A stretch of DNA of 64,000 nt. It comes from Lentisphaeria bacterium. Its GTDB lineage: Bacteria > Verrucomicrobiota > Lentisphaeria > Victivallales > Victivallaceae. A model generated the notes under the pieces. The model was given only the letters and a program-made list of their open reading frames with translations, was not told the DNA's origin and ran no database searches. Shown here piece after piece: positions 1 through 64,000 of this stretch; position 1 is the first letter of the stretch, and every line of letters starts with the position of its first letter. The stretch spans positions 1-64,000 of the forward strand of contig JALEMG010000022.1 in NCBI GenBank assembly GCA_022768375.1, given 5' to 3'. Position numbers and translations under genes: made by a program.

Positions 1-298
1 GAGAATTGTACCAGCCTCGCAATGTCCCTGGAGCCCATGTCGGTTCAACCGCCGCCAGCAGGTAGTCGTTCAACGCTTTGCCCTTTTGAGCCAAACGGCG
101 TTTATCCGAATCAGTCAGTTCCAGTCGGGCTTTCCCCGTTAACTCCGACAGATGTTCCTCATAAATTCGGATTTTCTCCGCATGGTAGTCCAGCATGGAC
201 TGCATGTTTTTCAGAATGGTTCGCAAATTTCCGTCTTTGACATCACGCATAAAGGCGTTCAGCCGTATCGTCGTCTCGTTCACTTGTTTGCTGTTCAT
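1..298 (-). CDS. Transposase/integrase-like protein, N-terminal part, cut by window edge
   Basis: An open frame runs from an ATG at 298 to the left edge without a stop, giving about 99 residues. A GGAGAG ribosome-binding site lies upstream of the ATG. The protein starts MNSKQVNETT, has a charged helical stretch, then a segment LELTDSDKRRLAQKGKALND followed by PTWAPGTLRGWYN. This resembles the N-terminal helix-turn-helix region of integrase-core (DDE, IS481/IS3-like) transposases, where an 'LTDxxRRRLAxKGKxL' stretch precedes 'TPxTxxRWYxxL'. The catalytic domain would lie outside the window. Family assignment is by pattern only. It marks a mobile-element boundary next to the repeat-protein gene. 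Confidence 0.55.
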   Translation of the reverse strand, partial: MNSKQVNETTIRLNAFMRDVKDGNLRTILKNMQSMLDYHAEKIRIYEEHLSELTGKARLELTDSDKRRLAQKGKALNDYLLAAVEPTWAPGTLRGWYNS

Positions 299-415
299 TT
301 CTGTTATCGCTCTCTCCGGCATGCCGGATGCTGTAATTTATGTAAAGCCGCAATCGCGCGGCAGTATAATATACACCGAATACGAGCTGATTACGAACAG
401 TAAAAGCAGGATTCC

Positions 416-826
416 TTATCTCTTCGTTCCGCGCGTTCGCCCTTGCGAATCGCGGTAGGTGGTTGTGTTTCCGCTCTGCCTGGCTGTTCCGGCGGTTCTG
501 CCTTGAGCATCGCGGTAGGTGGTTGTGTCGCCGGATTTTCGAGCGGTCGCCTGTGTCCGCCCCTGCGCGTCACGGTAGGTCGTGGTATTGCCGTTGACCG
601 TGGCTGTTCCGACCGTCCGCCCTTGGGCATCCCGGTAAATCGTGGTGTTGCCGTTCATCGTTGCCGTTCCAGCCGTTCGGCCTTGGGCATCGCGGTATGT
701 TGTACGATTTCCGCTGGTTGATGCCGTTCCGGCTGTCCGTCCTTGAGCATCCCGGTAAGTCTGCCGGTCGGCGGCAAACAATGCAAAGGAAAGAATTGAA
801 ATACCCAACACAATAAGCTCTTTCAT
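416..826 (-). CDS. Small secreted protein made of six 20-residue repeats
   Basis: The 136-residue product has a signal peptide (MKELIVLGISILSFALFAA) and then five full repeats and one partial repeat of a 20-residue unit with consensus TYRDAQGRTxGTAxxxGNTT. The period in DNA is 60 bp, so the repeats also exist at DNA level, with third-position and linker variation. An ATG with a GAGGTG ribosome-binding site supports the start. The mature protein is polar, rich in Thr, Gly, Arg and Asp, and has no cysteine. Short proteins of this 'YRDAQGRT' kind occur in assorted gut bacteria without known function; a periplasmic or surface beta-repeat is my guess. It lies just downstream of the SnoaL-like gene and probably shares its transcript. 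Confidence 0.8.
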   Translation of the reverse strand: MKELIVLGISILSFALFAADRQTYRDAQGRTAGTASTSGNRTTYRDAQGRTAGTATMNGNTTIYRDAQGRTVGTATVNGNTTTYRDAQGRTQATARKSGDTTTYRDAQGRTAGTARQSGNTTTYRDSQGRTRGTKR

Positions 827-865
827 GGTATCACCTCGTTTTCACACTTGATGGACATAATGCGA

Positions 866-1303
866 TCACTTCAGCGGCAGATTGGTAACACCAAGCTGCT
901 TGAAGATGTCGTAACGGTCGTATTTGGCTCGTTTTTCAATGATTTTTCCCGCGTCGTTGAAAGTGAGCCAGGTCATGAAGTCCATCATGATATGTTTTTT
1001 CGGAGCAGGCACTCCATGCCAGGAATCCCCGAGAAGTGTGCCCTCAAATGTGAGATAGACCGCCACGAAATCGCCATCTGCCGCGATTCTTTCGACTTTC
1101 ATTTTGAAATCGCCGGCGGGATCCATATTTGCCCGCTCGTAATCAATGAATGCCTGCAGACCTTCCAGTTTTGTATGGATCTGCGGATAATAAACGAAAT
1201 TCTCATCGCAGAGTTCGAAGAGCTTGTCATATTGTTTGCTGGCAATCCGTTCATAAAACTTTCTGGCGGTTTCCTTGTTCATCGCGGTTTTCTGCTCGCT
1301 CAT
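866..1303 (-). CDS. SnoaL-like / NTF2-fold protein
   Basis: The 145-residue protein fits the SnoaL-like (NTF2 fold) superfamily of small cone-shaped proteins that include ester cyclases and dehydratases. Support comes from the N-terminal helix (ARKFYERIASKQYDKLFELCDENFVYYP), the following hydrophobic strands, the W-H-G stretch and the strand 'MMDFMTWLTFNDAGKIIEKRAKYDRYDIF'. There is no signal peptide, so it should be cytoplasmic. The start has an AGGAAAGG ribosome-binding site and a good promoter upstream. Its substrate cannot be told from sequence. Confidence 0.7.
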   Translation of the reverse strand: MSEQKTAMNKETARKFYERIASKQYDKLFELCDENFVYYPQIHTKLEGLQAFIDYERANMDPAGDFKMKVERIAADGDFVAVYLTFEGTLLGDSWHGVPAPKKHIMMDFMTWLTFNDAGKIIEKRAKYDRYDIFKQLGVTNLPLK

Positions 1304-1321
1304 GATTTTTTCCTTTCCTGA

Positions 1322-1350
1322 TTTATAAAGGTTGACAGGTTGTTATTCAA
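1322..1350 (-). promoter_or_regulatory. Sigma-70 type promoter of the SnoaL-like gene
   Basis: On the minus strand TTGAAT is followed after 17 bp by TATAAA, just upstream of the ATG at 1303. It matches the promoter form found at many other genes in this window. Confidence 0.65.
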
Positions 1351-1403
1351 TACTTCGGAGACGAAGAGCGTTCACATCTCCGGATTGATTGTATTTCAGG
1401 AAT

Positions 1404-2312
1404 TTATTCCTTCTGCTTATCGGGACATTGCGTGGTCGGGGATTCCGTCTCCAGCGTGGCGTGACCGATTCCATGTTCCGCCAGTTCTTCGTGCAGACGC
1501 TTCCGGGTCTCCTCCCATTTCCGCACATCGCGGAGAACGACATGCGTGGTCAGGGCGTTTTCCGTCGTGCTGATCGGCCAGATGTGGAGATGATGAACCG
1601 CCTCCACATTCGGGTCCTCCAGCAGATGCTCCCGGATGGTCTCGACGTGAATCCCGGCCGGAACTCCGTCCATCGCCAGTCGCACGCTCTCTTTCAGGAG
1701 TCCCCAGGTGGAGAACAGAATCACCACGGCGATCACCAGCCCGATCAGCGGGTCGACGATGTTCCAGCCGGTCCAGAGAATCAGAATTCCGGACAGAACC
1801 ACCCCTACCGAGACCAGCGTGTCGGCCAGCATGTGCAGATAGGCGCCTTTCACATTCAGATCATGCTCCTTTTCCCGCTGGAAGAAGAACACGGTCAGCC
1901 CGTTGATGACCACCCCGATGCCGGCCGTGATGATGATCGGCCAGCCGCCGACCTCCTCCGGAGAGAGAAACTTCCGGATGCACTCCGTCACAATCGCGCC
2001 CACGGCGACCAGAAGGATCGCCGCATTCAGCAGCGACGCCCAGATCGTCCCTTTCCGAAGCCCGTAGGTGTAGTTCGGAAGATAACGTTTTTTCGCCAGC
2101 AGAAATGCGACCAGCGAAATCAACAGCCCGCTCACATCTCCGAGATTGTGTCCCGCATCCGCGAGCAGCCCCATTGAGTTGAAGAGGAATCCCGCCGTGA
2201 ATTCCCCGATGACGAAGAGTGTGTTCAACACGATTCCGAACAGAAATGCACGCCCCTTGACCGCATCCGCGGAGAGTTCGTGATGGTGATGATGATGTTC
2301 ATGAGCCGGCAT
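1404..2312 (-). CDS. Cation diffusion facilitator (CzcD/ZitB-like) metal efflux protein
   Basis: This is a cation diffusion facilitator, which exports Zn(II), Co(II) or similar ions in exchange for protons across the inner membrane. The protein starts MPAHEHHHHHH, a His-rich cytosolic N-terminus typical of zinc transporters. Six membrane segments follow, including the metal-site signatures ADAGHNLGD in TM2 and HMLADTLVS in TM5, and a C-terminal cytosolic domain (VEAVHHLHIWPI). I chose the ATG at 2312 because it has a GGGAGG ribosome-binding site; an upstream in-frame ATG at 2396 lies inside the previous gene. The length of about 302 residues is normal. It is the last gene of an arsR / MBL-hydrolase / CDF operon. 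Confidence 0.92.
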   Translation of the reverse strand: MPAHEHHHHHHELSADAVKGRAFLFGIVLNTLFVIGEFTAGFLFNSMGLLADAGHNLGDVSGLLISLVAFLLAKKRYLPNYTYGLRKGTIWASLLNAAILLVAVGAIVTECIRKFLSPEEVGGWPIIITAGIGVVINGLTVFFFQREKEHDLNVKGAYLHMLADTLVSVGVVLSGILILWTGWNIVDPLIGLVIAVVILFSTWGLLKESVRLAMDGVPAGIHVETIREHLLEDPNVEAVHHLHIWPISTTENALTTHVVLRDVRKWEETRKRLHEELAEHGIGHATLETESPTTQCPDKQKE

Positions 2313-2328
2313 GATCGATTCCTCCCGT

Positions 2329-3114
2329 TCAGAATTCGCAGACTTCCCCGTCTTCCGGGACAAGGAGCCGCGTTTCCAGATGATGTTGCTGGACATAGCG
2401 TTTCAAATCCCGGCGCCAGAGCGTTTCATGACCGACATTGTCCATGTGGCTGGCGATGACGACGGCATGCGGAGCGTGATCGAGCACCGCCTGGACATCT
2501 TCCAGGTCCATGATGATCCGTCCGAAGCCGCGGATGGTCGCCGCCGCCGCATTCACCACGATCACATCGGGTTTGAACGACTCGAGCGCGGCTTTCACAT
2601 AGTCGCACCAGATCGTATCTCCGACGAGGTAGAGGGTTTTCTCCTCCGCCGGGTGACGCATCACGACGCCGCAGGCGGAACTGCGCAGATTCATTTTCTC
2701 GTACAGCAGCCCGATGTTTCCGGGCTGGCCATGCAGGCAGTCGGTTTTGGTGAGCTGAACGCCTTGGAATTCCACTCCGGCGTATTTCAGGATCCGGACA
2801 TCCTGAAATCCCTTCGCCCGCAACGTCTCCCCGTCGATCTCGTCCTGCACGAAAACCACCATGGATTTCGGAATCCTCTCCATGGCCGTTTCATCGAAGT
2901 GATCGAAATGCAGATGGGTCGCGATGACGGCGTCCACATCCAGAATTTCATCCAGCGGCAGCGGCAGATCACTCACCGGACAGCGCAAATCCGGATTCGG
3001 AGAGCCCGGAATCGGCGGAATCGATTCCTTGGCCCCCAGCCACGGATCCACGAGGAACCGCACCCCCCCGAAGGTCACGATCGCCGTCGCACTTCTGATT
3101 TCCTGAAATTTCAT
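2329..3114 (-). CDS. Metallo-beta-lactamase-fold hydrolase (UlaG-like)
   Basis: The 261-residue protein has the metallo-beta-lactamase fold. The metal-binding motif THLHFDHFD (HxHxDH) is present, with later ligands in LVGDTIW and ASHMDN, and an N-terminal 'FLVDPWLG' strand typical of UlaG-like (COG2220) hydrolases. There is no signal peptide. A GGAGGAG ribosome-binding site precedes the ATG. It lies between an ArsR repressor gene and a CDF efflux gene, about 60 bp and 16 bp away, so it belongs to a metal-stress operon. Its substrate is unknown. Confidence 0.88.
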   Translation of the reverse strand: MKFQEIRSATAIVTFGGVRFLVDPWLGAKESIPPIPGSPNPDLRCPVSDLPLPLDEILDVDAVIATHLHFDHFDETAMERIPKSMVVFVQDEIDGETLRAKGFQDVRILKYAGVEFQGVQLTKTDCLHGQPGNIGLLYEKMNLRSSACGVVMRHPAEEKTLYLVGDTIWCDYVKAALESFKPDVIVVNAAAATIRGFGRIIMDLEDVQAVLDHAPHAVVIASHMDNVGHETLWRRDLKRYVQQHHLETRLLVPEDGEVCEF

Positions 3115-3174
3115 TTTTCTCCTCCTGTTTATTTATCATTTTATGAAATGTTGAATTGCTGAACAAAAAAAATA

Positions 3175-3549
3175 TCACCCTTTCAACTGCATGAGGTGAT
3201 CGATCAGCTGCTTCCGCTGCTGCTCCATGCAGACGTTCTTTTCTTCTGAGGAAAGACGGTTGAATTCGTCGCGCGCTTCCATGAAACGGATCATCCAGGG
3301 AATGCACGGATACGCAAGTCGGTAAAAAACGTGTTTGCCGCGCTTGTCGCACTCCACGACATGCGCTTTCTTCAAAACGTTCAGATGCTGGCTGATCGAG
3401 GAAAACTCCTCGCCGGTTCCGGTGACGAAATCACAGACGCAGAGTTCCTTCCCCTCCAGATTTTTCGCAATCCAGAGCCGGGTCGGATGTCCCAGCGCCT
3501 TGAATACCTCCGCGAGGTTGGCAAGTTCTCTGGTTTCATCGTTTGCCAT
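3175..3549 (-). CDS. ArsR/SmtB-family metal-responsive repressor
   Basis: A 124-residue winged-helix repressor. The N-terminal segment FKALGHPTRLWIAKNL is the family signature. The metal site ELCVCDF closely matches the ELCVCDL motif of ArsR, CadC and SmtB proteins at the DNA-recognition helix, so binding of a thiophilic metal such as Cd, Pb, As or Zn would release DNA. The recognition helix follows (SSISQHLNVLKKAHVVECDKRGKHVFYRL). Downstream genes encode an MBL-fold hydrolase and a CDF exporter, consistent with repressor-controlled efflux. An AT-rich inverted repeat covers its own promoter. Confidence 0.92.
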   Translation of the reverse strand: MANDETRELANLAEVFKALGHPTRLWIAKNLEGKELCVCDFVTGTGEEFSSISQHLNVLKKAHVVECDKRGKHVFYRLAYPCIPWMIRFMEARDEFNRLSSEEKNVCMEQQRKQLIDHLMQLKG

Positions 3550-3569
3550 TGAAAACTTCTCCTTTCAAC

Positions 3570-3604
3570 ATTTTATAATATAATGTAATGATAAAATTTA
3601 TCAA
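3570..3604 (-). promoter_or_regulatory. arsR promoter with overlapping operator-like inverted repeat
   Basis: On the minus strand TTGATA and TATATT are 16 bp apart. The arms ATTTTATAATATA (3570-3582) and TAATGATAAAAT (3586-3597) form an imperfect inverted repeat over the -10 region. This is where an ArsR repressor would be expected to bind for autoregulation. Confidence 0.6.
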
Positions 3605-3712
3605 GCAGAGAAAAGATTTTTTTCATGAATTTTCCGGCCGACGGAGTCGATCCTTCACTCTTGGAACGGGAATCCTGTTGATTTCCGGGACAAGAGTGCT
3701 CCGGTTCGTGCG

Positions 3713-3824
3713 TCAATCTTCCGGGCACGGATCGGGAATACCGAGATATTCGAAGTAGTTGTGCCCCCAGTCGCTCATGGCATTGACGATCGGCACGAGG
3801 GTTTTGCCCAGATCCGTCACGATA
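3713..3824 (-). pseudogene. C-terminal remnant of an HxlR-family regulator
   Basis: The last roughly 34 codons read VTDLGKTLVPIVNAMSDWGH followed by NYFEYLGIPDPCPED and a stop. This is the conserved C-terminal wing and helix of HxlR-type winged-helix regulators ('YSLTxLGKTLxPIxxAMxxWG'). The upstream half of the domain (CP...GKW...LRF.EL) is missing in every minus-strand frame, and the wing strand just before the match looks frame-shifted by a base. It is a decayed fragment joined to an unrelated exonuclease fragment on the other strand. Confidence 0.65.
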
Positions 3825-4103
3825 GCCCACAACCTCGACTTTGACATGCGTTTTATCTTCCGGACTTTCCCGGCGGAATCCAAGGTATTCTCTCGGCACG
3901 GCCGGGACAGCATGAGACTGGCACTTGCCGTCAATGATATTTTCCGCCGAGAAACCGGCGAGGACAAATTTCCAAGTGTCTCGCTTCGGGCGGTGAAAGA
4001 CATTCTCAATATTTCGGGAGAGTCCTGTCATCACGCCTTGGAAGATGCCAAAGATGCCGCACATGCTTATCGGAAACTCACAGAACTTTTGACGCAGGCG
4101 TAA
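3822..4103 (+). pseudogene. C-terminal half of a DnaQ-like (DEDDh) 3'-5' exonuclease
   Basis: The frame starting at IAHNLDFDMRF carries the ExoII motif (HNxxFDxRF) and later the ExoIII motif SCHHALEDAKDAAHAYRKL, with the expected 'SLRAVKDILNI' helix between them. This matches the second half of DEDDh exonuclease domains such as DNA polymerase III epsilon. The first half, with the ExoI D-x-E motif, is absent; the sequence there instead encodes the HxlR remnant on the opposite strand. No start codon or ribosome-binding site fits, so I call it a fragment. Confidence 0.7.
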
Positions 4104-4599
4104 TGTCATGCGCTTTTTCAAAATATCGAACATCCGGCTTTGGTTTTAACCTCAACAGAGAACGTGAAAACCATAAAGTCTGATGTTCGATTCCCATTGG
4201 AGTGCCGTTTGAGAATTTTTCGAGAAGGCAAATACCAACCATTTTTACGTTGTCTCGAACTTCGCCGACTTTTCGTTTGAGGCGGGAAAAGCCTGTTTTA
4301 TTCTCAAAACGGCAATTTTGAAGGATGGCGGGACAAAAAGTCGGCGGCAGAGAATTTGGTTAAAAACAGAGATTTTCCGGACTTTAAGGGTTTACTCGAT
4401 GTGTGTTTCCGCAAATCATTGCTCTCTAAAGTGTTATGAAGTATTACAAATCGAAAGGTCGGCGACTTTTCAAAACAGAGAATTTGCCGGAAGCGCCTGC
4501 GAAACACACCGGAGAAAAGCCAGAGAGGACGTTCTCTATCGGGTATTTTCTCTGCGGAAGAGTCTTCGCAATGCGTTCATTTTCAGCCACAAACGCGCA
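4104..4599. other. About 500 bp with no recognisable gene
   Basis: This stretch is less GC-rich than its surroundings and no frame gives a recognisable product. It has loose repeats of the type CAGAGAATTTGNCGG and GTCGGCGRC (for example near 4265, 4339, 4380 and 4458). It may be decayed DNA linked to the neighbouring gene-fragment scar. Confidence 0.5.
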
Positions 4600-4634
4600 T
4601 AAAAAGAAAAAGTCCAGCCGAAAGGACTGGACTT
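4600..4634 (-). terminator. Rho-independent terminator of tRNA-Pro
   Basis: On the minus strand an 8-bp stem AAGTCCAG / CTGGACTT with a 9-nt loop is followed by a T-rich run (the plus-strand A run at 4601-4610). It lies 16 nt beyond the 3' end of the tRNA. Confidence 0.8.
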
Positions 4635-4650
4635 CAGAGAACAAAAAAAA

Positions 4651-4729
4651 TGGTCGGGATAGCGAGATTCGAACTCGCGACCTTTTGACCCCCAGTCAAA
4701 CGCGCTAAACCAGACTGCGCTATATCCCG
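4651..4729 (-). tRNA. tRNA-Pro (anticodon GGG)
   Basis: The minus strand folds into a full cloverleaf. The acceptor stem is CGGGATA / TATCCCG with discriminator A and encoded CCA. The D stem is GCGC / GCGC, the anticodon stem TTTGA / TCAAA with loop CTGGGGG, and the T arm GCGAG-TTCGAAT-CTCGC. The anticodon GGG reads CCC and CCU proline codons. It has its own promoter and terminator, so it is a single-gene unit. Confidence 0.97.
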
Positions 4730-4740
4730 ATCTTCCCCCT

Positions 4741-4769
4741 AATATACACCGCGTCACGGGGGATTTCAA
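4741..4769 (-). promoter_or_regulatory. Promoter of tRNA-Pro
   Basis: Minus-strand TTGAAA, a 17-bp spacer and TATATT end 12 bp before the tRNA 5' end. It has the same form as the protein-gene promoters in this window. Confidence 0.8.
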
Positions 4770-4838
4770 GCGGAGAAAACAATTTTCTCCCCGGGAGCAT
4801 CCGGGCAAAAAATTTTTCCGAATTTTCTTCGCCGCCGC

Positions 4839-4867
4839 TTGCAATCTGCCGACTGTGCGGTTATATT
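4839..4867 (+). promoter_or_regulatory. Promoter of nrdG-nrdD
   Basis: TTGCAA, a 17-bp spacer and TATATT. The expected transcription start near 4874 coincides with the first NrdR-type box. Confidence 0.8.
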
Positions 4868-4873
4868 CACCAA

Positions 4874-4922
4874 CAACAAGATATTGTGGGTCCTACCCGG
4901 ACGACCCCACTATATCTTGTGG
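4874..4922 (+). promoter_or_regulatory. nrdR box: Two tandem NrdR-box-like operators
   Basis: CAACAAGATATTGTGG (4874-4889) and CCACTATATCTTGTGG (4907-4922) both fit the 16-bp palindromic NrdR box (consensus near ACACwATATATwGTGT). Their centres are 33 bp apart, about three helical turns, which is how NrdR boxes are normally paired. They cover the predicted start point of the class III ribonucleotide reductase operon, so dATP/ATP-sensing NrdR repression is expected. The two boxes can also pair with each other as an RNA hairpin, an alternative reading. Confidence 0.78.
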
Positions 4923-5020
4923 TAGGAGGGGGGAGGCATTCCCCGGTCAGGCACCCGAAAAAACGGGTGCACAGGCCGGGATTTGCTGTCGTAAAAGCGG
5001 TATTTTGAGGAGAAAAAACG

Positions 5021-5719
5021 ATGCGTTTGGGGTTGCAGAAACTGACTTTGCTGGATTTTCCCGGCGAGGTGGCCTGCACGGTATTCAGTTGCGGATGCAA
5101 TTTCCGGTGTCCCTTCTGTCACAACGCGTCGCTGGTGCTCTCCGCCGGAGACGAACTGCTGCCGGACGCCGAGGTGCTGGCGTTTCTCCGCAAGCGGGCG
5201 GGGATTTTGGACGGCGTCTGCTTCACCGGCGGAGAACCGCTGCTGCACGAGGCCGTTCCCGATTTCATGCGTCAGGTCAAAGAGATGGGATACAAGGTAA
5301 AACTTGACACCAACGGCTCGTTCCCGGAGCGGCTGCAGCGGGTGCTGGAATCCCGTGTGGCGGATTATGTGGCGATGGATATCAAAAATTCCCCGGCCAA
5401 GTACGCCGAAACCAGCGGCTGCGGGAACGCGCTCCCGCTGGTGGAACGCAGCGTCGAACTGCTCATGGCCGGTGCCGTGCCTTACGAATTTCGGACCACC
5501 GTGACCGGCAATCTGCACGAAGCGGAGGATTTCGCGGCCATCGGGCGCTGGATCGCCGGAGCGCCGCGGTATTTCCTGCAGGCATTTTTGGAATCCGGCG
5601 AAGTGCTGGTCCCGGACCCCGGTTACGCGGTTTCCACGGAGAAACTGGCCGCGTGTCTGGCGGCGGTCCGGCCCTTCGTTCCGGCGGCGGCGATCCGGGG
5701 ACGGGAACCGGGAAAATGA
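5021..5719 (+). CDS. nrdG: Anaerobic ribonucleoside-triphosphate reductase activating protein
   Basis: A 232-residue radical-SAM protein that places the glycyl radical on NrdD. The iron-sulfur motif is C26-x3-C30-x2-C33 (CNFRCPFC), within the N-terminal signature LQKLTLLDFPGEVACTVFSCGCNF. A glycine-rich SAM-binding stretch CFTGGEPLL follows, then KLDTNG and the DYVAMDIKNSP strand. These features match the longer NrdG2-type activases rather than the short E. coli type. It precedes nrdD by about 95 bp behind shared NrdR-type boxes. Confidence 0.93.
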   Translation: MRLGLQKLTLLDFPGEVACTVFSCGCNFRCPFCHNASLVLSAGDELLPDAEVLAFLRKRAGILDGVCFTGGEPLLHEAVPDFMRQVKEMGYKVKLDTNGSFPERLQRVLESRVADYVAMDIKNSPAKYAETSGCGNALPLVERSVELLMAGAVPYEFRTTVTGNLHEAEDFAAIGRWIAGAPRYFLQAFLESGEVLVPDPGYAVSTEKLAACLAAVRPFVPAAAIRGREPGK

Positions 5720-5813
5720 AGCGGCGGCATGCCCGGACAAATAATGGGAAAATACAGTTCTGAGGACTGAAAGTAAAAAAGGTTGTTCAATTCAGGAAAG
5801 GGGAAGCGGAGCA

Positions 5814-8216
5814 ATGTATCAAGTCCAAAAGCGGGACGGCAAGAACGTCGAATTCGATCTGAACAAGATCTCTCAAGCGGTCAAGATGGCGTTCGAGGCC
5901 CAGGAGAAGCAGTACAACCAGTCGATCATCGACTTCATCGCCCTCAAGGTCACGGCCGATTTCGAGCCGAAGATCAAGGAAGGACTGATCGCGGTGGAGG
6001 ATATTCAGGACAGCGTGGAATCCGTGCTGGTGCAGGCCGGATACGCCGACGTGGCCAAAGCCTACATCCTGTACCGCCGCCAGCACGAGAAACTCCGCAA
6101 CGCCAAGTCCACCATCCTCGACTTCAAGAAGACCGTGGACGATTACGTGAAGATCAACGACTGGCGGGTCAAGGAGAATTCCACGGTCACCTATTCGGTC
6201 GGCGGACTGATCCTTTCCAACAGCGGCGCCATCACCGCCAACTACTGGCTTTCCGAGATCTACGACGACGAGATCGGCAACGCTCACCGCAATGCGGACA
6301 TCCATCTGCACGATCTTTCGATGCTCACCGGGTACTGCGCCGGCTGGTCGCTCAAGCAGTTGATCAAGGAGGGTCTCGGCGGCGTGCCCGGCAAGATCAC
6401 CTCCGCTCCGGCCTCCCATCTGGCCACGCTGTGCAATCAGATGGTCAACTTCCTCGGCATCATGCAGAACGAATGGGCCGGCGCGCAGGCGTTCAGTTCG
6501 TTCGACACCTATCTGGCGCCCTTCGTCCGGGAGGACAAACTGGACTACCATCAGGTAAAAAAGTGCATCGAATCATTCATTTTCGGTGTGAACACTCCCT
6601 CCCGCTGGGGAACTCAGGCGCCGTTCTCCAACATCACGCTGGACTGGACCGTGCCCAACGACCTGGCCGAACTCAACTGCATCGTCGGCGGCCGGGAACT
6701 GGATTACAAGTACAAAGACTGCAAAAAAGAGATGGACATGATCAACCGCGCTTTCATCGAGACGATGATCGAAGGCGACGCGCAGGGGCGGGGCTTCCAG
6801 TACCCGATCCCGACCTACTCCATCACCCGGGATTTCGACTGGTCCGAAACCGAGAACAACAAACTGCTCTTCGAGATGACCAGCAAATACGGCACGCCAT
6901 ACTTCTCCAACTACGTCAACAGCGACATGGAACCCAGCGACATCCGTTCGATGTGCTGCCGGCTGCGGCTGGACCTGCGGGAACTGCGCAAGAAGTCGGG
7001 CGGTTTCTTCGGCAGCGGGGAGAGCACCGGTTCCATCGGCGTGGTGACCATCAACATGCCCCGGATCGGTTATCTGGCCGCGGACAAGGCGGATTTCTTC
7101 GCCCGGCTGGACCGGATGATGGACATTTCCGCCCGCAGTCTGAAAGTCAAGCGGGAAGTGATCTCCAAACTGCTGGACGAGGGGCTGTACCCCTACACCA
7201 AACGGTATCTCGGCACGTTTGCCAACCACTTCTCCACCATCGGGCTGGTGGGGATGAACGAGGCCTGCCTCAACGCCAGATGGCTCCGTCAGGACCTCAC
7301 CCACGCCGAAGCGCAGGAGTTCACCAAAGAGGTGCTCAACCACATGCGGGAACGGCTCAGCGACTATCAGGAAAAATACGGCGACCTCTACAATCTGGAG
7401 GCGACCCCCGCGGAATCCACCAGTTACCGGCTGGCGCGGCACGATAAGAAGCGCTTTGCCGACATCATCACCGCCGGCGGCGCGGACGGCGCGCCGTATT
7501 ACACTAACAGTTCGCATCTGCCGGTGAACTTCACCGACGATATCTTCGCGGCGCTGGACATCCAGGACGAACTGCAGACGCTCTACACCTCCGGGACGGT
7601 GTTCCACGCCTTCCTCGGAGAGAAACTCCCGGACTGGCGGGCGGCGGCGAATCTGGTGCGCAAGATCGCGGAGAACTACAAACTGCCGTACTACACCATG
7701 TCGCCCACCTATTCCATCTGTCACAACCACGGATACATCACCGGCGAAGCCTTCAAGTGTCCCGACTGCGGCAGCCGCACCGAAGTGTACAGCCGGATCA
7801 CCGGATACTACCGCCCGGTGCAGAACTGGAACGACGGCAAGAGTCAGGAGTACAAGGACCGCAAGGTCTATGACGCCGCCGGAGCGATCAAGCGCGAACT
7901 GCCCGGCCGGAACGTGTCCGCCGACGCGGGATGCGATTGCGGGCACGACCACGGGGCGCCTTCGGCGTCGGCGTTGGCGCCGGGCGAGACCCGGGTGACG
8001 CTGTTCGCCACCGAGACCTGCCCGAACTGCCGGATCGCCAAGACGTTTCTGGACAAGGCGAACATCGCCTACGACGTGGTGATCTGCGAGAAGGAGGACG
8101 ACAAGGCCATCGCCATGGACATCCGGCAGGCCCCGACCCTCGTGGTGGAAAAAGACGGCAAGGTGGACAAGTTCGTCAATCTTTCCGACATCCGGAAGTT
8201 CATCGACCGGCAGTGA
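5814..8216 (+). CDS. nrdD: Class III anaerobic ribonucleotide reductase with fused C-terminal glutaredoxin-like domain
   Basis: The 800-residue enzyme makes deoxyribonucleotides without oxygen. Residues 1-95 are an ATP-cone (YQVQKRDGKNVEFDLNKI...). The ten-strand barrel core follows, with the metal site near C636/H639 and C649-x2-C652, and the glycyl-radical loop RITGYYRPVQNWN with the radical glycine at about 664. A linker with a Cys/His-rich patch (CDCGHDHG) leads into a thioredoxin-fold domain at 728-800 with active site CPNC at 736-739 and a cis-Pro motif QAPTLVV. Class III enzymes use either formate or a redoxin as reductant; a built-in redoxin points to the second type. The ribosome-binding site is AAGCGGAG. 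Confidence 0.95.
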   Translation: MYQVQKRDGKNVEFDLNKISQAVKMAFEAQEKQYNQSIIDFIALKVTADFEPKIKEGLIAVEDIQDSVESVLVQAGYADVAKAYILYRRQHEKLRNAKSTILDFKKTVDDYVKINDWRVKENSTVTYSVGGLILSNSGAITANYWLSEIYDDEIGNAHRNADIHLHDLSMLTGYCAGWSLKQLIKEGLGGVPGKITSAPASHLATLCNQMVNFLGIMQNEWAGAQAFSSFDTYLAPFVREDKLDYHQVKKCIESFIFGVNTPSRWGTQAPFSNITLDWTVPNDLAELNCIVGGRELDYKYKDCKKEMDMINRAFIETMIEGDAQGRGFQYPIPTYSITRDFDWSETENNKLLFEMTSKYGTPYFSNYVNSDMEPSDIRSMCCRLRLDLRELRKKSGGFFGSGESTGSIGVVTINMPRIGYLAADKADFFARLDRMMDISARSLKVKREVISKLLDEGLYPYTKRYLGTFANHFSTIGLVGMNEACLNARWLRQDLTHAEAQEFTKEVLNHMRERLSDYQEKYGDLYNLEATPAESTSYRLARHDKKRFADIITAGGADGAPYYTNSSHLPVNFTDDIFAALDIQDELQTLYTSGTVFHAFLGEKLPDWRAAANLVRKIAENYKLPYYTMSPTYSICHNHGYITGEAFKCPDCGSRTEVYSRITGYYRPVQNWNDGKSQEYKDRKVYDAAGAIKRELPGRNVSADAGCDCGHDHGAPSASALAPGETRVTLFATETCPNCRIAKTFLDKANIAYDVVICEKEDDKAIAMDIRQAPTLVVEKDGKVDKFVNLSDIRKFIDRQ

Positions 8217-8240
8217 CGCCGGGCGGCGTTAAAAAATAAA

Positions 8241-8500
8241 GGCTCTGTACTAAAAGAGGACTGAAAAAAAATCTGCCACCGGCGGCTTCGCCGGGCGTGG
8301 TCCAGCGGCGAAATCTCAGCGAAGCGTTCAGGTCGGCGCAGGCCGACACCTCCCGCCGGAAGCGATGTTGCGAAAAATCGCAGATTTTTCACAACGGTTG
8401 AGTGGGAGGCGGCTTGTCCGCCATAGCCTTGGCGACGGCGGAAGCGGGAGGCGGCTGACCGCCCGGAACGGAAAATCGGATATCTCTTTAGTACAGAGCC
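8241..8500. mobile_element. MITE-like 260-bp element with terminal inverted repeats
   Basis: The ends are GGCTCTGTACTAAAAGAG on the left and its near-exact reverse complement on the right: the first 14 bases are perfect, with one base gap after that. The inside has no coding frame and is rich in GC palindromes such as GCCACCGGCGG / CCGGGCGTGG. AATAA occurs on both flanks (8235-8239, one base from the left end, and 8501-8505), a possible target duplication. The element sits between nrdD and the ClC promoter. From 8501 to 8674 I see only GC-rich sequence with short palindromes and a partial echo of the element's inside (AAATCTGTCTCCAGCGGC versus AAATCTGCCACCGGCGGC). Confidence 0.7.
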
Positions 8501-8674
8501 AATAAGAAATCTGTCTCCAGCGGCGGGTCTCCGTCCCGCCTGTTCTGTCGCGTCGCGCGGCGCGAGTGGTGCGAGTGCGCACGGTCGATTGCCGGTCCCT
8601 CCGCGTCCGCGGTGACGGCAAACCGACGAAGAAACGGTCGGCCCCCCGTGCCGGGCAAAATGTCCGGGCGGATG

Positions 8675-8703
8675 TTGAAAAATCCCCGTTTCGGATGTAT
8701 ATT
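8675..8703 (+). promoter_or_regulatory. Promoter of the ClC channel gene
   Basis: TTGAAA, 17 bp, TATATT. Its position favours the ATG at 8762 over the in-frame upstream ATG at 8612. Confidence 0.8.
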
Positions 8704-8761
8704 AAGCGCTTCACGGACAAGCGCGGCAAGGGGCGCGGCCCCGGACCGCAAGCGAGGAAAA

Positions 8762-10567
8762 ATGGGCCGATTTCTGTTGCGTCTGCGCCGGCGTTCGGTG
8801 CGGAAACTGGGAGAAGCGTGGCAGCGCCGTCTGGGAGCGCGTTCCCGGGTCGTGCCGCTGGCCATGCTTATCGGCGTCGCGGCGGCGGTGGCCGCCGCCG
8901 GACTGCACTGGGCGGTGCTCAAGTTGGAGGCGCTGTCGCTGCTGCTGGAATCCGGCGATTCCCGGGTCGGCTGGTGGGTGTTTCTGCTGGCGCTGCCGCT
9001 GACGGGGGTGGTGCTGTCGTTCCTGATCCAGCGTCATCTCGGGGGGGCGCGGTACGCCAAAAGCCTCAGTCCGCTGATTCTGGCGCTGAACCGGCGCAAG
9101 ACCCGGATTCCCTTCCGGGAGGTCTTCAATCACCTGCTCTCCAGCGCATTGTCGGTGGGACTGGGCGGTTCGGCGGGGCTGGAAGCGCCCAGCGTGCTGA
9201 CCGGCGCGGCCATCGGAGCGAATGCGTCCGGCTTTTTCGGTTTGGACCGGCGGGCGCGGCTGCTGCTGATCGGATGCGGCGCGGCGGCGGCGATCTCGGC
9301 GATTTTCGGCAGTCCCGTCGGCGGGGTGCTTTTTGCCGTGGAGGTGCTGCTGCCCCGATTCAGCGTCGGAGCGCTGGCGCCGATGCTGATCTCCAGCGCG
9401 GTGGCCATGGTGATCAGCCGCACGTTTTTTCCGCATGAACAGGTCCTGCTGGCCATCAACGAACCGTGGCGCGGCGACGCGATCCCCTTCTATTTTCTGT
9501 GCGGTCTGCTGTGCGCGGCGGTGGGGGTTTTCGTCATCCGGCATGTGTACTGGCTGACGGAGCAGTTGAAAAAGCGTCTGACGACGCCGTACCGCAAACT
9601 GTGCGGCGGCGGCGCGGTCCTCGCGCTGATGCTGGCGCTGTTCCCGATCCTGCGGGGCCAGGGGTACCGGATGGTGGCGATGCTGTTCTCCGGGCGGGAA
9701 GAGCAGTTGGGGCGGTTCGTCCCGCTGCTCGACGGTCTGCCGCCGGCGGCGGTACTGACGGTTCTGGTGCTGGCGGCGGTCCTGCTCAAGCCGGCGGCTT
9801 CGGCGCTGACGGTGGAGAGCGGCGGCGACGGGGGTATTTTCGCTCCGGCGATGTTCATCGGGGCGTTCACCGGTTTCGCGTTCGCCCGGCTGGTGAATCT
9901 GACCGGGGTGATCGCGCTGCAGGAACCGAATTTTGTGGTAGTGGGCATGTGCGGAGTGTTTTCCGCGGTGCTGCGGGCGCCGCTGACGGGGGTGTTTCTC
10001 ATTGCGGAAGTGACCGGCAGTTATTTGCTGCTGGTGCCGCTGATGATCGTCTCCTCGGTGGCGTGGGCGGCGGCGCGGCGCTTCGAGCCGCACTCCATCT
10101 ACCGCAAGGCGCTGGCCGAAGCCGGACTGCTGAGCGACGACAGCGACCGGTCCATGCTTCAGACCCTGTCGGTCCGGGTCTGCGTCGATCATCGGTTCAC
10201 GCCGCTGGATCCTCGGTGGACGATGGTCCGCATGCGGGATGTGGGGACGGAGTTGTCCGGCAGCGAAGTTTTTCCGGTGCTGGACGGAGAGGGCGGTCTG
10301 CTGGGCGTGGTGAAACTGGAACAGTTGAAGCCGGTGCTGTTCGATCCGGCTTTCGCGGAGTCTCTGCTGGTCTTCGATCTGATGGAACCGCCCCGCTGTC
10401 TGCTCTCCGAGGACGACGATCTGGACCGGGCGATGAGCGCGCTGGAACGGTATCATACCGACATTCTGCCGGTGCTGGACCGGACCGGAAAGTTCATGGG
10501 ATTCGTTTCCGCCGAAGATATTTTCCGGCTCTACCGGGGCATGGTGCGGGAGGGCGACGGTTATTGA
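8762..10567 (+). CDS. ClC-family chloride channel/antiporter with CBS domains
   Basis: A ClC protein that moves chloride, or exchanges chloride or fluoride for protons, across the inner membrane. After a basic N-terminus come about ten hydrophobic helices with family signatures: GGSAGLEAPSV (the GxxGxE region with the gating glutamate), GSPVGGVLFAVEVLLPRF, and [16 protein letters not shown] near the C-terminal half of the pore. Two CBS motifs follow (from about residue 460 to the end, ending FMGFVSAEDIFRLY), a regulatory nucleotide-sensing pair. I start at 8762 (601 residues) because of the GAGGA ribosome-binding site and the promoter position. Confidence 0.92.
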   Translation: MGRFLLRLRRRSVRKLGEAWQRRLGARSRVVPLAMLIGVAAAVAAAGLHWAVLKLEALSLLLESGDSRVGWWVFLLALPLTGVVLSFLIQRHLGGARYAKSLSPLILALNRRKTRIPFREVFNHLLSSALSVGLGGSAGLEAPSVLTGAAIGANASGFFGLDRRARLLLIGCGAAAAISAIFGSPVGGVLFAVEVLLPRFSVGALAPMLISSAVAMVISRTFFPHEQVLLAINEPWRGDAIPFYFLCGLLCAAVGVFVIRHVYWLTEQLKKRLTTPYRKLCGGGAVLALMLALFPILRGQGYRMVAMLFSGREEQLGRFVPLLDGLPPAAVLTVLVLAAVLLKPAASALTVESGGDGGIFAPAMFIGAFTGFAFARLVNLTGVIALQEPNFVVVGMCGVFSAVLRAPLTGVFLIAEVTGSYLLLVPLMIVSSVAWAAARRFEPHSIYRKALAEAGLLSDDSDRSMLQTLSVRVCVDHRFTPLDPRWTMVRMRDVGTELSGSEVFPVLDGEGGLLGVVKLEQLKPVLFDPAFAESLLVFDLMEPPRCLLSEDDDLDRAMSALERYHTDILPVLDRTGKFMGFVSAEDIFRLYRGMVREGDGY

Positions 10568-10600
10568 GCCGGGCCGCTGCGGAAAAAGCGCCGGGCGCGG

Positions 10601-10629
10601 TTGAAAAGTTCGCCCGGCCGGTGTATATT
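10601..10629 (+). promoter_or_regulatory. Promoter of guaB
   Basis: TTGAAA, 17 bp, TATATT, 47 bp before the guaB ATG. Confidence 0.82.
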
Positions 10630-10676
10630 ATGTGGTAACGTAGTACACTTGAAAACTCACCCCGGAGACAGATACG

Positions 10677-12176
10677 ATGCGTTATATCGACCAATTCATG
10701 GCGGCGTTCCCCTTTGAGGGACTGACATTCGACGACATTTCCCTGATCACCCAGTACTCGGATTTCCTGCCGCACGATACGGATGTGAGCAGTCGTTTCT
10801 CCCGCAACATCAACCTCAACATCCCCTTTGTCAGCGCGGCGATGGACACCGTGACCGAGAGCGAAATGGCCATTGCGATGGCCCGGCTGGGCGGCATCGG
10901 CGTCATTCACAAGAACCTGACCCCGGAGCGTCAGGCCGAGGAGGTCCGCAAGGTGAAACTCTACCTCAACGGCGTGATCCGGACCCCGGTGGTCTTTCAC
11001 CCGGAGCAGACCGTGGCGGAGATGGTGGCGGAGAAGAAGCGGAAGAAATACTCCTTCTCCGGCTTCCCCATCGTGGACGACGCCGGGAAACTGGTGGGCA
11101 TCGTCACCAGCCGGGATATCAAGTTTCTCACCGATTACAACACCCCCATCCGCGAAGTGATGACCCGGGGGCCGGTCTCCGCCCCGGCGGGCACGACGAT
11201 GTCCGACGCCTATCAGATCATGCTCAGGAATAAAGTGGGCAAACTGCCGATGGTGGACGGGGACGGCAAACTGATCGGACTTTTCAGTTTCCTCGATGTC
11301 CGCACTCTGATCGACCGGGACGAACCGGACTACAATCGGGACAGCCGCCATCAACTGCGGGTGGCCGCCGCCATCGGGCCGTATGACGAGGCCCGGGCGG
11401 ACGCGCTGGTCAACGCGGGGGTGGACGCGCTGGTCATCGACACGGCGCACGGAGATTCCAAAGGGGTGATCGAGACGGTGTCGCTGTTCAAGCGGCGCTA
11501 CGACGGCAAAGTGGATATCGTCGCCGGCAACATCGCCACGGCGGAAGGCGCGAAAGCGCTGGTGGACGCCGGGGCGGACGGCGTGAAAGTCGGCATCGGA
11601 CCCGGTTCGATCTGCACCACGCGGGTGGTGGCCGGCGTGGGTGTGCCGCAGGTTTCCGCCGTCTACGCCGTGCGGAGCGCGGTGCCGGACGACGTGCCGG
11701 TGATCGCCGACGGCGGCATCAAGCAGTCCGGCGACGTGGCCAAAGCGCTGGCTGTCGGCGCGGCGTGCGTGATGATGGGTTCGGCGCTGGCGGGCACCAG
11801 CGAGAGCAACGGCGACGTGGTGCTGCATCAGGGGCGCAGTTATGTGGCCTACCGCGGCATGGGCAGTCTGGAGGCCATGAAGTGCAACAAGGGCAGCCGG
11901 GAGCGCTACGGTCAGGACGATGTGGACAGCGACAATGATCTGGTGCCGCAGGGTATCGAGGCGATGGTGCCTTTCCGGGGCGCGGTGCGCAACGTGATCC
12001 ACCAGTTTGTCGGTGGATTGCGCTACAGCCTCGGCTACTGCGGGGCGCGGACGATCCCGGAATTTCAGCGCAAGGCCAAGATGGTCCGGGTCAGCGCCGC
12101 CGGACTGCGCGAAGCGCATCCCCACGACGTGGTCATCACCAAGGACGCGCCCAATTACAGTTCCAACTCCATCTGA
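10677..12176 (+). CDS. guaB: IMP dehydrogenase
   Basis: Inosine-5'-monophosphate dehydrogenase oxidises IMP to XMP, the committed step to GMP. The 499-residue protein has the N-terminal signature [17 protein letters not shown], two CBS domains at about 100-225 ([14 protein letters not shown]... and [15 protein letters not shown]...), and the catalytic loop [20 protein letters not shown] with the nucleophile at C313. The C-terminal flap has the [10 protein letters not shown]-type stretch and the segment [27 protein letters not shown]. The length is slightly above the usual 485-490 residues. skp follows after 20 bp, so guaB-skp-lpxD-Sel1 can form one transcript. Confidence 0.97.
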
Positions 12177-12196
12177 AGTCAGGGGGGCGAAGGAAG

Positions 12197-12769
12197 ATGA
12201 AAAAGTTCCTGTTGCTGCTGGCGGCGGGGGCGGTGTGGTCCTGTTGCGCCGCCGGACCCCGGTTCGCGGTGATCGATCTTCGCCGGGTGTTCAAAGAGTA
12301 TTACAAGAGCCGGATCGCGGAAGATTTCATCAAACAGCAGGCGGAAGCCGCCCGTTCCTATCTCGGGCAGTTGACCCGGCAGTTGGAGACGCTGGGCGCG
12401 GAAGCCCGGCGTCTGGAGACCAACGCCCGCAACATGGCGCTGGACCCCGCCCAGCGGAGCAAGGCGGAATCCGAGGCGGCGGAGGCCGTGCGCAAGGTCC
12501 GCGCCAAAGAAGCCGAGATCCAGTTGTATGCCCGGGAACGCAAGCAGGAGATGGACAATCTGGACGCCCGGAAACGGGCCGAGATCCTCGGCGACATCAA
12601 GGCCGAGATCGGGCGACGGGCCGCGGCGGAGGGGTATGACTGGGTGTTCGATTCTTCCGGATTCACCACCAACGACCAGCCGGCGGTACTGCTGTTCCCG
12701 GAGAAGAACGACATCTCCGCGGCGGTGATCCGGGAACTCAACCGGGGCGCCGTGAAACCGAAAAAGTAA
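12197..12769 (+). CDS. skp: OmpH/Skp-family periplasmic chaperone
   Basis: A 190-residue secreted protein with a signal peptide (MKKFLLLLAAGAVWSCCAA). The short beta strand FAVIDLRRVFKEYYKS is typical of Skp/OmpH, followed by a long charged coiled coil (about 45-130) and a closing segment YDWVFDSSGFTTNDQPAVLLF. Skp holds unfolded outer-membrane proteins in the periplasm. Its place directly before lpxD is the classical envelope-biogenesis gene order. A Cys pair near the end of the signal region could suggest a lipoprotein, but no clear lipobox is seen. Confidence 0.88.
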   Translation: MKKFLLLLAAGAVWSCCAAGPRFAVIDLRRVFKEYYKSRIAEDFIKQQAEAARSYLGQLTRQLETLGAEARRLETNARNMALDPAQRSKAESEAAEAVRKVRAKEAEIQLYARERKQEMDNLDARKRAEILGDIKAEIGRRAAAEGYDWVFDSSGFTTNDQPAVLLFPEKNDISAAVIRELNRGAVKPKK

Positions 12770-12801
12770 CATCAAGTTCAAGATCGAATCGAGGAACGAA
12801 C

Positions 12802-13848
12802 ATGAAGCATATCAGCATGACCGCAAGTGAGATCGCCGCCCTTGTCGGCGGCAGCGTCGTCGGAGACCCGGGCCGGGTCATCACCGGGGTCGAGGGCATT
12901 CGGGACGCCGCGCCGGAGCATTTGAGTTTCGTCGGGAGCAAAAAGTACGAGGATCAACTGGCCACCGCCAAAGCGGGGGTGATCCTGGTCTGCAAAGATC
13001 TGGCCGGCGCTTCCGCCGCCGACCGGACGCTGATCGTGTGCGACAGCGTGGATTACGCCTTTGCACAGGTGGCGGCGCGGTTCGCGGAGGAACCGCCCCG
13101 GGCGGTGCCAGGGGTGCATCCGAGCGCGGTGGTGGACCCGGGCGCCAAACTGGGAGAAGGGGTCTCCGTCGGCGCCAACGCGGTGATCGAAGCCGGAGCG
13201 GAGATCGGGGACGGCGCGGTCATCGGCGCGCTGTGCTACATCGGGCATCAGGTGAAAATCGGCGCGAAAACCCAACTTTATCCCGGAGTGACGGTGATGT
13301 ATCGCTGTACGGTCGGCGCTCAGTGCGTGCTGCACTCCGGCGTGGTCATCGGCGCGGACGGATTCGGCTTCGTCCCCGGTCCCCGGGGGCTGGTCAAAGT
13401 GCCTCAGACCGGGATCGTGGAGATCCGCGACGACGTGGAGATCGGGGCCAACACCACCATCGACCGGGCGCGGTTCGGCAAGACGGTGATCAAAGACAAC
13501 GTCAAGATCGACGATCAGGTGATGGTGGCCCACAACGTGGTGGTGGGTGAAAGTTCGATCCTGGTGGCGCAGAGCGGCATTGCCGGCAGCGCGGAACTGG
13601 GCCGGGGCGTCGTTCTCGCGGGCAAAGCCGGGATCAACGGTCACATCTCCGTCGGCGACGGCAGTCAGATCGCCGGGACGAGTTCGGTGATGAGGAGCCT
13701 GCCGCCCAAATCCATCGCGCTGGGCACTCCGGCGGAGTCCCAGCGGGAGTTCATGTACCGTTATTCCCTGCCCAAGAAGATGCAGAAAGTCGAAGCCAAA
13801 CTCAAGGAACTTGAGGCGAAATTGGCGGAGTTGAACGCGAAGGCATGA
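12802..13848 (+). CDS. lpxD: UDP-3-O-acylglucosamine N-acyltransferase
   Basis: LpxD adds the N-linked hydroxyacyl chain in lipid A synthesis, so the organism makes lipopolysaccharide. The 348-residue protein has the N-terminal uridine-binding domain (MTASEIAALVGGSVVGDPGRVITGVEGIRDA...LSFVGSKKY) and a left-handed beta helix of hexapeptide repeats from about 105 to 320. The catalytic histidine lies in DDQVMVAHNVVVGE (H244). A C-terminal helix follows. Its stop overlaps the start of the Sel1-repeat gene by ATGA. Confidence 0.97.
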   Translation: MKHISMTASEIAALVGGSVVGDPGRVITGVEGIRDAAPEHLSFVGSKKYEDQLATAKAGVILVCKDLAGASAADRTLIVCDSVDYAFAQVAARFAEEPPRAVPGVHPSAVVDPGAKLGEGVSVGANAVIEAGAEIGDGAVIGALCYIGHQVKIGAKTQLYPGVTVMYRCTVGAQCVLHSGVVIGADGFGFVPGPRGLVKVPQTGIVEIRDDVEIGANTTIDRARFGKTVIKDNVKIDDQVMVAHNVVVGESSILVAQSGIAGSAELGRGVVLAGKAGINGHISVGDGSQIAGTSSVMRSLPPKSIALGTPAESQREFMYRYSLPKKMQKVEAKLKELEAKLAELNAKA

Positions 13849-15110
13849 CGAAAACCCGGTCGGCGGCGGCGGTGATGCTGGCGGCGGCGGTCGCGCTGAC
13901 CGGAGCGGCCGCCGAGGATGCGCTGGTCCGCCGGGCGCGGACCGGGGACGCGGAGAGCCAACTGCAACTGGCGGACGAATTCATGTTCGGGCGCAATGGT
14001 CGGCCCGTTTCGCCGCCGCTGGCGGTCTACTGGTTCCGGCAGGCGGCGCTGGGCGGTTCTCCGGTCGGTCAGTACAATCTGGCCATGTGCTATCTTCAGG
14101 GCTGGGGCGGGGAGAAGCGTCCGGCGGCGGCGTTCCGGTACTTCGGGAAAGCCATGACCGGCGGGGTGGACAAAGCCGCGCTGCGTTACGCCGAGCAACT
14201 TCACGACGGGGTCCCGGCGGCGACCGATCCCGAGGGAGAATTTCCCGAAGTCAAACCCGATCCGGACGGCGCGCTGAACATCCTGCGCCGGATCGCGCCG
14301 CGGGACCGGGAGGCGCAACTGCTTTTGGCGCGGTATCTTTTCCGTCATGCGGACCGGCATGCCGACGAACTGCTGCCGCTGCTGGAACGGCACGCCTCCG
14401 GCTCCGCCCCGGACCCCGAAATGCTGATCCTCTACGCCGCGTGTCTGCGTTCCGGCATCGGCGGCGGAGGCGATTCGCAGTTGGCGGCGCGGGTCCTGGA
14501 ACGGGCGGCGGCCGCCGGGAACCCGGAAGCCATGGCGCAGTTGGCGGAGATACTGCACGGCGGATTCGGCGTGAAAGTCGACCATGCGCGGGGCGACGAA
14601 CTGCTTGACCGGGCGCTGGCGCTGGGTTCGTCCCGGGCCATGGTCGTCCGGGGGATGGAATACCTGACCGGCCTCCGGTATCCTCACGATCCGGTGCGGG
14701 CGTTTGAACTTTTCCGGCAGGCGGCGAAAAAGGAATATCCCCCCGCATGGCGGCAACTGGGCCTGTGTTACGCTTCCGGCATCGGGACGCCGCGCAGTGA
14801 GGAACTGGCGTTTCAGTGCTTTTTTCATGCGGCGCGGGCCGGAGACGCCCCGGCTCAGTTCCATCTTGCGGAGTGTTTCCGTTACGGACGGGGGACGGAG
14901 GCGGATTTCGCGGCCGCGTTCTACTGGTACGCCCGGGGCGCGGCCGGCGGCAGTCCGGATGCGATGCGGGAAACGGGGGAAGCGCTGCTCGCCGGCCGGG
15001 GAACGGCCCCGAACCGGGAGCAGGCGATGCAATGGCTGGAACGGGCGGCGCGGGCCGGAGACCGTTCCGCGGCGGCGGCGCTGGGACTCAGTGACGCAGG
15101 GCCGTTCTGA
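13845..15110 (+). CDS. Secreted Sel1-repeat (TPR-like) protein
   Basis: The 421-residue protein has an N-terminal signal peptide ending near AAAED, then many Sel1-like helical repeats with the pattern A..WFRQAALGGSPxxQYNLAxCYLQGxG. Clear units occur at about 40-110, 165-260 and 275-405. Such alpha/alpha solenoids mediate protein-protein contacts in the periplasm. It is translationally coupled to lpxD. Its 3' end overlaps the convergent phage-module gene by 23 bp, so the module abuts the gene without damaging it. Confidence 0.85.
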   Translation: MTKTRSAAAVMLAAAVALTGAAAEDALVRRARTGDAESQLQLADEFMFGRNGRPVSPPLAVYWFRQAALGGSPVGQYNLAMCYLQGWGGEKRPAAAFRYFGKAMTGGVDKAALRYAEQLHDGVPAATDPEGEFPEVKPDPDGALNILRRIAPRDREAQLLLARYLFRHADRHADELLPLLERHASGSAPDPEMLILYAACLRSGIGGGGDSQLAARVLERAAAAGNPEAMAQLAEILHGGFGVKVDHARGDELLDRALALGSSRAMVVRGMEYLTGLRYPHDPVRAFELFRQAAKKEYPPAWRQLGLCYASGIGTPRSEELAFQCFFHAARAGDAPAQFHLAECFRYGRGTEADFAAAFYWYARGAAGGSPDAMRETGEALLAGRGTAPNREQAMQWLERAARAGDRSAAAALGLSDAGPF

Positions 15111-15330
15111 TCCCGCTCCACAGCGCGGTCAGCAAGCCGCCGATGGCGGTGGCGATGACTCCGGTGAGCATGACCTTGCGGCAGGTACGCCAGGTTTCCG
15201 CGAAACTGATCAGTTCCCGGGCCGTAGCGTCGTCGATCCCAAGTTGACAGGGCGCGGGGGCCTGCGCCAGCGCGCGGGAAACGGCGGCGGCCGCCAGTTC
15301 TGCGATCTCCTGTTTTTCCGTGTCGGTCAT
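15088..15330 (-). CDS. Small one-segment membrane protein at the end of the phage module
   Basis: An 80-residue protein starting MTDTEKQEIAELAAAAV, with one strong membrane helix near the C-terminus (KVMLTGVIATAIGGLLTALW) and a short basic tail. It follows the DUF1353 gene with an ATGA overlap. Size, topology and position after the tail-fibre genes suggest a holin-like or lysis-cassette protein, but no lysozyme gene is present and I cannot confirm that. Confidence 0.6.
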   Translation of the reverse strand: MTDTEKQEIAELAAAAVSRALAQAPAPCQLGIDDATARELISFAETWRTCRKVMLTGVIATAIGGLLTALWSGIRTALRH

Positions 15331-15686
15331 GCCTCGCCCCGCCACGCTTTGCCGCCGAACAGCCGAACGCCCCAGTAGGCTTTTTGAGCGGCCCACCACG
15401 AGAGGCCGTCCTCCCGGATGAATTCGTAAAACATCTCGTCCGCTTCCTTTCTGGTCCAGTTCTCCGGCGCGGTGCGGTAGAGGAAGTCGTGCACCACCGC
15501 TCCCCGCAACGTGCACGGGTCGAGCCGCGGTGAAATACTGCTCCACAGCAGCCGGGGTACGCTGGCTCCGTCGCTCTCGAATCCCGCCGGGACCGTCACG
15601 ACGCGCCCATGCCACCGCACGGTCAGATCTTCCGTCAGCGTGAGGATGTCGCCGCGTTCGGTTTCCTGATGGATGTCCACGCGCAT
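15327..15686 (-). CDS. DUF1353-type phage protein
   Basis: The 119-residue product shows the DUF1353 pattern: 'VTVPAGFESDGASVPRLLW', then a conserved 'RGAVVHDFLYR' and a Trp-rich C-terminal helix (GLSWWAAQKAYWGVRLFGG). This family is found in tailed phages and prophages near tail-fibre and lysis genes; its function is unknown. A GGGAGGAG ribosome-binding site sits just before the ATG. Confidence 0.75.
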   Translation of the reverse strand: MRVDIHQETERGDILTLTEDLTVRWHGRVVTVPAGFESDGASVPRLLWSSISPRLDPCTLRGAVVHDFLYRTAPENWTRKEADEMFYEFIREDGLSWWAAQKAYWGVRLFGGKAWRGEA

Positions 15687-15687
15687 G

Positions 15688-16029
15688 TCACTCCTCCCAC
15701 AGGCACTCGTCCAGACGCGATTTCACGTCCTCCGGGACGGTGGCGAGAAACGCCGCAAAAACCGGGTCGTTTTCTGCGAGATATTCCGCCGCCATGAACT
15801 GATCCAGCACTCCCGCCGCTTCCATCTGCGTTTTGTAGGTCGCCCAATCGTCGGCAAGCGCCCGGATGGTCTTGAGTTTGCTGTATTTCTTCGGCGGCGG
15901 CTCCGGCGCGGGCGGTTCGACCCATTCGTATCCGGCATCGCGCATCTGCGCGTCCGTGGGGTTGAAAATCCGCCGTCCGTTGTTCACGAGGCTGCCGCCC
16001 GAAAAAACTTTACCGTCTTTGATCCACAT
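15688..16029 (-). CDS. Phage tail accessory protein, hypothetical
   Basis: A 113-residue protein. Its N-terminus reads MWIKDGKVFSGGSLVNNGRR and then a 'NPTDAQMRDAGYEWVEPP' segment that resembles the start of small phage tail or tail-fibre accessory proteins. A Pro-rich hinge and a helical C-terminus follow (KLKTIRALADDWATYKTQME...). The ribosome-binding site is AGGAG. It lies directly after the AIDA-repeat gene and before DUF1353, which supports a virion or tail-assembly role. Confidence 0.6.
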   Translation of the reverse strand: MWIKDGKVFSGGSLVNNGRRIFNPTDAQMRDAGYEWVEPPAPEPPPKKYSKLKTIRALADDWATYKTQMEAAGVLDQFMAAEYLAENDPVFAAFLATVPEDVKSRLDECLWEE

Positions 16030-16046
16030 GATAAAATCTCCTGTTG

Positions 16047-16760
16047 TTACGCGTATTCGATATAACCGCCCGCGCTGACGACGACCGTGGCGCCGGTATT
16101 CGATGTGACCGCTAACGCCGTGCCGCCGCTCATAACGACCAGCCGTCCGCCGGATTCAACGGTGATGCCCGACACGAACCCTCCGCTGATCCCGGCCGAG
16201 CATGCGCCGGAGGATTTGATCGTGGCATTGAGCGCGCTTCCGCCGAAAACCGGATATAGAAGGCCGCCGCGGCTCACCGTTGTGTCCGTCGCAATGCCGC
16301 CGTAACGCTGAACGAAATAGCCGCCGGAAAGGACGGTCGCGGAACTGGCCGAGCCTCCGGTATTGATGTAAAGTTTGGCCGCGTTGGTGTCGTAAGCGCT
16401 CATCGTGGCGTTGGTGCAAAGAGCGCCGGAACTGATGTGAGCCTCGCCACTGTGATAAACATTCAGATTTTCGGCCAGTCCGCCGGAAAAGGCCGACATC
16501 CTGCCTTCTACGTGAACGGCGGTGTTCTTCGCGATCCCGCCGTTGGAGACGATTTGCAGCCCGCTGCCGAACAAATAAGCATCGCTCGCCACGCCGTTGC
16601 TGAAAACATACTGGGTCATACCCTCGACCTCGACATACGGCATGTGCATTCCCGACGAGATAACGTCCGCACCCGATTTCAACCACACGCCGGTCTCGCC
16701 GTAGATCGGCTGAATTTGGATGCCGCCGTTGGCGACCATCAGTTGTCTGCGCCCACTCAT
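16047..16760 (-). CDS. AIDA-like repeat protein, putative phage receptor-binding or fibre protein
   Basis: The 237-residue product is almost wholly built of roughly 18-20-residue beta repeats with the pattern GGxAxxTxVxSGGxxxVxxG, as in the passenger domain of AIDA-type adhesins. It has neither a signal peptide nor an autotransporter barrel, so it is not a conventional adhesin. Its place between a collagen-like fibre gene and tail accessory genes suggests a beta-helical tail tip that contacts the host surface. The ribosome-binding site GGAGGTG lies directly behind the hairpin-rich element upstream. Confidence 0.7.
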   Translation of the reverse strand: MSGRRQLMVANGGIQIQPIYGETGVWLKSGADVISSGMHMPYVEVEGMTQYVFSNGVASDAYLFGSGLQIVSNGGIAKNTAVHVEGRMSAFSGGLAENLNVYHSGEAHISSGALCTNATMSAYDTNAAKLYINTGGSASSATVLSGGYFVQRYGGIATDTTVSRGGLLYPVFGGSALNATIKSSGACSAGISGGFVSGITVESGGRLVVMSGGTALAVTSNTGATVVVSAGGYIEYA

Positions 16761-16764
16761 TCTG

Positions 16765-16953
16765 TCACCTCCAAAAAGTCACCTTGCGGCGGCATTTGAG
16801 CCGCCTCACCGCTGGCGCGGCTCCGGGTGACTTTTCGGAGACCGCGGTATGACATTGACGACACTTGTGTCGCCACTGTCGCTCTGCGACATTCCAATGC
16901 TCACCCCTTGCGGGGTTGCGCGTTTCATATCTTGAGATATGGCAGTTGTTCAT
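16765..16953 (-). ncRNA. Candidate structured RNA (six hairpins, GNRA loop), overlapping a possible 62-aa ORF
   Basis: On the minus strand consecutive perfect hairpins occur: CATATC-TCAA-GATATG (16926-16941), ACCCC-GCAA-GGGGT (16903-16916), TGTCGC-AGA-GCGACA (16877-16891) and CGACA-CAAG-TGTCG (16859-16872). A three-way junction follows: a 10-bp outer stem AAAAGTCACC / GGTGACTTTT (16774-16783 with 16826-16835) enclosing GGCGGC / GCCGCC and CCGC / GCGG hairpins. The GCAA loop is a GNRA tetraloop only on the minus strand, the coding strand of the module. The element fills the whole gap between two fibre genes. An ATG at 16953 opens a 62-codon, Arg-rich frame that ends at 16765; a GGGTGGA site precedes it, so translation cannot be excluded. 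Confidence 0.5.
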
Positions 16954-16955
16954 TT

Positions 16956-17942
16956 TTATTCCACCCCCGGGGTGTATTCGGCGGCGACGAGCATATTGTC
17001 CCGGACGTTGATGACGTAGGACTTGCCGGCCGCGAACGTCGGTTCTCCGATGACGCTGACCGAAGCGGGGATATCCACGGTGAGAGCCGTCCCGCCGGTG
17101 AAAATGACTTCGGATTCATAACGGCTGTTCGCCACACTGGAGAAGGTCAGCCCCTCCAGCGGCTGCTCGAACGTCCAGTGCGTCCCGCCGGTGAGCGCCA
17201 TGGTGATGTCGCTTCCCGTCCCGCCGGTCACGTAGACCATCAGCGGATCGCCCGGATCGCCTTTGTCGCCTTTGGGCCCCGCGAAGATCGGTGCGGCCGC
17301 CGACGGCAGACCGGTTTCGCCGTGCCGGGCCCGGATGAGGGTGTCGTCGTCGGCATAGGCGGCGTGCCAGTCTACTCCGTCCGCGCTGTATTCAAAGCAA
17401 AGGGGACGGGAGATGGCCGCTTCGACCTGCGCCGAGGTGTAATAGGCCGGATCGCCGGCGACGGCGGGAGTCCCGGTCCCGGAGAATACCCGGTTCCGCA
17501 CGGTGACGGGGAAGTGCCACGCGAAAATCGCCGCGCCCCGGGTGTCCAGACCGCCGATCTCGCAGAACATCGTCCCCGAACTTTGTCCGCTCAGCGCGGC
17601 GACCATCGCTTCCGCCGCGGTGTTGATCGCCGGAACGGTGAAAACGGTGTGCCCGGCACCGTCCTGCGTCAGGCTGATGCCGGAGATCTGCAGCAGCAGC
17701 GGCGCGTCGGACCCCCGGCACTCCAGATCGAAGGCGCAGTAGTAGGCTCCGGCAGTCAGTTCCGCGGCGGGATAGGCCGGAAGCGCGGTGCTGGCGCTCC
17801 CCGCGTCCCGCCGCAAATCGAATTCCAGTGTGACTTCCGTCCCGAGCATCAGTTCCAGTTCCACGCCGGTGGCGGAACCGAATTCGTCGCTCAGCGTCGC
17901 GCCGGAAGTACCGATTTTCAAAATGTTTCTGATCGTTTGCAT
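16956..17942 (-). CDS. Phage tail-fibre-like protein with collagen-like segment
   Basis: The 328-residue protein starts MQTIRNILKIGTSGATLSDE; I chose this ATG at 17942 for its AAAGGAAC site, since the in-frame upstream part lies in the previous gene. The N-terminal half is beta-rich. Near residue 230 is a short Gly-X-Y collagen-like stretch (GPKGDKGDPGDP), a common trimerising linker in phage fibres. A C-terminal beta domain follows. Position and composition indicate a tail-fibre or baseplate-attached protein. Confidence 0.65.
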   Translation of the reverse strand: MQTIRNILKIGTSGATLSDEFGSATGVELELMLGTEVTLEFDLRRDAGSASTALPAYPAAELTAGAYYCAFDLECRGSDAPLLLQISGISLTQDGAGHTVFTVPAINTAAEAMVAALSGQSSGTMFCEIGGLDTRGAAIFAWHFPVTVRNRVFSGTGTPAVAGDPAYYTSAQVEAAISRPLCFEYSADGVDWHAAYADDDTLIRARHGETGLPSAAAPIFAGPKGDKGDPGDPLMVYVTGGTGSDITMALTGGTHWTFEQPLEGLTFSSVANSRYESEVIFTGGTALTVDIPASVSVIGEPTFAAGKSYVINVRDNMLVAAEYTPGVE

Positions 17943-17953
17943 GTTTGTTCCTT

Positions 17954-19012
17954 TCAACTCAGGTATTGGTAGGGTAAAACCGGATAATTTTCCGGGGTCA
18001 GCCGGATCAGGGGCGCGGAGATCGTCATGCCCGCTTCCCGGGAGAGGATGTTCGATTCCTCCGGCGCGGTGCGCCATGCGGCAAACGTCGATTCCCAGAG
18101 GGGAAATCGCGGGACGTCGCATACTCCGCCGGGACGGATGGTCAGGTCCTGATCGTATTCCTCGTACCACGTCTCGGTCCCGGCCCCGTAACGGCTGACG
18201 AAGAAGCCGCACCGCGTATGGAGGCGGATCGTGAATTCCCCGGTCAGTTCGACCCCGGCGCCGCGAACGTCGGTCCCCCAGGCGGGATCGGCGGAGGCGT
18301 CATAGTACAAGTGCCTTTCGTCGGCGTAATACAGTCCCTCGTTCCGCCGCCAGTACGCTCCGCTGCGCGGATGGCATGAAACGGCGCGCCCCGAAGCCAG
18401 CGTCCGCCGGAGGTCCCGTCCGGCGGGCTGATAGGTCCCGTCCGTCCGGCTGCCGTCGGCGAAATCGACGATGTGCAGCGCCGCGTCGATGCCGAAGACC
18501 CGGCCGCGGTCCCGGCCGCCGGAATCGTTGAACTCCGGCGGCCTCGGATAGCGCACGATCCGGTCCAGCACCTCCGCCGCCGCGTGGAAAAAGGCCATGT
18601 CCGCCCAGCGAAACGGCCGGCTCAACGGGGCGCGGCAGTACGCATAGCCGTCGATGCCAAGTTCCTCGAACAGCGGGTACGTTGCCTGGTTCATGATCCC
18701 CGCCCCGGCCCCGTTCAGCGGGAAAAATTCGCTCCATGCCCCGAACTTCCGGGGATCGAAGGAATTGTCCACCAGCCGGGCGATCCTCCTTACGAGGTTG
18801 TTCGCAAACGGGAGCGGCAGTTGCGCCGTCCCGGAGGCGCCGTAACCGCTCAGGCGGAACGGGCGGGGCGGGATCTCCAGCGGGTAGTACGTTGCGGATG
18901 TCGTCAGTTTGAAGAAGCGCTCCCGCTCCTCCACCGCCTCTCTCAGCCGGACGCAGACTTCGCGCAGGTCCAGCGGGCGGTCGTTGAACCAGTCCGCGCT
19001 CACAGTACCCAC
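17954..19012 (-). CDS. Phage module protein, unknown (352 aa)
   Basis: I do not recognise this protein. It begins at a GTG inside the 3' end of the previous gene (13-bp overlap), which suggests translational coupling. It is rich in aromatic residues and arginine, with segments such as YRRNEGLYYADERHLYYDAS and CGFFVSRYGAGTETWYEEYD, and has no signal peptide or membrane helix. The position between other structural genes suggests a virion or tail component. Confidence 0.6.
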   Translation of the reverse strand: MGTVSADWFNDRPLDLREVCVRLREAVEERERFFKLTTSATYYPLEIPPRPFRLSGYGASGTAQLPLPFANNLVRRIARLVDNSFDPRKFGAWSEFFPLNGAGAGIMNQATYPLFEELGIDGYAYCRAPLSRPFRWADMAFFHAAAEVLDRIVRYPRPPEFNDSGGRDRGRVFGIDAALHIVDFADGSRTDGTYQPAGRDLRRTLASGRAVSCHPRSGAYWRRNEGLYYADERHLYYDASADPAWGTDVRGAGVELTGEFTIRLHTRCGFFVSRYGAGTETWYEEYDQDLTIRPGGVCDVPRFPLWESTFAAWRTAPEESNILSREAGMTISAPLIRLTPENYPVLPYQYLS

Positions 19013-19548
19013 CCCGGCAGATCAATGGTTGCGTAATACGGGACCTGGATCACCTTTCCGCTCGGATATATCTGCGCCACTTCAAAGGCGAAGCAGTCGC
19101 CGCTCGGGATGCTCCCGGTGGTGGTCTGAAACGCCGCGGAGTACACCGGGTTGCCGGCGGCGTCGCGGGCCCAGGAGATCACGAGAAAAAGATGCAGCCG
19201 CACCGCCCCGCCGAACCGGACCGTCACGTCGGTGCGGGGGATGTTGGAGAGGGTCGGGAAGTTCACCCGGCCGCAAACCGGAGAGGACGGATCGGCGCCG
19301 TCTTCGATCCGGAAGGTGCCGTGTTCCGGCGAAACGCACCGGACATGAAAGGATCCCCGGTACGGCGGGACCCACGGGCCGAGTTCCACGATCGCCGGGA
19401 GCCACTCCCCGCTTTCGGAGTTATAGACCGGCGGGGCCAGCACCACCGCGCTACCGGATCCGCCCGGGATGAGGCCGTCGGCGGAGGGGAGGACGGTGTC
19501 CCCGTAAGTCACCCCCGGAAACGGGGCGCCGGCGACACGGGCGGTCAC
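19000..19548 (-). CDS. Phage module protein, unknown (182 aa, GTG start)
   Basis: An unrecognised beta-rich protein ending PYYATIDLPGWVL. The only ordinary start is GTG at 19548 with a poorly spaced AGGGG site. Its frame is the same as that of the preceding 102-aa gene, separated only by a TGA at 19582-19584 and 11 sense codons. It may therefore be the second half of one longer protein split by a stop, or a coupled separate gene. Confidence 0.5.
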   Translation of the reverse strand: MTARVAGAPFPGVTYGDTVLPSADGLIPGGSGSAVVLAPPVYNSESGEWLPAIVELGPWVPPYRGSFHVRCVSPEHGTFRIEDGADPSSPVCGRVNFPTLSNIPRTDVTVRFGGAVRLHLFLVISWARDAAGNPVYSAAFQTTTGSIPSGDCFAFEVAQIYPSGKVIQVPYYATIDLPGWVL

Positions 19549-19581
19549 CGCCGCCGCCGGCCCCTGCAGGACGGCCTGTCC

Positions 19582-19890
19582 TCATGAGGACGGCGGGATC
19601 GGTCCGGTGCTCAGCGCCCACGGCGTCCGGTCGTTTTCGGCGGGGAAGACACGCCACGCCGGGAGTTGATCCGGCGCGGCCGACCGGATCGCTCCGTTCA
19701 GCGCGACCGGGAAAAACGCCGCTATCTCGGTCCCGCTGTCGTTGTACACGTCGATGAGAAAGGGGCGCTCCGGCGGGAGTTTCGGCGGCGGAGCGGCGGC
19801 GTCGCCCCGGAGCAGACGGTTGACCGCGTTATGGCGGCGGGCGGATTCCGGGCGGTACGGTGTCCCGGCGACGATGTCTTCAAAGAACAT
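19582..19890 (-). CDS. Phage module protein, unknown (102 aa)
   Basis: The protein starts [27 protein letters not shown], a pattern seen in phage proteins that begin with a short attachment segment. A beta-rich region follows ([22 protein letters not shown]). The ATG has a GGAG site and overlaps the end of the 277-aa gene. The stop is followed in frame by the 182-aa frame. Confidence 0.55.
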
Positions 19891-19893
19891 GAT

Positions 19894-20724
19894 TCATATC
19901 TCCAGCGCATTGAACAAAGTGCGTTCGTAGATCCGGCTGACGTGCAGGGAAGTCACCAGTTCCGTCCCGTTGCCGGGATCGCTGCCGGTGACGGCCCAGA
20001 CGTAATCCCATCCGTCCACGTTCTCCAGCAGTTGTCCGGCGCAGCGGCGGGCCCCGTTGGGGCGGATGGCGAAGTGAAACACCACATCGCAGAGTTCTTC
20101 GCCGGAGGCGTTGTGAAAGATTTCGCCCTGAATGATGCTCTCCAGCAGCACCTCGCCCGGAGCCCAGTGATGAAAGACCGCGGCATTGACTTTGCCGACC
20201 ACCTCCGCCGCCCGCCGTTTGTAGGCGGTGTTGAGCGAAGCGGGACGGAAGGTCGCCCGGCAGATTTCGCAGAAGCGAGGTTCCAGCACCCGGACGCACC
20301 CGGAGACGGACTCCCGCCCGGCGCGGCCGTTCCAGTCCACCCGGGTGCCCGGGTCGATCCGGGCGCTTCCGGAGCGGTAGACGGAACGGACCGTTGCCAG
20401 TGCGTCGGAACGGGTGGCGTAGTCGGAAGTGACGAGGAAGCGCCACCGGCGGTCCCCGGCGCGCCGTTGCCGGCGGGGGGCGTCGGCGGCGGTGTCCCCG
20501 TCGTAGTTTACCGTGACTTCAAAGAGTCCGCCGCCGGGCGCGGCGGTGATCTCCGCGCCGCGCCGCCGGGCGGCGCCGATGCGTTCGGGGGCGTTCCGCC
20601 GCACCGCTTCCGCCGCGGCCGCGGCATCCGGCGACGCCTCGGTCACATAGACGATGCGGGCTTTTTCGCAGTTCCCATCGCGGTCGAGCCGCAGAAGTTC
20701 CCGGTTGGAACGGTTGATTTTCAT
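19894..20724 (-). CDS. Phage module protein, unknown (276 aa)
   Basis: The product starts [33 protein letters not shown] before the ATG at 20724 fixes the start, and upstream in-frame codons belong to the leader region. It includes a Cys pair (EICRATF and SGCVRV) and beta-rich stretches such as [30 protein letters not shown]. No known motif is seen. It lies near the start of the minus-strand module and is likely structural. Confidence 0.55.
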
Positions 20725-20734
20725 GATCGGCACC

Positions 20735-20833
20735 TCATTGATAAGTGGTGCTGTCGCGGAGGGACGCGAGCAATTCGCGCAGTTCGCGCAGTTCATGCAG
20801 GATCTCCGCCAGCAGTTCGGTTGTTTCCATCAT
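20735..20833 (-). CDS. 32-residue leucine-rich helical peptide
   Basis: A short frame starts ATGATG with a perfect GGAGG ribosome-binding site and encodes [20 protein letters not shown] followed by [12 protein letters not shown]. Leucines recur at heptad-like spacing, and the DNA repeats GAACTGCGC, so it should form an amphipathic helix or small coiled coil. It ends 10 bp before the 276-aa gene, so it is probably the first gene of the phage-derived transcript. No clear promoter was found upstream. Confidence 0.6.
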
Positions 20834-20934
20834 CGGACCTCCTTTTTACCCTGCCCGGCATCGTCAACCTTCCCGCGGATGTGGCCGATTCCGCTCGGGA
20901 CCGGATAAAAAGCTGCTTTTTTCCCGGCGGAGAC

Positions 20935-20963
20935 TTGAAAAAATCCGGGAACGGTGGTATCTT
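20935..20963 (+). promoter_or_regulatory. Promoter of the rpmH-rnpA-yidD-yidC-jag cluster
   Basis: TTGAAA, 17 bp, TATCTT, about 100 bp before rpmH. Confidence 0.7.
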
Positions 20964-21063
20964 AATTATCCGACAGTTGTGTCGCGCGATCACATGGTTC
21001 CGGGTCGGTTCGTGCCGGAACATCGGAGATACAGCAGGAAATTCAAACATAGGAACAGGAAAA

Positions 21064-21198
21064 ATGAAAAGAACGTTTCAGCCTTCCAACCGCCGCCGCA
21101 AACGCCGGATCGGTTTCTTCGCCCGCATGGCGACCGCCGCCGGCAGGAATGTCATCCGCCGCCGCCGTCAGAAGGGGCGGGCCCGGCTGACCGCCTGA
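21064..21198 (+). CDS. rpmH: 50S ribosomal protein L34
   Basis: The 44-residue basic protein [20 protein letters not shown]... is a standard L34, part of the large ribosomal subunit. An AGGAACAGGAAAA ribosome-binding region lies before the ATG. It opens the conserved rpmH-rnpA-yidD-yidC-jag order. Confidence 0.97.
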
Positions 21199-21239
21199 CG
21201 TTTCCCGTGTCCGTTTCCGCAGAGCCGAAAGGCGGACCC

Positions 21240-21617
21240 GTGCGTCTGCGCCTCAACAAGAAGGACAAATTGCGCTTCAAGGCGCAGTTCGACCGGATCA
21301 GACGCGACGGAGTGAAATCCGCGGGACCGGCAATCGTGGCGGTGGTGATGCCAATTCCGGAGGGGCGGGCGGCGTGCGGTGTGATCTGCAGCAGGAAGTA
21401 CAGTCTCAAGTCCGTGGTCCGCAATCGGGCCAGACGGTTGTTGTGGGAGAGTTTCCGGATGCTCAAACCGGAACTCTCCCCCTGTCACATCTTGCTGATC
21501 CCGCGCCGCAAACTCATGGACCTGCGGCAGACGCAGGTCGTGGCGGAGTTGGCCCGGCTGCTGGCGGCCCGAGGGGTTTTGCCGCCGGGCTGTGCCGCTG
21601 GCCGGCGGAGGGACTGA
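21240..21617 (+). CDS. rnpA: Ribonuclease P protein component
   Basis: RnpA helps the RNase P RNA to trim 5' leaders from pre-tRNAs. The 125-residue product starts at GTG 21240 behind AAAGGCGG. It has the N-terminal [20 protein letters not shown] segment and the hallmark basic helix [24 protein letters not shown] (the RNR motif as VVRNRARR). Its stop overlaps the start region of yidD. Confidence 0.94.
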
Positions 21618-21619
21618 TC

Positions 21620-21871
21620 CTGCTGATCCGGCTTTACCAGCGCGGGATATCCCCGTGGCTGCCGTGCCGGTGCAGGTTTCAGCCGACGTGTTCGCAGTAC
21701 GCGGTGGAAGCGCTGCGGCAGCGGGGGCTGTGGATGGGATGTGTGTTGACGGTTTGGCGGATTTTGCGTTGCCAGCCGTTCTGCCGGGGCGGATACGATC
21801 CGGTCCCCGAAACAGGGTTCCGATCTTCCGGCCGTGCCGGAACGGATGCCGTCGAGAAAGGTTCAGAATGA
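21620..21871 (+). CDS. yidD: Membrane protein insertion efficiency factor YidD, non-ATG start
   Basis: The core [30 protein letters not shown] is diagnostic for YidD (the conserved Cys-containing RFxPTCSxYA motif), as is [15 protein letters not shown]. In this frame there is no ATG, GTG or TTG between the rnpA body and the conserved core. The best start is CTG at 21620 (or 21623), 8 nt after a GGAGG site, which gives about 83 residues. YidD is a small membrane-associated protein that helps YidC. Its end overlaps yidC by ATGA. Confidence 0.85.
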
Positions 21872-23562
21872 AATTCGACAAGGAAACTGTGATCGTTTTG
21901 GGCACCTGCATGATCCTCATGCTGGCGTGGCCCTCCATCAGCGAATTCATGGGGTGGAGCAAACCCCGGAGCAAACCGGTTCCGGCGCAGGTGCAGACGG
22001 CACCGGCGCAGACCCCGGCGGCTCCGGTGCAGGCGCAGACGGCTCCGGTGCAGATTCCGGCGGTGCCGCACGCCGCGGCGAATGTTCCCGCCAACTGCAC
22101 ACTGACCGGCGACGATCTGATTTTGGAAGTCTCCGGCGCGACCGGGGCGGTGGATTCCCTCACGTTCCGCAAATACCTCAACAGCGATCAAACCGCGCCG
22201 ATTCGGATCGCCGCCGGAGATGCGGCCGGGGCGCTGTTCCGGTATTTCATCCCCGACGTCGCCACCGGCGCTCTGCCGGACGGCGAACTGCTGCGTTCCG
22301 GCGATTCCGTGACCTCCGCCCGGCTTCTGACCATCCCGCAGGGACGGTTCAAACTGGTTCAGACGGTGACGCTGGACGCGAATTACGTTCTGCGCTGCCG
22401 CTGCACGTTCACCGCGGCGGGCACGGTCCCGGTGGTCGTGCCTCCGGCGGTGATTTCGGGCGGGGCGATGGGGACGTGGCATGAACTCTCCGGCGACAAG
22501 ATCCGGACGGTCTCCCATCGGCTGGATTATCTGACCGCGTCCGGGGATTTCGACGATGTCAAAGCGGATGCCGACGCGGAGAAGTTCTTCCTCAATCCCG
22601 CGCCGCGGGTCCGCTGGGCCGGGGTGAGCAACAAGTATTTCTGCATTCTGCTCAAATCCGGCACGCCGTTTACGCTGTGGCAAGGTCGTCGGTTCGCGGA
22701 CGGCGACCGGAAGCGGCCGGAGATCGCCGCCGGGATGAAACTGCCGGCGATGACCCTGCTTCCCGGGGTCCCGCAGACGCTGGAAGTCTCCGTCTACGCC
22801 GGGCCGAAGGTCATGAGCAATCTCGCCGCCTTCGCTCCCGACGCGGAAAAAGTCATGCACCTGGCCTGGGGGCCGCTCAACTATCTGGCGCGGTTTCTGC
22901 TGTGGGTGCTCAACGCTCTCCAGCAACTCTGCGGCAGTTACGGTTTGAGCATCATCATACTCACACTGCTGGTGCGGACGGTGTTCTATCCGCTGACCGC
23001 CCGGGGCAACGAGTCGATGAAAAAGATGCAGAAGGTCCAGCCGCAATTTAAAGAACTGCGGGAGAAGTACAAGGACAATCCCCAACTGCTCAATCAGAAA
23101 ATGGCGGAATTGTACCGCAAGGAAGGCGTGAATCCTTTCGCCGGGTGCCTGCCGATCCTGCTGCAGATCCCGATTTTCTTCGCGCTGTACGCGATGCTGG
23201 ACAATGTGATCGGTCTGCGGCACGTTTCGTTCCTGTGGTGCCGGAATCTGGCGGCGGCGGATACGGTGTGCCGGATCCCGCTGTTCGTGAATCTGCCCTG
23301 GATCGGCAGCGGCATCCCGGTCAACCCGCTGGTGCTGGTCATGACGGCGCTGATGGTCGTTCAGCAGCGGATGACTCCGATGGCCGCCGATCCGATGCAG
23401 AAAAAGATGATGGCGATGATGCCGGTCATCATGCTGGTGTTTCTCTACGATCTGCCCTCCGGTCTCACGTTGTACTGGACGGTCAGCAATATATTCAGTA
23501 TCGTGCAACTGTGGCTGCAGAAAAGACGCGGCCGTGCTCCGGTTGCCGCCCGGAGCAACTAA
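21868..23562 (+). CDS. yidC: Membrane protein insertase YidC (Oxa1 family)
   Basis: YidC inserts proteins into the inner membrane alone or with Sec. The 564-residue protein has an N-terminal anchor ([17 protein letters not shown]), a Pro/Ala/Gln-rich repeat linker (PVQAQTAP-like units at about 35-65), a large periplasmic beta domain to about 330, and then the conserved Oxa1 core. That core includes [20 protein letters not shown], the Met-rich cytoplasmic helices [18 protein letters not shown], and [21 protein letters not shown]. This is the Gram-negative long form. Confidence 0.96.
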
Positions 23563-23580
23563 TGGAAGGAAAAAGGTAAA

Positions 23581-24162
23581 ATGGCAGAGAATCCGAAATT
23601 CGACGAGTACAAGTCCCAGATCATCCGCATGCTGGACACCATGTTCGACTGCCTCGGCCTGACCGGGGAGTTCAAGGTGGAGGAAAACGGGTCCCGGATC
23701 GGTGTGCTGATCTCCAGTACGGACGCGGGCCGGGTGATCGGGCGTAAAGGGCAGACGCTGGAAAGTCTGCAACTGCTGGTGAACCGCATGCTGTTCAAGA
23801 CCGACGAGAATGCGCCGCTGGTGACGCTGGACATCGACGGTTACGCCGACGGCGACCGGGAACGCCGGTCCGCCCGCCGCGAGGAGCGCGGGGAGCGCGG
23901 GGAATCCGGTTCCTACGAGCGCCGGCCGCGCCGGAGCGATTCCGGAGCCGGTCATGCCAGCAGCGCCCAGTTGGAGTTGCAGGCGCAGGACGCCGCCAAA
24001 GAGGTCAAACGCTGGGGCGAACCGGTGAAACTGCCGGAGATGAACGCCCATGACCGCCGCATCATTCACATCACGCTGAAAGACGATCCCGAGGTGGTGA
24101 CGGAATCCATCGGGGAAGGCGCGATGAAAAAAGTGGTGATTTCGCTGAAAAAGGCGGAATAA
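23581..24162 (+). CDS. jag: KhpB/Jag-type RNA-binding protein (KH and R3H domains)
   Basis: The 193-residue protein has a KH domain (DAGRVIGRKGQTLESLQLLVNRML, about 47-75), a charged Arg/Glu-rich linker and a C-terminal R3H-type domain (LPEMNAHDRRIIHITLKDDPEVVTESIGEG). The N-terminal Jag domain of Gram-positive homologues is missing. KhpB/Jag proteins bind RNA and are linked to cell-envelope regulation. The place directly after yidC is its usual location. Confidence 0.93.
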   Translation: MAENPKFDEYKSQIIRMLDTMFDCLGLTGEFKVEENGSRIGVLISSTDAGRVIGRKGQTLESLQLLVNRMLFKTDENAPLVTLDIDGYADGDRERRSARREERGERGESGSYERRPRRSDSGAGHASSAQLELQAQDAAKEVKRWGEPVKLPEMNAHDRRIIHITLKDDPEVVTESIGEGAMKKVVISLKKAE

Positions 24163-24202
24163 GCGACCTTGCCGCCGGAGGTTTTTCTCCGGGGCGCGGG
24201 AT

Positions 24203-24230
24203 CGGCCGGAGGGAAATACCCCTCCGGCCG
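24203..24230. terminator. Hairpin between convergent genes, possible bidirectional terminator
   Basis: A perfect 11-bp stem CGGCCGGAGGG / CCCTCCGGCCG with a 6-nt loop lies between the jag stop and the converging sugar-isomerase gene. It has no T run on either side, so it is a weak intrinsic terminator or needs Rho. Confidence 0.5.
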
Positions 24231-24281
24231 CGTTCGTATCCGGGTCCTGCCCGCGACTGCGGGAGAGGCAAGGTTTCGCCG

Positions 24282-25673
24282 TCAGATGCGGACGAATTCG
24301 AAGCCGAGTTGATCGGCCAGCATTTGAATTTCGTCGCCGCGGCGTCCGGCAACGGCGGAGAGGTGGTGGGCGCCGCCCTGCCGACTGTAGTCGTCCAGCA
24401 CATCCTTGACCGGACGGTCCGGGCGGAACAGCCAGTAGGCCCGATTGTAGGTCTCCAGCACCGGCAGGTCCGGGACTTCCCCCTCGAAGACCACCAGCCG
24501 GAAGCGGTGGTCCGGGGTCGGAGTCAGGCAGACCAGCGTGTAATCTCCCGGTTCGGCGGTGAAGAACATTCCGGCGTAGTCCGGCACGCCTTTCACCCAG
24601 AACGGCATCCGCTTCAGCACGACTTTGCGGTCACGCCGGGCCACGGCGATATTGCACTCCTGCATGTGGGACATGAAAAACAGATCGCGCCGGAAGTCCA
24701 CCGTGTAGATCTCGCTGAAGTTGGCTTCGCCGCACAATTCGACCAACTGCCGCATCGCCGCCGCCCGCAGGACGTCGCCCTCTCCGGCGTAACCGATCCC
24801 CTCGGCCATCAGACAGTTGATCGCGTAAAACGGCAATTGTCCGAAGTTGGTGAGCAGACTGGTGAAGTTCATGGTGAAGGCGTTGCAGCGGTATTTCGCC
24901 AGCAGTTCCCGCACCGCCAGCATGCGCCGGACGGATTCCCGATGGATATCCGGATGCAGGTCCTTTTGCACGTCGAAGCGGACCGCATCCTCCCGACGGC
25001 GGCGTTCCGCCGCGTCCTCGTCCACCGTTTTCAGCGCTTCCAGAAACTCCGGTCCGGTGATGTCGACCGCCTCCGGGCCCCAGTTCGCCCGCAGTTTCTC
25101 CGGGTCGAAGGCGAAGTCGCCCATCCCCGCGAACGCCCCGCCCAGCGCCAGCACCCGGATGTTCTTTGCCGCCCGTGCCGCCCGGATCGCCCGCAGATGC
25201 CGGTCCAACTGCGCCGTCACCTGCGGATCGCCGTCGTGCCCGGAGACGATGACAAAGGGGAAGTTCCTCCGGTACAGCACGTTGGTGATGTCCTGAATGC
25301 CCTGCACCGTGTGGTTGAGCGTGAGATCGTCGGGGGCGTAGTTTTCCCGGATCACCGCCGAATCCTGCGTGTTGAAGATCAGCACCGGCAGCCCCAGTTC
25401 CGCCAGCGCATCGCAGATCAGCATGCTGGGCGTGTAGGAGACGGCGGAAAGCACCACCGCGTCCACCTCCGCGTTGCGAATGGCGGCGACCGCCTCGGCC
25501 ACGTCCGCGTCGGTATAGCAGAGTTTTGCATACCTGACCTCGGCCGACTCGGCGAGTTTGCCGCGCCACCGGTCGAACGCCGCCTGCCAGCGGCCGAGAA
25601 ACGCCCCGCTGGTGCGCAGGTAAAGTTCCAGAGAAAGCCCGAGGTAGGCGATTGCGGGACGGGGAATGTCCAT
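24282..25673 (-). CDS. L-fucose/L-arabinose isomerase-family protein
   Basis: The 463-residue protein resembles the sugar ketol-isomerase superfamily of FucI and AraA, which convert aldoses to ketoses with Mn2+. Typical elements are an N-terminal Rossmann-like domain (DADVAEAVAAIRNAEVDAVVLSAVSYTPSML), a second domain (VIVSGHDGDPQVTAQLDRHLRA), and a C-terminal catalytic region with AFTMNFTSLL, MAEGIGYAGEGDVLRAA and EIYTVDFRRDLFFMSHMQECN, which carry likely metal ligands. The exact sugar is unclear. A promoter with 17-bp spacing lies upstream, divergent from the amidohydrolase gene. Confidence 0.8.
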   Translation of the reverse strand: MDIPRPAIAYLGLSLELYLRTSGAFLGRWQAAFDRWRGKLAESAEVRYAKLCYTDADVAEAVAAIRNAEVDAVVLSAVSYTPSMLICDALAELGLPVLIFNTQDSAVIRENYAPDDLTLNHTVQGIQDITNVLYRRNFPFVIVSGHDGDPQVTAQLDRHLRAIRAARAAKNIRVLALGGAFAGMGDFAFDPEKLRANWGPEAVDITGPEFLEALKTVDEDAAERRRREDAVRFDVQKDLHPDIHRESVRRMLAVRELLAKYRCNAFTMNFTSLLTNFGQLPFYAINCLMAEGIGYAGEGDVLRAAAMRQLVELCGEANFSEIYTVDFRRDLFFMSHMQECNIAVARRDRKVVLKRMPFWVKGVPDYAGMFFTAEPGDYTLVCLTPTPDHRFRLVVFEGEVPDLPVLETYNRAYWLFRPDRPVKDVLDDYSRQGGAHHLSAVAGRRGDEIQMLADQLGFEFVRI

Positions 25674-25715
25674 AGCCGATCATCCTTCATAAATTCATCT
25701 TCGCGTTCCGGACAT

Positions 25716-25744
25716 ACTATACCATGCCCGGGGACGGGTTGCAA
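25716..25744 (-). promoter_or_regulatory. Promoter of the sugar-isomerase gene
   Basis: Minus-strand TTGCAA, 17 bp, TATAGT. Confidence 0.75.
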
Positions 25745-25808
25745 ATCGAAAAATCTTATTTGGAGAATTATTTTTGTGTTTTAGAATCATTTATCTTGGT
25801 AAAAATGC

Positions 25809-25837
25809 TTGAAATGATCATGCCGGGCGGCTATATT
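25809..25837 (+). promoter_or_regulatory. Promoter of the amidohydrolase gene
   Basis: TTGAAA, 17 bp, TATATT, 45 bp before the ATG at 25882 and about 65 bp from the divergent promoter. Confidence 0.8.
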
Positions 25838-25881
25838 ATCCCCCGGAACGTGGAAAACAGGCAAAGAAACGAGGAAATCAA

Positions 25882-27237
25882 ATGATCGAACAACTGCAAA
25901 AATTTCGCCGGGAGTACGCCGCCGTCCGGGAGGCGCTGCCGTTTCTGGACTGCTACATCTCCGAACTGGCCCCCTCATGGGACGACGTGCCGTCCCTGCC
26001 GCCGACCGATTACCGACGGCTCGGCACCGCGGAGGGGAAAAACCGGCTGGTGATCCAGACCGAACACACCTTCGAGGAGATCGAAGCGATGGCGAAAGCG
26101 GAGCCGGAGGTCAACTTCATCATCGCTTCGGGCTACCGGAAACTGCTCTACCACATCGAAGCGGTCGCCCGGCTGATCAAAGACGTGCCCAATATTTACG
26201 TGGCCACCGGCAATCTCTGCAACGTTTTTGCGCTGGAAACTCTGGTAAAAGCCGGATGCCGGGACAAACTGCTCTACGGCAGCATGGTTCCGTACCTCGA
26301 CCCCGGACAGGCCATGGGGCCGGTGGTGCTGGGGGATTTCGACTGGGAGACCCGGTGCGCCATTGCCGGGAACAACTTCCGCAGACTGCTGGGCGAGCCG
26401 CCGGTCCTGCCGCCGTCCCTGCCGCCGGTGAAGATCCCGAACCTCATCATCGACGCGCACGGCCACACGGTCAATCCCGGGACCAAAACCCGGTTCCCGG
26501 CGCCGGATTCCGCGCCGGTGTGGTCCCAGTGGGAGGGCAAACTGGAGTTTTTCGGCATTACCGACTTTTTCATCACTCCGAGCGAGAGCATCGCCGACGT
26601 TACCGCGTTTCCGGCGTACAACACCCGGGATTTCTGCGTCGCTTCCGGCGGGCGGGTACGGTATTTTGAAGTGTTCGACCCCCGCAATGTTCCCGCTTCC
26701 ATGGCGGCGCTGCGGCGCAGTCTGCCCGACAGAATGTGCATCGGCATCAAAATCCACCCGGCGGAGCATTTTGTGGACGCCGACCGCCCGGAATACGCCG
26801 AAGTCTACCAAATGGCGGCCGCCTGCGACAAGCCGATCATGACTCACAGTTGGGGCGTTTCCGACTACAATCCGAAACAGAAATGCTCCACGCCGGGCCG
26901 GTTCGACGGGCACTTGGCCGCCAATCCCAAAGCGCGGTTTGTTTTCGGGCATACCGGCGGTCGTCCCAACGGCTTCGCGGAGGCGGTGGAGATGTGCCGG
27001 AAATACCCCCGGTGCATGACCGATCTGGCCGGAGACCTTTTTGACGGCGGCTTCCTCGCGCACGCGCTGAAGGAGATCGGCCCGGACCGGATCATGTTCG
27101 CCACCGACATGTACTGGATCGACCCCCGGTGTACGCTGGGTATGCTCATGGAACAGCCCCTGAGCGACGCCGACATGCTCAAGATCCTGCGCTTCAACGC
27201 GGAGAAGACCTATCTCGACCGGGTGGCCCGGCAGTAA
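25882..27237 (+). CDS. Amidohydrolase-2-type protein with a truncated first barrel fused to a full second barrel
   Basis: The 451-residue protein belongs to the metal-dependent TIM-barrel hydrolases (amidohydrolase 2). Residues from about 190 form a full unit: LIIDAHGHTVNPG at the first strand, IGIKIHPAEHF, KPIMTHSWG, ARFVFGHTGG and the closing IMFATDMYWIDP with 'LSDADMLKILRFNAEKTY'. Residues 1-180 repeat only the second half of such a barrel: PEVNFIIASGYRKLL, NIYVATGN, KLLYGSMVPYLDPGQAMGPVVLGDF and RCAIAGNNFRRLLG. The N-terminal copy has lost its metal-binding residues (GSM for GSD). Substrate unknown; the divergent partner is a sugar isomerase. Confidence 0.82.
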   Translation: MIEQLQKFRREYAAVREALPFLDCYISELAPSWDDVPSLPPTDYRRLGTAEGKNRLVIQTEHTFEEIEAMAKAEPEVNFIIASGYRKLLYHIEAVARLIKDVPNIYVATGNLCNVFALETLVKAGCRDKLLYGSMVPYLDPGQAMGPVVLGDFDWETRCAIAGNNFRRLLGEPPVLPPSLPPVKIPNLIIDAHGHTVNPGTKTRFPAPDSAPVWSQWEGKLEFFGITDFFITPSESIADVTAFPAYNTRDFCVASGGRVRYFEVFDPRNVPASMAALRRSLPDRMCIGIKIHPAEHFVDADRPEYAEVYQMAAACDKPIMTHSWGVSDYNPKQKCSTPGRFDGHLAANPKARFVFGHTGGRPNGFAEAVEMCRKYPRCMTDLAGDLFDGGFLAHALKEIGPDRIMFATDMYWIDPRCTLGMLMEQPLSDADMLKILRFNAEKTYLDRVARQ

Positions 27238-27238
27238 C

Positions 27239-27267
27239 TTGACAATCCTTCCGGCACGGGTTATATT
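27239..27267 (+). promoter_or_regulatory. Promoter of the polyprenol/lipid kinase-like gene
   Basis: TTGACA, 17 bp, TATATT. It begins at the stop codon of the previous gene, and its expected start point falls inside the terminator hairpin. Confidence 0.8.
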
Positions 27268-27270
27268 GAG

Positions 27271-27303
27271 TGACGTTCCCCGCGGGGAGCGTCATTTTTT
27301 TTT
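27271..27303 (+). terminator. Strong intrinsic terminator just behind the promoter
   Basis: The stem TGACGTTCCCC / GGGGAGCGTCA (one G-T wobble) is followed by nine T. It would end transcripts of the upstream amidohydrolase gene. Transcripts from the overlapping promoter would start within the left arm (near 27274) and so should mostly escape it. Confidence 0.85.
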
Positions 27304-27350
27304 GCGGTGAAAAAGGGGGACTCGGTTTTCAAGTCCGGAGTGCGGTCATC

Positions 27351-27965
27351 ATGGAAATCACTTACACGGAAGAAATCAAGCGCAAACTGGTGCATCTGTC
27401 CTCGCTGTGGATGGTGGCGGCGACGCTGTTGCTGGCCCCGTGGCGGTGGGCGGCGGTGGTCCTTTTCGCGCTGCTGCTGCTGCTGACGCTGGTTTCGGAA
27501 CACGACTACGCCAACGGCGGCCGGTATCTGGGGAAACTGTACGGCAGACTTTTCGGGCGGATGCTCCGCAATGAAGTCCGTCCCGGTCAGTGGATCGTTT
27601 CCGGCGGCGCGCCGGTGCTGGCCGCGGCACTGCTGGTCAATGTCCTGTTTCCCCCGTGGAACGCCGCCGGCGCGCTGGCGGTGATGCTCACCGGCGACGC
27701 CGCCGCCGCGCTGATCGGCCGGAAATTCGGCCGTCACAAACTGGTCAACGGCAAATCGCTGGAGGGCAGTGCGGGATTCGCGGCCGTCGGTTTTGCCGCA
27801 TTGGCCGCGGTGCTGGCCGTCACCGGCCGTCCCGCCCGGGATTATCCGCTGGCGCTGGCGGCGGTCCTGCTGGCCGCGCTGGTCGAACTCTTTCAGAAAC
27901 AACTGAAACTGGACGACAACCTGACCATCCCCCTCTGCGTCGGCGCGGTGTTGCTGCTGGGCTGA
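27351..27965 (+). CDS. Diacylglycerol/polyprenol kinase-family membrane protein
   Basis: A 204-residue polytopic protein starting MEITYTEEIKRKLVHLSSLW. The 'EIxRKxxHL' N-terminus and the motif LTGDAAAALIGRKFGRHKL...NGKSLEGSAGF match the CTP-dependent dolichol/diacylglycerol kinase (SEC59/DGK1) and phosphatidate cytidylyltransferase-like family. It should phosphorylate a lipid alcohol in the inner membrane. I chose the ATG at 27351 with GGAG upstream; the in-frame ATG at 27270 lies in the terminator hairpin. Confidence 0.8.
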   Translation: MEITYTEEIKRKLVHLSSLWMVAATLLLAPWRWAAVVLFALLLLLTLVSEHDYANGGRYLGKLYGRLFGRMLRNEVRPGQWIVSGGAPVLAAALLVNVLFPPWNAAGALAVMLTGDAAAALIGRKFGRHKLVNGKSLEGSAGFAAVGFAALAAVLAVTGRPARDYPLALAAVLLAALVELFQKQLKLDDNLTIPLCVGAVLLLG

Positions 27966-27982
27966 ATGCCGGACGCGGCCCC

Positions 27983-29350
27983 TCAGTCGAAAAACGCCGA
28001 CAGTCCGAGCATCCAGACGGCGAAGATCAGCAGCGGCAGCACCCACTTGCAGTAGAATCCCGGCCACCGGGGGATTTTCCAGCCCGAACCGGCATTTACT
28101 TCGGCATAGAACCCTTCCTCGCCCCAGCCGGCGCGGTGCATGCAGAATACGGTCAGACACAGCGCGCCCAGCGGCAGAAGATTGTTGCTGACCACGAAAT
28201 CTTCCAGATCGAGGATGGTGGATCCTCCGCCCAGCGGATGAAAGTTCCGCCAGAAGTTGAAGCCGAAAACGCAGGGCAGCGAGAGCAGGGCCAGCGCCGC
28301 CGCGAAGACCGCGCAGGATCTCCGGCGGCTCCAATGGAATTCGTCCATGCCGAAAGCGGCGAGGTTTTCAAACACCGCGATGAGCGTGGAGAGCGCGGCG
28401 ATGGCGAGAAAAAGAAAGAACAGCGCCCCCCAGAAGGTCCCGCCGGACATGTTCTGGAACACTCTGGGCAAGGTTATGAAGATCAGCGGCGGCCCCGCGT
28501 CGGGGGCGATGCCGAACGCCTGACAGGAGGGGAAGATGACCAGTCCGGCGCAGATGGCGACCACCGTGTCCAGCAGGATGATCCAGAAACTTTCCTGCGG
28601 CAATGCGCGCTCCCTGCCGGAGTAACTGCCGCAGACGGCGAGAGCGCCGATGCCGATGCTGAGGGTGAAAAACGCCTGCGCCATGGCTGCGTGGATCGCG
28701 GGCAGCAGTCCGCCCCCGGCAAATCGGGTGAAGTCCGGCTGAAGAAAGAACTTCACCCCCGCTCCCGCGCCGGGCAGCAGCAACGCATTGGCCACCAGTC
28801 CGGCCAGCATCAGAAACAGGCCGCCCATCATGAATTTGATGCTTTTTTCAATGGCGCCGCGCACCCCGCCCATGCATACCGCCGCGGAGATCGCCAGCGC
28901 GATGAACGTGTACAGCGTCTGACGGCCGGGCGCGGCGAGCAGCGCGGAGAAATCTTCCGCGTTCAGCGTCGTTCCCCGTCCGGAAAGGTACATCCACGCA
29001 TAGGCCAGCAGCCAGCCGGTCACGACCGTGTAGAACATGAGCAGGATCAGATTGCCGGAAAAGAGAATGAAGCCCGGGACCCGCCACCGGAACCGGTTTT
29101 GCGGGTTCTGCAGTTTGGCAAACGCGCCGGGGAAAGTGCTCCGCCCGGCCCGCCCCAGCGCCAGTTCCATCGTCAGCACGGGAAATCCCATGATGATCAG
29201 GAACAGCAAATAGAGCAGGACGAAAAGCCCGCCGCCGTATTGTCCGGTGACGTAAGGGAAGCGCCACACATTGCCCAGACCGATGGCGCACCCGGCGGTG
29301 AGAAAGATGAATCCCAGCCGCGATGCAAACTGTTCCCGCTGTTTCGCCAT
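27983..29350 (-). CDS. Sodium-dependent neurotransmitter-symporter (NSS/SNF) family transporter
   Basis: A 455-residue LeuT-fold transporter that couples Na+ entry to uptake of an amino acid or similar amine. The first helix carries the family signature FASRLGFIFLTAGCAIGLGNVWRFPYVTGQYGGG, including the unwound Na+/substrate site. About 11-12 hydrophobic segments follow, with ALSTLIAVFENL for TM8. Its own promoter sits in the end of the upstream glycosidase-like gene. Confidence 0.95.
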   Translation of the reverse strand: MAKQREQFASRLGFIFLTAGCAIGLGNVWRFPYVTGQYGGGLFVLLYLLFLIIMGFPVLTMELALGRAGRSTFPGAFAKLQNPQNRFRWRVPGFILFSGNLILLMFYTVVTGWLLAYAWMYLSGRGTTLNAEDFSALLAAPGRQTLYTFIALAISAAVCMGGVRGAIEKSIKFMMGGLFLMLAGLVANALLLPGAGAGVKFFLQPDFTRFAGGGLLPAIHAAMAQAFFTLSIGIGALAVCGSYSGRERALPQESFWIILLDTVVAICAGLVIFPSCQAFGIAPDAGPPLIFITLPRVFQNMSGGTFWGALFFLFLAIAALSTLIAVFENLAAFGMDEFHWSRRRSCAVFAAALALLSLPCVFGFNFWRNFHPLGGGSTILDLEDFVVSNNLLPLGALCLTVFCMHRAGWGEEGFYAEVNAGSGWKIPRWPGFYCKWVLPLLIFAVWMLGLSAFFD

Positions 29351-29377
29351 GAAAATACCTCCGCGTGTCTTCCGGTT

Positions 29378-29406
29378 AACTTACCATCTCCGCGGAGGTT
29401 TGTCAA
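29378..29406 (-). promoter_or_regulatory. Promoter of the NSS transporter gene
   Basis: Minus-strand TTGACA, 17 bp, TAAGTT, about 28 bp before the ATG at 29350. Confidence 0.65.
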
Positions 29407-29407
29407 G

Positions 29408-31438
29408 TCACAGCGTAATCGTTTCGCCGTATCGGGCCTGCCGCGTCCGTCCGTCGCAGAGCACCCGGAAGCCCTCCGCTTCGCAGATCACGTCAAAGAC
29501 CTTGCCCTGCATTCGCACTCCGGTCAGGGCCATGTGCCGGATGTCCTTCGGCAGATGCGGGGCGATTTCCACGGTCAGTTCCGGCGTCGGGCGCAGTCCG
29601 AACAGCCCGAAGATCATGGTCTGCGCCGGTCCGCACCCCTGGATGTCGCACTGAAGCGGCGTATCCCGACGGTAATCCCGCACGTCCGCCCGGTGACTGT
29701 CGCCCCAGTAGGGCAGGTATTCGCCCAGCCAGAGCAGTCGGCGGAGGATCTCGTCGCCGTCGGCGGTGTCGCCGCGCTGATAGAGCCGGTCGGCGATGGC
29801 GGGCGCGAAGGAGGGGCAGGCCCCCGGACCGCCGTTGTCCACGTCCCGTTCATCGTAGGCCGGGTCGATCTTGGCCAGCGAATGGATGCCGTACGGCCCG
29901 AGAAATTCGTCCTCGTTCATCAGCCGCCGGGTCAGCGCGGCTTCGATCTCCGGCGTCAGCGCCCAGTCGCCCCAGCCCAGCACCTTGAACATCTGCATGG
30001 TGTAACGCAGGTATTTGCCTCCGGCGTCCGCGCCGAAGAACCAGCGGTCTTTTGCCGACCAGAGTTCCCGGATGACGAGGTCCCGAAGCGCATTCGCCCG
30101 CTTGACCATGTCGCACGGCGGCACGACTTCCGCCAGTTTGCAGAGCCGGTCCGCGATCCGGTAGTTAACGCACCGCCGCAGATTGAGGTCCGGGACGATG
30201 CCGTCGTAACGCAGTTCCCGGCGCAATTCCAGATGATGGTTGCCGGTGCCGAAGTCCACCAGCACCGCCGGTTTGCTCAGATCGTCGTGCATCATCGCCT
30301 GCGCGATCATGTGGTCGATGATCCGCTTGCCGTGCACTTTGCGCTTCAAATAGGCGGTGTCGCCGGTCTGCACCACATAAGCGTAGGTGAGCAGCAGGAC
30401 CTTTTCCTGATTGATGGGGTAGTACGGACCGAAGGCCGAACCGTCGTCCGGGAAAAAGGCGAAACACTCGGAGAGATCAAGTTTCAGGTACGTCTCCAGA
30501 TGGGCGCGGGCCGCTTTCGGGTCCAGCATGCTCCAGAGCCGGTAGATCTCGCCGTAGTTCCAGAGGTAACAGCCGACGCAGCCGCCGTTGATGCTGCCGG
30601 TGCCGTAGTAGGGGTGCAGCAGGAACTCCGGCACATTCCACTCGTTCATCAGCAGGTGCATCAGCGACCGGTGATAGAGTTTGACGTAGGCGGCGTTGTC
30701 GGCGGTGAAATCCGGCAGGCGGCGGAAAAGTCCCCGCACCCGGCGCCTCCAGTGGGCGCGGGCGGCCTTGACGGACCGTTCCGGATCGGCCAGCAGTCCC
30801 CGCAGGATCGTCGCGGCGGCGGCGGGTTCCCCGATGGCCAGCGCGAGATGGAACACCGCCTTCCCCCCGGGACCGCACTTTATGGCCGGAGTGTCGATCA
30901 CTCCGGCGCACCACGGCTTCCGGGGCCGCAGTTTCAGCGACGAACCGAAGCGGATCTGCACCCCGTCGCCGTTGAGGATGAAGTGATCCTGCTCGCAACT
31001 CTGCACGGTGAATTTCGTTCCTTCCCGGGGCCGGGAAAATCCCCAGTGCTTCTGGGTCCCCAGCATGCCGACGAGTTCGAACTGGACCTCAAGCGTCGCG
31101 TCGCGTTTGCTCCGGTTGACCGCCTCGATACGCATGATCGCGCCGCTCTGATCGGCCGCGGGCAGCAGTCGGCTCGTCAACTGCCACTCTCCGGCCCGCC
31201 CGCGCCGGGTGAGCATGTCCGGCTCCCAGGTGTAGGAACCGGCGGCGGCGGGACGGCCGTTGAACCGGACTTTCAACAGAAAATCGTCACTGAAGTGCGG
31301 CGGGGCGAAAAGCCCCCGGATCTCCGCCACATCGGGATACCAGCCGTTGAGGGCGAGTTTCCCGTTGACCAGCCCCAGATTCTCCGGGGCGATGATGGAG
31401 TCCTCGCCCCGGATGCCGAACATTTGCGTCACATTCAT
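29408..31438 (-). CDS. (alpha/alpha)6-barrel glycosidase or glycan phosphorylase-like protein
   Basis: The 676-residue cytoplasmic protein has an N-terminal beta-sandwich (to about 250) and a C-terminal helical barrel, the layout of clan GH-L/GH-G-like enzymes (GH63, GH78, GH94, GH95 relatives). Helical-toroid traits include NGGCVGCYLWNYGEIYRLWSMLDP, FFPDDGSAFGPYYPINQEKVLLLTYAYVVQTGDTAYL and DVDNGGPGACPSFAPAIADRLYQRGDTADGDEILRRLL. There is no signal peptide. Acidic residues in these segments could be catalytic, but the exact family and sugar cannot be assigned. Its start lies 38 bp after the kinase-cupin gene, so they may be one operon. Confidence 0.65.
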   Translation of the reverse strand: MNVTQMFGIRGEDSIIAPENLGLVNGKLALNGWYPDVAEIRGLFAPPHFSDDFLLKVRFNGRPAAAGSYTWEPDMLTRRGRAGEWQLTSRLLPAADQSGAIMRIEAVNRSKRDATLEVQFELVGMLGTQKHWGFSRPREGTKFTVQSCEQDHFILNGDGVQIRFGSSLKLRPRKPWCAGVIDTPAIKCGPGGKAVFHLALAIGEPAAAATILRGLLADPERSVKAARAHWRRRVRGLFRRLPDFTADNAAYVKLYHRSLMHLLMNEWNVPEFLLHPYYGTGSINGGCVGCYLWNYGEIYRLWSMLDPKAARAHLETYLKLDLSECFAFFPDDGSAFGPYYPINQEKVLLLTYAYVVQTGDTAYLKRKVHGKRIIDHMIAQAMMHDDLSKPAVLVDFGTGNHHLELRRELRYDGIVPDLNLRRCVNYRIADRLCKLAEVVPPCDMVKRANALRDLVIRELWSAKDRWFFGADAGGKYLRYTMQMFKVLGWGDWALTPEIEAALTRRLMNEDEFLGPYGIHSLAKIDPAYDERDVDNGGPGACPSFAPAIADRLYQRGDTADGDEILRRLLWLGEYLPYWGDSHRADVRDYRRDTPLQCDIQGCGPAQTMIFGLFGLRPTPELTVEIAPHLPKDIRHMALTGVRMQGKVFDVICEAEGFRVLCDGRTRQARYGETITL

Positions 31439-31475
31439 TTCCGCTTCTCCGCAAAGGGATTCCGCTTCGCGCGGG

Positions 31476-33287
31476 TCATCCCTGCTTCAGGCGCCACAGC
31501 ACCACGGTGTTGGGACCGGGGGTGGAACTGATGATCTCGTAGTCGCCGAAGCCCGCCGGCACCAGTGCGCACTGCAGCCGGTCGATCACCGTCTGTTTGG
31601 ACGGATCGCTCTTGCTGCGGATCGTCACGCGCTTGCCCACGGTCAGCGTGAGCGCCTGCAGAAACTTGCCCTGCGTGGTGTATTCGCCGCGCTCGTTGAA
31701 GTGGATCCGCTCGATCTCGAACGGCATCTGCGGCAGCGTGGCGAAGCGGTCCATGGAGTATTCCTTGTTCCAACTGACCACTTTGGCCCGGGGTTTGAGG
31801 TTGTCCCGGACGTAACTGGCCCGGCAGCCCTTGTCGATGTTGAAGTACCGGTCGAGGTGCATTTTCATCGGCTTGCCGGTCATCGTGCCCTTCACGTCGT
31901 CCCAGGTCGGCCGCATGAAGTCGTATCCGAAGAAGGAGTATTCACCGCCGGCCGCGTTGCCGCAGGTGTCCATCTCCAGCACCATCTGATACCCGCCGTG
32001 GCCGTGCGTGGTGCCTTCGGGGATCAGGAAAAGGTCGCCCACGTTGGTGTCCCAGTTGGCGATGAAGTCCTGCCAGTTGGGAATGGGTTTCTGCTCCGCC
32101 CACGATTTCCGGCAGAGTTTTTCCCACTCCTCGAGACAGGCGTCCTCCTTGAATCCCATGTGGGTGTTGGCGCCCTGATAGGCTTCGACGATGTAGTAGG
32201 TCTCGTAACGGCCCAGCGGCTCGTTGAAGTGGCGCTTGACATACTCGGTGCCGGGATGGTTGTGGATCGGCATGCTGGTGCGTTCCGCCGGCTGTCGGTC
32301 CGGGAAGTACCCGTCGTCCAGCCAGATCTCCACCGGGATGAGTCCGGGATAGTTGGTGTTGCTGAAGTGACCGACCAGCGCGTCGCCGTGATCTTTGAGC
32401 AAATTCACGATGGGCATGTCGAACTTCACGTCTCCGGCTTCCACCAGCAGCGCCAGGTCCGCTCCGGCCAGCCGGTTCCAGGCGTTGTTCCGCAGTCCCG
32501 GGATATCCCAGAGGTCGCGGTAGCGGTACGCGCCCCACGGTCCGGGGGAGTAGGTGCGGATCTGTTTCAGCGGCTGGGCGGCCAACTGCTTCAGCACTTC
32601 GCGGTAGCAGGCCTGCGTGAGCAGTTTGATGTCATCCAGTTTGATCGCCTCGCCGTAGAAGGCGGCGCCGTCGATGATCCGCTCCTTGTGCCGCTGCATG
32701 ATGTAGAAGTCGCAGTAGTAGTACTCCTTCCAGAAGTAATCCTTGCGGGGCTCGGGGCTGTCGAAGGGGATCAGCGTTCCGGTCCACATTTTCCACAGCA
32801 TCGGGTCCGCCGTGTGGTCGAGGTACACCAGCATCCCCTCGTCCGCGAACGCCGCGCCCGGACCGGTGACGATAACGGTTTTGCCCGCTTTGACCAGCGC
32901 GGCGATTTCGGCTTTGACCTGAGCGACCGCCGCCGGAGCGGTGTAGTCCGCCAGCGTCTCGCCCTCATTCACCCGGCCGAACGCCGGTTCGTCGGTGATC
33001 CACGGGTGCTTCTGCTCCATGATCTCCTTGAAGGGCTTGTAGAATTTCGACGCGGAAACGCTCACCGCCTCGCGGCCGGCTTTGGCCAGTTCCGCGCTCA
33101 GACGGGCCGCGACGCCGGGATAGTCCACTCCGTACCAGCCGTCGCAGCGGATGACCTGATACCCGCCGGAGACCGCCGCCGCCGCGATTTCGGCGAACGC
33201 CTGCCCGCCGCGGTAGATTTCCTTTTGCATGGCTCCGGACAGTTCCACCCGGTTTTCCGTGTTGGCGCGATTTTCGTAGATCGGCAT
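31476..33287 (-). CDS. Class I mannose-6-phosphate isomerase-like protein with degenerate kinase-like N-terminus
   Basis: The 603-residue protein has two parts. Residues 1-190 look like a nucleoside/uridine-kinase fold (YQVIRCDGWYGVDYPGVAARLSAELAKAG, TVIVTGPGAAF) with the usual P-loop replaced by DGWYGVDYPGV, so ATP binding is doubtful. From about 290 on, cupin-type segments follow: TSMPIHNHPGTEYVKRHFNEPLGRYETYYIVE, VGDLFLIPEGTTHGHGGYQMVLEMDTC. These give the His/Glu metal site of type I PMI proteins. It probably isomerises or senses a sugar phosphate. It is divergent from an XRE-cupin regulator gene. Confidence 0.68.
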   Translation of the reverse strand: MPIYENRANTENRVELSGAMQKEIYRGGQAFAEIAAAAVSGGYQVIRCDGWYGVDYPGVAARLSAELAKAGREAVSVSASKFYKPFKEIMEQKHPWITDEPAFGRVNEGETLADYTAPAAVAQVKAEIAALVKAGKTVIVTGPGAAFADEGMLVYLDHTADPMLWKMWTGTLIPFDSPEPRKDYFWKEYYYCDFYIMQRHKERIIDGAAFYGEAIKLDDIKLLTQACYREVLKQLAAQPLKQIRTYSPGPWGAYRYRDLWDIPGLRNNAWNRLAGADLALLVEAGDVKFDMPIVNLLKDHGDALVGHFSNTNYPGLIPVEIWLDDGYFPDRQPAERTSMPIHNHPGTEYVKRHFNEPLGRYETYYIVEAYQGANTHMGFKEDACLEEWEKLCRKSWAEQKPIPNWQDFIANWDTNVGDLFLIPEGTTHGHGGYQMVLEMDTCGNAAGGEYSFFGYDFMRPTWDDVKGTMTGKPMKMHLDRYFNIDKGCRASYVRDNLKPRAKVVSWNKEYSMDRFATLPQMPFEIERIHFNERGEYTTQGKFLQALTLTVGKRVTIRSKSDPSKQTVIDRLQCALVPAGFGDYEIISSTPGPNTVVLWRLKQG

Positions 33288-33357
33288 TTTTTCTCTCTCC
33301 TGTTGTAGGGTTGACCGATGTAGGTTTTTATCGAACGATTGTTCACTTCACGGCGAT

Positions 33358-33386
33358 ACTATACTCCGTCTTTGTCCGTTTGTCAA
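33358..33386 (-). promoter_or_regulatory. Promoter of the kinase/cupin isomerase gene
   Basis: Minus-strand TTGACA, 17 bp, TATAGT; 52 bp from the divergent promoter. Confidence 0.78.
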
Positions 33387-33437
33387 TGAGATCTGCGCAT
33401 AAAAACCGCAAAAATCCGCCAAAAAATCCGTTTCCGA

Positions 33438-33466
33438 TTGTAAAAGCGGGCAACCGGCACTATATT
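33438..33466 (+). promoter_or_regulatory. Promoter of the XRE-cupin regulator gene
   Basis: TTGTAA, 17 bp, TATATT, 37 bp before the ATG at 33504. Confidence 0.72.
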
Positions 33467-33503
33467 ATCAAGGTAGAACGGTCGAAGGAAAGGAGTGTGA
33501 CCC

Positions 33504-34061
33504 ATGGGCGCTGGTGATGTGAAAGTCGGGGCGCGGCTGCGCAATCTGCGTCAGCGGAGCGATATTTCCCTGCGGGAGTTGGCCCGCCGTACCGACATTT
33601 CGGTCAGTTATCTCTCCGGGATCGAAAAGGACAACGCCTCGCCCACGCTGGCTACGCTGCGCCGCATCCTCATCGCCCTCGGGTCGAACTTCCCGAGTTT
33701 CTTCGGCGACGAGTGCGCGAACGACGAAAAATACATTTTCCGCAAAAGCGGCATGAAAACCGTCATGAACGAGGATCGGGAGTACACATTCGTCCTGCCC
33801 CAGCGTTCGGACGTGCATCTGGAGATGATGGACGAGAACTATTTCTCCAGCGCCGCGACCCCGGAATTCGAGGTCATGGAGCATGACTTCGCCGGATATG
33901 TCGTCTCCGGCACCATCACGGTGGAGATCGACGATTCCGCGCCGGTGCGTCTCTCCTGCGGCGACGCGTTTCACGTGCCGCAGGGGGTGCGGATCCGCGG
34001 TTACTGCCGCGAGGGGGAACGGGCCCGGCTGCTCACCGTCCACTATCCGGTGAAGAACTGA
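33504..34061 (+). CDS. XRE-family regulator with C-terminal cupin domain
   Basis: A 185-residue transcription factor. Residues 8-65 form a helix-turn-helix (VGARLRNLRQRSDISLRELARRTDISVSYLSGIEKDNASPTLATLRRI). Residues 90-185 form a cupin that should bind a small effector (AGYVVSGTITVEIDDSAPVRLSCGDAFHVPQGVRIRGYC). This layout is typical of regulators of sugar, amino-sugar or polyamine metabolism. The divergent neighbour with another cupin domain is its likely target. Confidence 0.9.
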   Translation: MGAGDVKVGARLRNLRQRSDISLRELARRTDISVSYLSGIEKDNASPTLATLRRILIALGSNFPSFFGDECANDEKYIFRKSGMKTVMNEDREYTFVLPQRSDVHLEMMDENYFSSAATPEFEVMEHDFAGYVVSGTITVEIDDSAPVRLSCGDAFHVPQGVRIRGYCREGERARLLTVHYPVKN

Positions 34062-34304
34062 TCTCACATCGGCGTACCGCATCCCCCGGGGGACAAATCT
34101 CTCCGGAGGGCAAACGGAGGGCGCCACGCCGGGAATTTCCCGCCGATTTCCCGCCGCCGCGCCGGAATTTCCGCCGGGTGTCCGTTTGCATACCGACCGG
34201 ACGGCGACGCCGCGGTCGGCCGTCCGTCGTCCGGGGGAAGTTTTGCGGGGCGTTCTTCGGGCGTCCGGGGAACGGAAATACCGCTTTTTTTCTTAAATGA
34301 AACC

Positions 34305-34333
34305 TTGACTTTGCTTCGGTTCGGGAGTATATT
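34305..34333 (+). promoter_or_regulatory. Promoter of gapA
   Basis: TTGACT, 17 bp, TATATT. The 65-nt leader contains four ACAAT repeats before the ribosome-binding site GAAGGAG. Confidence 0.8.
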
Positions 34334-34389
34334 AGGAGGACAATGAGGCTGGAAGGCAGACAATGCCAAACAATCAAACCAAACAATGA

Positions 34390-35409
<1,020 letters not shown>

Positions 35410-35433
35410 CTTGAGTCGCAGACGACGATCCCG

Positions 35434-35469
35434 AAAGGGCGGGCAGGAACGCCCGCCCTTTCTTTTTTT
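35434..35469 (+). terminator. Intrinsic terminator between gapA and pgk
   Basis: A perfect 11-bp stem AAAGGGCGGGC / GCCCGCCCTTT with a 6-nt loop, then CTTTTTTT. No promoter is seen between it and pgk, so pgk is probably expressed by partial readthrough. Confidence 0.9.
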
Positions 35470-35498
35470 CAAGAACAACTCAACGCAAGGAAACGATC

Positions 35499-36749
35499 AT
35501 GGATAAGAAAACTCTCCGCGACATCGACCTCAAAGGCAAACGCGTGGTCATGCGGGTCGACTTCAACGTGCCGGTCAAAAACGGCGTCATCACCGACGAC
35601 ACCCGGATCAAGGGTGCGCTGGCTTCCATCAACTACGTTCTGGACAACGGCGGCAGCCTGGTGCTGATGAGTCACCTCGGCCGCCCGGACGAGAAGGGCA
35701 TCACCGCCGACACCACGCTCAAGGTCGTGGCCGATCATCTGGCCGAACTGCTGAAGAAGCCGGTGAAGTTCGTGCCCGACTGCGCCGCCGCCGACGCGGA
35801 GGCCGCCGCGCTCAAGCCCGGCGAGATCCTCATGCTGGAGAATACCCGCTACCACAAGGAGGAGCAGGCCAAACTCAAGCAGAAGGACGGGCAGAGCGAC
35901 GAGGAGTTCAAGGCCGCCAAAGCCGCGCTCAAGGAACAGCAGAAGGAACTGGCGAAAAAACTCGCGTCCTACGGCGATGTCTACTGCAACGACGCGTTCG
36001 GCACGGCGCACCGCGCCCACGCCTCCACCGCGGTGATCACCAAGTACATGAATGGTCCCTGCGTGGCCGGGTTTCTGATGGAGAAGGAGATCGCCTACCT
36101 CGGCAGCGCCGTGGAAAATCCGGTCCGTCCTTTCGTCGCCATTCTCGGCGGGGCGAAAGTCTCCGACAAACTGGCCGTGGTCCGCAATCTGCTGAGCAAG
36201 GTGGACACGCTGATCATCGGCGGCGGCATGGCTTACACCTTCCTTGCCGCGCAGGGGCACAAGATCGGCAACTCCCTCTGTGAAGCCGACCAGATGGACT
36301 ACGCGCGGGAGATGATCGCCGACGCCGCCAAACGGGGCGTGAAACTGCTGCTGCCCGTGGACAGCGTCGAAGCGGACAAATTCGATCCCGAAGCCGCCAG
36401 CAAAATCGTGGGGCAGGATATCGACGACAACTGGATGGGGCTCGATATCGGTCCCGAGACGGTGAAACTCTACGGCGACGCCATCAAAGTTGCCAAAACG
36501 GTGGTCTGGAACGGTCCGATGGGATGTTTCGAGATGCCGAAATTCGCCAACGGCACGTTCGGCGTCTGCAAGGCGGTGGCCGAGGTCAAGGCCAACGGCG
36601 GCGTCTCCATCATCGGCGGCGGCGACAGTGTTTCCGCGGTGAAAAAATCCGGTCTCGCCGACAAGATGAGCCACATCTCCACCGGCGGCGGCGCTTCGCT
36701 GGAGTTTCTTGAGGGCAAGGAACTGCCCGGCGTCGCGGCGCTGAACTGA
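35499..36749 (+). CDS. pgk: Phosphoglycerate kinase
   Basis: The 416-residue enzyme makes ATP from 1,3-bisphosphoglycerate. Family marks are [26 protein letters not shown] (substrate arginine), [40 protein letters not shown] and the nucleotide loop [13 protein letters not shown] charged insertion ([24 protein letters not shown], about 128-152) is somewhat longer than in many homologues. Glycolytic partner gapA lies directly upstream. Confidence 0.98.
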
Positions 36750-36765
36750 CCTCGTCAGATACGGA

Positions 36766-36818
36766 GGCGGGAGAGGATGAACTTCACAGGGGGGAAGGGG
36801 TCTCTCTCCCGCCGTTTT
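36766..36818 (+). terminator. Terminator after pgk
   Basis: A 10-bp stem GGCGGGAGAG / CTCTCCCGCC with a long loop, then GTTTTCT. The neighbouring bases (to 36940) repeat related purine-rich segments such as GAAAGGGGAGCGG and GAAAAGGGCG. Confidence 0.6.
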
Positions 36819-36948
36819 CTGTCTTTGGCGGCGTTCCGAAAGGAAACGGTTCGCATTCCCTGAAAGGGGAGCGGTGCCGGACCCCGAACGGGAGCAATCC
36901 GCTTCCCCTGAAAAGGGCGTGAGGTCGGGAGAGGGAAATTTTAAGACA

Positions 36949-37818
36949 ATGGACTGGATCGATCTGCACACTCACAGCACGGCGTCCGACGGGACGTTCA
37001 CTCCGGCGGAGTTGTTTGCCTCGGCGGTGGAGGTGGGTTTGCGGGCGGTGGCGCTGACGGACCATGACACGGTGGACGGGCTGGCGGAGTTTCTGGACGC
37101 GGGCCGGGGCCATCCGGAGTGCGAAGCGGTGCCGGGGGTGGAACTGGCCTGCACACTGTGCGACCGGGAGATCCATCTGATCGGGCTGTTCATCGACCGG
37201 CGCAGTCCGGCGCTGGGAGCGTTTCTGGAGCGATGCCGACGGGAGCGGGCGAGGCGGAATAAAGACCTTTTTCTGAAACTCAGATTTCTGGGGTACGAGT
37301 TGTCGCCGGAGATGCCGGAATTTGCCTCCCGTCCGCTGGACGCCGTCGGGCGGCCGCATTTTGCGCGGGCGCTGGCGGCGCGGTACGGATTCGCCTCCAA
37401 TCAGGCGGTGTTCGACAAACTGCTGGGCGCCGGGAAACCGGCGTGGATACCCCGGAAACTTCCGGCCCCGGAGGAGGCGATCGCCGCCATTCACGCTTCC
37501 GGCGGCGTGGCGGTATGGGCGCATCCGATCCAGCGGGACGGCCGCGACCGGGCGAACCTGAACCGCTTCTGCCGGAAACTGGCCGGGTGGAAATTGGACG
37601 GGATCGAGGGGTATTATTCGCTGTTCAGCGCCCGGGAGACGGAACTGGTGACGGCGGCGGCGGCGGCGCACGCTCTGGCGCTGTCCGGCGGCAGCGATTT
37701 TCACGGGGAAAACACGCCGCTGCTGGTGCTGGGCTACGGCGCCGGGGGTCTGCGGGTCCCGCTGGAATTGTTGTATCAACTGAAGGAAAGGAGGCTGCGT
37801 TCTCACGATGATGAGTGA
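36949..37818 (+). CDS. PHP-domain phosphoesterase (RNase AM/YciV-like)
   Basis: The 289-residue protein has PHP metal motifs: DLHTHSTASDGTFTP, ALTDHDTVDGL, PGVELACT, AVWAHPIQ and a final GGSDFHGEN. This arrangement matches the YciV/TrpH group, which removes 3'-phosphates or acts as a 5'-3' exonuclease on RNA and pAp. The ATG at 36949 directly begins the metal motif region; an in-frame upstream ATG gives an unlikely extension. Its end overlaps the EamA gene by 11 bp. Confidence 0.88.
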   Translation: MDWIDLHTHSTASDGTFTPAELFASAVEVGLRAVALTDHDTVDGLAEFLDAGRGHPECEAVPGVELACTLCDREIHLIGLFIDRRSPALGAFLERCRRERARRNKDLFLKLRFLGYELSPEMPEFASRPLDAVGRPHFARALAARYGFASNQAVFDKLLGAGKPAWIPRKLPAPEEAIAAIHASGGVAVWAHPIQRDGRDRANLNRFCRKLAGWKLDGIEGYYSLFSARETELVTAAAAAHALALSGGSDFHGENTPLLVLGYGAGGLRVPLELLYQLKERRLRSHDDE

Positions 37819-38701
37819 TCGGATCAAGGGCTGTGTCGTCGCGGCGGTGGGTGCGGCGGCCTACGGATTGAATCCGCTGTTTTCCCTGCCGCTGTACGAA
37901 GCGGGATTCTCTCCCGTCAATGCGTTGTTCTACCGGTTTTTTCTGGCGGGAGCGATCGTCGGCGCGATGATCCGGCGGCAGGGCGGCCGGCTCCGGCCGG
38001 AGCCGGGGACCGGATGGGCGTTGTGCGGCGCGGCGGCGCTGATGATCGGTTCTTCCCTGACGCTGTTTTACGCTTACAACTATATGGCTTCCGGGATCGT
38101 CTCCACGCTGCTTTTTGTTTATCCGGTGGCGGTGGCGTCGATGATGACGCTGTTTTTCAAGGAGAAACCGTCTCTGGGCGTCGGCATCGGCGTCGTGTTG
38201 TCGCTGGCGGGGGTGGCGGTGCTGGCCGGAGGCGACTGCGACCGGCCTTTCGACTGGCGGGGGCTGACGCTGTCGCTGGCGTCGGCGCTGTTCTACTCGT
38301 TTTTCATCGTCATGGTGCGGGTGTCGCGTCTGCGGCAGGTGTCGGCGGAGAAGATCTCGTTTTACGCCATGATTCTGGGAGCGGGGCTGTTTCTGCTGCT
38401 GTCGTTCTGCACGTCCGGGCTGCCGGTGCCGCGGACGCCGCGGACCGTCGGGTGCGCGCTGCTGCTGGCGCTGCTGCCGACGGTGGTGGCGCTGGTGCTG
38501 ACCTCCCGGGCGATCCAGATCATCGGCGCGACGCCGGCGGCGGTGTTCGGCGCGCTGGAACCGGTGGTGGCGGTACTGTGCGGCATCGGATTTTTCCACG
38601 AAAAATTCACGCTCGCCATCGCCGCCGGGGTGGTGCTGATCGTCATCAGCGTCATGCTGACGGTTTTCAGCAGTTCCACCCGCGCAGTTCCACCGCGGTG
38701 A
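37808..38701 (+). CDS. EamA/DMT-family transporter
   Basis: The 297-residue protein has ten hydrophobic helices in two EamA repeats (about 5-135 and 150-285). Examples are AYGLNPLFSLPLYEAGFSPVNALFYRFFLAGAIVGAMI and GATPAAVFGALEPVVAVLCGIGFFHEKFT, the latter a family hallmark. It probably exports a metabolite. The GGAGG site lies somewhat far from ATGATG. The last 35 bp overlap the converging GH2 gene. Confidence 0.9.
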   Translation: MMSDRIKGCVVAAVGAAAYGLNPLFSLPLYEAGFSPVNALFYRFFLAGAIVGAMIRRQGGRLRPEPGTGWALCGAAALMIGSSLTLFYAYNYMASGIVSTLLFVYPVAVASMMTLFFKEKPSLGVGIGVVLSLAGVAVLAGGDCDRPFDWRGLTLSLASALFYSFFIVMVRVSRLRQVSAEKISFYAMILGAGLFLLLSFCTSGLPVPRTPRTVGCALLLALLPTVVALVLTSRAIQIIGATPAAVFGALEPVVAVLCGIGFFHEKFTLAIAAGVVLIVISVMLTVFSSSTRAVPPR

Positions 38702-41138
38702 CGGCGCGTCCGGGGGGGATGCCGACGGCGATTTCCGTGCGCTCCCCGGGGAGCAGGGTGACGAAGTTGTCGGAAAAGAACACTTCCCGTTCCGCAAATT
38801 CCGGCAGGGCGATCCGCACATGGAGCGCCGCCGCGGGGCCGCAATTGGCGAGGGTGACGATCGCGCGGCCTTCTCCGGCGGCGGCGACGGCGGCGGTCAC
38901 CCGGGACGGCGGCAGGGCAAAGGCGGTCCGGAAGTCCGGAACCCCGTAGAGCCGGGTGTTGACGAAGCGTGTCCGGTCGTCGTTGCCGGTGAATTTCAAC
39001 CGGACCAGCAGAATGCCGTCCGGGACCGTTTCCCGGTGAAAATCCATGACTTCCGTGGTTCCCACCGACCAGCAGCCGCGCACGCTCCGGCGGAGAATGG
39101 ATCGTCCGGAGCAGTCGAAAAGTTCCGCCTCCACCAGTCCGGCGCTCTCCCGGTCGCAGGTCACGAAGGTCCGGGCGGAAAACCCGGTGATGTCCACGCA
39201 CCATGATTCGTCGGCCAGCGAGACCAGGATCGGCGCGTTGGCTTTTTTCAGCGCGTAATAAGCCATTTTTGGCATGGAGTAGTAATCGACGATGCTGTAA
39301 GCGCAGGTCGGCCACGGTTCGTTGTACTGCCAGATGAAACAGCCCGAGGCGCGGGGCGCCATTCGCCGGTAGTGTTCCATGACGTAGGCGCAGGCGTCGG
39401 CCTGAGCGAACATGGACGCCTGACAGAATTGTTCCATGCCGGCGCAGGCGAATTTCTCCAGCGGCCGCCGCAGATCCCGCCGGTCGCCGTCCACGTCGTT
39501 GAAAAAGTGATAGCGCAGGGACTGTCCCTTTCCGGCGGAAATTTCCGATCCCGGGATGAATTTTTGCAGCGAGGCGAATTCCGGCATGCCGTTGCATCCG
39601 ATCTCGCTGGCCAGCAGCCGCCGGTGCCGGTTGTAGACGTGATGTTCCTGAAATGTCCACGGTCCGTGGTTGCGCTCCCCGGGCCGGGAAAGGTCGGGGC
39701 AGGAGACGTGATAGGGAATTCCGGGCGCGAAGCGCGCGGCCAGTTCCCCGTACTGGAGCAGCAGCGGGGAATCCGGGATCTCGCCGTAGTACTGCATCTC
39801 GTTGCCGCCGCAGAGCATGACGAGGGAGGCGAAGTTGCGGATCTTGCGCAGAACGGCTTCGCCCTCGCGTTTTTTGAATGCGAGATACGCCGCGTCTTTG
39901 GGGTAGTTGCTGCAGGCGTGCATGAATTCCTGCCAGACCATGACGCCGTGCCGGTCGCAGGCGGCGTAGAACGCGGCTTTTTCCACCATGCCGCCGCCCC
40001 AGATCCGAAACAGATTGAATCCCCCTTCGGCGGCAAGTTTCACCAGCCGGTCGTAGTCGGCCGCCGTATTGCGGGCGAACATCAGGTCCGCCGGGACGTA
40101 GTTCAGCCCCCGGGCGAAGACTTCCTGCCCGTTGAGAACGAACGTCAGCGGATACGCCCCCTCCGGCGAATCGGGATTGCGGCGCATGAGCAGTTCCTTG
40201 AATCCGGTGACGAATTCGGTGGTGTCGCCGTCGAGTTTCACCGCGATCCGGTAGAGGTCGGGGCGTCCGTATCCCGCCGGATACCAGCGGTGTAGTTCGG
40301 GGAGGGGAATGGTGACGGAACGGGCGTTGGGACCGGGCTCCAGCGGCAGTTGTGTGCGCAGACGGCCGTCGGGGCCGGAGAAATTCTCCGGGGTGACTGC
40401 AACTTCCAGCGGGAGGACGGCTGCCGTCCGGGATTCCAGTTCCAGTTCCAGCGTCACCGCGCCGGTTCCGGCAACGGCCCGGCAGTCCCGGACCCGCGCC
40501 GTTTCGTAGCCGATCAACTCCACCGAATCCCAGATGGCGGCGGCGGCCATGCCCCGGGCCCAGTCCCAGCCGTAACTCATCTGCATCCGGTGGAATCCGG
40601 CGAACTCCGCCGCCTCCGACTCCCGGTGGTCGGGGGACGCCTGAGGCATCGGTTCGAAACCCACGGCCAGCAGATTCTCTTCGCCGGGACGGAGCATGTC
40701 GGTCACGTCGAACTCCGCCGGGATGAACATGCCCTTGTGATAACCGAGGCCCTCGCCGTTGAGAAAGACGCACGCTTCATAATCCAGCCCATGGAAACGC
40801 AGGATGATCCGGCGGCACCGCCGCCACGATTCCGGCAGAGTGAAGCGCTTGCGTAACGCCCAGGCGTGGTTTTCCGCCCAGCGGGTCCGGTCCAGATTGC
40901 GTCCGAAATACGGATCGTCGCAGAGGCCGTTCTCCATCAGGAACGTCCGGTCGCATCCCGGGATCGTGCCCCGCAGCCGGTCGCCCGGCGCGGCGTCGGG
41001 GCGAATGAAGTCCGAAAGGGACACGCATTCCATCAGCATGTCGCATTGCCGCCGCGGATCGTTCCGCCACGCCTTGTGGCGTGCCGTCGAGGTGAAATAA
41101 TCCGCTTCCCAGTCGTTTCCGTCCAGAATCAAATGCAT
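38667..41138 (-). CDS. GH2 beta-mannosidase-like glycoside hydrolase
   Basis: The 823-residue protein has the order of GH2 enzymes: a sugar-binding domain (TLPESWRRCRRIILRFHGLDYEACVFLNGEGLGYHKGMFIPAEFDVTDML), an immunoglobulin-like domain, and a TIM barrel. The barrel contains ARGLNYVPADLM, NLFRIWGGGMVEKAAFYAACDRHGVMVWQEFMHAC, the acid/base glutamate in MLCGGNEMQYYG and the probable nucleophile in LLASEIGCNGMPEF. It is closest to beta-mannosidases. There is no signal peptide, so it should act on imported oligosaccharides. It is last in the minus-strand cluster led by the AraC gene. Confidence 0.88.
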   Translation of the reverse strand: MHLILDGNDWEADYFTSTARHKAWRNDPRRQCDMLMECVSLSDFIRPDAAPGDRLRGTIPGCDRTFLMENGLCDDPYFGRNLDRTRWAENHAWALRKRFTLPESWRRCRRIILRFHGLDYEACVFLNGEGLGYHKGMFIPAEFDVTDMLRPGEENLLAVGFEPMPQASPDHRESEAAEFAGFHRMQMSYGWDWARGMAAAAIWDSVELIGYETARVRDCRAVAGTGAVTLELELESRTAAVLPLEVAVTPENFSGPDGRLRTQLPLEPGPNARSVTIPLPELHRWYPAGYGRPDLYRIAVKLDGDTTEFVTGFKELLMRRNPDSPEGAYPLTFVLNGQEVFARGLNYVPADLMFARNTAADYDRLVKLAAEGGFNLFRIWGGGMVEKAAFYAACDRHGVMVWQEFMHACSNYPKDAAYLAFKKREGEAVLRKIRNFASLVMLCGGNEMQYYGEIPDSPLLLQYGELAARFAPGIPYHVSCPDLSRPGERNHGPWTFQEHHVYNRHRRLLASEIGCNGMPEFASLQKFIPGSEISAGKGQSLRYHFFNDVDGDRRDLRRPLEKFACAGMEQFCQASMFAQADACAYVMEHYRRMAPRASGCFIWQYNEPWPTCAYSIVDYYSMPKMAYYALKKANAPILVSLADESWCVDITGFSARTFVTCDRESAGLVEAELFDCSGRSILRRSVRGCWSVGTTEVMDFHRETVPDGILLVRLKFTGNDDRTRFVNTRLYGVPDFRTAFALPPSRVTAAVAAAGEGRAIVTLANCGPAAALHVRIALPEFAEREVFFSDNFVTLLPGERTEIAVGIPPGRAVTAVELRGWNC

Positions 41139-41158
41139 GGCAGATCACAACTCCCGGG

Positions 41159-41935
<777 letters not shown>

Positions 41936-41951
41936 GACAGGTTGTCCTCCG

Positions 41952-44900
41952 TTAAAGTTCCACTTCGTCGAACCGGCCCATGCCGCTCACCGGGAAGCCC
42001 AGCACGATCCGGCCATATTGTTCCACATCCCGGAATCCCAATCCGGACTCCGAACGCACCGGCGCCCATGAAGCCCGGTCTCCGCCCTTGCCGATCCGGG
42101 AACGGCAGAGGTTGACCCGCAGGGAGTTGCCCGGCGCCGGGGCCCGGAACCCCAATGCCTCCCACGGGATCGCGGCGAAAACGGCGTATCCGCCGGAGGC
42201 AAGCGGCTTCACCCGCACCGTGCATCCGGGCAGCGCCCCCGCCGGCAGGATGACATGCCGCCCTTGGGCATCGACGGAGATCTGCGCCAGTTTGCCGTCC
42301 GCCCCCTCCAGAAACAGGTCGATGCAGTCATTGCGGTAGGGGTCGCCGTTGGGTGCCTGCACCGGCCGGGCCGTCTCTTCCGCCCGCACTGCCACATACA
42401 GGCGATTCGGGTCGTAACTCCAGAACGCGGTGGTCCGCTGGGTCAGTTCCTCGGTATCGCCGTAGGGCTGAAGTTCGGTGATTTTTGCCCAGCGGTCCGT
42501 GGCGGCGTCGGCGTCCCGCGGCACGGTCTTCACTTTGGGCAGGTGCAGCGGTTCCGGGATCACCCCTGCCGTTTTACGGTTCGCCATGTCCCTGCCGGTC
42601 AGGAAGTCTCCGGCGGTCCGGTCGTTGAACTTCAGCAGCGTCAGCGTGAACATCCGGTCCGCCAGGATGTGATTGTTCCCGGCGGCGAAGAACACGGTGC
42701 CGTCCCAGTCTTTCGGCGCATACGCTTTCAAATCCAGCGAAAACACCGTCTCCGGTTTTTCCAGCAGATTGCCCAGGCGGAGGTAGACGTCCTGCACCCG
42801 TTTCGTCCCCCATCCGGCGGGGAAACGGTTCTGCAGATAACGGGTTCCGACCCCCCACGAGAAGATCACCCGTTTGACGTACTTGCCGCCGACCCGGTAG
42901 TCCGCGACGATGCCGGAGAAGTCGATCGGCGATTTCTCCCCGCCCAGCCAGACGTGGGAACCCGCCTTGAAAAACGACCTCGCCCGATCGAAATTGTGCG
43001 TCAGTTTCAACTGCACCGTTTCCGCCCCGGACAGTTCAAATCCGGCGTAGTGGTTGATGTCCAGCGTGTCGTTGCGGCGGGTGGTCCCGGCGGTGAGCGT
43101 CAGATGTTCCGCGTCCGCCCGGACTTCCACCGGCGGCAGATTCCGCTGGAGATTGCGCAGTTTCCGGTGGGCGCTGATGAAGGTGCCGGAACGGAGCAGC
43201 CGCACCCCTCCGGGCAGTTTCCGGTCTTCCTTGCGCAGTTGCGTTTCCGCCGGGATATCCGGGTAGGGACGGTGGATCACCCGGCTGTTTTTGCCGCCGG
43301 TCAGCCGGACGGTCGCGGCGGGACCGGCGCTTCCGGCCGCCCGGAGCAGATAGTCGCCGTTGGGAAACTGTTCCGGGAGCGTCAGCGGCGAGGTGCCGGT
43401 AAGACAGGTGCGGCCGTGCCGGACCAGCGCGTACAAGTGGTCCGCCGGGGCGTCGGCGACGAGGAGTTGATTCCCCTCCCGCCGGACGGTCGGAGCCGCC
43501 GGATCTTGCGCCGGAGCGGGCCGTTCGACCCGGCGATAAGCGAGCCGATGCGTACCGGAAGGCACTTGGACCACCGTCATGAGCAATCCGCCGACGTCCA
43601 CGGTCTCCGTGACCGCCGGGGTGCCGTCCAGTTGCACGTCGGTGAAGACGGCCTCCCGGTCCGCCAGCAGAATCTCCGCGGCGTCCCGGGTGCTGGTCAC
43701 GGTGCCATCGGGTTTGACCTCCACTCCCTTGCGCCGGGTGAAAAAGTAGGTCCCGGGCTGATGATCGACGGTGTAGACCGCCGCCGGGGCGGGCGAGATC
43801 ACGTACTGGACCAGATCGTTGACGCCCACGGCGGGAAATTCATGGTTCAGCGTCCCGGCGGCATCCCCGGAGTAGATCAGTTCCGGGGACGCGCCGGCCG
43901 CGTCGGACCAGCGGGTCCGCCGGTAGCGGTCGCGCAGTTCCCGGTCGCTGAGTTGGTAATTCATCTCCGCGCCCCGGGGATACCGGACGCGGTACGCCCA
44001 GACGTTGAGCCGGGTCCCGGTGGGATATCCCAGCGAAGCCAGATTCAGCGTCAGCGGCAGTGTGCCGATCTTGCGGGTGCGGTTGATGAAGGAGAGAATG
44101 GTATCCTGCGAATCCAGCCGCCGCACGGAATAGGACTCCCATTCCGCCGCCGGGTCGCGTTTCCAGTCCGGGGTGTAATCCGCCCGGTGCGGCAGGGTCT
44201 TGCCGATCTCGTAGGCCGCCCGGACCAGCGTCAGCACGCCGGGATGTTCCCGCCCCACGTCGCCCAGCGCCGGGATCCAGCCGTGGGAGAGGACGCGGCC
44301 GAAGTAGTCGGAGATGTCATTCATGTAGAGCAGGGTGATCCGGCTGCCCGGGCGCATTTGGGAAACCATTTCCAGTCCCAGTCCGACCCCGGCGAATTCC
44401 CGCCACGCGCCCGGCATGAGCATCCGCTTCGGACACTCCATGTAATTGACGTCGGCGTAGGGGTTGCCGCTGCCGTTGAAGTAGACGAACTTGCCGTGGG
44501 CGAGCACCCGGCGGCGCAGGGCGTCCCAGAGCGGGATGCTGTGATCGTCCCGGATCAATTCTCCCGTCTGCCAGTTGATGGTGTTCTGATACTGCGCCTC
44601 GTCCTGATAGACGAAGCCGATGCCGGTCTGTTCCGCCATGGTGCAGACCGAATCCACGATAAAGTCCCGCACCTCCGGCCGGTTGATCATGGTCTGGTAG
44701 TTGGGCACCAGCCCGGGAAAGTGAGTCTCCAGATCCCCGGCGCGGTCGAACTTGCGGAAGTACTCCGGATGCTCCTTGAAGATCGGAGAATGGAGTGTCC
44801 CGGCCACGGTGATGGTGTGGAAGCCGTTGCGGATGCGGGGCGAGATCGCTTTGGTCCCGTCGATGAACGTTTGGATTTCCTCCGCGGTGACGAAGCCTCC

Positions 44901-45896
44901 GGCGTAACTGTTGAAGCCGTCCGCCCAGCGGTAGTCCGCCCAGTCGGCGCAGATCATGGTCTTGTTGAGGATGAGGCCTTCGCCGGAAATTTCCGCCAGA
45001 TAGCGGAGATAGGGCTCGAACCCCCAGCCGGTCTCCACGAAAACATCCAGCAGTTCCGGCGGCGACGGCGGGATTTTCGCATAGGCGGCGGCGAAGTCCG
45101 GGTCCCGCGCGTAAATGGTCTCAAAGAAGTCGAAAAGATCCCCGGGGAAGCAGACCAACTGGTCGGTGTAGGTGAATTTTCCGCCGTCGGGCGGCAGGTC
45201 CACCGTGCCCAGCGCCATCCTCCAGCCGTCGGGCAGGTAGTGGAGCCGATCGTTCTTTTCCCGGTAACTGCCGATGGTGGACTGCCACCACGGGAAAACC
45301 GTCGTGCCGTTGAGTTTTACCCGGAAATGGGCGAAACTTTCCCGCTTCGGATCGGCGTTGATCAGCACCATGCCCTTGCTGGACTGAACGAAACTCTCCA
45401 CCCGGGTCGGCTGGCTGACTTTGGCCGCCGGCAGGAAAGGTCCGAGATAACCGGCCCCGAAGTAGTAGGCGCGTTCCAGAAATTCGGGAGCAAAATGGCA
45501 GTCGGTGAAAATCTGCAGAAATTTGATCTCCCCGCCCGCGTTGGTGAAGGTCATTTCCCGGCGCAGTCCGCCGTTGACGATGGCGTAGCGTTTGGTGATC
45601 GTCACTCCCGGCAGCCGGGGGTTGGCGCAGACGTAGATCACACTCCCGTTGTCGGCGCTCCGTCGAGTCACGGTGTCGGTGCGGTCGGTGCCCTTGCGGT
45701 CGCCGGAGGCGCCGAGCAGGAAATACCGGTTGCCGACGCCGGTCACGACTTTGCGTCCGTCGGATTTGCGGACGACCGCCGTCACCGCGCCGGTCGTGTC
45801 ATTCAGATGGTATGCCGCGTTCCCGCTCTCAAGCACCGTCCCGGAAACCGCGCCGAGCATTCCGGCCGCCAGCAGACATCCCCACGTTTTCGTCAT
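41952..45896 (-). CDS. Large secreted putative glycosidase with CBM9-like C-terminal domain
   Basis: The 1314-residue protein starts at an ATG with GGCGGA upstream and a signal peptide ([19 protein letters not shown]). A beta-sandwich (about 30-330) precedes a TIM-barrel-like region at about 340-660 with acidic candidates in [29 protein letters not shown] and [10 protein letters not shown]. Several beta domains follow. The last roughly 190 residues resemble a CBM9/DOMON-like carbohydrate-binding domain ([51 protein letters not shown]). I cannot name a GH family. It should work outside the cytoplasm on a host or dietary glycan. Confidence 0.65.
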
Positions 45897-46000
45897 CGTT
45901 CCGCCCCTTCGGTATTGCAGTTTTTCTGTCACTGTTCTTATTGTACCGCGGAAAGACGGTTTTAGGAATGGACAAATTCGCCAATCCATGCGGGATTGCT

Positions 46001-46885
46001 TCAAAAGGCGGCTTTTTTGCGGTCGCCGAGGGCGCTGGGGGGGTATCCGAAGTGGCGGCGGAAGACCCGGGAGAAATAAAACGGGTCGGCGAAATTGAAC
46101 CGGCTGGCGATCTCCTTGACGCTCAGTTCCGGGTGTTTCAGCATGAAGGTGTGGATGCTGGAGATGCGGAATCGCTCAAAGGCGGTCCGCGGCGCCGCGC
46201 CCAGCAGTTCGTGGGAGATGCGGTGCCAGGTGCGGGAACTGACCCCGAGCCGCCGTTCGATCGTTCCGGCAGGCAGCGTGCCGGAGAGCAGATGCGCGGT
46301 GAAAACTTCCATGATCTGCCGGAGCATCCGGTGGTTGCGTTCGTCGCCGTCGGTGCTTTGCAGCACGCTCTCCGGCGGGAACGCTCCCGTCACCAGCCGG
46401 AACAGCGAGAGGAATATCCCCTCGCTCACCGGAAACGGCAGACCCTCGTGCCCGGAGGCGAAAAGCAGTTCGATGACCCGGTCGGTGAATGACCGCTCCG
46501 GCATGGTCATGACCTGATCTTTCGGCGTGACCGCCGGGGAAAAGATCTTGTCGATGTAGACCGATTTTTCCGGGTTGAGCAGTTGAAAGTGGAAGGCGAG
46601 GAAACGGACCCCCGTCCGGAAGTGGTCCTGATGGACCTGCCCCGGCTGGATCAGCAGAAACTGCCCCGTTCCGCAGCGGATCTCCACATCGTCCAGCGCG
46701 CAGTCGTACCGCCCCTCCACCGGGATGATGAGTTCAAAATCCTTGAAATGGGTATGCCGTCCCCATTCTCCGTCGCGCACCGCCGCGACCTGCTGAAAAT
46801 CCATCAGCACCGGGTGCAGAATGTAACTGGGCACCCGCGGCGCGGTGTAGGCGAACATCCGGACGTCCAGCATATCCTGTTGCAT
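46001..46885 (-). CDS. AraC-family transcriptional regulator
   Basis: The 294-residue protein has an N-terminal cupin-like arm (WGRHTHFKDFELIIPVEGRYDCALDDVEIRCGTGQFLLIQPGQVHQDHF) and a C-terminal double helix-turn-helix (GVSSRTWHRISHELLGAAPRTAFERFRI and LSVKEIASRFNFADPFYFSRVFRRHFGYPPSAL). It most likely activates the downstream glycan genes on the same strand. A perfect palindrome overlaps its promoter. Confidence 0.93.
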   Translation of the reverse strand: MQQDMLDVRMFAYTAPRVPSYILHPVLMDFQQVAAVRDGEWGRHTHFKDFELIIPVEGRYDCALDDVEIRCGTGQFLLIQPGQVHQDHFRTGVRFLAFHFQLLNPEKSVYIDKIFSPAVTPKDQVMTMPERSFTDRVIELLFASGHEGLPFPVSEGIFLSLFRLVTGAFPPESVLQSTDGDERNHRMLRQIMEVFTAHLLSGTLPAGTIERRLGVSSRTWHRISHELLGAAPRTAFERFRISSIHTFMLKHPELSVKEIASRFNFADPFYFSRVFRRHFGYPPSALGDRKKAAF

Positions 46886-46917
46886 CGTATTCCCTCCGGC
46901 GGCTGATTGTTTCGCGC

Positions 46918-46958
46918 ACGTTTATTATAAACGTAAACGCGTTCGGAATTTTTTGCAA
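46918..46958 (-). promoter_or_regulatory. AraC-gene promoter with perfect palindrome
   Basis: Minus-strand TTGCAA (46953-46958) and a weak -10 TACGTT (46930-46935) are 17 bp apart. The palindrome ACGTTTATTATAAACGT (46918-46934, 8-bp arms) overlaps the -10 and start point, an expected position for autoregulation. Confidence 0.5.
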
Positions 46959-47042
46959 GGGGGAAACAGCGGAAAAACCGAAAATTTTTCGGAGGTGTGC
47001 GAAACAGGGGAAATTCGCTTCTTTTGAAAGAGAAGCAGGGGA

Positions 47043-47906
47043 TCACCGCGCCGGCGTTCGCGCTTCCGGGTGCTGGTGGCGGAACCAGGTGCGCTGGCGG
47101 CGGGCGTACTGCCAGGTGGCCGTGCGGATTTTTTCCCTCAGTTCGTCCATGGTCAGGCGTCCGGCGAGGTATTCCGCGATCTGCCGGTAGCCCAGCGCCT
47201 GATGCGCGGTGGGAGAGGTGAAAAGTCCGGCGGCGATGGCGCGGCGGGCTTCGTCGATCCAGCCTGATTCAAGCATCCGGTCCGCCCGGAGCGCGATCCG
47301 CCGCTTCAGTGTTTCCGCATCCGGGTCCAGTTTCAGCAGTTCCGCGTCGTACCGCAGGGGTTTGGGACCGCTCTGCAGTTCCAGAATGCTCCGCCCGGTG
47401 AGCAGGCGAACTTCCAGGGCCCGGATCAGTCGGCGGCGGCAGGCGTGCCAGCGGTCGCAGGCGGCGGGGTCGAGGTCCCGCATTCGGGCGATGAGATCGG
47501 CTTCTCCGGCTTCGGAATCGTAGCGGGCGTCCAGTTCCCGCCGCAACTCCGGGTCGGCGGGCAGATCGTCCAGCCCGTACAGAAACGCCTTCAGATACAA
47601 TCCGGTGCCGCCGCAGAGAATGACGGTTTTGCCCCGGCGGGAAATATCCGCCGCCGCCGCCGCCGCCAGTTCGCAGTAGCGGAATACTTCCGCCCGCTCG
47701 GAAAGGTCGTATATCCCCACCAGATGATGCGGGACCGCCGCCCGTTCCGCGGCGGTGGGCTGGGCGGTACCGATGGGCAGATCGCGGTACAACTGCATGG
47801 AATCCGCCGAGATGATCTCCCCGTTGAATCGTTCGGCGTACTCCAGCGCCAGCGCGCTTTTGCCCGACGCCGTCGGACCCATAATGACGATCATCCTACC
47901 GGACAT
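47043..47906 (-). CDS. miaA: tRNA dimethylallyltransferase
   Basis: MiaA adds the isopentenyl group to A37 of tRNAs that read UNN codons. The 287-residue protein has the P-loop GPTASGKS (10-17), EIISADSMQLYRDLPIGTAQPT, HHLVGIYDL, GGTGLYLKAFLYGL and the C-terminal QALGYRQIAEYLAG and YARRQRTWFRHQ. The ATG at 47906 has a GGTGGA site and overlaps the end of the aldehyde dehydrogenase gene by 11 bp. Confidence 0.96.
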   Translation of the reverse strand: MSGRMIVIMGPTASGKSALALEYAERFNGEIISADSMQLYRDLPIGTAQPTAAERAAVPHHLVGIYDLSERAEVFRYCELAAAAAADISRRGKTVILCGGTGLYLKAFLYGLDDLPADPELRRELDARYDSEAGEADLIARMRDLDPAACDRWHACRRRLIRALEVRLLTGRSILELQSGPKPLRYDAELLKLDPDAETLKRRIALRADRMLESGWIDEARRAIAAGLFTSPTAHQALGYRQIAEYLAGRLTMDELREKIRTATWQYARRQRTWFRHQHPEARTPAR

Positions 47907-49275
47907 GGCAGAAAAATTCCACCAGTTTCCGGAACATGCGGCGATAGGGCGGATAGCGCAGCGGCAGATCGAGCCATGTCCCCTGCCGGACCACCGGCTT
48001 TTCGTGAGTGAATGTCGTCAGCGTCCGCTCCCCGTGATACGCTCCGAATCCGCTGGCGCCCACGCCGCCGAAGGGGATGTGCATGTTGGAAAAATGCACC
48101 ATCACGTCGTTGAAGACCACCGCCCCGGCGGAGAATTGTTCCGTCAAGGCCCGGCGCAGCGCGGCGGAACCGCCGAAACAGTACAGCGCCAGCGGTTTTT
48201 CCTGCGTCTGCAGTTTCAGCAGCAGTTCGGTTTCGCTGGCGTATTCCAGCACCGGCAGCAGCGGAGCAAAGACCTCCTCCGTCAGCAGCGGCGAATCCGC
48301 CGCGATGCGGTCGATGACCGTCGGTTCCACCGCCCGTTTCTCCGGGTCGCGGTCGCCGCCGTGAAGCAGCCGGCCGCCGGCAGACAGCGCACAGACCCGG
48401 TCGTAGGCCGCCGTGTCCGGCATCGCCGGGAACGCGCCGCCGTCCAGCGGGTGGTCGCCGTACATCCGCCGGATGTTTTCGCGGATCAGATTCACCAGAT
48501 CGTCCCGGACGTCCCGGTGGACCAGCAGATGGTCCGGGGCGGCGCAGGACTGTCCCGCGTTGAAGAATTTGCCCCAGACGATGCGCCGGGCCGCCGTGGG
48601 CAGATCGGCGTTCTCCGCGACGACGCAGGGATTTTTGCCGCCCAGTTCCACCGTGGCCGGGGTACAGTACGCCGCCGCCGCCTTGAGCGCGGCGCGTCCG
48701 CTTTCCCGGCTCCCGGTCAGAAAGATGTAGTCGTAACGGAATGCCAGCGCCTCTGCCAGCGGCAGTTCGTCGTCGAGGAGCAATATCTCGTCGGCGGCGA
48801 ATGTCTGTTCCAGCATCCGCCGGATGAACCCGTTGGTGTGGGGGGCGCGGGGCGAGAGTTTCAGGATCACCCGGTTTCCGGCGGCGTACGCGCCCAGCGC
48901 CGGTTCCAGCGCCAGCAGCAGCGGATAGTTCCAGGTGGAGACCACCAGCACCCGCCCGAATGGTTCCCGCACCAGTTCGGATCGGGCCGGAAACGTCGCC
49001 CAACTCCACGGCAGCCGCCGCGGTTTCAGCAGTCGGGGCAGTTTGCGCGCCAGAAAGCGGACGATCTCCAGCAGCGGCAGCAGTTCCGCCAGCAGTGTTT
49101 CGGTCGGGGCCCGGTTCAGATCCGCGGTCAGAGCGGCGTACAATTCGGCTTTGGATCGGGCCAGCACCCGGGCGAATTCCCGCAGTTTGGCCCGGCGCAC
49201 CGGGACGGAAACGATCTCCCTTTTCCGTCCGGCCTCGTAATCGGCCAGCGCCCGCCGCAACGCCTCCCCGTCCAT
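47896..49275 (-). CDS. Aldehyde dehydrogenase (class 3-like)
   Basis: The 459-residue protein oxidises aldehydes with NAD(P)+. Motifs are VLVVSTWNYPLLLALEPALGAYAAGN, FLTGSRESG, ATVELGGKNPCVV (general-base Glu), FNAGQSCAAPDHLLV (catalytic Cys) and PFGGVGASGFGAYHG. The length of about 460 residues without extra N-terminal region fits the class 3/fatty-aldehyde type. The ATG at 49275 overlaps the stop region of the alanine racemase gene. Confidence 0.93.
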   Translation of the reverse strand: MDGEALRRALADYEAGRKREIVSVPVRRAKLREFARVLARSKAELYAALTADLNRAPTETLLAELLPLLEIVRFLARKLPRLLKPRRLPWSWATFPARSELVREPFGRVLVVSTWNYPLLLALEPALGAYAAGNRVILKLSPRAPHTNGFIRRMLEQTFAADEILLLDDELPLAEALAFRYDYIFLTGSRESGRAALKAAAAYCTPATVELGGKNPCVVAENADLPTAARRIVWGKFFNAGQSCAAPDHLLVHRDVRDDLVNLIRENIRRMYGDHPLDGGAFPAMPDTAAYDRVCALSAGGRLLHGGDRDPEKRAVEPTVIDRIAADSPLLTEEVFAPLLPVLEYASETELLLKLQTQEKPLALYCFGGSAALRRALTEQFSAGAVVFNDVMVHFSNMHIPFGGVGASGFGAYHGERTLTTFTHEKPVVRQGTWLDLPLRYPPYRRMFRKLVEFFCHVR

Positions 49276-49277
49276 GG

Positions 49278-50372
49278 TCAACTCACATATTCCCGCACCG
49301 CCCGGTGTCCGATGGAACACCATATCTCGTGGGCGTGGGTGTTTTTCATCCTGCCCCATTCCCGGACGGTGAGTTCCGCGTCGCCCCGCTTGCCCAGCAG
49401 GACGGCCTCCATTCCGACGGACGCCTCCGGAACATGGGAAATATCCGCCACGGTGTAGTCCATCGTCACCCGGCCCAGCACCGGACAGAATTTGCCCGCG
49501 ATCAGCACCGATCCCCGGTTGCTCAGGGCCAGCGGGATGCCGTCGGCGTAGCCTGCCGTCAGCACCGCCACGCGCATGGGACGGGGCGCGATGAAGGTCC
49601 GGAAGTAGTTGACGGACCCCCCGGCGGGGATCTCCCGGATATCACCGACGACGGTGGTCAACTCCACGATTTGACGGCACGTCTCATGGAACTCCTCCCC
49701 GTACATCGTGCCGCCCGGCCGCGCCATGTTGAAGGGCGCTTTCACCGCGTCCGGGAGTTTCAGGATCGCGTCCCCGGCGGCGTGGTGACGGTTGGGGAAG
49801 TCGATCCCCGACCGCAGCAGTTCGTCATATGTATCCCGGAACCGCCGTATCTGCAATGCCGCGAACCAGAGGTCCGGCTGGCTGGCGGTGGAGAAGTGGG
49901 CGAACAGCGTGTCCGGCGTCAGCCCCGGCAGTTTGACGATTTTCTCCGCCGCGGCCGCGGCTTGATCCGACTGGAATCCCACCCGGCCCATGCCGGTGTC
50001 CAGTTTGACGGCGATTTTCACCGCCCGGTTCTGCCGGACGGCTTCGGCGGAGAGCAGTTCGGCGGTCCGCATGTTCGCCACCGGCGCGATGATCCCGGCG
50101 GCGACGACCTCCGGGATCTCCTCCGGCGGCAGCAGTCCGAGGATCTGCACCGGCAGTCCGAGTTTTTGCAGTTCCAGCGCCTCGTCCAGCGTCGCCGCCG
50201 CGAACCGCTCCGCTCCGGCCGCTTTCAGCGCGGCTCCGATGCGGAGCGCCCCCAGATTGTAGGCGTCGTACTTGAGCACCGGCATCAGCCGGCAACTTCC
50301 GGCCGCCTGCCGGAGCCGGAGGAAATTCTCCGTCAACTGCCGCAGGGAAATGCGGTACACCACTCTGGCCAT
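49278..50372 (-). CDS. alr: Alanine racemase
   Basis: Alr makes D-alanine for peptidoglycan with pyridoxal phosphate. The 364-residue product has the PLP lysine K34 in MPVLKYDAYNLG (the common form is VKADAYGHG), LDTGMGRVGF, HFSTASQPD, NMARPGGTMYG, and the second catalytic tyrosine in TAGYADGIPLALSN. The VLKYDAYNLG variation is somewhat unusual but keeps the Lys. Confidence 0.93.
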   Translation of the reverse strand: MARVVYRISLRQLTENFLRLRQAAGSCRLMPVLKYDAYNLGALRIGAALKAAGAERFAAATLDEALELQKLGLPVQILGLLPPEEIPEVVAAGIIAPVANMRTAELLSAEAVRQNRAVKIAVKLDTGMGRVGFQSDQAAAAAEKIVKLPGLTPDTLFAHFSTASQPDLWFAALQIRRFRDTYDELLRSGIDFPNRHHAAGDAILKLPDAVKAPFNMARPGGTMYGEEFHETCRQIVELTTVVGDIREIPAGGSVNYFRTFIAPRPMRVAVLTAGYADGIPLALSNRGSVLIAGKFCPVLGRVTMDYTVADISHVPEASVGMEAVLLGKRGDAELTVREWGRMKNTHAHEIWCSIGHRAVREYVS

Positions 50373-50403
50373 TGCAAACGTGTCTCCCCGTTGCCGAACC
50401 GCC

Positions 50404-51954
50404 TCACTTGGCGTATTCCACCGAGCGGGTCTCGCGGATGATGGTGACTTTGATCTGGCCGGGGTAGGTCATCTCCTTTTCGATCCGGCCGCAGATGTCC
50501 TTGGCCAGCATCTGGGCTTCGCCCTCGCTGATCTTCTCCGGCGTGACCACCACCCGGATCTCCCGTCCGGCCTGAAGCGCGAAGCAACTGTCCACGCCCG
50601 GAAACTCGTGGGCGATGGATTCCAGTTGTTCCAGCCGCTTCAGATACAACTCCGTGGTCTCGCTGCGGGCGCCCGGACGGGACGCGCTCAGCGTGTCGCA
50701 GATGTTGATGAGAATGTCGTAGAGGGATTCCGGTTCGATCTCGCCGTGGTGGGCGGCGACGGCGTGGATCACGTCTTTGGCCTCGTTGTACTTGCGCAGC
50801 ACGTCGGCGCCGATCTGGGCATGGGGTCCTTCGACCTCGTGGTCGATGGCTTTGCCGAGGTCGTGGAAAAGACCGATGCGCTTGGCTTTTTTCTCATCCA
50901 GTCCCAGTTCGGCGGCGATGATGCCCATGAAGTAGGCCGCTTCCAGCGAGTGCTGCAGCACATTCTGGGAGAAACTGTACCGGTATTTCAGCCGCCCGAG
51001 CAGTTTCATGATCTGCGGCGGCACGCCGGGGATCCCGGTCTCCAGCACCGCGGCTTCGCCGACCTGAAAGAGGTCCTCGTCCAAATCTTTGCTGATCTTC
51101 TTGACCAGTTCCTCGATGCGGGTGGGGTGGATGCGGCCGTCGCCGATGAGTTTCTCCATCAGCCGCCGGGCCACTTCCTTGCGCACCGGGTCGAAGCAAC
51201 TGATGACCACCGCTTCCGGGGTGTCGTCGATGAGGATGTTGACCCCGGTGGCGCTCTCGATCGCCCGGATGTTGCGTCCCTCCCGGCCGATGATCCGGCC
51301 CTTCATCTCGTCGTTGGGCAGCGGGATGGTGGTGGTGGTGCGCTCGTAGGTGCAGTCCGAAGCGTACCGCTGCATGGCGTAGGTCAAAATCCGCTTGGCC
51401 TCTTTTTCGCTGCGCTCCCGGGCCTCCTCCAGCACGTCGCGGACCAGCAGACCGGACTCGTTTTTCACTTCGTTTTTCAGTTTTTCCAGCAGGACCTCCC
51501 GGGCTTCGTCCCGGGAATAACCGCTGATGCGCTCCAGTTCGTCGATCTGGCGGGAGATGCCGCGGTTGAGTTCCTGCTCCCGGTTGGCGAGCCTCTCGCG
51601 CAACTGGGCGATCTCCGTCTCCTGCTTCTCCAGATTTTTCTGCTTGGCGTCCATGGAATCGGCGCGGCGGTCCAGCAGTTCCTCCCGCTGGGCCAGACGG
51701 CGTTCCACATTGGCCTGCTCCTTGCGGCGCTCCTTGAGTTCGGCGTCGCACTCCTCGCGCATTTTGATGGTCTCGCCTTTGGCGGAGATCCGGGCGTCCC
51801 GGAGCAGGTGTTCGGCTTCGCGTTCCGCGTCGGAACGGATCTTCTCGGCGCTGTTCCGGGCGGAATCGTGACGCAGACGCTGGATGACCAGCACCAGAAT
51901 CAGCGTACCCGCGACCGAAGCGGCCACAGCGATCGCAAGATGGATCAAATTCAT
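50404..51954 (-). CDS. rny: Ribonuclease Y
   Basis: RNase Y is a membrane-bound endoribonuclease that starts mRNA decay. The 516-residue protein has an N-terminal membrane anchor (LIHLAIAVAASVAGTLILVLVIQ), a long coiled coil (about 30-195), a KH domain (DEMKGRIIGREGRNIRAIESATGVNILIDDTP) and an HD domain with metal motif GLFHDLGKAIDHEVEGPH. The stop of the upstream cyclo-ligase gene overlaps its ATG. Confidence 0.97.
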   Translation of the reverse strand: MNLIHLAIAVAASVAGTLILVLVIQRLRHDSARNSAEKIRSDAEREAEHLLRDARISAKGETIKMREECDAELKERRKEQANVERRLAQREELLDRRADSMDAKQKNLEKQETEIAQLRERLANREQELNRGISRQIDELERISGYSRDEAREVLLEKLKNEVKNESGLLVRDVLEEARERSEKEAKRILTYAMQRYASDCTYERTTTTIPLPNDEMKGRIIGREGRNIRAIESATGVNILIDDTPEAVVISCFDPVRKEVARRLMEKLIGDGRIHPTRIEELVKKISKDLDEDLFQVGEAAVLETGIPGVPPQIMKLLGRLKYRYSFSQNVLQHSLEAAYFMGIIAAELGLDEKKAKRIGLFHDLGKAIDHEVEGPHAQIGADVLRKYNEAKDVIHAVAAHHGEIEPESLYDILINICDTLSASRPGARSETTELYLKRLEQLESIAHEFPGVDSCFALQAGREIRVVVTPEKISEGEAQMLAKDICGRIEKEMTYPGQIKVTIIRETRSVEYAK

Positions 51955-52580
51955 TTTTTCACTCCAATCTCCCTGTTCACTTCAACGACTTCCCGCTCGG
52001 TCACGACGATCCCCATGGGGATGTCGCGGGCCGTGCCGGGCAGTGCGCTGTCCGAGAGTTGGCAGGAGTAGATGACCGCCACCGGAGGGATTTTCACTCC
52101 GGAGAGCAGACGGTCATAGTAGCCGCCGCCGCGTCCCAGCCGGTGCCCCTGACGGTCGCAGGCGACCGCCGGCACCAGAAACAGCACCCGGGAAGTTACG
52201 AAGTCCGGGTCGGCCGCCGGCAGGGATGGCGACGGCTCCGGGATTCCGTATTTGCCCGGCAGCAAATCAAGCTCAAGATCCTTCACGGCAACCATCTCAT
52301 ACCCGCCGTCAAGCGCGTTGAAACGGGGCAGAAAAAGCCGCTTGCCTTTGAAGATCGGAGAAAGGTCGACTTCGGCGCCGTGGCGGATGAACGCCGCCAC
52401 GCATTCGGCTTCCCGATAACAGCGCAGCGCGCTGAGATTGCGGCGGATGTCCGCGTCGTATCGCCGCCGGACCTCCGGGTCGAGTGAATTGCGCAAACCG
52501 GTGAACTTTTTGCGGAGCACCTGCTTGCCCGTCTCCACCGCCGAAACTGCCGTCATCTGCATTTTCTCCGGTGATTTCAA
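51951..52580 (-). CDS. 5-formyltetrahydrofolate cyclo-ligase
   Basis: The 209-residue enzyme returns 5-formyl-THF to the folate pool with ATP. It has the N-terminal basic LRKKFTGLRNSLDPEVRR, YGIPEPSP, the phosphate/metal loop DRQGHRLGRGGGYYDRLL (family signature G-x-G-[KR]GxGYYD), and a C-terminal strand IPMGIVVTEREV. The true start may be 52580 or the internal ATGs at 52562 or 52556. It opens the rny-alr-ALDH-miaA run. Confidence 0.93.
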   Translation of the reverse strand: MKSPEKMQMTAVSAVETGKQVLRKKFTGLRNSLDPEVRRRYDADIRRNLSALRCYREAECVAAFIRHGAEVDLSPIFKGKRLFLPRFNALDGGYEMVAVKDLELDLLPGKYGIPEPSPSLPAADPDFVTSRVLFLVPAVACDRQGHRLGRGGGYYDRLLSGVKIPPVAVIYSCQLSDSALPGTARDIPMGIVVTEREVVEVNREIGVKK

Positions 52581-53114
52581 GTGGAGAACCCGGACCCCCG
52601 CCGCTCCGTCCGAAAATGTCCGCGCCGTTCCGCTCCCGCGGGCGGGAGTCTCCGGCGCTTTCCATCCCCCGGCGAACGATCAAACTCGCGGCGATCGCGG
52701 CGCGCCTCGCGGCGCACCTTCTCTTTCCGTCATCTCATCGCGTCTTTTCAGTCCTCCTGAAAAGTCGTCGGGCGGCAATCCGATTCTCGTCGCCGGGATC
52801 TCCCGGCACATCAAAATCATTATCTGTAAAAGCAAAAAATTGCTGCTTAGCCTAAATATAATGCGCTTTTTTCAAAATGAAAGCCGTTTGCAAAAAAAAT
52901 CGGGAATTATTTGCTCCGGACGGGCGGCAAACGCGCCGCCGCGAGATCAAGTCCCGGCTCCGCCGCCGCCGGTCCGCTTTCCTTCGGATACTTTCTTTTG
53001 CCGCCGCCCCCTTTTTCGGCGATTGCCCGATTTTTCGTTCGACGCGGTCAACTCCCGGAGGTGAAGTTTTTTCGTGATTCACGACGTTTTTGCCGTCCGC
53101 GGCGGCGGCGCGGC
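52581..53114. other. About 530 bp intergenic region without recognised gene
   Basis: No frame gives a recognisable product. On the minus strand a TATATT box (52855-52860) precedes an AT-rich start and a GC-rich stretch that ends at the cyclo-ligase gene. No TTG -35 at 17 bp fits it. A long untranslated leader or small RNA is possible; I considered 6S RNA because of the folate neighbour but could not fold the expected shape. Confidence 0.4.
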
Positions 53115-53143
53115 TTGAAATTCGGAGCGAAGTGTGGTAAATT
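53115..53143 (+). promoter_or_regulatory. Promoter of the SGNH esterase gene
   Basis: TTGAAA, 17 bp, TAAATT, about 50 bp before the ATG at 53193. Confidence 0.7.
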
Positions 53144-53192
53144 CAACGCCGGTCGGATCGTCCCGGCCGGATATCAAACAGGAAAGGTTGTC

Positions 53193-53927
53193 ATGATGCT
53201 GAAAAAATGGTTCGTTCCGCTGTTCGTTCTGCCGCTGCTGCTCGGCGCCGCCGACCTCTATCTGGCCGGGGATTCCACCATGTGCGATTACGCGGCAAAT
53301 CGCGCACCGCTGACCGGATGGGGCACCGCGCTCAAAGCGATGGTCAAGTCCGGGGTCAACGTGACCAATCTGGCCATGGGCGGCCGGAGCAGCAGGAGTT
53401 TCCTCACGGAGAAGCGCTGGGATAAGATCCTCGGCAACGCGAAGCCGGGGGATTTCGTCATCATCCAGTTCGGGCACAACGACGCTCATGCCGGAGCGAA
53501 GAACACCTACCGCCGCACCAGCGCGGACGAGACCTACAAACTCTATCTTAAGATCTACATCGCCGAAGCCCGGGCCAACGGTCTGATCCCGGTCCTCTGC
53601 TCCCAGACCGCGATCTGCAAGTTCGAGGCGGACGGCGCGGTGCGCGAACACGGAAGCGCGTACATCCGCGCCTGCCGGGACGTGGCCCGGGAGACCGGGT
53701 GCGATTTCGTGGACCTCAATCTCATCGCCCGGGAAAAACTTTCCGCCATGGGGCCGGATGCCGGACGGAAGTTGTACATGTTCCTCGCCCCCGGGGAGTT
53801 CCCCGCCTATCCGAAGGGCCGCGAGGACACCTGTCACCTGCGGGACGCGGGCGCGCTGTTCTACGCCCGGGAGTTCGTCGCTCAGGCCCGGGCGAAGAAA
53901 TTGAAGATCGCGGAACTTTTTCAGTAG
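53193..53927 (+). CDS. Secreted SGNH/GDSL hydrolase, rhamnogalacturonan acetylesterase-like
   Basis: The 244-residue protein has a signal peptide (MMLKKWFVPLFVLPLLLGAA), then the SGNH blocks: YLAGDSTMCDY (Ser nucleophile), NLAMGGRSSRSF (Gly), FVIIQFGHNDAH (Asn) and DTCHLRDAGA (Asp/His). This layout matches rhamnogalacturonan acetylesterases, which remove acetyl groups from pectin. The ribosome-binding site is AGGAAAGG. It fits the glycan-degrading profile of the region; the substrate is inferred. Confidence 0.88.
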   Translation: MMLKKWFVPLFVLPLLLGAADLYLAGDSTMCDYAANRAPLTGWGTALKAMVKSGVNVTNLAMGGRSSRSFLTEKRWDKILGNAKPGDFVIIQFGHNDAHAGAKNTYRRTSADETYKLYLKIYIAEARANGLIPVLCSQTAICKFEADGAVREHGSAYIRACRDVARETGCDFVDLNLIAREKLSAMGPDAGRKLYMFLAPGEFPAYPKGREDTCHLRDAGALFYAREFVAQARAKKLKIAELFQ

Positions 53928-53942
53928 GACGGATCGCGGCGG

Positions 53943-55715
53943 ATGAAAGAGATCGTCTGGGACCTGGAGGCCCTTTATCCCTCCGTCGGCGCATGGGAGG
54001 CGGATTTTGCGCAACTGCGGGGCAGGGCGGAGAAGTTCGCCGCCTTCAAGGGCAGACTGGCGGAATCCCCCGCCGTGCTCAAAGCGGCCATCGAAGTATC
54101 GGACGAGTTCGACCGACTGGCGGAAAAAGTTTACAGTTACGCCCACCTCCGGTCGGATGAGAATACTTCCGTCGGCGTCAACCGGGCCCGGGTGGACCGG
54201 GTCGGAGCCCTGCTGGCGGAACTGGCGCCGCTGGAGGCGTGGTTCGACCCGGAGATCATGGCCATCCCCGACGACCGGATGCGGGAACTGCTCAATGCCC
54301 CGGAACTGGCGTTCTACCGGCGGAGTCTGCTGGAACTGCTGCGGGAGAAACCCCATGTTCTGAGCGAAGCCGAGGAGCGGCTGATCGGTCTGCTGGGGGA
54401 TGTGCTGGGCAACTCCGACGAGGCGTTCTCCACGCTCAACGACACCGATCTGGAGTTCGGCAAGATCCGGGACGGCGCGGGAAAACTCCGGGTGCTGGAC
54501 CACAGTTCGTGGCACCGGTTCACGGAGGACCCGGACCGGGGGGTGCGGCGGCGGGCGTTCCGCAAACTCTACCGGCAGTACCGGCAATACCGGAATACTT
54601 TCGCCTGTACGCTGGACGGCACGGTCAAGCGTCACGTGACCATGGCGCGGGTGCGGCGCTACGATTCGGCGCTGGCCGCTTCGCTGAGCGCCGACAACGT
54701 GCCGGTCGCCATTTACGACAATCTCATCGCCGCCGTTCACGCCCATCTGCCGGCGTTGCACGAATACTTTGACCTGCGCTCGGAAGTGCTGGGGCTGTCC
54801 GATCTGAATATGTACGATCTCTACGCCCCGCTGCGGCCCGACTGCCGGAGGGAGTACGATTTCGCCGCCGGTTCCCGACTGGTGCGGGAAGCGCTGGCCC
54901 CGCTGGGCGCGGAGTACGGTTCTCTGCTGGAGAAGGCGTGGCGGGAAAGGTGGATCGACGCCGCGCCCCGCAAGGGCAAGCGTTCCGGCGCGTACTCCGG
55001 CGGCTGTTACGACTCCTACCCCTATGTGCTGATGAGTTACGACGGGACGCTGGATGACGTTTTCACGCTGGCGCACGAACTGGGGCACTCCATGCACAGT
55101 TATTTCTCCCGGACGCATCAGCATTTTCACTACGCCGACTACGCGATTTTCGTGGCGGAAGTGGCCAGCACCTGCAACGAACTGCTTCTTTCCGAGCATC
55201 TGCTGCAACTCAATCCCGACGATCACGCGTTCCGGGCCTATCTCTACGCGCATCTGGCCGACGGGATCCGGGCCACCATCTACCGGCAGACCATGTTCGC
55301 GGAGTTCGAGAAACTCATCCACGAGGCCAGCGCCGTCGGGACGCCGCTGACGGCGGATTTTCTGTGCGGCGAATACTACAAACTCAACGCGCTTTACCAC
55401 GGTCCGGGCATCCGGGCGGATCGGGACATCGAACTGGAGTGGGCGCGGATCCCCCACTTCTACTACAATTTCTACGTCTACAAGTACGCCACCGGCATGT
55501 CCGCCGCGCTGCGGCTCTCCCGGGGACTGCTCTCCGGCGACCCGGCGAAACGCGACGCCTATCTCGGATTTCTCAAGGCGGGGGATTCCAAAGACGTGCT
55601 GGACATCATGCGCGACGCGGGTGTGGACCTCGCCACGCCGGAGCCGGTGGATTCCGCGCTGGAATTTTTCCGCACGGTGGTGTCGGCGCTGCGTCAGGAG
55701 TTGCAGTCGCTGTAA
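53943..55715 (+). CDS. pepF: Oligoendopeptidase F
   Basis: A 590-residue M3B zinc peptidase that cuts short peptides in the cytoplasm. The N-terminal part starts with WDLEALYPSVGAWEADF; the zinc motif is HELGH at 378-382 (TLAHELGHSMHSYFS), with the third ligand in FVAEVASTCNELLL. Its start lies 15 bp after the SGNH gene. Its 3' end overlaps the converging ABC ATPase gene by 22 bp. Confidence 0.96.
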   Translation: MKEIVWDLEALYPSVGAWEADFAQLRGRAEKFAAFKGRLAESPAVLKAAIEVSDEFDRLAEKVYSYAHLRSDENTSVGVNRARVDRVGALLAELAPLEAWFDPEIMAIPDDRMRELLNAPELAFYRRSLLELLREKPHVLSEAEERLIGLLGDVLGNSDEAFSTLNDTDLEFGKIRDGAGKLRVLDHSSWHRFTEDPDRGVRRRAFRKLYRQYRQYRNTFACTLDGTVKRHVTMARVRRYDSALAASLSADNVPVAIYDNLIAAVHAHLPALHEYFDLRSEVLGLSDLNMYDLYAPLRPDCRREYDFAAGSRLVREALAPLGAEYGSLLEKAWRERWIDAAPRKGKRSGAYSGGCYDSYPYVLMSYDGTLDDVFTLAHELGHSMHSYFSRTHQHFHYADYAIFVAEVASTCNELLLSEHLLQLNPDDHAFRAYLYAHLADGIRATIYRQTMFAEFEKLIHEASAVGTPLTADFLCGEYYKLNALYHGPGIRADRDIELEWARIPHFYYNFYVYKYATGMSAALRLSRGLLSGDPAKRDAYLGFLKAGDSKDVLDIMRDAGVDLATPEPVDSALEFFRTVVSALRQELQSL

Positions 55716-56467
55716 TCCGGGATCGCCCGCATCCGGCCGTGTCGGTCGGAGAAAACGGTACTGCCGATGCCGTAAAGGTCCCGCAGATTTTCCGGAGTCG
55801 CCGCCTCCCGCGGCGGCGCGGCGAACCGGAACGCGCCCGCTTTGAGGCCGCAGACCATATCCGCCGCGCCCAATGCGAAATCCAGATCGTGGACCGCCAT
55901 GACCACGGTCAGTCGCCGGGTCCGCCGCAGTTTCCGCAATGTAAGCAGCAGTTCGTTCCGGGCGGCGGCGTCCAGCGCGGCCTCCGGTTCGTCCAACAGC
56001 AGCAGTTCGGTCTCCTGAGCCAGCGCCCGGGCGAGGAAAGCCTTGCGCCGTTCACCGCCGGAAAGGGTGTCGATCCTCCGGTCGGCCAATGCGGCAAGTC
56101 CGGTCTCCGCCAGCGCCTGCCGTACCGCTTCCCGCGTCCGGGCGCGGCGGCCGCCGTGGGGGAAGCGGCCCAGCGCCGCCAGTTCCGCCACCGACATCTC
56201 CGGCGGCGCATACGGGTCCTGAAGCAGAATGGCGCACTTGCGGGCGATTTCCTTCCGGGACATGCCGGAGAGCGGGATGCCGTCGAAGCGCACTTCGCCG
56301 CCGGAGACCGGCAGGATGCCCGCCAGCGCCCGGAGCAAAGTGCTTTTGCCGCTGCCGTTGCCGCCGAGGATCAGTGTGACGCGCTCCTCCGGGAATTCCA
56401 CGCTCACATCGTGGATGATCTCCCGCCCGGAGAGGCGGACGGCGAGGTGTTCCGTGCTCAGTTTCAT
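55694..56467 (-). CDS. ABC transporter ATP-binding protein (FecE/BtuD type)
   Basis: The 257-residue ATPase has Walker A GGNGSGKST, Q-loop LLQDPYAPPEMSV, signature LSGGERRKAFLARAL, Walker B LLLLDEPEAALD and the switch His in VMAVHDLDFAL. It pairs with the FecCD-type permease directly upstream (ATGA overlap), so it powers uptake of iron-siderophore, haem or cobalamin. No substrate-binding protein gene is present in the operon. Confidence 0.95.
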   Translation of the reverse strand: MKLSTEHLAVRLSGREIIHDVSVEFPEERVTLILGGNGSGKSTLLRALAGILPVSGGEVRFDGIPLSGMSRKEIARKCAILLQDPYAPPEMSVAELAALGRFPHGGRRARTREAVRQALAETGLAALADRRIDTLSGGERRKAFLARALAQETELLLLDEPEAALDAAARNELLLTLRKLRRTRRLTVVMAVHDLDFALGAADMVCGLKAGAFRFAAPPREAATPENLRDLYGIGSTVFSDRHGRMRAIPDYSDCNS

Positions 56468-57447
56468 CCTTCCTCCCGACGGTTCCGCAGCAGAAGAAAC
56501 AGGAAAAACGCCGCTCCCGCCGCCGACAGGAACACCCCTGCGGGCAGTTCGTGGGGCGCGGCCGCGATCCTTCCCAGCCATTCGCCCAGCACGGTCAGCA
56601 ATGCACCGGTCACGGCCGCCAGCGGCAGTTGTTTCCCGGCGGAGACCGCGCCCAGGGCGCGGGCGATGTGCGGCGCCATCAGCCCCACGAAGCCCAGCAA
56701 TCCCGCCACCGAAACTGCCGAGGCCGCCGCCAGCGCCGCCAGTGCCAGCGCCGTCAGCCGGGCGGATTCCACCCGGATGCCGAGCGAGGCGGCGCTGGAG
56801 TCGTCCAGCGACAGGATCTCCAGACGCCGGGCCATGAGACCGGCGCCGAGAAAGGAGACCGCGAAAAACGGCAGGGAATGGCCGACTTCGGTGAAACTTT
56901 TGCCCGCCACGCCGCCCAGGGAAAATTCGAACACGCCGATCAGTTTTCCGGCGTTGAGCATCATCAACGTCGCGGTGAAGGCGCTGAAAAGCGTACTGAC
57001 CGCGACCCCGGCCAGCACCAGTCGGGCCGGATCGAGCCCCCGCTTCCACGCGGCCAGATAGACCAGCGCCGCCGCCAGCAGCGCTCCGGCGAACGCGGCC
57101 GCGCCCAGCATCGCCGTGTATTCCGGCAGAAAAAAGATCAGCAGCATCCCGGCGCACCCGGCTCCCGAGGAGATGCCGATGATCTCCGGGGCGGCCAGAT
57201 CGTTATGCAGGACCTTTTGCAGGATCACCCCCGACACGCCCAGCGCCGCGCCCGCCAGCAGCGCCAGCAGAATGCGGGGCAGCCGGACGTGGCGCAGAAT
57301 GAAGACGGTGAAACTTTCGTCGTTCGGGACGAATACCCGCCATACCTCGGACCATGAAGCGTCCACCACGCCGCTTTTCAGCGCCAGCACGGCGCACAAT
57401 CCGGTCAGCGCCGTCGTCACTCCCAGCGTGGTCGGGAAGTTCTTCAT
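56464..57447 (-). CDS. ABC transporter permease (FecCD/BtuC type)
   Basis: The 327-residue membrane protein has about nine to ten helices with FecCD-family marks: LRLPRILLALLAGAALGVSGVILQ (here VRLPRIL...), NDLAAPEIIGISSGAG, GVAVSTLFSA, and GLLGFVGLMAPHIARAL. It forms the channel for iron-chelate or vitamin B12 uptake. I chose the ATG at 57447; it overlaps the stop of the metallophosphoesterase gene by ATGA. Confidence 0.95.
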   Translation of the reverse strand: MKNFPTTLGVTTALTGLCAVLALKSGVVDASWSEVWRVFVPNDESFTVFILRHVRLPRILLALLAGAALGVSGVILQKVLHNDLAAPEIIGISSGAGCAGMLLIFFLPEYTAMLGAAAFAGALLAAALVYLAAWKRGLDPARLVLAGVAVSTLFSAFTATLMMLNAGKLIGVFEFSLGGVAGKSFTEVGHSLPFFAVSFLGAGLMARRLEILSLDDSSAASLGIRVESARLTALALAALAAASAVSVAGLLGFVGLMAPHIARALGAVSAGKQLPLAAVTGALLTVLGEWLGRIAAAPHELPAGVFLSAAGAAFFLFLLLRNRREEG

Positions 57448-58361
57448 TCCCGGTGCGATCCGGTTCTCAAGCCCCGGAAACGGTAGTGGTGCGCCGGACG
57501 GAACGTCAGCAGCAGCACCTCCCGCGGGCAGTTGAGACGGAACGAACCCCGCCTCTCCCCCGCTCCGGCGGAGACCAGCATCTTCAGATGGGAGTTCCGC
57601 CGCTTGAACGCGCCCCGGAGGAAGTGGCGCCCGTATCGGCTGGGGCAGTACAGCGCGCCGAAAAACGGCAGGCGCACCTGTCCGCCGTGACAGTGCCCGC
57701 ACAGGGCGACGTCGTACGACTGGAGGTCCAGACCGCTGTCCAGCGCGATGATCGTGTCCGGCGAATGGGCGACCAGCACCTCCGCGATCGGAGCGGACCC
57801 CGGTTTCACCAGCGCCGGGTCGCGTTTCTCCGGCAGTTCGCAGTCGCCGGAACTGATGTCGTCAATCCCGTGGAACCGTATCGCTCCGGCCCGGAACGCC
57901 TTGTTGCGCAGCAGCGTGATCCCGTGGTCGGCGTACAGTTTGTCCCAGAACTCCGGCTTCAGCCACCGCTTGCCTGTCTCCCAGTTGCCGGGCACCGCCA
58001 CCGCCGTCGGCGCCAGCCGGCTCAGCCGTGTCAGCACCGCGGGAAGTTCGCCGATCCGGTCGGCGTCTTCCACGATGTCGCCGCCCAGCACCAGATAATC
58101 GGGGGAGGTTTCCGCGGCGATCCGCTCCAGCGCCTCCAGCATCCGCAGATTGCGGCCGCTCTCGTGCCAGTGCAGGTCGGAGAGAAACAGGATCTTGAGT
58201 CCGGCGACATCGGGAACCGGAGCCCTGACCACGCAACTGACCACCTTCAACTCCCGGCAGGAGTGTCGGCTCGTATGAAACAGGCGGTACTTCACCCAGT
58301 TCCCGATCCGGGACGGGTATTGGCGCATCACCGGGAAGTACTGTTCCAGCAGGTGTCTCAT
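57444..58361 (-). CDS. Calcineurin-like metallophosphoesterase with GNW instead of GNH
   Basis: The 305-residue protein has the phosphoesterase motifs LKILFLSDLHWHES (DxH), LVLGGDIVEDAD (GD), AVPGNWETGK (normally GNHD/E), VLVAHSPD and LCGHCHGGQVRLP. The histidine of GNH[DE] is replaced by Trp, seen in part of the YkuE-like group but lacking the usual general-acid residue. An N-terminal extension precedes the domain. It is coupled by ATGA overlaps to the GreA-like gene upstream and the ABC permease downstream. Confidence 0.9.
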   Translation of the reverse strand: MRHLLEQYFPVMRQYPSRIGNWVKYRLFHTSRHSCRELKVVSCVVRAPVPDVAGLKILFLSDLHWHESGRNLRMLEALERIAAETSPDYLVLGGDIVEDADRIGELPAVLTRLSRLAPTAVAVPGNWETGKRWLKPEFWDKLYADHGITLLRNKAFRAGAIRFHGIDDISSGDCELPEKRDPALVKPGSAPIAEVLVAHSPDTIIALDSGLDLQSYDVALCGHCHGGQVRLPFFGALYCPSRYGRHFLRGAFKRRNSHLKMLVSAGAGERRGSFRLNCPREVLLLTFRPAHHYRFRGLRTGSHRE

Positions 58362-60481
58362 GCGTCGAGTTCCGCGACGAGTTCCGGCGGCAGTTTGCCT
58401 ACCGCCAGAAGTTTGCCGTCCTTGCCGTCCGGTCCGGGGAAAGTATCGCCGACCTTGCGGTGCAGCAGCGCCTTGCCCAGCCGGGTGCGGTATGAGAGAA
58501 AGCGCCGGTCCGGGTCGCCGTCCCACGCGCCCAGCAGATAATAGGTCTCGGTCCGGCCGCCCATTTCCACCGTCACCGTGGAACCGATGACCGCGGTGTC
58601 GCTCACCTCCACCTGAGCCATCATCACCGGCTGGATGACCGCCAGTTCGCGTTCCAGTTCATTGCGGCGGCGGGTGAGGAACCGGCGCCGCTCCTTGGCG
58701 GCGTCGAACTCCGAATTTTCCCGGAAGTCGCCGTGGGCACGGGCTGTGGCGATGGCCTCCCGGTTCTCCGGGACCTGCACATTGATGATGTCGTCCAGTT
58801 CCCTGATGAGCGCCTGATGGGAATGCACACTGGTGTAGGTGCCCTCGAATTCCGGGGCGGCGAGGCCCGAATCCTGCCGGGATTTCCCGGCGTCGAGGAT
58901 CTTCTGTCCCGCGCCGCTCTCCAGATATTCCTGGATCTCCTTGGACTGCCGCGCCAGTTTGACCAGCAGGCTCTGTCTTTCGCCGGAGTTGAGGAACAGC
59001 GCGCCCTGGATCATCGAACCGAACATCGCCGGACTGCCGTCCATCATAGCGATGAGGTGCGCCTGAAACGCCAGATCGTCCAGCAGCATGCCGTGCAGTT
59101 CCCGCCGGGCCGCGCCCCACGCTTTCGGAGGTTCCTCGGCGGAGAGAATGCGGAACACGTTGTCGGGATTCACCAACTCCAGCAGTTCCGGATTATTCCG
59201 TTTTTTCCGGTTCTTCCAGATCCACAGCAGGAGGTCTGCGCCGCAGCCGTGCCGGGAGGCGAGCATGTCGCACAGGGCCTCGTCGGAGATGTGGGCGCAG
59301 AGGTTGTTCAACGCCTTGAGGGGAAGTTTGAGCGCGCAGGCGGCGAGGTAGTCCTCGTCGAAAATCTCCGCCGCCGCCGCCGCGAGTTTCTCCAGCAGTT
59401 TGCTGCTGATCTCCCCCCAGACGGCGAATGCGGCGAAATCCGCCGCCGCCGGGTCCGCCGGGAAGAACGCGACCTTGCCGGTCAGCGCCGGAAAGAGGTC
59501 CTTGAGTTTGCCTTCCGGCATCCGGTCGGCGACCATGGCCAGCACTTCGGCCACGGTTTTGCTTTCCCGCTGGGCCGTAGCCGGATTGAGTTTGGTGAAA
59601 AACGCGGTCAGCGCGGCGATCTCGTCCGGGGCGAACTTGCCCGCTCCGGATTGCGCCTCGGCGGTCAACAGCAGTTGGACCTCCTTGATGCTCCGTCCGT
59701 CACAGGCCCGGCGGGTCCCCGGTCTGGCGGCGCCGGATTGTCCGCTCTGCGCCGTGCCGATGCTCCAGTAGCGTTCAAAGGCCGCGTCGTCCATGTTGCG
59801 GGCGCAGCCGCTGCGCGCCATGAGTTTCAGCCGGGATTCCGGGATGGCGGTCTGCCGGCGTTTCTCCACCGTCATGCGGAACAGCGCCGCCGAGATCGGC
59901 ACGCCGCCGGCCACCACCAGCCGGGAAACATCCGGCCCGGAAGCGAGTACCGCCGCGTCCTTCAGCACGATTTCCAGCGGCACCGCGGCATTGCCGCCCA
60001 CCTGGGCAAAGGGCATCATCGGCAGCGAGGCATTCATGCCGTCGATGGTCCCGGCCACCCCCCAGCGGCGGGAACCTTCCAGAAAGACCACCGCGCCGCT
60101 GCGGAGCGCCAGCAGCCGCTCCATCCGGGCCGCCACCTCCGCCGGGGGCAGATTTTCATCCCGCACTCCGGTGGCCTTGACCACCGGCGCCTGCGCCAGA
60201 TACGGCGGCAGGGACTGTTTCACCGCCGCGATCAGCATTTTGCGGAAGTAGGGACGGTTCGGCATCCCCAGCGCGGCGATTTCCAGCACGAACTTCGCTT
60301 CCGGCGCGGACAGTCTGCGGTTTTCCCACTCCTCCCACAGCATTTCCATCCGGTCGGCGGCATCCGCGTCCGCCGCGCCGGTCAGGGCCCCCTTGAGCGC
60401 CGCGAGGCGCTCCGGGCGGGGCGCCTCGATCACCGCCAGAATCAGGTCTTCCAAATCGCTTTTTTCCATCATTATCGTCAT
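58358..60481 (-). CDS. greA: Long GreA-like transcript cleavage factor with about 550-aa N-terminal extension
   Basis: The last roughly 155 residues are GreA: a coiled coil with the catalytic tip ARAHGDFRENSEFDAAKERR (residues about 581-600; the acidic pair matches GDLSENAEYDAAKE) and a C-terminal FKBP-like domain that contacts RNA polymerase (TVIGSTVTVEMGGRTETYYLLG..., SYRTRLGKALLHRKVGD). The first 550 residues form a helical domain without known motif. Chlamydial GreA is similarly about 700 residues, so this layout is a PVC trait. It would rescue backtracked polymerase. Confidence 0.9.
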   Translation of the reverse strand: MTIMMEKSDLEDLILAVIEAPRPERLAALKGALTGAADADAADRMEMLWEEWENRRLSAPEAKFVLEIAALGMPNRPYFRKMLIAAVKQSLPPYLAQAPVVKATGVRDENLPPAEVAARMERLLALRSGAVVFLEGSRRWGVAGTIDGMNASLPMMPFAQVGGNAAVPLEIVLKDAAVLASGPDVSRLVVAGGVPISAALFRMTVEKRRQTAIPESRLKLMARSGCARNMDDAAFERYWSIGTAQSGQSGAARPGTRRACDGRSIKEVQLLLTAEAQSGAGKFAPDEIAALTAFFTKLNPATAQRESKTVAEVLAMVADRMPEGKLKDLFPALTGKVAFFPADPAAADFAAFAVWGEISSKLLEKLAAAAAEIFDEDYLAACALKLPLKALNNLCAHISDEALCDMLASRHGCGADLLLWIWKNRKKRNNPELLELVNPDNVFRILSAEEPPKAWGAARRELHGMLLDDLAFQAHLIAMMDGSPAMFGSMIQGALFLNSGERQSLLVKLARQSKEIQEYLESGAGQKILDAGKSRQDSGLAAPEFEGTYTSVHSHQALIRELDDIINVQVPENREAIATARAHGDFRENSEFDAAKERRRFLTRRRNELERELAVIQPVMMAQVEVSDTAVIGSTVTVEMGGRTETYYLLGAWDGDPDRRFLSYRTRLGKALLHRKVGDTFPGPDGKDGKLLAVGKLPPELVAELDA

Positions 60482-60508
60482 TCCTCAGACATTGGGTTTT
60501 TCGAAGCG

Positions 60509-61966
60509 TCACGATTTCAGCCGGGCCAGCGCCGCGTCGATCCGGCGGAGCGATTCCGTCCGCCCCAGAATCTCCATGATCTCCCCCGGGCCGCCGGGCG
60601 TCACCGCGCGGCCGGAGACCGCGATCCGCGCCTGCCACATCGGCCGTCCGGCCTTGACTTCGCGCGCGGCGGCGAAATCCGTCAGCGCAAGGGAGATGTT
60701 TTCCGCCGTCCACGCGGTCAACCCGGCGAGAACGTTGCGGATTTCGGGCAGATCGGCCCGGGTGTTCTCCACGTCGGATTTGCTTTTTTTGTGGCAGAAC
60801 AACGCCAAATCGAATTCCGGCAGTTCCCGGAGAAATCCGATCATTTCGGCGCATTCGCCCAGCACCTCCACCCGGCTCTGCAGCAGCGCGGCGATCCGGG
60901 GCCACGCCGGTTCCAGCGGCGTCCCGGTCACCCGGGCGAACGGCTTCGCCCGCCGTGCGAACTCCTCCGGGGGAAGATTTTGGATGTATTGGGAATTCAT
61001 CCAGCGCAGTTTTCCGTAATCGAAGACCGCCGGGGACTTGTTCAGTCCCGACAACTTGAATGCCGCCGCCAGTTCGGACAGGGTGAAAAGTTCCCGGTCG
61101 CTTTTCGGCGACCATCCCAGCAGCGCGATGTAGTTGACCACCGCTTCCGGCAGATAGCCCTCGGCGACGAGGTTTTCAAAACTGACCGAACCGTGCCGCT
61201 TGGAGAGTTTGGAGACGTTGCCCTCCGCGTCCCGGCCCATGATGAGCGGCAGATGCACATACACGGGGATCTCCCAGCCGAACGCCCGGTAGAGCAGATT
61301 GTATTTCGGCGTGCTGGAGAGGTATTCCGAGCCCCGCACCACGTGCGTGATGCCCATCAGATGATCGTCGACGACATTGGCGAAGTTGTAGGTGGGCATG
61401 CCGTCCCGTTTGAGCAGGATCTGGTCGTCCAGCACCTTGTTTTCGATGGTGATCTCTCCGAATACCGTGTCGGTGAAGGTGCTGACGCCGGAGCGGTCGA
61501 TTTTCTGCCGGATCACATGAGGCGAACCGGCGGCGGCCCGCCGGACCGCTTCCGCCGGGTCCATGCTCCGGCAGGCGCACACTTCCGCCGCGTCGTGAAC
61601 GGTCTCCCCGTCATCCGGAGCATCGCATTTGTCGCAGAAGCAGTAGTACGCATCCCCGGAAGCGACCAGTTGTTCGGCGTATTTCCGGTAGAGGTCTTTG
61701 CGTTCGCTCTGGACGTACGGTCCGCAGCCGCCGTCCCGGTCCGGTCCTTCGTCGTGATCCAGTCCGGCGCTGGCCAGCGTGGCGTAGATCACCTCCACCG
61801 CGTTGGGAACGTAGCGGGCCTGATCGGTGTCCTCGATGCGCAGGATGAATTTCCCGTGTTCGGAGCGGGCCAGCAGCCACGCATACAGCGCGGTGCGCAG
61901 ATTTCCCACATGCATGAACCCGGTGGGACTGGGGGCGAAACGGGTACGGACGGCGGACATGATCAA
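60509..61966 (-). CDS. gltX: Glutamyl-tRNA synthetase
   Basis: The 485-residue class I synthetase has the HIGH-type motif in FAPSPTGFMHVGNLRTALYAW, ILRIEDTDQARY, a cysteine cluster (YYCFCDKC and CAC) in the acceptor-binding insert, DHLMGITHVVRGSEYLSSTPKYNLLYRAFGW and the KMSKS-type KLSKRHGSVS. Whether it charges only tRNA-Glu or also tRNA-Gln is not visible. It has its own promoter. The start is at 61966 or at the second ATG, 61960. Confidence 0.97.
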   Translation of the reverse strand: MIMSAVRTRFAPSPTGFMHVGNLRTALYAWLLARSEHGKFILRIEDTDQARYVPNAVEVIYATLASAGLDHDEGPDRDGGCGPYVQSERKDLYRKYAEQLVASGDAYYCFCDKCDAPDDGETVHDAAEVCACRSMDPAEAVRRAAAGSPHVIRQKIDRSGVSTFTDTVFGEITIENKVLDDQILLKRDGMPTYNFANVVDDHLMGITHVVRGSEYLSSTPKYNLLYRAFGWEIPVYVHLPLIMGRDAEGNVSKLSKRHGSVSFENLVAEGYLPEAVVNYIALLGWSPKSDRELFTLSELAAAFKLSGLNKSPAVFDYGKLRWMNSQYIQNLPPEEFARRAKPFARVTGTPLEPAWPRIAALLQSRVEVLGECAEMIGFLRELPEFDLALFCHKKSKSDVENTRADLPEIRNVLAGLTAWTAENISLALTDFAAAREVKAGRPMWQARIAVSGRAVTPGGPGEIMEILGRTESLRRIDAALARLKS

Positions 61967-62009
61967 GTTCAGAACTCCAGATGCGTTATCAGATTTCCTG
62001 TATCACTGT

Positions 62010-62038
62010 AATATAACGCCGGAACCGCCTTTTTTCAA
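62010..62038 (-). promoter_or_regulatory. Promoter of gltX
   Basis: Minus-strand TTGAAA, 17 bp, TATATT. Confidence 0.82.
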
Positions 62039-62136
62039 CTTTTTTTCGGCGGTTTCGCGGAGGATGCGGCGTTTTTGCGCACCGGAGGCGCACGGCTGGA
62101 AACCGCGGTTTCCGGTCGGCTCCGACCGGTCCGGTA

Positions 62137-63888
62137 TCACGGCAGCGGCATCGGGGTCATGGGATCGAGGATGCGTTCCGGGGAAAAGTCGATTCGCAGG
62201 GTGTTCAGACCGTGCAGTTCCAGTACGATGAGTTCGTTCCCCTCGGGTTTCAGAAGCGGGGCCGGCAGGTAGAGCGTCCGCTGAGGTCCGATGTTCCAGT
62301 ACCGTCCCAGATTGAAGCCGTTGATCCAGACACAGCCCCGGACCCCGTCGGGGAAACGCATATAGGTGTCCCGGATTTCTCCGACATCGAACCGCGTCCG
62401 GTAAAAGCCGGGGACGCGGCACACTTCCGGGACGCGGGCGGAGAACTTCAATTTGCTCAGATCGTCCAGCGGCAGCGGACGGATCGTCCAGTCGCACAAC
62501 TGCATGTCGTCGTCGCCTTTGGAGAAGCCGGTGATCCCCTTGCGTTCATTCTCCATTTCCAGTCCCCAGTTGATCCGGCCCATGTTTTCCACGAGGATCT
62601 CCAGCACCGAATTTTCCTCCCGCACGTCAAGGTCGACCGTCTGATCCCGGTCCTCGCGGTAGGTCGTGCCGACGGGTCTGCCGTTCAGCAGGGTGATCGC
62701 CCGGTCGCGCAGGTTGCGGAAAAAATATGTTCCGCTGTGGCAGGGATGGACCTTGGTCTCATAGTGGATGAATCCGAACGACTGGCCGAAAAATTCCATC
62801 GTTTCCGGCAGAGCGCGGCGCCGCGCCCGGGAGAGGACCGCAAGGGAATCGCGCAGCGGCACGAATTCCGCCAGGGTCACGCCCGGCAGAGCCGTTCCCT
62901 CCCGGGCGGGGGGGGAGGTCGGTCGTTCCGGGACGAAATTCCTCGATGACATTGCGGATCGCGGAATATTTGCCGCCGCAGTTTCCCCCCTCGTCCAGCA
63001 CGCCGTCGACCTCGTAACTGGTCAGAAACGGCAGGTAATGTCCCTCGCTGTGATTGGCGCCGCTGGTGAAGCCGAAATTGGTGCCGCCGTGGAACATGTA
63101 GCAGTTGACGGAAGCCTTTTCCCTCATGATCTCCCGGATGTCCGCGGCGACCTCCTCGTCGCCGTGGTGCTGGGGTTTTACGCCCCAGCACCACGCTTTG
63201 CCGTTCCACAATTCCATGATGAAATGGGCATTGGCGAAACCGGTGTCCACGGAATCCAGCACCCGAAAGTTTTCTCCGGGATGGTTGCGGCAGTTGATCG
63301 TCGCGGGAAGTTCGGGGGATGTTCCGGCTTTCAGCATGGACCGGTCCGCGCAGTCGGAGGTGAAAAGTTGCACTTCGATCCCGTTCGCCCGGAAGATCCG
63401 GCACAGATGCGCGATGTATTTCCCGTCCGCCGCGTAACTGCCGTACTCGTTTTCGACCTGCATGGCGATCAGATTGCCGCCCCGGGTGCACTGCAGCGGA
63501 GCGAGCAGAGGAAGCGTCCGATCCAGGAATCTGCCCGCGTATTTCATGAAGACCCGGTTCTCGCAGCGCAGCCGGATGCCGTTTTTGCCCAGAAGCCAGC
63601 CGGGCATACCGCCCAGATTGCATTCGGAACAGATGTAAGGCCCGGGACGCACGATCGCCATCAGACCGACCGACGCGGCGGTTCGGAGAAATTTCACCAC
63701 GTCAAGGTCGCCGGAAAAATCGAATTTCCCCTCCCTGAGTTCGTGCAGTTGAAGCCGCATCGCTTGAGTTTGACGAGCCGGTCTTCCCACTGTTCGGGCC
63801 GGGTGCGGAAGTAGTGGATCGCCCCGGAACGGATCTGCCCCGGCATTCCATTCAGCAGGACCCGGTTGTTTCGGATCGAAAAGTTCAT
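62137..63888 (-). pseudogene. GH35 beta-galactosidase-like gene broken by two frame disruptions
   Basis: Three frames together spell one GH35 protein. The first (ATG 63888, site GAGGGAAG) reads MNFSIRNNRVLLNGMPGQIR to KRCGFNCT. The expected ETYVPWN segment is then missing, and the sequence resumes in another frame at LHELREGKFDF, with the acid/base Glu in MQVENEYGSY and the nucleophile region in MELWNGKAWCWG. A second switch occurs at a run of eight G (62928-62935). The third frame continues from PAREGTALPGVTLAEF to the end, with a C-terminal sugar-binding jelly roll (TRFDVGEIRDTYMRFPDG, GFNLGRYWNIGPQRTLY). A promoter remains. Confidence 0.88.
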
Positions 63889-63921
63889 GGCGGCTTCCCT
63901 CGGTGATTTTCTTTCCCCGAT

Positions 63922-63950
63922 AATATAACTCCGGCGGCGGCGCGTTGCAA
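63922..63950 (-). promoter_or_regulatory. Promoter of the broken GH35 gene
   Basis: Minus-strand TTGCAA, 17 bp, TATATT, about 33 bp before the ATG. Beyond it to the right edge (63951-64000) I see no gene. Confidence 0.8.
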
Positions 63951-64000
63951 TCCTTCCCCCCTCTTTTTTCGAGCGATCCATATCCCGTTTCCGGCGCCGC

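Follow-up and report, generated by a model that had tools for sequence, protein, structure and literature searches.

The 64,000-nucleotide stretch of Lentisphaeria DNA analysed here (the window) carries a dense array of hairpins between two tail-type genes, which raises the question of what such an array is and how it came to lie there. The upstream gene, of tail type (16956-17942), and the downstream AIDA-type repeat gene (16047-16760) are both on the minus strand, and the module around the gap has its best profile matches among phage-tail families. A sequence-only reading of the locus correctly described the array as filling the gap between these genes, and proposed either a structured RNA of the phage transcript or a composite palindromic mobile element, with a leader peptide as rival. 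The tail-type genes form a compact module (15088-20796) without other phage genes, located between a Sel1-like gene and rpmH/rnpA. The tail protein of the module was matched in 28 of the 33 other genomes of the genus, with differing genes after it, and the module may be domesticated or a satellite.

Fold and insertion of the window copy

The minus strand of 16765-16953, the coding strand of the tail genes, folds at -86.3 kcal/mol, compared with -60.0 ± 4.4 kcal/mol for dinucleotide shuffles (z = -6.0), and none of 200 shuffles folded as well. The plus strand of the segment gave a fold z of -4.6. Every structure named in the sequence-only reading was found in the sequence, and the array is real by these fold scores.

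The hairpin array occupies an inserted segment (16761-16955, minus strand) that lies between the upstream tail gene's stop codon and the AIDA-repeat gene's start codon, and the copy stands in the transcribed sense. In 18 relatives this junction is nearly closed, with -4 to +39 nt between the stop codon of the corresponding tail gene and the start of the next gene, as against 193 bp in the window. The closest relative (G016) reads CCGGGGGTGGAATAATG at the junction, where the window has CCGGGGGTGGAATAA, 193 bp and ATG. These empty-site relatives are moderately close, the best being 52% identical in the tail protein. The comparison indicates that the window copy is an insertion between two tail genes, although its junctions display by eye only a weak AATGA similarity and no clear target duplication. 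Another genome (G080) has two copies in a related tail module, at a junction other than this one: its flanking genes are homologous to the window genes at 19894-20796 and 19582-19890, which overlap, so that the junction is closed in the window.

The 3' end of the insert contributes a GGAGG located seven bases ahead of the ATG of the AIDA-repeat gene (16760), and the insert may be tolerated at this junction because it supplies such a ribosome-binding site. Since the GGAG is buried in an outer stem of the fold, the insert is predicted probably to lower translation of the AIDA-repeat gene, or to couple it to ribosomes traversing the insert.

A covarying repeat family with two domains

The Rfam scan that had been proposed matched no family, either at the gathering threshold or at E up to 5, and blastn against phage records gave no match. 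The genome of the window (G000) holds this single copy and no second one. A tblastn search with the 62-aa translation of an open frame across the segment identified one true relative at the DNA level, an intergenic locus (L041) in another genome of the genus; the other matches (L042-L045) were spurious. The two loci share the same plan with stems exchanged (GGCGGC-ATTTGA-GCCGCC versus GCCGCC-ATTTGA-GGCGGC, in plus-strand reading). A pattern derived from the conserved stretch, GAAACN{8,30}GAGCATTGGAATG, had eight matches in 6 of 100 genomes and none for the reversed control. In all of these, GAAACGCGNA and GAGCATTGGAATG bracket a hairpin whose stem is nearly always different and always paired.

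A covariance model (R1) of the core of about 64 nt was built from six sequences, with the window copy left out. Within the genome of the window, R1 recovered this copy (16877-16940, minus strand) with 68 bits and E = 2.5e-16. Among the matches listed, about 107 copies are spread over 19 of the 78 genomes searched in the Lentisphaeria family of the window, and a class-wide run over 198 genomes gave no matches outside it. The exact core, searched in one genome per species (84,980 species), was found only in rumen or uncultured Lentisphaeria contigs, one of them labelled merely as uncultured bacterium. The exact core pattern had zero matches in 2.9 million viral contigs, and the copies are not specific to tail genes. 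Two subfamilies were distinguished. The low-copy one, with a long internal loop, includes the window copy and those of G005, G007, G011, G014, G017, G032, and G080; the high-copy one, with a shorter loop, reaches from at least 10 to at least 22 copies each in G003, G011, G025, and G031. A search of the literature on MITEs or structured noncoding RNAs in Lentisphaerae found nothing on the hairpin element. The repeat family is uncatalogued, and it is scattered through gut Lentisphaeria genomes.

The copies have a common architecture, described here on the minus strand. Domain A comprises P1, P2, an internal loop, and the variable hairpin P4, and corresponds to the conserved core. P1 pairs CTC (16934-16936) with GAG (16882-16884) and covaries as UA, GC, and CG; P2 pairs GATAT (16927-16931) with ATGTC (16888-16892), and all five of its pairs are altered on both sides in homologues, with GC, UA, CG, and AU seen directly. 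P4 (ACCCC-GCAA-GGGGT, 16903-16916), between the conserved GAAACGCGNA and GAGCATTGGA, has a stem that differs in nearly every genome while its pairing is kept. An extra hairpin (16856-16875), also present in copies of G011 and G014, separates domain A from domain B. In domain B, the outer stem P5 joins 16826-16840 to 16769-16783 by complementarity and fold, the latter strand holding the GGAG of the ribosome-binding site that precedes the next gene, and encloses the hairpins P6 (16808-16821, from the fold) and P7 (GGCGGC-TCAAAT-GCCGCC, 16788-16805). Homologues retain an outer stem of 12-15 bp and two hairpins. Copies of G005 and G032 (L114, L115, L110, L116) have a further conserved hairpin, GATGGYAT..ATACCRTC, just upstream of domain A, which is perhaps a third domain.

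This architecture modifies the earlier description in several respects. The enclosure of two hairpins by an outer stem stood, with a length of 15 bp (93% complementary) instead of 10 bp. Of the six hairpins described, the first (CATATC-TCAA-GATATG) and third (TGTCGC-AGA-GCGACA) are alternatives that arise in the single sequence; homologues favour the long-range pairing of the same segments by P1 and P2. The GCAA loop of P4 (16908-16911) is indeed GNRA on the minus strand only, but it is not conserved, relatives having GCAA, GTCA, CCAA, GACA, and shorter loops, and the GNRA loop was dropped as a defining feature.

Compensatory base changes, as expected of a structured RNA, are present in the element. 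The alignment comprises 105 copies (74 distinct); 94.5% of its cells are paired and 12 of 15 pairs are altered on both sides. The helices of domain A covary strongly, with a covariation score of 0.254 compared with 0.085 ± 0.007 for shuffled alignments and at most 0.061 with slid partners; the value of 0.254 overstates independence because the copies are related and were aligned to fit the structure, but the pair types given above for P1 and P2 demonstrate the pairing directly. P7 occurs in four perfectly paired versions with TCNNNN loops (GGCGGC/GCCGCC, GCCGCC/GGCGGC, GGCCGC/GCGGCC, and GGCCCC/GGGGCC), which were chosen for pairing and are therefore descriptive only.

Homologues also bear on the rival view that a 62-codon leader peptide (16765-16953, minus strand) controls the downstream gene by its translation. 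The frame begins with a ribosome-binding site and ATG, it ends in a stop codon that overlaps the ribosome-binding site used by the gene behind it, and bridging open frames also occur at the copies of G080 and G017. However, 21% of shuffles have an equally long open stretch in the given frame by chance, and 51% have one when any of the three frames is allowed. It also differs from copy to copy, being shifted by hairpin length in L106, L174, and L135 and interrupted by stops in L075, L114, L115, and L110. The frame is not conserved among homologues. The peptide similarity that tblastn picked up is a side effect of the conserved DNA. The leader peptide was rejected as extremely improbable, and the frame is judged not to be a gene.

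Dispersal, vehicles, and rival explanations

By a simple gene call, the copies are nearly all intergenic, and these dispersed copies lack coding capacity, as MITEs do. Tandem copies are frequent, with a period of about 145-150 bp, and many copies lie at contig ends. Neighbour genes look diverse from a comparison of their positions and orientations and, at some loci, from inspection by eye, and no constant neighbour was noticed. At L129 (1-560, G117), four tandem copies directly precede a tRNA-like gene, by eye tRNA-Gln, and at L133 (G064) two copies lie ahead of the corresponding gene.

In G011 the element is enclosed in a unit some 420-490 bp long, with the ends TAATGTCCCAAATTTTGTGAAA and TTTCACAAAAAATGAGACAATA. 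Duplications that are rich in A/T and at least 8 bp long flank six complete units, and those around copies include TATTTTTT, TATAATTT, AACTGAAT, and TTTTCTTT. The A-B core therefore travels there in a MITE, as the inverted ends and 8-bp duplications indicate. The G011-type terminal inverted repeat has 191 matches in G011 and 9 to 79 in six other genomes of the genus; the reversed-pattern control in G011 had none, and the pattern has zero matches in the genome of the window. The window copy itself displays no recognisable terminal inverted repeat; those of the G011 type were sought there and not found. Copies in most other genomes likewise lack recognisable inverted ends and a clear target duplication. 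Single G011-type ends were seen in G003, G031, and G021, and such ends were not found near copies of other genomes. Most MITEs with G011 ends lack the A-B core.

G011 and six other genomes (L183-L202) harbour a high-copy MITE family with TAWTGTCYCAWWTTTTGTGAAA ends and 8-bp A/T target duplications. These units measure about 160-500 bp and contain several interchangeable hairpin modules. At L100 (2035-3247), two inverted G011 MITE copies surround about 1 kb of sequence with a single gene, possibly a composite unit.

We consider it likely that an inserted copy of a dispersed, non-autonomous repeat makes up this segment, and that the repeat, which has two folded domains, is restricted in the searches made to one Lentisphaeria family. 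This reading is supported by the dispersed and tandem copies, the inverted-repeat vehicles with target duplications in a sister species, and the empty sites at the window locus, and it bears out the earlier suggestion of a composite palindromic mobile element. The repeat would spread by riding in miniature transposons and through tandem duplication. Its foldability may be kept because a folded single strand, of DNA or of a transcript, aids spread or tolerance between genes.

The compensatory changes could equally reflect RNA function, and the element might be a structured RNA with a function of its own, either as a cis-regulator or in trans, that is conserved for that function and only incidentally multi-copy. 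The earlier proposal of a structured RNA holds in so far as compensatory changes preserve the fold, but the tie to the tail transcript is lost, since copies adjoin many unrelated genes. The strong covariation around a conserved internal loop agrees with an RNA, as does orientation: in co-directional gaps the element runs with transcription at 20 loci and opposite to it at 6 (p = 0.009, a value that ignores the shared ancestry of the copies). In P2, G-U wobbles outnumber A-C ones by 24 to 5, an excess that points to the tail-coding-sense strand as the folded one, although P1 wobbles point the opposite way, 1 to 6. Over the element, the two copies of G080 share about 97% identity, compared with 73-75% in the flanks; conservation so far above that of the flanking genes reflects either strong constraint or later spread. 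Against an RNA conserved for its own sake stand the diverse look of the neighbour genes, none of which was seen to be constant, the patchy distribution (19 of 78 genomes), the near-identical multi-copy sets inside single genomes, the inverted-repeat vehicles, and the lack of an Rfam match, and we regard such an RNA as unlikely. Orientation and wobbles are hints that favour selection on this strand of the element, for RNA and single-stranded DNA alike. They do not separate the two, given that REPINs are mobile DNA and also commonly have compensatory changes (PMC3116915).

Mobilization by a REP-associated tyrosine transposase, as in REPINs, would likewise account for extragenic hairpins with compensatory changes (PMC3116915). 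However, the Y1 transposase (PF01797) is rarer in copy-bearing genomes (3 of 19, versus 9 of 20 without copies), and it is absent from the copy-rich G003, G011, G025, and G031. The RAYT association was rejected, and a REPIN-like origin is very unlikely.

A bolder reading than the dispersed-repeat one, to which we give only a small probability, is that the A-B core is a functional RNA organised around its conserved GAAACGCGNA/GAGCATTGGA internal loop, and that this core is the selfish unit itself. It would move between MITE vehicles and bare gene junctions, its fold being recognised instead of inverted-repeat ends.

Relation to known systems and significance

Known repeats for comparison include ERIC and NEMIS, named as MITEs in PMC3116915, and REPINs, extragenic hairpin repeats in which compensatory changes are common (PMC3116915). 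The element resembles MITEs in being short, non-coding, intergenic, multi-copy, and foldable, and in G011 its copies are enclosed by units that end in terminal inverted repeats and are bordered by target duplications of 8 bp. It departs from them in that the A-B core also recurs without inverted ends, in the window among other places, and in that its highly variable stems are separated by unpaired segments that are conserved. With REPINs and other REP elements it shares an extragenic location and compensatory changes (PMC3116915), but it is not a doublet of one short repeat and has no Y1 transposase association. Its covarying helices around conserved internal loops recall the structured RNA families of Rfam, although it matches none of them and no constant gene association was noticed.

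Open frames of the hairpin repeat should not be annotated as genes. The family explains many contig breaks in these Lentisphaeria assemblies. The guess of a phage RNA is replaced by a defined, searchable repeat family with two covarying domains, two subfamilies, and several vehicles. If the fold rather than the ends drives its spread, this family would provide a clean system for learning why bacterial hairpin repeats keep their structure.
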